Shown here piece by piece: positions 1-12,791 of a stretch of 12,791 nt of DNA. Under the pieces are notes generated by a model. It made no database searches. It was not told the DNA's origin and saw nothing but the letters and a program-made list of their open reading frames with translations. The position numbers and the translations under genes are program-made. Positions within the stretch are counted from its first letter, which is position 1, and every line of letters starts with the position of its first letter. The DNA comes from Deltaproteobacteria bacterium (lineage in GTDB: Bacteria > Desulfobacterota > Desulfuromonadia > Desulfuromonadales > JAAYDE01), in NCBI GenBank assembly GCA_017417085.1, contig JAFPZV010000037.1, positions 1 to 12,791 of the forward strand. The letters run 5' to 3'.

Positions 1-2
1 AT

Positions 3-170
3 ACCATTACTTGTGTATTCGAAGAACTTGAAGCTCTCGGATTATCAATACCAGTTCCCATGCCGGAGCCGAAGAAACGCGGCAGACCCAGAAAGGAACC
101 AACAGCGCAAAAAACAAAGCGTCCGAGAGGACGTCCAAGGACGAATCCCGGATCTGCCGTTACTGTATAG
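3..170 (+). CDS. C-terminal end of an AT-hook protein (5' truncated by the window edge)
   Basis: The frame starting at base 3 is open from the window edge to a TAG at 168-170 and gives 55 residues. The part before the basic tail contains EELEALGLSIPVP. The tail holds two AT-hook cores, KKRGRPRKEP and KRPRGRPRTNP, the basic Gly-Arg-Pro motif that binds the minor groove of AT-rich DNA. A longer reading in another frame (13-216) has no such motif and is judged a shadow. The rest of the protein lies outside the window, so its main domain and function are unknown. The tail suggests a DNA-binding or nucleoid-associated protein. It lies directly upstream of an AT-rich patch and the translocon operon, so a regulatory link is possible but is inference only. 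Confidence 0.6.
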   Translation, partial: TITCVFEELEALGLSIPVPMPEPKKRGRPRKEPTAQKTKRPRGRPRTNPGSAVTV

Positions 171-192
171 TACGGCAGATTGGGAAACTTTT
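152..192 (+). terminator. Hairpin at the end of the AT-hook gene, possible terminator
   Basis: The 9-base arms ATCTGCCGT (152-160) and ACGGCAGAT (172-180) are perfect inverted complements around an 11-base loop. Inside the loop ACT/AGT can pair further. The arms flank the TAG stop codon. The T-run (189-192) comes 8 bases after the stem, so this is a weaker-than-usual rho-independent terminator. It could instead be an operator. Confidence 0.4.
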
Positions 193-290
193 AATTATCG
201 CGCCAAAAAAATATGATTTTTCTTTTATCTTTTTGATTTATATTGGGATTTTAGAATATATTGGGAAAGAAAGAAATGGGGAAAAGAGCC
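181..290. other. AT-rich patch upstream of the translocon operon
   Basis: This stretch is strongly A/T-biased, with runs of A at 204-211 and several T-runs at 217-234, in a window that is otherwise GC-rich. It has no credible gene. Such patches upstream of acquired T3SS genes are typical targets of nucleoid proteins, and the gene just upstream ends in two AT-hooks, which bind such DNA. A functional connection is inferred, not shown. Confidence 0.5.
233..262 (+). promoter_or_regulatory. Sigma70-like promoter candidate inside the AT-rich patch
   Basis: TTGATT (233-238) and TATATT (257-262) are separated by 18 bases. They match the sigma70 -35 and -10 consensus at 4/6 and 5/6 positions, giving a predicted start near 269. 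AT-rich DNA yields such matches by chance, so this is a weak alternative or additional promoter for the operon starting at 468. Confidence 0.3.
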
Positions 291-310
291 CGCAGAATCG
301 CCAACAGATC

Positions 311-327
311 TGGCAACAAAGTTGCCA
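311..327. promoter_or_regulatory. Perfect inverted repeat, candidate activator-binding site (UAS)
   Basis: TGGCAAC-aaa-GTTGCCA is a perfect 7-base dyad with a 3-base spacer. Its centre (319) lies about 80 bp upstream of the centre of the sigma54-type promoter and about 100 bp upstream of the predicted transcription start. That is the usual distance for the upstream activating sequence of a sigma54 enhancer-binding protein. No T-run follows, which argues against a terminator. The protein that binds it is unknown. Confidence 0.45.
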
Positions 328-386
328 TTTCTCCCTAAACGTGGAGCACCCTGCCGGGCAAATTCCGCTAAAAACCGCTCCAGACA

Positions 387-410
387 AGGATTGGCACGTT
401 CTATGCTTTT
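387..410 (+). promoter_or_regulatory. Sigma54 (RpoN) -24/-12 promoter of the translocon operon
   Basis: TGGCACG at 392-398, four bases (TTCT), then ATGCT at 403-407 match the sigma54 consensus TGGCACG-N4-TTGCW at all but one position. The invariant GG (393-394) and GC (405-406) have the required spacing. The five upstream bases, AGGAT, also fit the degenerate flank. Transcription would begin near 417-419, about 50 bases before the ATG at 468. Sigma54 promoters need an AAA+ activator, and the dyad at 311-327 is a plausible binding site. The match is seen in the sequence; its use is inferred. Confidence 0.65.
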
Positions 411-467
411 GCATGGGACGAGACTGAGCGCAAACAACAATCACAGAACCCAAGAAAGGAAAGCGCC

Positions 468-782
468 ATGAAATTCTCGGAAGAACAGTTCAAGAAACAG
501 GATGAAGCCATCGCTGCCCTGGAAGATCAGCTGTCGAGGCTGAAAAGTCAGGAACAGACTCTGCGCAAGACGCTGGAAGGCGGCCTGCAGACCATGGAAA
601 AACATGGCATCCCGCAGATGAAAGGCGATCTGAACAATATCCCGCCGGAACTTGCCGAGCAGATCAAGGAAGCCCAGGCGGAAGCCAAACGCCAGGGCGC
701 GGCAGCCGCTGCCCAAAGCCCGGCCACTGCGGCGCCGACCACTTCCGGCGGCAGCAAGCGGAAAGGCGTAGTGCGGGCCTAA
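468..782 (+). CDS. Small basic coiled-coil protein, possible SseA/CesAB-type filament chaperone
   Basis: The protein has 104 residues. The ATG at 468 follows AAAGGA (455-460) with 7-base spacing. Residues 1-45 form a heptad-rich, charged helix likely to be coiled coil, and residues 59-78 form a second helix. An Ala/Thr/Ser-rich linker (78-92) leads to a basic tail ending SGGSKRKGVVRA. There is no signal peptide or membrane segment. It is the first gene of the operon, directly before two EspA/SseB-type filament genes. In SPI-2 that position holds sseA (about 108 residues, basic, helical, basic C-terminus), the chaperone that keeps SseB and SseD soluble; CesAB does the same for EspA. Size, charge, helix content and position agree, but sequence similarity is too low to prove by eye. 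It could instead be another small T3SS component. Confidence 0.42.
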   Translation: MKFSEEQFKKQDEAIAALEDQLSRLKSQEQTLRKTLEGGLQTMEKHGIPQMKGDLNNIPPELAEQIKEAQAEAKRQGAAAAAQSPATAAPTTSGGSKRKGVVRA

Positions 783-860
783 AACCGCTCCGGGACGCGC
801 CTCAAATATCCGGCAGCACTCTGCGAATATGCAGAAATTTCTGAAAGGAGATCGAAACTT

Positions 861-1382
861 ATGTCAATCAGCGGCGTCAACAACACCAACGGCCCTTCCT
901 CCATTTCCGGCAGCGATCTTGGGGTATATGGCACCACCAGCCTGCAGTTCATGTTCGCCAAACTCCAGCTGGAACTGGCCGAGGCCGCCAAGGCAAGCGC
1001 CATGGACAAGATGAACGATATCCAGAAGTCCCAGGAAGAGCGCAAACTGGTTTCGAAGTATCTCAACGAATGCCGTCAGGCGCAGGCCGATGCCCAAACG
1101 AGCGGCAAAGCCACCGAGATGAGCGCGGAATGCGTGAAATACATGGAAGCACATGGGCTGGCCTACGACAAGACCGGTAACGACTACAAGCACAACAAGG
1201 ACGAATGGAAGGTGGCCATCACGGCACTGGAGGGGCGGCTGGACGAGCTCGGTTCCGATACCCAGCAGCAGATGGTTTACGTGCAGGACTACATGGGCCA
1301 GTACAACTCCTACCTGCAGGGTTCCAATACCCAGATCGCCAATGGCAACCAGACCCTGCAGGCCTTGGCGCGCGGACAGTAA
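861..1382 (+). CDS. T3SS filament/needle-tip protein, EspA/SseB family, copy 1
   Basis: The protein has 173 residues. The ATG at 861 follows AAGGAG (844-849). EspA/SseB proteins polymerise into a sheath that extends the T3SS needle to the translocation pore. The layout fits: a Ser/Gly-rich N-terminus without a Sec signal (1-26), a long amphipathic helix beginning LQFMFAKLQLELAEAAK (28-75), a variable middle (72-90), then SAECVKYMEAHGL (88-100), which matches SseB PEDVIKYMRDNGI. The C-terminal helical region (114-172) includes WKVAITALEGRLDEL and is likely to form the coiled coil that polymerises. EspA and SseB have about 190 residues. Cysteines are at 71 and 91. The gene lies between the putative chaperone gene and a close paralogue. 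The family call rests on remembered sequences and gene order. Confidence 0.75.
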   Translation: MSISGVNNTNGPSSISGSDLGVYGTTSLQFMFAKLQLELAEAAKASAMDKMNDIQKSQEERKLVSKYLNECRQAQADAQTSGKATEMSAECVKYMEAHGLAYDKTGNDYKHNKDEWKVAITALEGRLDELGSDTQQQMVYVQDYMGQYNSYLQGSNTQIANGNQTLQALARGQ

Positions 1383-1390
1383 GGGAAAAC

Positions 1391-1428
1391 TCCCCCCGGC
1401 CCTTCGGGTCACCTCTCAAGAAGGGGGA
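1391..1428 (+). other. Intercistronic hairpin after filament copy 1
   Basis: TCCCCC (1391-1396) pairs with GGGGGA (1423-1428), and CCC/GGG inside the loop (1400-1408) can form a small inner stem. No T-run follows, so it is not a rho-independent terminator. Hairpins at such positions can protect the 3' end of an upstream message and raise the yield of abundant subunits. That role is inferred. Confidence 0.35.
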
Positions 1429-1463
1429 AGCTCAACTTGAAAACGAAAAGGAGAAAACCATTT

Positions 1464-2006
1464 ATGTCAATCAGCGGAGTGAATAACACCAGTGGCCCTT
1501 CCTCCATTTCCGGTAGCGATCTTGGGGTATATGGCACCACCAGCCTGCAGTTCATGTTCGCCAAACTCCAGCTGGAGCTGGCCGAGGCCGCCAAGACGAG
1601 CGCCATGGAAAAGATGAATGATATCCAGAACTCCCAGGAGGAGCGCAAGAGAGTTTCCCAGCTGCTCAACGAATGCCGCCAGAAGCAGTCCGACGCCAGG
1701 GGCGGCACAGGCGACTGTCCCTGGGACAAGAAGGCCTCCATGATGAGCGAGGATTGCCAGAAATACATGGACCAGCATGGGCTGGCCTACGACAAGACCG
1801 GCAACGACCGCGCCAACAACGAGGAGGAGTGGAAAGTGGCCATCACGGCGCTGGAGGGGCGGCTGGATGAACTCGGCTCCGACACCCAGCAGCAGATGGT
1901 CTACGTGCAGGACTACATGGGCCAGTACAACTCCTACCTGCAGGGTGCCAACACCCAGATCAGCAACGGCAACCAGACCCTGCAGTCCCTGGCACGCGGG
2001 CAGTAA
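1464..2006 (+). CDS. T3SS filament/needle-tip protein, EspA/SseB family, copy 2
   Basis: The protein has 180 residues. The ATG at 1464 is preferred because AAGGAG (1448-1453) precedes it and because its first codons match copy 1; an upstream in-frame TTG at 1437 would include the ribosome site. It is a tandem paralogue of the gene at 861. Residues 1-63 and about 122-180 are nearly identical to copy 1. The centre (about 66-120) differs by many substitutions and a 7-residue insertion, GGTGDCPW replacing a shorter stretch. It has three cysteines (71, 85, 98) against two in copy 1. The conserved ends should form the polymerisation helices and the variable centre the exposed surface, so the two subunits may co-polymerise or replace one another. 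That use is inference. Confidence 0.75.
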   Translation: MSISGVNNTSGPSSISGSDLGVYGTTSLQFMFAKLQLELAEAAKTSAMEKMNDIQNSQEERKRVSQLLNECRQKQSDARGGTGDCPWDKKASMMSEDCQKYMDQHGLAYDKTGNDRANNEEEWKVAITALEGRLDELGSDTQQQMVYVQDYMGQYNSYLQGANTQISNGNQTLQSLARGQ

Positions 2007-2010
2007 GCTG

Positions 2011-2039
2011 GAACCGGTCCCCTCTCAGGGCAGGGGTTC
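2011..2039 (+). other. Intercistronic hairpin after filament copy 2
   Basis: GAACC (2011-2015) pairs with GGTTC (2035-2039), and CCCT (2020-2023) pairs with AGGG (2027-2030) inside it. An alternative fold pairs CCCCT (2019-2023) with AGGGG (2032-2036). No T-run follows. It sits between the second filament gene and the chaperone gene, like the hairpin after copy 1, and could set different mRNA levels for filament and translocator genes. Confidence 0.35.
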
Positions 2040-2081
2040 ACACGACATCAACAAATTTAATTTTTGCAAGGAGAAACCGCT

Positions 2082-2636
2082 ATGGCCGAAGCATTGAAAC
2101 AGGATCCGGAACTGCGAAAACTGATGGTGGAGATGATGAAGGAATCGGGAGAGCCCCAGGCCGAGGCGGCGGTAGACGCCATGTGGCAGGCGATCGCCGG
2201 CGGCGCGCGCATCGCCGACGTGCTGAGCATCTCCAAAGAGACCCTGGAGGCTGGTTACGCCTACGGTTACAACCTGTACTCCGCGGGCAACTTTCAGGAT
2301 GCGGCCGTCATGTTCCGGGGGCTGTGCATCTACGATCCTGACGATCCCCGCTACTGGATGGGCCTGGGCGGCTGTTTGCAGGCCTGCGGCAACTACGACA
2401 AAGCCATTGACGTATACGGCATGGCGGGTGTGGCCGGGGCTATGCAGGATCCGGCGCCCTTCTACCATGGCGGCATCTGTTGCCTGAAAAAGGGCGATGC
2501 CGAGGGCGCGCGGGTCTCGCTGGAAACCGCGCTCACGCTGGGCAAGGAGAGCAATCCCGCCCACAAGGCCTGCCATGACAAGATCCGCGGGCTGCTGGCC
2601 TCCCTCAAGGAGGCGCAGAAGGAGGCCAGGGCATGA
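2082..2636 (+). CDS. Class II T3SS translocator chaperone, SycD/LcrH/SscA type (TPR)
   Basis: The protein has 184 residues. The ATG at 2082 follows AAGGAG (2068-2073); a TTG at 2064 would lie upstream of the ribosome site and is rejected. Three TPR-like units are visible at about 56-89, 90-123 and 124-157, with the pattern LEAGYAYGYNLYSAGNFQDA, YWMGLGGCLQACGNYDKA and FYHGGICCLKKGDAEGA. This is the hallmark of the SycD/LcrH/IpgC/SicA/CesD family, cytoplasmic chaperones that bind the two translocators through the concave TPR face and prevent premature insertion. An N-terminal helical stretch (1-50) precedes the TPRs, and a Lys/Glu-rich helix ends the protein. Family members usually have about 150-170 residues. 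Its stop overlaps the start of sctE (ATGA), indicating translational coupling with its likely client. Confidence 0.85.
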   Translation: MAEALKQDPELRKLMVEMMKESGEPQAEAAVDAMWQAIAGGARIADVLSISKETLEAGYAYGYNLYSAGNFQDAAVMFRGLCIYDPDDPRYWMGLGGCLQACGNYDKAIDVYGMAGVAGAMQDPAPFYHGGICCLKKGDAEGARVSLETALTLGKESNPAHKACHDKIRGLLASLKEAQKEARA

Positions 2637-3700
2637 GTACCACTGTTCAGAACAACGGCGCTGTCAACCCCGCGTTTCCACTTGCGCTGGAAGCGCTCGA
2701 TGCGGCGAAGAGCCAGGGAACTCCGTCCGATTTTACCATTCCCGGCGCAAAGGAAACCATCAGGAACCTGCTGGCGCAACTCAACTATCAACTGCCGGCT
2801 CTGGAGTCTCCCGATCCGGAAATCAGCCAGGAGGCAATGAAAGAGCTCAGGACCTTGACGCTCGGAGGCCTGTCGCTGGAAACGCTGCTGGACGCGGTCG
2901 GCAACGAGGAGCGCAAGACCGAGTCCAAGTCGGGTGTTGCCACCTTGAAGGCCAACGCGCAGGAACGCAAGGCGGCCAACGACGAAAAGATCAAAAAGTT
3001 GCAGGAAGAACTGGAAAAGGCCAAGCAATCCAGTTTTCTGGACGGCCTGCTCAAGGTGTTCAAGTACATCGCCATGGCGGTGGCGGTGATCGGCGCGGTA
3101 GCCACAATCGCCGCTTCCGGCGGCGCGGCGGCGCCGATCATCCTCGGTGCGGCCGCCCTGCTGATGACGGCGGACAGCATTACCCAGGAGGCGACCGACG
3201 GGAAGGTGGGCTTCGGGCCGGGCTTCATCGCCGGCAAGATCGCCGAGGCCTGCGGCGCCAGTGAGGAGACTGCACAGTGGATCCAGTTCGGCGTGGATCT
3301 CGCGGTCTCCATCGCACTCATGGCCGGCGGCGCCGTCGCGGCGTCCAAGGCGGTCAATACCGCGGCCAAGGCTGCCGACGCGGCGAGCAAATTTCAGAAG
3401 ATAGCGGGTACGGTCTCCAAGGCCTCCGCCATTGCGGGAGCCGCGACCGGCGTTGCCCAGGGCGCGACCGGCATTGCCAACGCCTTCAACGAGAAGGACA
3501 TCGCCACGCTTCAGGCCGACCAGAAGCGGATGAACGCCATTCTGGAGAGGCTTGCCCAGGCCAATGATCTGACCGTGGAGCATCTCAAACGGACCCTTGA
3601 GCGCGTCGAGGATCTCTTGCAGCAGGTCGCGGAAATCGTCGATGGCAGCGTGGAAGCCAACATTTCCCTGATGACCGGTCAACCACCGGCCATGGCCTGA
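2633..3700 (+). CDS. sctE: T3SS major translocator SctE (SseC/EspD/YopB family)
   Basis: The protein has 355 residues. The ATG at 2633 overlaps the upstream TGA (ATGA), with GGAGG at 2621-2625. SctE proteins are secreted through the needle and, with SctB, form the pore in the host membrane. The expected layout is present: a polar N-terminal secretion and chaperone-binding region (1-95), a Lys/Glu-rich coiled coil (102-134), a first hydrophobic block (about 145-180, IAMAVAVIGAVATIAAS then APIILGAAALLMTA), a GFGPGF linker, a second hydrophobic segment (about 220-240, DLAVSIALMAGGAVAASK), and a C-terminal amphipathic coiled-coil region (285-340). There is no Sec signal. YopB-type proteins usually have about 380-480 residues, so this one is slightly short. 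Position after a SycD-type chaperone and before SctB is typical. Confidence 0.85.
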   Translation: MSTTVQNNGAVNPAFPLALEALDAAKSQGTPSDFTIPGAKETIRNLLAQLNYQLPALESPDPEISQEAMKELRTLTLGGLSLETLLDAVGNEERKTESKSGVATLKANAQERKAANDEKIKKLQEELEKAKQSSFLDGLLKVFKYIAMAVAVIGAVATIAASGGAAAPIILGAAALLMTADSITQEATDGKVGFGPGFIAGKIAEACGASEETAQWIQFGVDLAVSIALMAGGAVAASKAVNTAAKAADAASKFQKIAGTVSKASAIAGAATGVAQGATGIANAFNEKDIATLQADQKRMNAILERLAQANDLTVEHLKRTLERVEDLLQQVAEIVDGSVEANISLMTGQPPAMA

Positions 3701-3728
3701 TCCCCCAAACATACGGAAGGAAAACATT

Positions 3729-4487
3729 ATGAGCACCCGTATTGAGCAAAGCACCGGGTATGATCCGGCACTTTACAACCAGCTGATTCAGGAAGCTGCT
3801 CAGAAAAACGTGAGCAGCGCCACGGTGGATGCGGCGCTGTTGCAGGCGATAGACGCGGGCAAGAGCTTCACGGAGGCGGTAAAGCAGGTTCAGAATGATC
3901 TGCCCATACTGGCACCGGCGAACACCAGCAACATCAACGACGGCCTGAAGGCGTGGAGCGGACTGGCCAGCGCCAGCCCCTGTGCGCTGATGGCAGCCCT
4001 CCTGATCAAGGATTCCGCCGAATCGCACCGCCAGAACCGTGACCGCATCATGGCGGAGGGCGAAAACATCGCCCAAAAGATGGAGGAAGAGGCCGACAAG
4101 CTGGAGGAAGGCGCCATGCAGAAGTTCTGGTGTGCTGTTGCCGCCAATGCGGCGACCATTGCCACCTCGGCAGGTAGTATGGCCATCGCCGGCGGCGCAG
4201 GCAAGACCGGAAATATGTCGAACGAGACGCGGGCTGCCTTTGCCCAGGCCAACAGTGCCATTGGAAGCGGCATCGGCGGCATTATTAACGCCGGAGGAGA
4301 CTACGCCCAGGCCATGCGCCAGTCCGAGGCCAAAAAGATCGAGGCCGATCAGGAGCGTCTCCGCACCGCGCAGGAACTGCTCAAACAGCACAACGAACAG
4401 CTGCGCGACGTTATCGCCAAAGCGCTGGACTTCATGAACAGCATGCAGGCCAACATGAACCAGACCAGGGCAAGAATTCTGGGCTGA
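3729..4487 (+). CDS. sctB: T3SS minor translocator SctB (SseD/EspB/YopD-like)
   Basis: The protein has 252 residues. The ATG at 3729 follows GGAAGG (3716-3721). SctB partners SctE in the host-membrane pore. The protein has a polar N-terminus (1-75), a weakly hydrophobic stretch (81-95), a charged helix rich in Glu/Lys (105-130), one main hydrophobic segment (about 134-157, FWCAVAANAATIATSAGSMAIAG), a Gly/Ala-rich part (175-190, AIGSGIGGIINAGG), and a C-terminal amphipathic coiled coil (195-245). This single-hydrophobic-segment pattern with Gly-rich stretch and helical tail resembles SseD and EspB. No Sec signal is seen. It is the last gene of the operon, 28 bases after sctE. SctB proteins are poorly conserved, so the call depends partly on position. 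Confidence 0.75.
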   Translation: MSTRIEQSTGYDPALYNQLIQEAAQKNVSSATVDAALLQAIDAGKSFTEAVKQVQNDLPILAPANTSNINDGLKAWSGLASASPCALMAALLIKDSAESHRQNRDRIMAEGENIAQKMEEEADKLEEGAMQKFWCAVAANAATIATSAGSMAIAGGAGKTGNMSNETRAAFAQANSAIGSGIGGIINAGGDYAQAMRQSEAKKIEADQERLRTAQELLKQHNEQLRDVIAKALDFMNSMQANMNQTRARILG

Positions 4488-4516
4488 CACACAGCCTCGT
4501 CCTCTCTTTTCCGCAA

Positions 4517-4580
4517 AAAAGCCATTGTGAAACAGTTCGGCAAAGCATCGCCCCCGACTGTTTTACAATGGCTTTTCTTT
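4517..4580. terminator. Strong bidirectional rho-independent terminator
   Basis: The arms 4517-4536 and 4557-4576 pair over 20 bases with one G-T wobble around a 20-base loop. An A-run (4515-4520) precedes the stem and T-rich sequence follows it (4573-4580). The structure therefore works in both directions and separates the translocon operon from the converging helicase gene. Confidence 0.9.
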
Positions 4581-4617
4581 TCCGCGATATTTCTTTTGGG
4601 TACGTTGTTCCCTGCCG

Positions 4618-7152
4618 TCACCCCGCTTCGAAAAACTGCCGCATGGCGGCGAGTACCGTCTGCGTATCGCCCTCGGCGCGGCGCGTTTTGGGCAGGGAAT
4701 CCAGAAACAGCGCGCCGTAGTACTTGTTGACCACGCGGCTGTCGAGGATCAGCACCACGCCGCGATCGGTGCGGCTGCGGATCAGCCGCCCAAAGCCCTG
4801 CTTGAAACGGATCACCGCCTGCGGCACGGTATATTCGCGGAAAGGATCGCCGCCCTCGCGCTGCAGGGCATCGACGCGCGCCTGCTGAATCGGTTCGGTG
4901 GGGACCCTAAATGGCAGCTTGACGATGATGATCTGTTCCAGCGCCCGCCCCGGCACATCCACGCCCTCCCAGAAGGAATCGGTGGCAAACAGCACGCTGG
5001 TGGGATCGCTTACAAAGGTTTGCAGCAGCCGGTGCCGGCTGTCGTCTCCCTGGCACAGGCAGCGATAGCCGTGAGCCCTTAAGGATGGCGCGGCTTCGGC
5101 AAAGACCCGCCTGAGCAACGTATAGGCGGTGAAAAGCACGAAGGTGCGGCCATCCGCGGCCAGTATCGCCCGTTCGCACAGATCGCGGGCGGCAGCCGGA
5201 AAATCGCCGCTGTTGGGGTCGGGCAAATCGTTGGGCAGGGCAACCAGCGCCTGGTTGGGAAAATCGAAGGGCGAAGCCAGCTGCAATTCGCTTAAGCGGG
5301 CATTTTCCTCCGCAAGCCCCACCCGCGCCCGGAAATAGCCGAACGACTTGCGCACCGCCAGCGTCGCGCTGGTCAGCACCACCGTTTTGTGATGCCCGAA
5401 CAGATGTTCGCGCAGCAGAGGCGCAACGGTCAGCGGCGCGACGCAGAGCCGGCAGATGACGCCCGATGAACGCCCGATGCGCCCCTGCGTCACCTCCATC
5501 CAGACGCAGTGTTCTTCGTCGCAGTCCACAAACAGCCGCAGGGAAGCCGCCAGCCGTTCCAACCTTCCCGCCGCGGCCGACACATCCACCAGCACCGCCG
5601 CCAGTTTCTCCCCTTCCAGATCCCCGCAACGCTCAATCAGGCCGCGCAAGCCCTTTGCAAGCGCGCAGGTATCGCTTTCCAGTTCCAGCACCTTTTCGCG
5701 GATCGCCTCCCAGGCTCCGGAAACGGCAAAGGCACCCGTCACGCGAAGGCGCAGATCTCCCTGGGGCTGCTGCATAAATTCGCGCACCCGGAAAGCCACG
5801 TCTTCCAGCGTTGAAATCGCCTTTTCCCGCAGCCTGTCGCCTCCCTTCGCCAGTTTTTGAACCGTTTCGAAAAAATCAACGTAGAGCGCATTCTCCGACG
5901 ACGGAATCAGCATGGAAAGGCTGTTCAGCAGCCGCGGCAGAAAACCCGCGTCAACCTTGCGGGGATGGCGCAAACGGTTGAGCAGCCGCACAAACCCAAA
6001 ACGGGTCACCTCACTGGAGAAGAAACGGGTCGCCCCGTCTTCCAGATGATGCGCCTCGTCCAGAATCAGCCGGGTACTGGCCGGAAGCAGCGCGGTAGCC
6101 GAATAGTTGCCGCTCTGCGCGCGGATGGCCAGATCGGCCATCAGCAGCGCATGGTTGACCACCAGCAGATCCGCCTGCGCGGCCAGCCGCCGTGCCCGCT
6201 GCAGAAAGCAGTCGCCGAAAAAGGGACAGAGCACATGGAGACACTGATCCAGTTCACAGCAAACTTCCTCCCAAACCGTTTCCGACGGCGCAAACGGCAT
6301 CGAAGCCCGTGAGCCATCCCGTGTTTCCAGGCTCCATTCGGCAATCCGCTCCAATTCCGTTTTCTGTGCATTCTCCAGCAGGTCCGGCTCCTGACGCGCA
6401 TCCTCCAGACGCCGCCGGCACAGATAGTTGGAGCGCCCCTTGAGAAGCGCGGCACGGAACCCGACGCCGCTGGCATGACGCAGCAGGGGAATATCCTTGG
6501 AGATCAGCTGTTCCTGCAAATTGATGGTATTGGTCGAGACAATGACCCGTTCCCGGTTGGAGGTGCTCCAGAGCACGGCCGGCAGCAGATAGGCCAGGCT
6601 CTTGCCGGTGCCGGTGCCGGCTTCCACCAGGGCCAGCCGATCCCGATTGAAAGCCTCCGCAACCGTCAACGCCATGCGCAGCTGCTCCGGACGTTCCTCA
6701 TAGCCGGAAAGCGCGGCCGCAAAGCGGCCATCCGGAGCGAAACACCGGCCGATTGTTTCCAAATCCAGAGGAATAATCTTGTTTTGCGGCAGTGGTTCCA
6801 CAACTCTGTACACATTGTTCACAGAGTTGTCCACAATATAGAAGGCCACGCTCAAGGTCGCCAACTGCGCGGCAATACTGATATCCGGCGAAGAAGGCCG
6901 CAGATCTCCCGAGGGATGGTTGTGAATAACGACGCCCCCCGCCTCGCAACGGGCGGCAACCGCCGGGACAGCATTATGCGAACCGCGTGCCGCGACACTT
7001 ACCTGTGCAACCTGAGCCCTTTCGTTCAACGTGCCGACAAAAAACACCTCGTTGCCGTTTGCCGCGGCAATTTCCGAGCGCAGCTCATGGACAACATCCG
7101 GCGTAAAGGTCCGCTGCACCTGTCCTGCACTCTGTGGGGAAGCCGGGGGCAC
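4618..7152 (-). CDS. dinG: DinG-family Fe-S DNA helicase with N-terminal JAB/RadC-like domain
   Basis: The protein has 844 residues from a GTG at 7152, which sits 6 bases after AAAAGGA; a TTG at 7158 touches that ribosome site and is less likely. DinG/YoaA are XPD-like superfamily 2 helicases that unwind DNA 5' to 3' at replication and repair intermediates. Seen: Walker A GTGTGKS (179-185), four cysteines for a 4Fe-4S cluster (245, 304, 309, 315), DEAH box (365-368), LTSATL (593-598), FATDSFWEGVDVPG (722-735), and motif VI QGFGRLIRSRTDRG (785-798). Residues 1-120 carry a JAB/MPN+ signature: Glu35, HNHPSG with His77 and His79, and Asp90 exactly 11 residues on, as in RadC. E. coli DinG lacks this domain, which accounts for much of the extra length (DinG has about 716 residues). 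The start overlaps the end region of the CNNM/CBS gene. Confidence 0.9.
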   Translation of the reverse strand: MPPASPQSAGQVQRTFTPDVVHELRSEIAAANGNEVFFVGTLNERAQVAQVSVAARGSHNAVPAVAARCEAGGVVIHNHPSGDLRPSSPDISIAAQLATLSVAFYIVDNSVNNVYRVVEPLPQNKIIPLDLETIGRCFAPDGRFAAALSGYEERPEQLRMALTVAEAFNRDRLALVEAGTGTGKSLAYLLPAVLWSTSNRERVIVSTNTINLQEQLISKDIPLLRHASGVGFRAALLKGRSNYLCRRRLEDARQEPDLLENAQKTELERIAEWSLETRDGSRASMPFAPSETVWEEVCCELDQCLHVLCPFFGDCFLQRARRLAAQADLLVVNHALLMADLAIRAQSGNYSATALLPASTRLILDEAHHLEDGATRFFSSEVTRFGFVRLLNRLRHPRKVDAGFLPRLLNSLSMLIPSSENALYVDFFETVQKLAKGGDRLREKAISTLEDVAFRVREFMQQPQGDLRLRVTGAFAVSGAWEAIREKVLELESDTCALAKGLRGLIERCGDLEGEKLAAVLVDVSAAAGRLERLAASLRLFVDCDEEHCVWMEVTQGRIGRSSGVICRLCVAPLTVAPLLREHLFGHHKTVVLTSATLAVRKSFGYFRARVGLAEENARLSELQLASPFDFPNQALVALPNDLPDPNSGDFPAAARDLCERAILAADGRTFVLFTAYTLLRRVFAEAAPSLRAHGYRCLCQGDDSRHRLLQTFVSDPTSVLFATDSFWEGVDVPGRALEQIIIVKLPFRVPTEPIQQARVDALQREGGDPFREYTVPQAVIRFKQGFGRLIRSRTDRGVVLILDSRVVNKYYGALFLDSLPKTRRAEGDTQTVLAAMRQFFEAG

Positions 7153-7154
7153 GC

Positions 7155-10638
<3,484 letters not shown>

Positions 10639-10649
10639 GCGCCGACTGT

Positions 10650-11468
10650 TCAGAGGACGCTGCCGGTGCTTCCTTTTTCCCGGCCCGGCAGCAGCCGGGC
10701 GCCGTTTTCGAGGATCTCTTCCAGTTCGGCATCGGAAAGGTGCAGGCGCCGCTGGAGCACTTCCATCTCATCGGCCGGATCGAAAAGCGGGTAGTCGCTG
10801 CCGAACAGAATCCGCTCACGCGGATGATGGTTGAAGATGTCGAACAGCAGCTGATCGGAAATGTCGTACAGGGAACTCGACGTATCGAAATAGACATTGC
10901 GCCCGGCAAGATGCTCCACCACATACTGCCAGTGCTGAAAGCCACCGAAATGCGCGGCGATGACCCGCAGCCTGGGGAACCGTTCAAGCTGGGCCGCCAT
11001 CTTCTGCGGACTGGAAAAATTCTCCTCCGGCGGCAGACGGTCGCCCACATGCACCATCAGCAAAAATCTGTCGCCTATCGCCTCCAGAATCGGATCCAGC
11101 CGCGGATCGTCCAGCGCGAAGCCCTGAAAATCCGGATGCAGCTTGATGCCGATGACCCCTGCCTTTTCAAGCCGCTCCAGTTCCTGTTCCCACTGCCCGA
11201 AACCGGGATGAAAGGTGCCAAAGGGTTCCAGCATCGGGTAGTTTTCCCGGATATGAATCGCCCAGTTGTTGGCGGGAATGACCTGTTCCGGTTTGGTCGC
11301 CGCGCAGTGCAGCAGCGCGCGATTTATGCCGGCGCGTGTGAGCCGCGGCAGCAGATCCTCCAGAGTGCCGTTTCCCACCGGAGGAATCCGGTAATGATTT
11401 TCCAGCTGATGCACGACTTTGTCGGCGATTTTGGGATGAAACGCATGGGTATGCACATCAATAAACAT
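10650..11468 (-). CDS. Amidohydrolase-family (amidohydrolase 2) metal-dependent hydrolase
   Basis: The protein has 272 residues. The ATG at 11468 has GGAG 7 bases upstream on its strand. It is a predicted cytoplasmic TIM-barrel hydrolase of the amidohydrolase_2 type. Visible metal-site elements: the first-strand HxH in MFIDVHTHAFHPK (His6, His8), GIKLHPDFQGF (Lys109, His111), LMVHVGD (His140), AAHFGGFQHW (His173), and LFGSDYPLFD (Asp225) near the end of the barrel. These match ACMSD/gamma-resorcylate decarboxylase-type and related uncharacterised hydrolases and decarboxylases, though most of those are somewhat longer. No signal peptide is seen. Substrate and pathway cannot be told: neither neighbour is a metabolic enzyme. 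It converges on ligA and is divergent from the DUF4126 gene. Confidence 0.88.
   Translation of the reverse strand: MFIDVHTHAFHPKIADKVVHQLENHYRIPPVGNGTLEDLLPRLTRAGINRALLHCAATKPEQVIPANNWAIHIRENYPMLEPFGTFHPGFGQWEQELERLEKAGVIGIKLHPDFQGFALDDPRLDPILEAIGDRFLLMVHVGDRLPPEENFSSPQKMAAQLERFPRLRVIAAHFGGFQHWQYVVEHLAGRNVYFDTSSSLYDISDQLLFDIFNHHPRERILFGSDYPLFDPADEMEVLQRRLHLSDAELEEILENGARLLPGREKGSTGSVL
10683..10708 (+). terminator. GC-rich hairpin, weak terminator candidate after ligA
   Basis: GCCCGGC (10683-10689) and GCCGGGC (10694-10700) form a perfect 7-bp stem with a 4-base loop, followed by GCCG and TTTT at 10705-10708. It lies inside the converging amidohydrolase coding region, about 45 bases past the ligA stop. 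The T-run is short and distant, so it may reflect only codon composition. Confidence 0.3.
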
Positions 11469-11624
11469 GGAAACACTCCTGACTTGGAAATATAATATCG
11501 TTGCTGTACTGGGGCGATGATCGGGTTCCCGGCTGTTTTACCGCCAATGCGCCCGAAAAGCACTGCTTTTTCTTCAACAACCATCCGAAAAACGTGGCGA
11601 AAATATGCCGGGGAGGAGAGACCC
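11469..11624. promoter_or_regulatory. Divergent promoter region between the amidohydrolase and DUF4126 genes
   Basis: These 156 bases hold TATAAT at 11491-11496 on the + strand, which reads as ATTATA in an AT-rich stretch on the other strand. No convincing -35 hexamer lies at the right distance on either side. An in-frame upstream ATG at 11517 exists for the DUF4126 frame but lacks a ribosome site. Nothing else was recognised. Confidence 0.3.
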
Positions 11625-12239
11625 ATGGAGAATTTCACCCATATCGTGCAGACGCTTTCCGCAACTCTGGGCGTCGCCTGGGCCAGCGGCATCAACCTGT
11701 ACGCCGCCCTGCTGGTTATCGGATTGCTGGGCGCCACCGGTTCCATCGCCCTGCCGGAACATTTGCAGATGCTTTCCCATCCGCTTGTACTGGCAGCTTC
11801 GGGTTTCATGTACCTGGTGGAGTTTATCGCCGACAAGATTCCGGGTGTGGACAGCGGCTGGGACGCACTCCACACCTTTATCCGGATTCCGGCGGGCGCG
11901 GTTCTTGCGGCAGGCATGGCCGGATCGGTCGATCCGGCGATCTCGCTGGCGGCGGCGGTGGTCGGCGGCGGACTTGCGGCGGGATCCCACGCCACCAAGG
12001 CGGGGACCCGGGTACTCATCAACACCTCCCCGGAACCCTTTTCCAACTGGACAGCCTCCGTTTCCGAAGACGCGCTGACGGTGGGCGGCATTTTCCTTGC
12101 GCTGAACCATCCCTGGCTGTTCCTGGGCCTGCTCCTGATTTTCATCCTGTTGATGATCTGGCTGCTTCCCAAAATCTGGCGGGGTGTCAAGGGGATGTTC
12201 CGGTTTATCGGACGATTGTTTGGCAGGGCACGTTCATAG
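11625..12239 (+). CDS. DUF4126 family integral membrane protein
   Basis: The protein has 204 residues. The ATG at 11625 follows GGGAGGAG (11611-11618), which decides against the upstream ATG at 11517. It is recognised as DUF4126 from LGVAWASGINLYAALLVIGLLG (16-37), VEFIADKIPGVDSGWDALHTFIRIPAGA (65-92), SHATKAGTR (121-129), and NTSPEPFSNW with SEDA (133-150). Hydrophobic segments lie at about 12-37, 54-69, 88-101, 104-120 and 165-182, so it should sit in the inner membrane, with a basic C-terminal tail (184-204). The family has no established function. The conserved polar residues between segments hint at a small-solute or ion role, but this is speculative. Its neighbours do not suggest a job. 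Confidence 0.85.
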   Translation: MENFTHIVQTLSATLGVAWASGINLYAALLVIGLLGATGSIALPEHLQMLSHPLVLAASGFMYLVEFIADKIPGVDSGWDALHTFIRIPAGAVLAAGMAGSVDPAISLAAAVVGGGLAAGSHATKAGTRVLINTSPEPFSNWTASVSEDALTVGGIFLALNHPWLFLGLLLIFILLMIWLLPKIWRGVKGMFRFIGRLFGRARS

Positions 12240-12568
12240 AAAACCGGAGAGATCCCCTGGAATTTAGTCTCGCGTTCCATTTTTATGCCGGGAACAGTTG
12301 GCAAGGTGGAGCAGCTTTTCTCATGCCATCATGAAATTGCAAGAAACGGCAAAGTATATTAAGCTCCGTAAAAGCCCCGAAAGAAAACCTCCACTACCTC
12401 ACAGGGCAAAAAGGGCGGCATGATATCCGGCTACAAAACACCGGGCATGTCCGCATCAAAAGGGAAAACATGAATTTTCGCCTATTGCGGCAAAAACAGA
12501 CAGGGTGATCGGGAATACCGGTCTTGTCCCGATGGAGCGGAACGACCGAAGACGGAGGCACTTGACTT
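12240..12568 (+). other. 329-base non-coding leader upstream of the DtxR-type gene, with three hairpins
   Basis: No credible gene is present; a 30-codon frame from 12330 has no ribosome site. Three hairpins follow each other: (1) 12415-12454, outer stem GCGGCATG with CATG-t-CCGC, inner CCGG/CCGG, loop CTACAAAACA; (2) 12475-12496, TTTTCGCC/GGCAAAAA with one mismatch and a 6-base loop; (3) 12508-12533, ATCGGGA/TCCCGAT with a 12-base loop. The last ends 20 bases before the ribosome site of the next gene. None has a proper T-run. The set could be a structured 5' leader controlling the regulator gene. No known riboswitch class was recognised. Confidence 0.35.
12258..12284 (+). terminator. Weak terminator candidate after the DUF4126 gene
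   Basis: TGGAA (12258-12262) pairs with TTCCA (12275-12279) and is followed directly by a five-base T-run (12280-12284). The stem is only 5 bp with a 12-base loop, so termination would be inefficient at best. Confidence 0.3.
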
Positions 12569-12791
12569 ATGAAAAATCACATGGAGCTTTCCGAAAGTCT
12601 GGAAGATTATCTGGAAGCCATTCTTGATCTGGAACGGACCTGCAAGGTTGCCCGTACGAAGGACATTGCCGAAAAGCTGGACATCAAACCGGGCTCCGTG
12701 ACCGGGGCCCTGCGGGTATTGGGAGAAAAAGGACTGATCAACTACTCTCCGTACAGCTACATCACGCTCACGCCACAGGGCGAGAGCCTCG
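12569..12791 (+). CDS. DtxR/MntR-family metal-dependent transcriptional regulator (3' truncated by the window edge)
   Basis: The first 74 residues are visible. The ATG at 12569 follows GGAGG (12554-12558) with 10-base spacing. LSESLEDYLEAILDLE (7-22) and the winged helix-turn-helix that follows (ARTKDIAEKLDIKPGSVTGALRVLGEKGLINYSPYSYITLTPQGESL, in pieces over 28-74) are typical of the DtxR/MntR/IdeR N-terminal domain. Recognition-helix residues lie around PGSVTGALRVL (41-51). Family members dimerise on binding Fe2+ or Mn2+ and repress metal uptake genes. The metal-binding and dimerisation domain lies beyond the edge, so iron and manganese types cannot be told apart. The long hairpin-rich leader upstream may contribute to control. 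Confidence 0.9.
   Translation, partial: MKNHMELSESLEDYLEAILDLERTCKVARTKDIAEKLDIKPGSVTGALRVLGEKGLINYSPYSYITLTPQGESL

What the first reader, a model, noticed from the sequence alone, without database searches (positions are those of the whole stretch)
468..4487. Compact SPI-2/EspA-type translocon operon separated from the rest of a T3SS
The order small basic chaperone-like protein, filament, filament, TPR chaperone, SctE, SctB reproduces sseA-sseB-sscA-sseC-sseD with the filament gene duplicated. It is flanked by non-T3SS genes on both sides: an AT-hook protein, and a helicase followed by ligA. No apparatus gene is in the window. If the host belongs outside Proteobacteria, an EspA-type filament would be unusual, because the chlamydial system encodes LcrH/CopB/CopD translocon genes without an evident EspA homologue. 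The operon could be a separately regulated module that extends a needle encoded elsewhere.
Basis: partly seen in the sequence, partly recalled or inferred. Interest (0 to 1): 0.8.

Follow-up and report, generated by a model that had tools for sequence, protein, structure and literature searches.

The report
Relocated injection-needle filament and pore operon
A rumen bacterium from a group in which we found no other injection machine carries, among ordinary chromosome genes, a borrowed set of genes for the outer filament and host-membrane pore of one; it matters because it suggests this outer part can move on its own and raises the question of which needle, if any, it completes.

Summary
Window 468-4487 encodes a small helical protein, two tandem EspA-type filament subunits, a SycD chaperone, SctE and SctB; no apparatus gene is in the window. 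The taxonomic guess does not hold: the flanks place the host with Desulfuromonadales (LigA 95% identical to rumen MAG RGIG7977; named homologues Desulfuromonas, Geoalkalibacter). The operon is of Desulfovibrionaceae type, where the same genes lie inside a complete T3SS locus, for example on the Nitratidesulfovibrio vulgaris plasmid. The SctE tree groups the window with D. piger and Mailhella. EspA-like genes occur in 1 of 277 genomes of the sister MAG's class. So this looks like a laterally acquired translocon module that stands apart from an injectisome. It does not look decayed: espA1 and sctB show purifying selection against the sister species, and a sigma-54-type promoter conserved across the family sits 60 bp upstream. 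SctV, SctC, SctN, SctJ and SctU were not found in the sister MAG, but that MAG is fragmentary and the window's own genome is not held. Most likely it caps a needle encoded elsewhere, perhaps on a plasmid. Use without an injectisome is not excluded.

The parts
311..327 (.). candidate activator-binding inverted repeat TGGCAAC-AAA-GTTGCCA, starting 80 bp before the promoter site
   Evidence: perfect 7-bp arms; at the same offset in sister locus L001 in imperfect form; of the other 23 operons 1 (L011, at -99) has TGGCA-N-TGCCA, 21 do not and L025 was not examined; L004 has a related repeat at -69. Weak.
391..407 (+). sigma-54-type (-24/-12) promoter TTGGCACGTTCTATGCT
   Evidence: 12 of 13 consensus positions (consensus recalled), the only site that good in the window. 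By pattern alone one match is expected by chance. Sites of 11 or more in 17 of 25 operons, of 10 or more in 23 of 25, against at most 3 and 8 in 300 random draws; the operons are related, so they are not independent.
468..782 (+). small helical protein, first gene of the operon, family with a conserved C-terminal GRRGxVRL-type tail; possible filament-subunit chaperone
   Evidence: 23-member alignment A5; no family or PDB assignment; two predicted helices and a tail, pLDDT 67
861..1382 (+). EspA-type filament subunit 1 (173 aa)
   Evidence: dN/dS 0.065 against the sister MAG, from 8 silent and 2 other changes
1464..2006 (+). EspA-type filament subunit 2 (180 aa), tandem paralogue, 84% identical
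2079..2636 (+). SycD/LcrH translocator chaperone; its stop overlaps the sctE start by 4 bases
   Evidence: TIGR02552 4.2e-38; PcrH and SycD structures by sequence, E 3.5e-22 and 1.1e-21
2633..3700 (+). SctE (major translocator, SseC class), hydrophobic 19-residue windows starting at residues 142, 159 and 219
   Evidence: PF04888 6.3e-16; hydropathy; tree
3729..4487 (+). SctB (minor translocator)
   Evidence: NF038055 6.9e-9, PF04888 2.2e-5, both under cut-off; intact and 82.5% identical in the sister MAG, dN/dS 0.21
4618..7158 (-). flanking chromosomal gene, RadC-like domain plus DinG/YoaA-type helicase (not part of the system)
   Evidence: 96% identical and next to sctB in the sister MAG

Best explanation
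This is the full translocon and filament gene set of a Desulfovibrionaceae-type T3SS. A rumen Desulfuromonadales-like genus acquired it laterally and it became fixed among chromosomal housekeeping genes (supported by sequence comparison). A sigma-54 activator switches the operon on (inferred from the promoter). SycD holds SctE and SctB, and the small first protein may hold the filament subunits (inferred). The EspA-type subunits polymerise on a needle tip into a filament that ends in the SctE/SctB pore (inferred from EspA/SseB biology, recalled). Needle and basal body come from an injectisome encoded elsewhere in the genome, possibly on a plasmid as in Nitratidesulfovibrio vulgaris (inferred, not found).
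For: Family assignments. Same gene order inside T3SS loci of Desulfovibrionaceae and on N. vulgaris plasmid pDVUL01, where neighbours are annotated SctU, SctT, SctS, SctV, SctW, SctC, SctD, needle, SctJ and a sigma-54-dependent regulator. SctE tree: window clade 100/100, grouped with D. piger/Mailhella at 97/97. LigA 95% to RGIG7977, 57-64% to four family or order mates, 43-49% to most operon carriers; named homologues mainly Desulfuromonadales. The sctB-helicase junction recurs in the sister MAG. EspA-like in 1 of 136 genomes of that MAG's order and 1 of 277 of its class. dN/dS 0.065 espA1, 0.35 small protein, 0.21 sctB. Conserved promoter.
Against: No apparatus marker over the cut-off in the sister MAG or its three family mates: SctV, SctC, SctN, SctJ, SctU. 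The MAG matched only about 6.1 of the first 8.6 kb of the window, so the absence is weak, but it counts against. The window's own genome is not held. The middle of the operon, sctE included, is not seen in the sister MAG. The filament proteins match no EspA model directly, and the VIA-align rows are not specific.
Confidence: 0.6

Rival explanations
1. The lineage has no injectisome; the module is kept for another job, such as surface filaments or membrane-active proteins exported by a different route.
For: Five apparatus markers are not found over cut-off in the sister MAG and three family mates, and G001 and G048 show no SctV/FlhA homologue at all, yet the genes seen in two genomes are intact and constrained. 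EspA-like domains occur in two genomes without SctV or SctC hits, Emergencia and Blautia.
Against: espA1, SctE and SctB have no hydrophobic segment at the N-terminus, so no sign of Sec export; a SycD chaperone with two translocators makes sense with type III export (recalled). The MAG is fragmentary.
Confidence: 0.18
2. A remnant of a former complete T3SS locus whose apparatus genes were lost; the operon is on its way out.
For: Local rearrangement: the helicase-amidohydrolase neighbourhood of G048 and G049 is broken up in the window. The small protein and SctB are 81-83% identical between the two genomes while LigA and helicase are 95-96%.
Against: All ORFs are open, dN/dS is well below 1, the promoter is kept, and five SctE proteins at 76-91% identity (P0121-P0125; hosts not known) form one clade with the window.
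Confidence: 0.12
3. Assembly chimera: Desulfovibrionaceae DNA joined by error to Desulfuromonadales DNA.
For: Operon and flanks point to different groups. The upstream flank differs from that in the sister MAG.
Against: MAG RGIG7977 (water buffalo rumen) has the same sctB-helicase junction and joins the first genes to purM/purN-type genes (named by eye); operon DNA differs between the two by 8-15%, so they are not the same assembly.
Confidence: 0.04

Closest known systems
Nitratidesulfovibrio vulgaris plasmid T3SS (pDVUL01; pDV1 in strain Hildenborough), hypothetical-hypothetical-SycD-SctE-SctB operon
   Same: Same gene order; EspA-like protein 48.5% identical; sigma-54 regulator beside the locus; sigma-54 promoters reported for the two T3SS operons of Hildenborough (PMC4641369, passages).
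   Different: There the operon lies inside a T3SS locus on a plasmid, with one filament gene, annotated only as hypothetical; here it is alone, next to housekeeping genes, with two filament genes.
Desulfovibrio piger and Mailhella T3SS translocon operons (L002, L004-L006)
   Same: Closest outside relatives in the SctE tree; small protein, two to four espA, sycD, sctE, sctB.
   Different: Divergent from sctW-sctV-sctS-sctU and followed by a chaperone, sctC and sctD; different bacterial order.
EPEC EspA filament and Salmonella SPI-2 SseB/SscA/SseC/SseD (family facts recalled)
   Same: Order filament, chaperone, SctE, SctB; best-ranked PDB match of the model is 7khw, TM 0.65; a relative passes Pfam EspA.
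   Different: No direct sequence match of the window proteins to EspA; first gene not shown to be SseA or CesA.
Translocon operons of termite-gut Zoogloeaceae and Accumulibacter MAGs (L012, L015, L016)
   Same: Also without apparatus genes in the fetched flanks.
   Different: G009 and G011 (L012, L015) hold a SctV over the cut-off elsewhere; G012 (L016) has only a sub-cut-off, flagellar-level hit. Different place in the SctE tree.

Membership tests
SycD/LcrH translocator chaperone | match to curated model above cut-off | tested here: met
   TIGR02552 130.1 bits against 104.8
SctE translocator | SseC domain above cut-off, with hydrophobic membrane stretches | tested here: met
   PF04888 59.3 bits against 30.2; hydrophobic windows at 142, 159 and 219
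SctB translocator | match to curated model above cut-off | tested here: inconclusive
   NF038055 35.6 bits against 37; PF04888 24.7 against 30.2; position agrees
EspA-type filament protein | Pfam EspA PF03433 | tested here: inconclusive
   not for the window proteins themselves; passed by relative P0021, 68% identical; 3 of 31 at E 1 and 9 of 37 at E 0.05
EspA-type filament protein | EspA filament fold | tested here: inconclusive
EspA-type filament protein | forms a filament on the needle | not testable with these tools
   needs microscopy
SseA/CesA chaperone (first gene) | match to a chaperone model or structure | tested here: not met
   none for the 104-aa protein, the 23 members (NCBIfam) or their profile (PDB); so not filed as SseA
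Complete non-flagellar T3SS in the host genus | SctV, SctC, SctN, SctJ, SctU | tested here: inconclusive
   none over cut-off in sister MAG G001; controls G003, G005, G019, G020 ring over the cut-off for all five, G014 for three of five; G001 is incomplete and the window's genome is not held

The most novel reading that the evidence does not exclude
A translocon module that works without any injectisome of its own in the genome: a laterally spread EspA filament and SctE/SctB pore set used by a rumen Desulfuromonadales as a stand-alone surface device or with an unrelated export route.
Probability: 0.15. Interest if true: 0.85.

Novelty: new variant of a known kind. Interest (0 to 1): 0.52.

Why it matters
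Abby and Rocha (PMC3459982, passages seen) argue that host specificity of injectisomes likely reflects linkage of the core genes to the genes of the extracellular parts. Here the extracellular part stands apart from any core locus in view and sits in another bacterial order, which makes separate inheritance of filament and pore testable. It also suggests that Desulfovibrionaceae T3SS proteins annotated as hypothetical or 'USH1C-binding protein 1' are EspA-type filament subunits, and it puts a possible host-contact system in a rumen Desulfuromonadales group.

Tried and rejected
Chlamydial or other non-proteobacterial host: rejected by LigA. Phage carriage: an IMG/VR scan with the EspA-like profile gave 58 pattern matches, none confirmed. 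SseA/CesA identity of the first gene: no support. Direct PDB sequence match of EspA-like proteins, single or as profile: nothing meaningful. VIA-align as proof of the EspA fold: not specific. An exact empty site could not be drawn, because the neighbourhood is rearranged between family mates. Window SctE against G001 and three family mates: nothing, because the contigs of G001 end around it. SctV hits of 692-695 bits in three order mates just pass the cut-off of 692.25 but lie far below the 822-895 bits of the 42 real SctV hits and look like flagellar FlhA. PF04888 in the order: 3 of 136 weak hits, none over cut-off; one is the G001 sctB, the others lie in an 818-aa frame and in a frame with stops. 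Literature: nothing seen on a T3SS in rumen Desulfuromonadales (one search gave no paper; of the 920 only 12 were listed) or on EspA-type proteins in Desulfovibrio (one search gave one paper, whose passages name Desulfovibrio only for SctD and chaperone proteins). Most subscription papers are not in that library. Selections: A1 used 30 of the 120 listed (365 found) EspA-like hits plus the second window copy; A2 used 28 of 88 SctE hits; the tree used 14 of those 88 plus locus copies with over 200 matched residues (46 rows).
Full report
What is there. The window carries, on the + strand, six genes at 468-4487. The fourth is a SycD/LcrH chaperone (TIGR02552 4.2e-38; PcrH and SycD structures at 3.5e-22 and 1.1e-21). 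The fifth is SctE (PF04888 6.3e-16). The sixth is SctB (NF038055 6.9e-9 and PF04888 2.2e-5, both under the curated cut-offs). SctE starts 4 bases before the end of sycD. The second and third encode proteins of 173 and 180 aa, 84% identical to each other.

The first gene. The 104-aa protein has relatives in 24 of the 67 fetched loci. With the window that is 25, in 20 of which it lies directly before espA; in L036, L037, L038 and L040 it lies before sycD, with espA after sctB, and in L025 between espA and sycD. It has a predicted helical hairpin and a C-terminal tail of the GRRGxVRL kind, but no known family. 'Chaperone' is a guess from position.

Host. No genome is held for the window. The nearest genome is MAG RGIG7977 from water buffalo rumen (L001, G001). 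Window LigA is 95% identical to it, 57-64% to G048, G050, G051 and G058 of its family or order, 51-54% to five further order mates (a sixth gave only a fragment), 43-49% to most operon carriers such as D. piger and Bilophila, and 32-33% to the two Firmicutes; 6 of 35 genomes gave no LigA hit. Named LigA homologues among the 120 listed are Desulfuromonas, Geoalkalibacter, Geothermobacter, Desulfuromusa, Syntrophotaleaceae and 'Desulfuromonadales' or 'Deltaproteobacteria bacterium'; the best hit is unnamed. That the host is a Desulfuromonadales-like genus is inferred from this. The order of G001 holds 136 and its class 277 searchable genomes; EspA-like genes occur only in G001 in both, and no SseC-family protein passes the cut-off in the order.

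Origin. The genome scan with the EspA-like profile found 67 loci, mostly Desulfovibrionaceae, termite-gut MAGs and Succinivibrionaceae. Of 35 loci that hold sctE, 30 also hold apparatus genes in the fetched flanks; the five that do not are L011, L012, L015, L016 and L034, some on short contigs (the apparatus queries came from L023 and L024 of this set). In Desulfovibrionaceae the usual layout is sctU, sctS, sctV, sctW on one strand and small protein, espA (one to four), sycD, sctE, sctB, chaperone, sctC, sctD, needle on the other. The annotated N. vulgaris plasmid pDVUL01 shows the same, its EspA-like gene called hypothetical. The SctE tree (46 rows, unrooted, 12 of 42 inner branches open, several long branches) gives a 100/100 clade of the window with P0121-P0125, which joins the D. 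piger/Mailhella clade (98/93) at 97/97 and then a Desulfovibrio clade at 94/98. SctE at about 50% identity to these and EspA at about 60% to D. piger and Mailhella, against 43-47% for the slow LigA, fits lateral transfer.

Chimera and decay. In G001 the DNA search finds window 280-1594 on contig C124, 3657-4488 followed by the helicase (4631-7095) on C54, and 7022-8600 on C38. The sctB-helicase junction is therefore present in two genomes. Most of espA2, sycD and most of sctE are missing from that MAG, so these genes are not confirmed there. dN/dS of window against G001: espA1 0.065 (10 changes only), small protein 0.35, sctB 0.21; controls ligA 0.124 and helicase 0.116. The small protein and SctB diverge faster (81 and 82.5% identity) than LigA and helicase (95-96%), while espA1 is 99% identical with dS 0.076 against 0.16-0.48 for the other four genes compared, which hints at recombination. 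In family mates G048 and G049 the helicase 3' end abuts the amidohydrolase and DUF4126-like genes that in the window lie beyond ligA, so the block has been rearranged.

Regulation. At 391-407 is TTGGCACGTTCTATGCT, 12 of 13 positions of the sigma-54 consensus (recalled) and the best in the window. By pattern alone one match is expected by chance. But 17 of 25 operons have a site of at least 11 in the 310 bases before the first gene, against a mean of 0.6 and a maximum of 3 in 300 random draws from the same loci; L019 and L025 have no good site. The operons are related, so this is conservation rather than independent finds. An inverted repeat at 311-327 may be the activator site; it is clear only in the window and, imperfectly, in L001. 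In D. vulgaris Hildenborough the two T3SS operons have predicted sigma-54 promoters and an activator gene in the locus (PMC4641369, abstract and passages).

Is there a needle? In G001 there is no hit for SctV, SctC, SctJ or SctU, and for SctN only homologues far below the cut-off, 84-238 bits against 604.75. G048-G050 have nothing over the cut-offs either. Four controls (G003, G005, G019, G020) ring over the cut-off in all five searches; G014 does in three. But G001 is 1.7 Mb, fragmented, and matched only about 6.1 kb of the first 8.6 kb of the window. The five markers are normally one locus, and in N. vulgaris that locus is on a plasmid, a kind of DNA that binning often loses (general knowledge). 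So the absence is suggestive only.

Reading. The best-supported story is a laterally acquired, chromosomally fixed, sigma-54-driven translocon and filament module that completes a needle encoded elsewhere (0.6). Stand-alone use (0.18) and a dying remnant (0.12) remain. It is a new variant of a known kind: known parts and order, unusual host group and unusual separation.

Noticed in passing
L033:9740-11861 and L047:9659-11846: EspA-like domain (family profile E 2e-39 and 5e-26) in Emergencia timonensis and Blautia schinkii, in proteins that start with a signal- or lipobox-like segment and end in a membrane segment (by eye), each followed by two similar small membrane-protein genes; these genomes have no SctV or SctC hit. 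An EspA-like domain outside T3SS in Firmicutes.
   Followed up: partly
L048, L049, L051, L052, L055, L050, L059, L062, L063: Succinivibrio dextrinosolvens genomes carry several isolated EspA-like genes with no sctE or apparatus gene found in the fetched flanks; the one in L048 touches the needle model PF09392 at 2.8e-4.
   Followed up: no
L003:9644-11159: D. piger ATCC 29098 has a second espA array without sctE in the fetched flank, preceded by a frame that begins like the small first gene and ends like espA, as if fused by deletion.
   Followed up: no
L012, L015, L016: Termite-gut Zoogloeaceae and Accumulibacter MAGs also carry translocon operons without apparatus genes in the flanks; L012 and L015 have an extra SycD-like gene upstream. 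The genome of L016 (G012) shows only a sub-cut-off SctV hit.
   Followed up: partly
window 4618-7158: Fusion of a RadC-like JAB domain with a DinG/YoaA-type helicase; near full-length matches in family mates G048-G050.
   Followed up: no
window 861-1382 against L001:4976-5497: espA1 is far less diverged at silent sites (dS 0.076) than its neighbours (0.28 small protein, 0.48 sctB) and ligA (0.24), a hint of gene conversion or recombination.
   Followed up: partly
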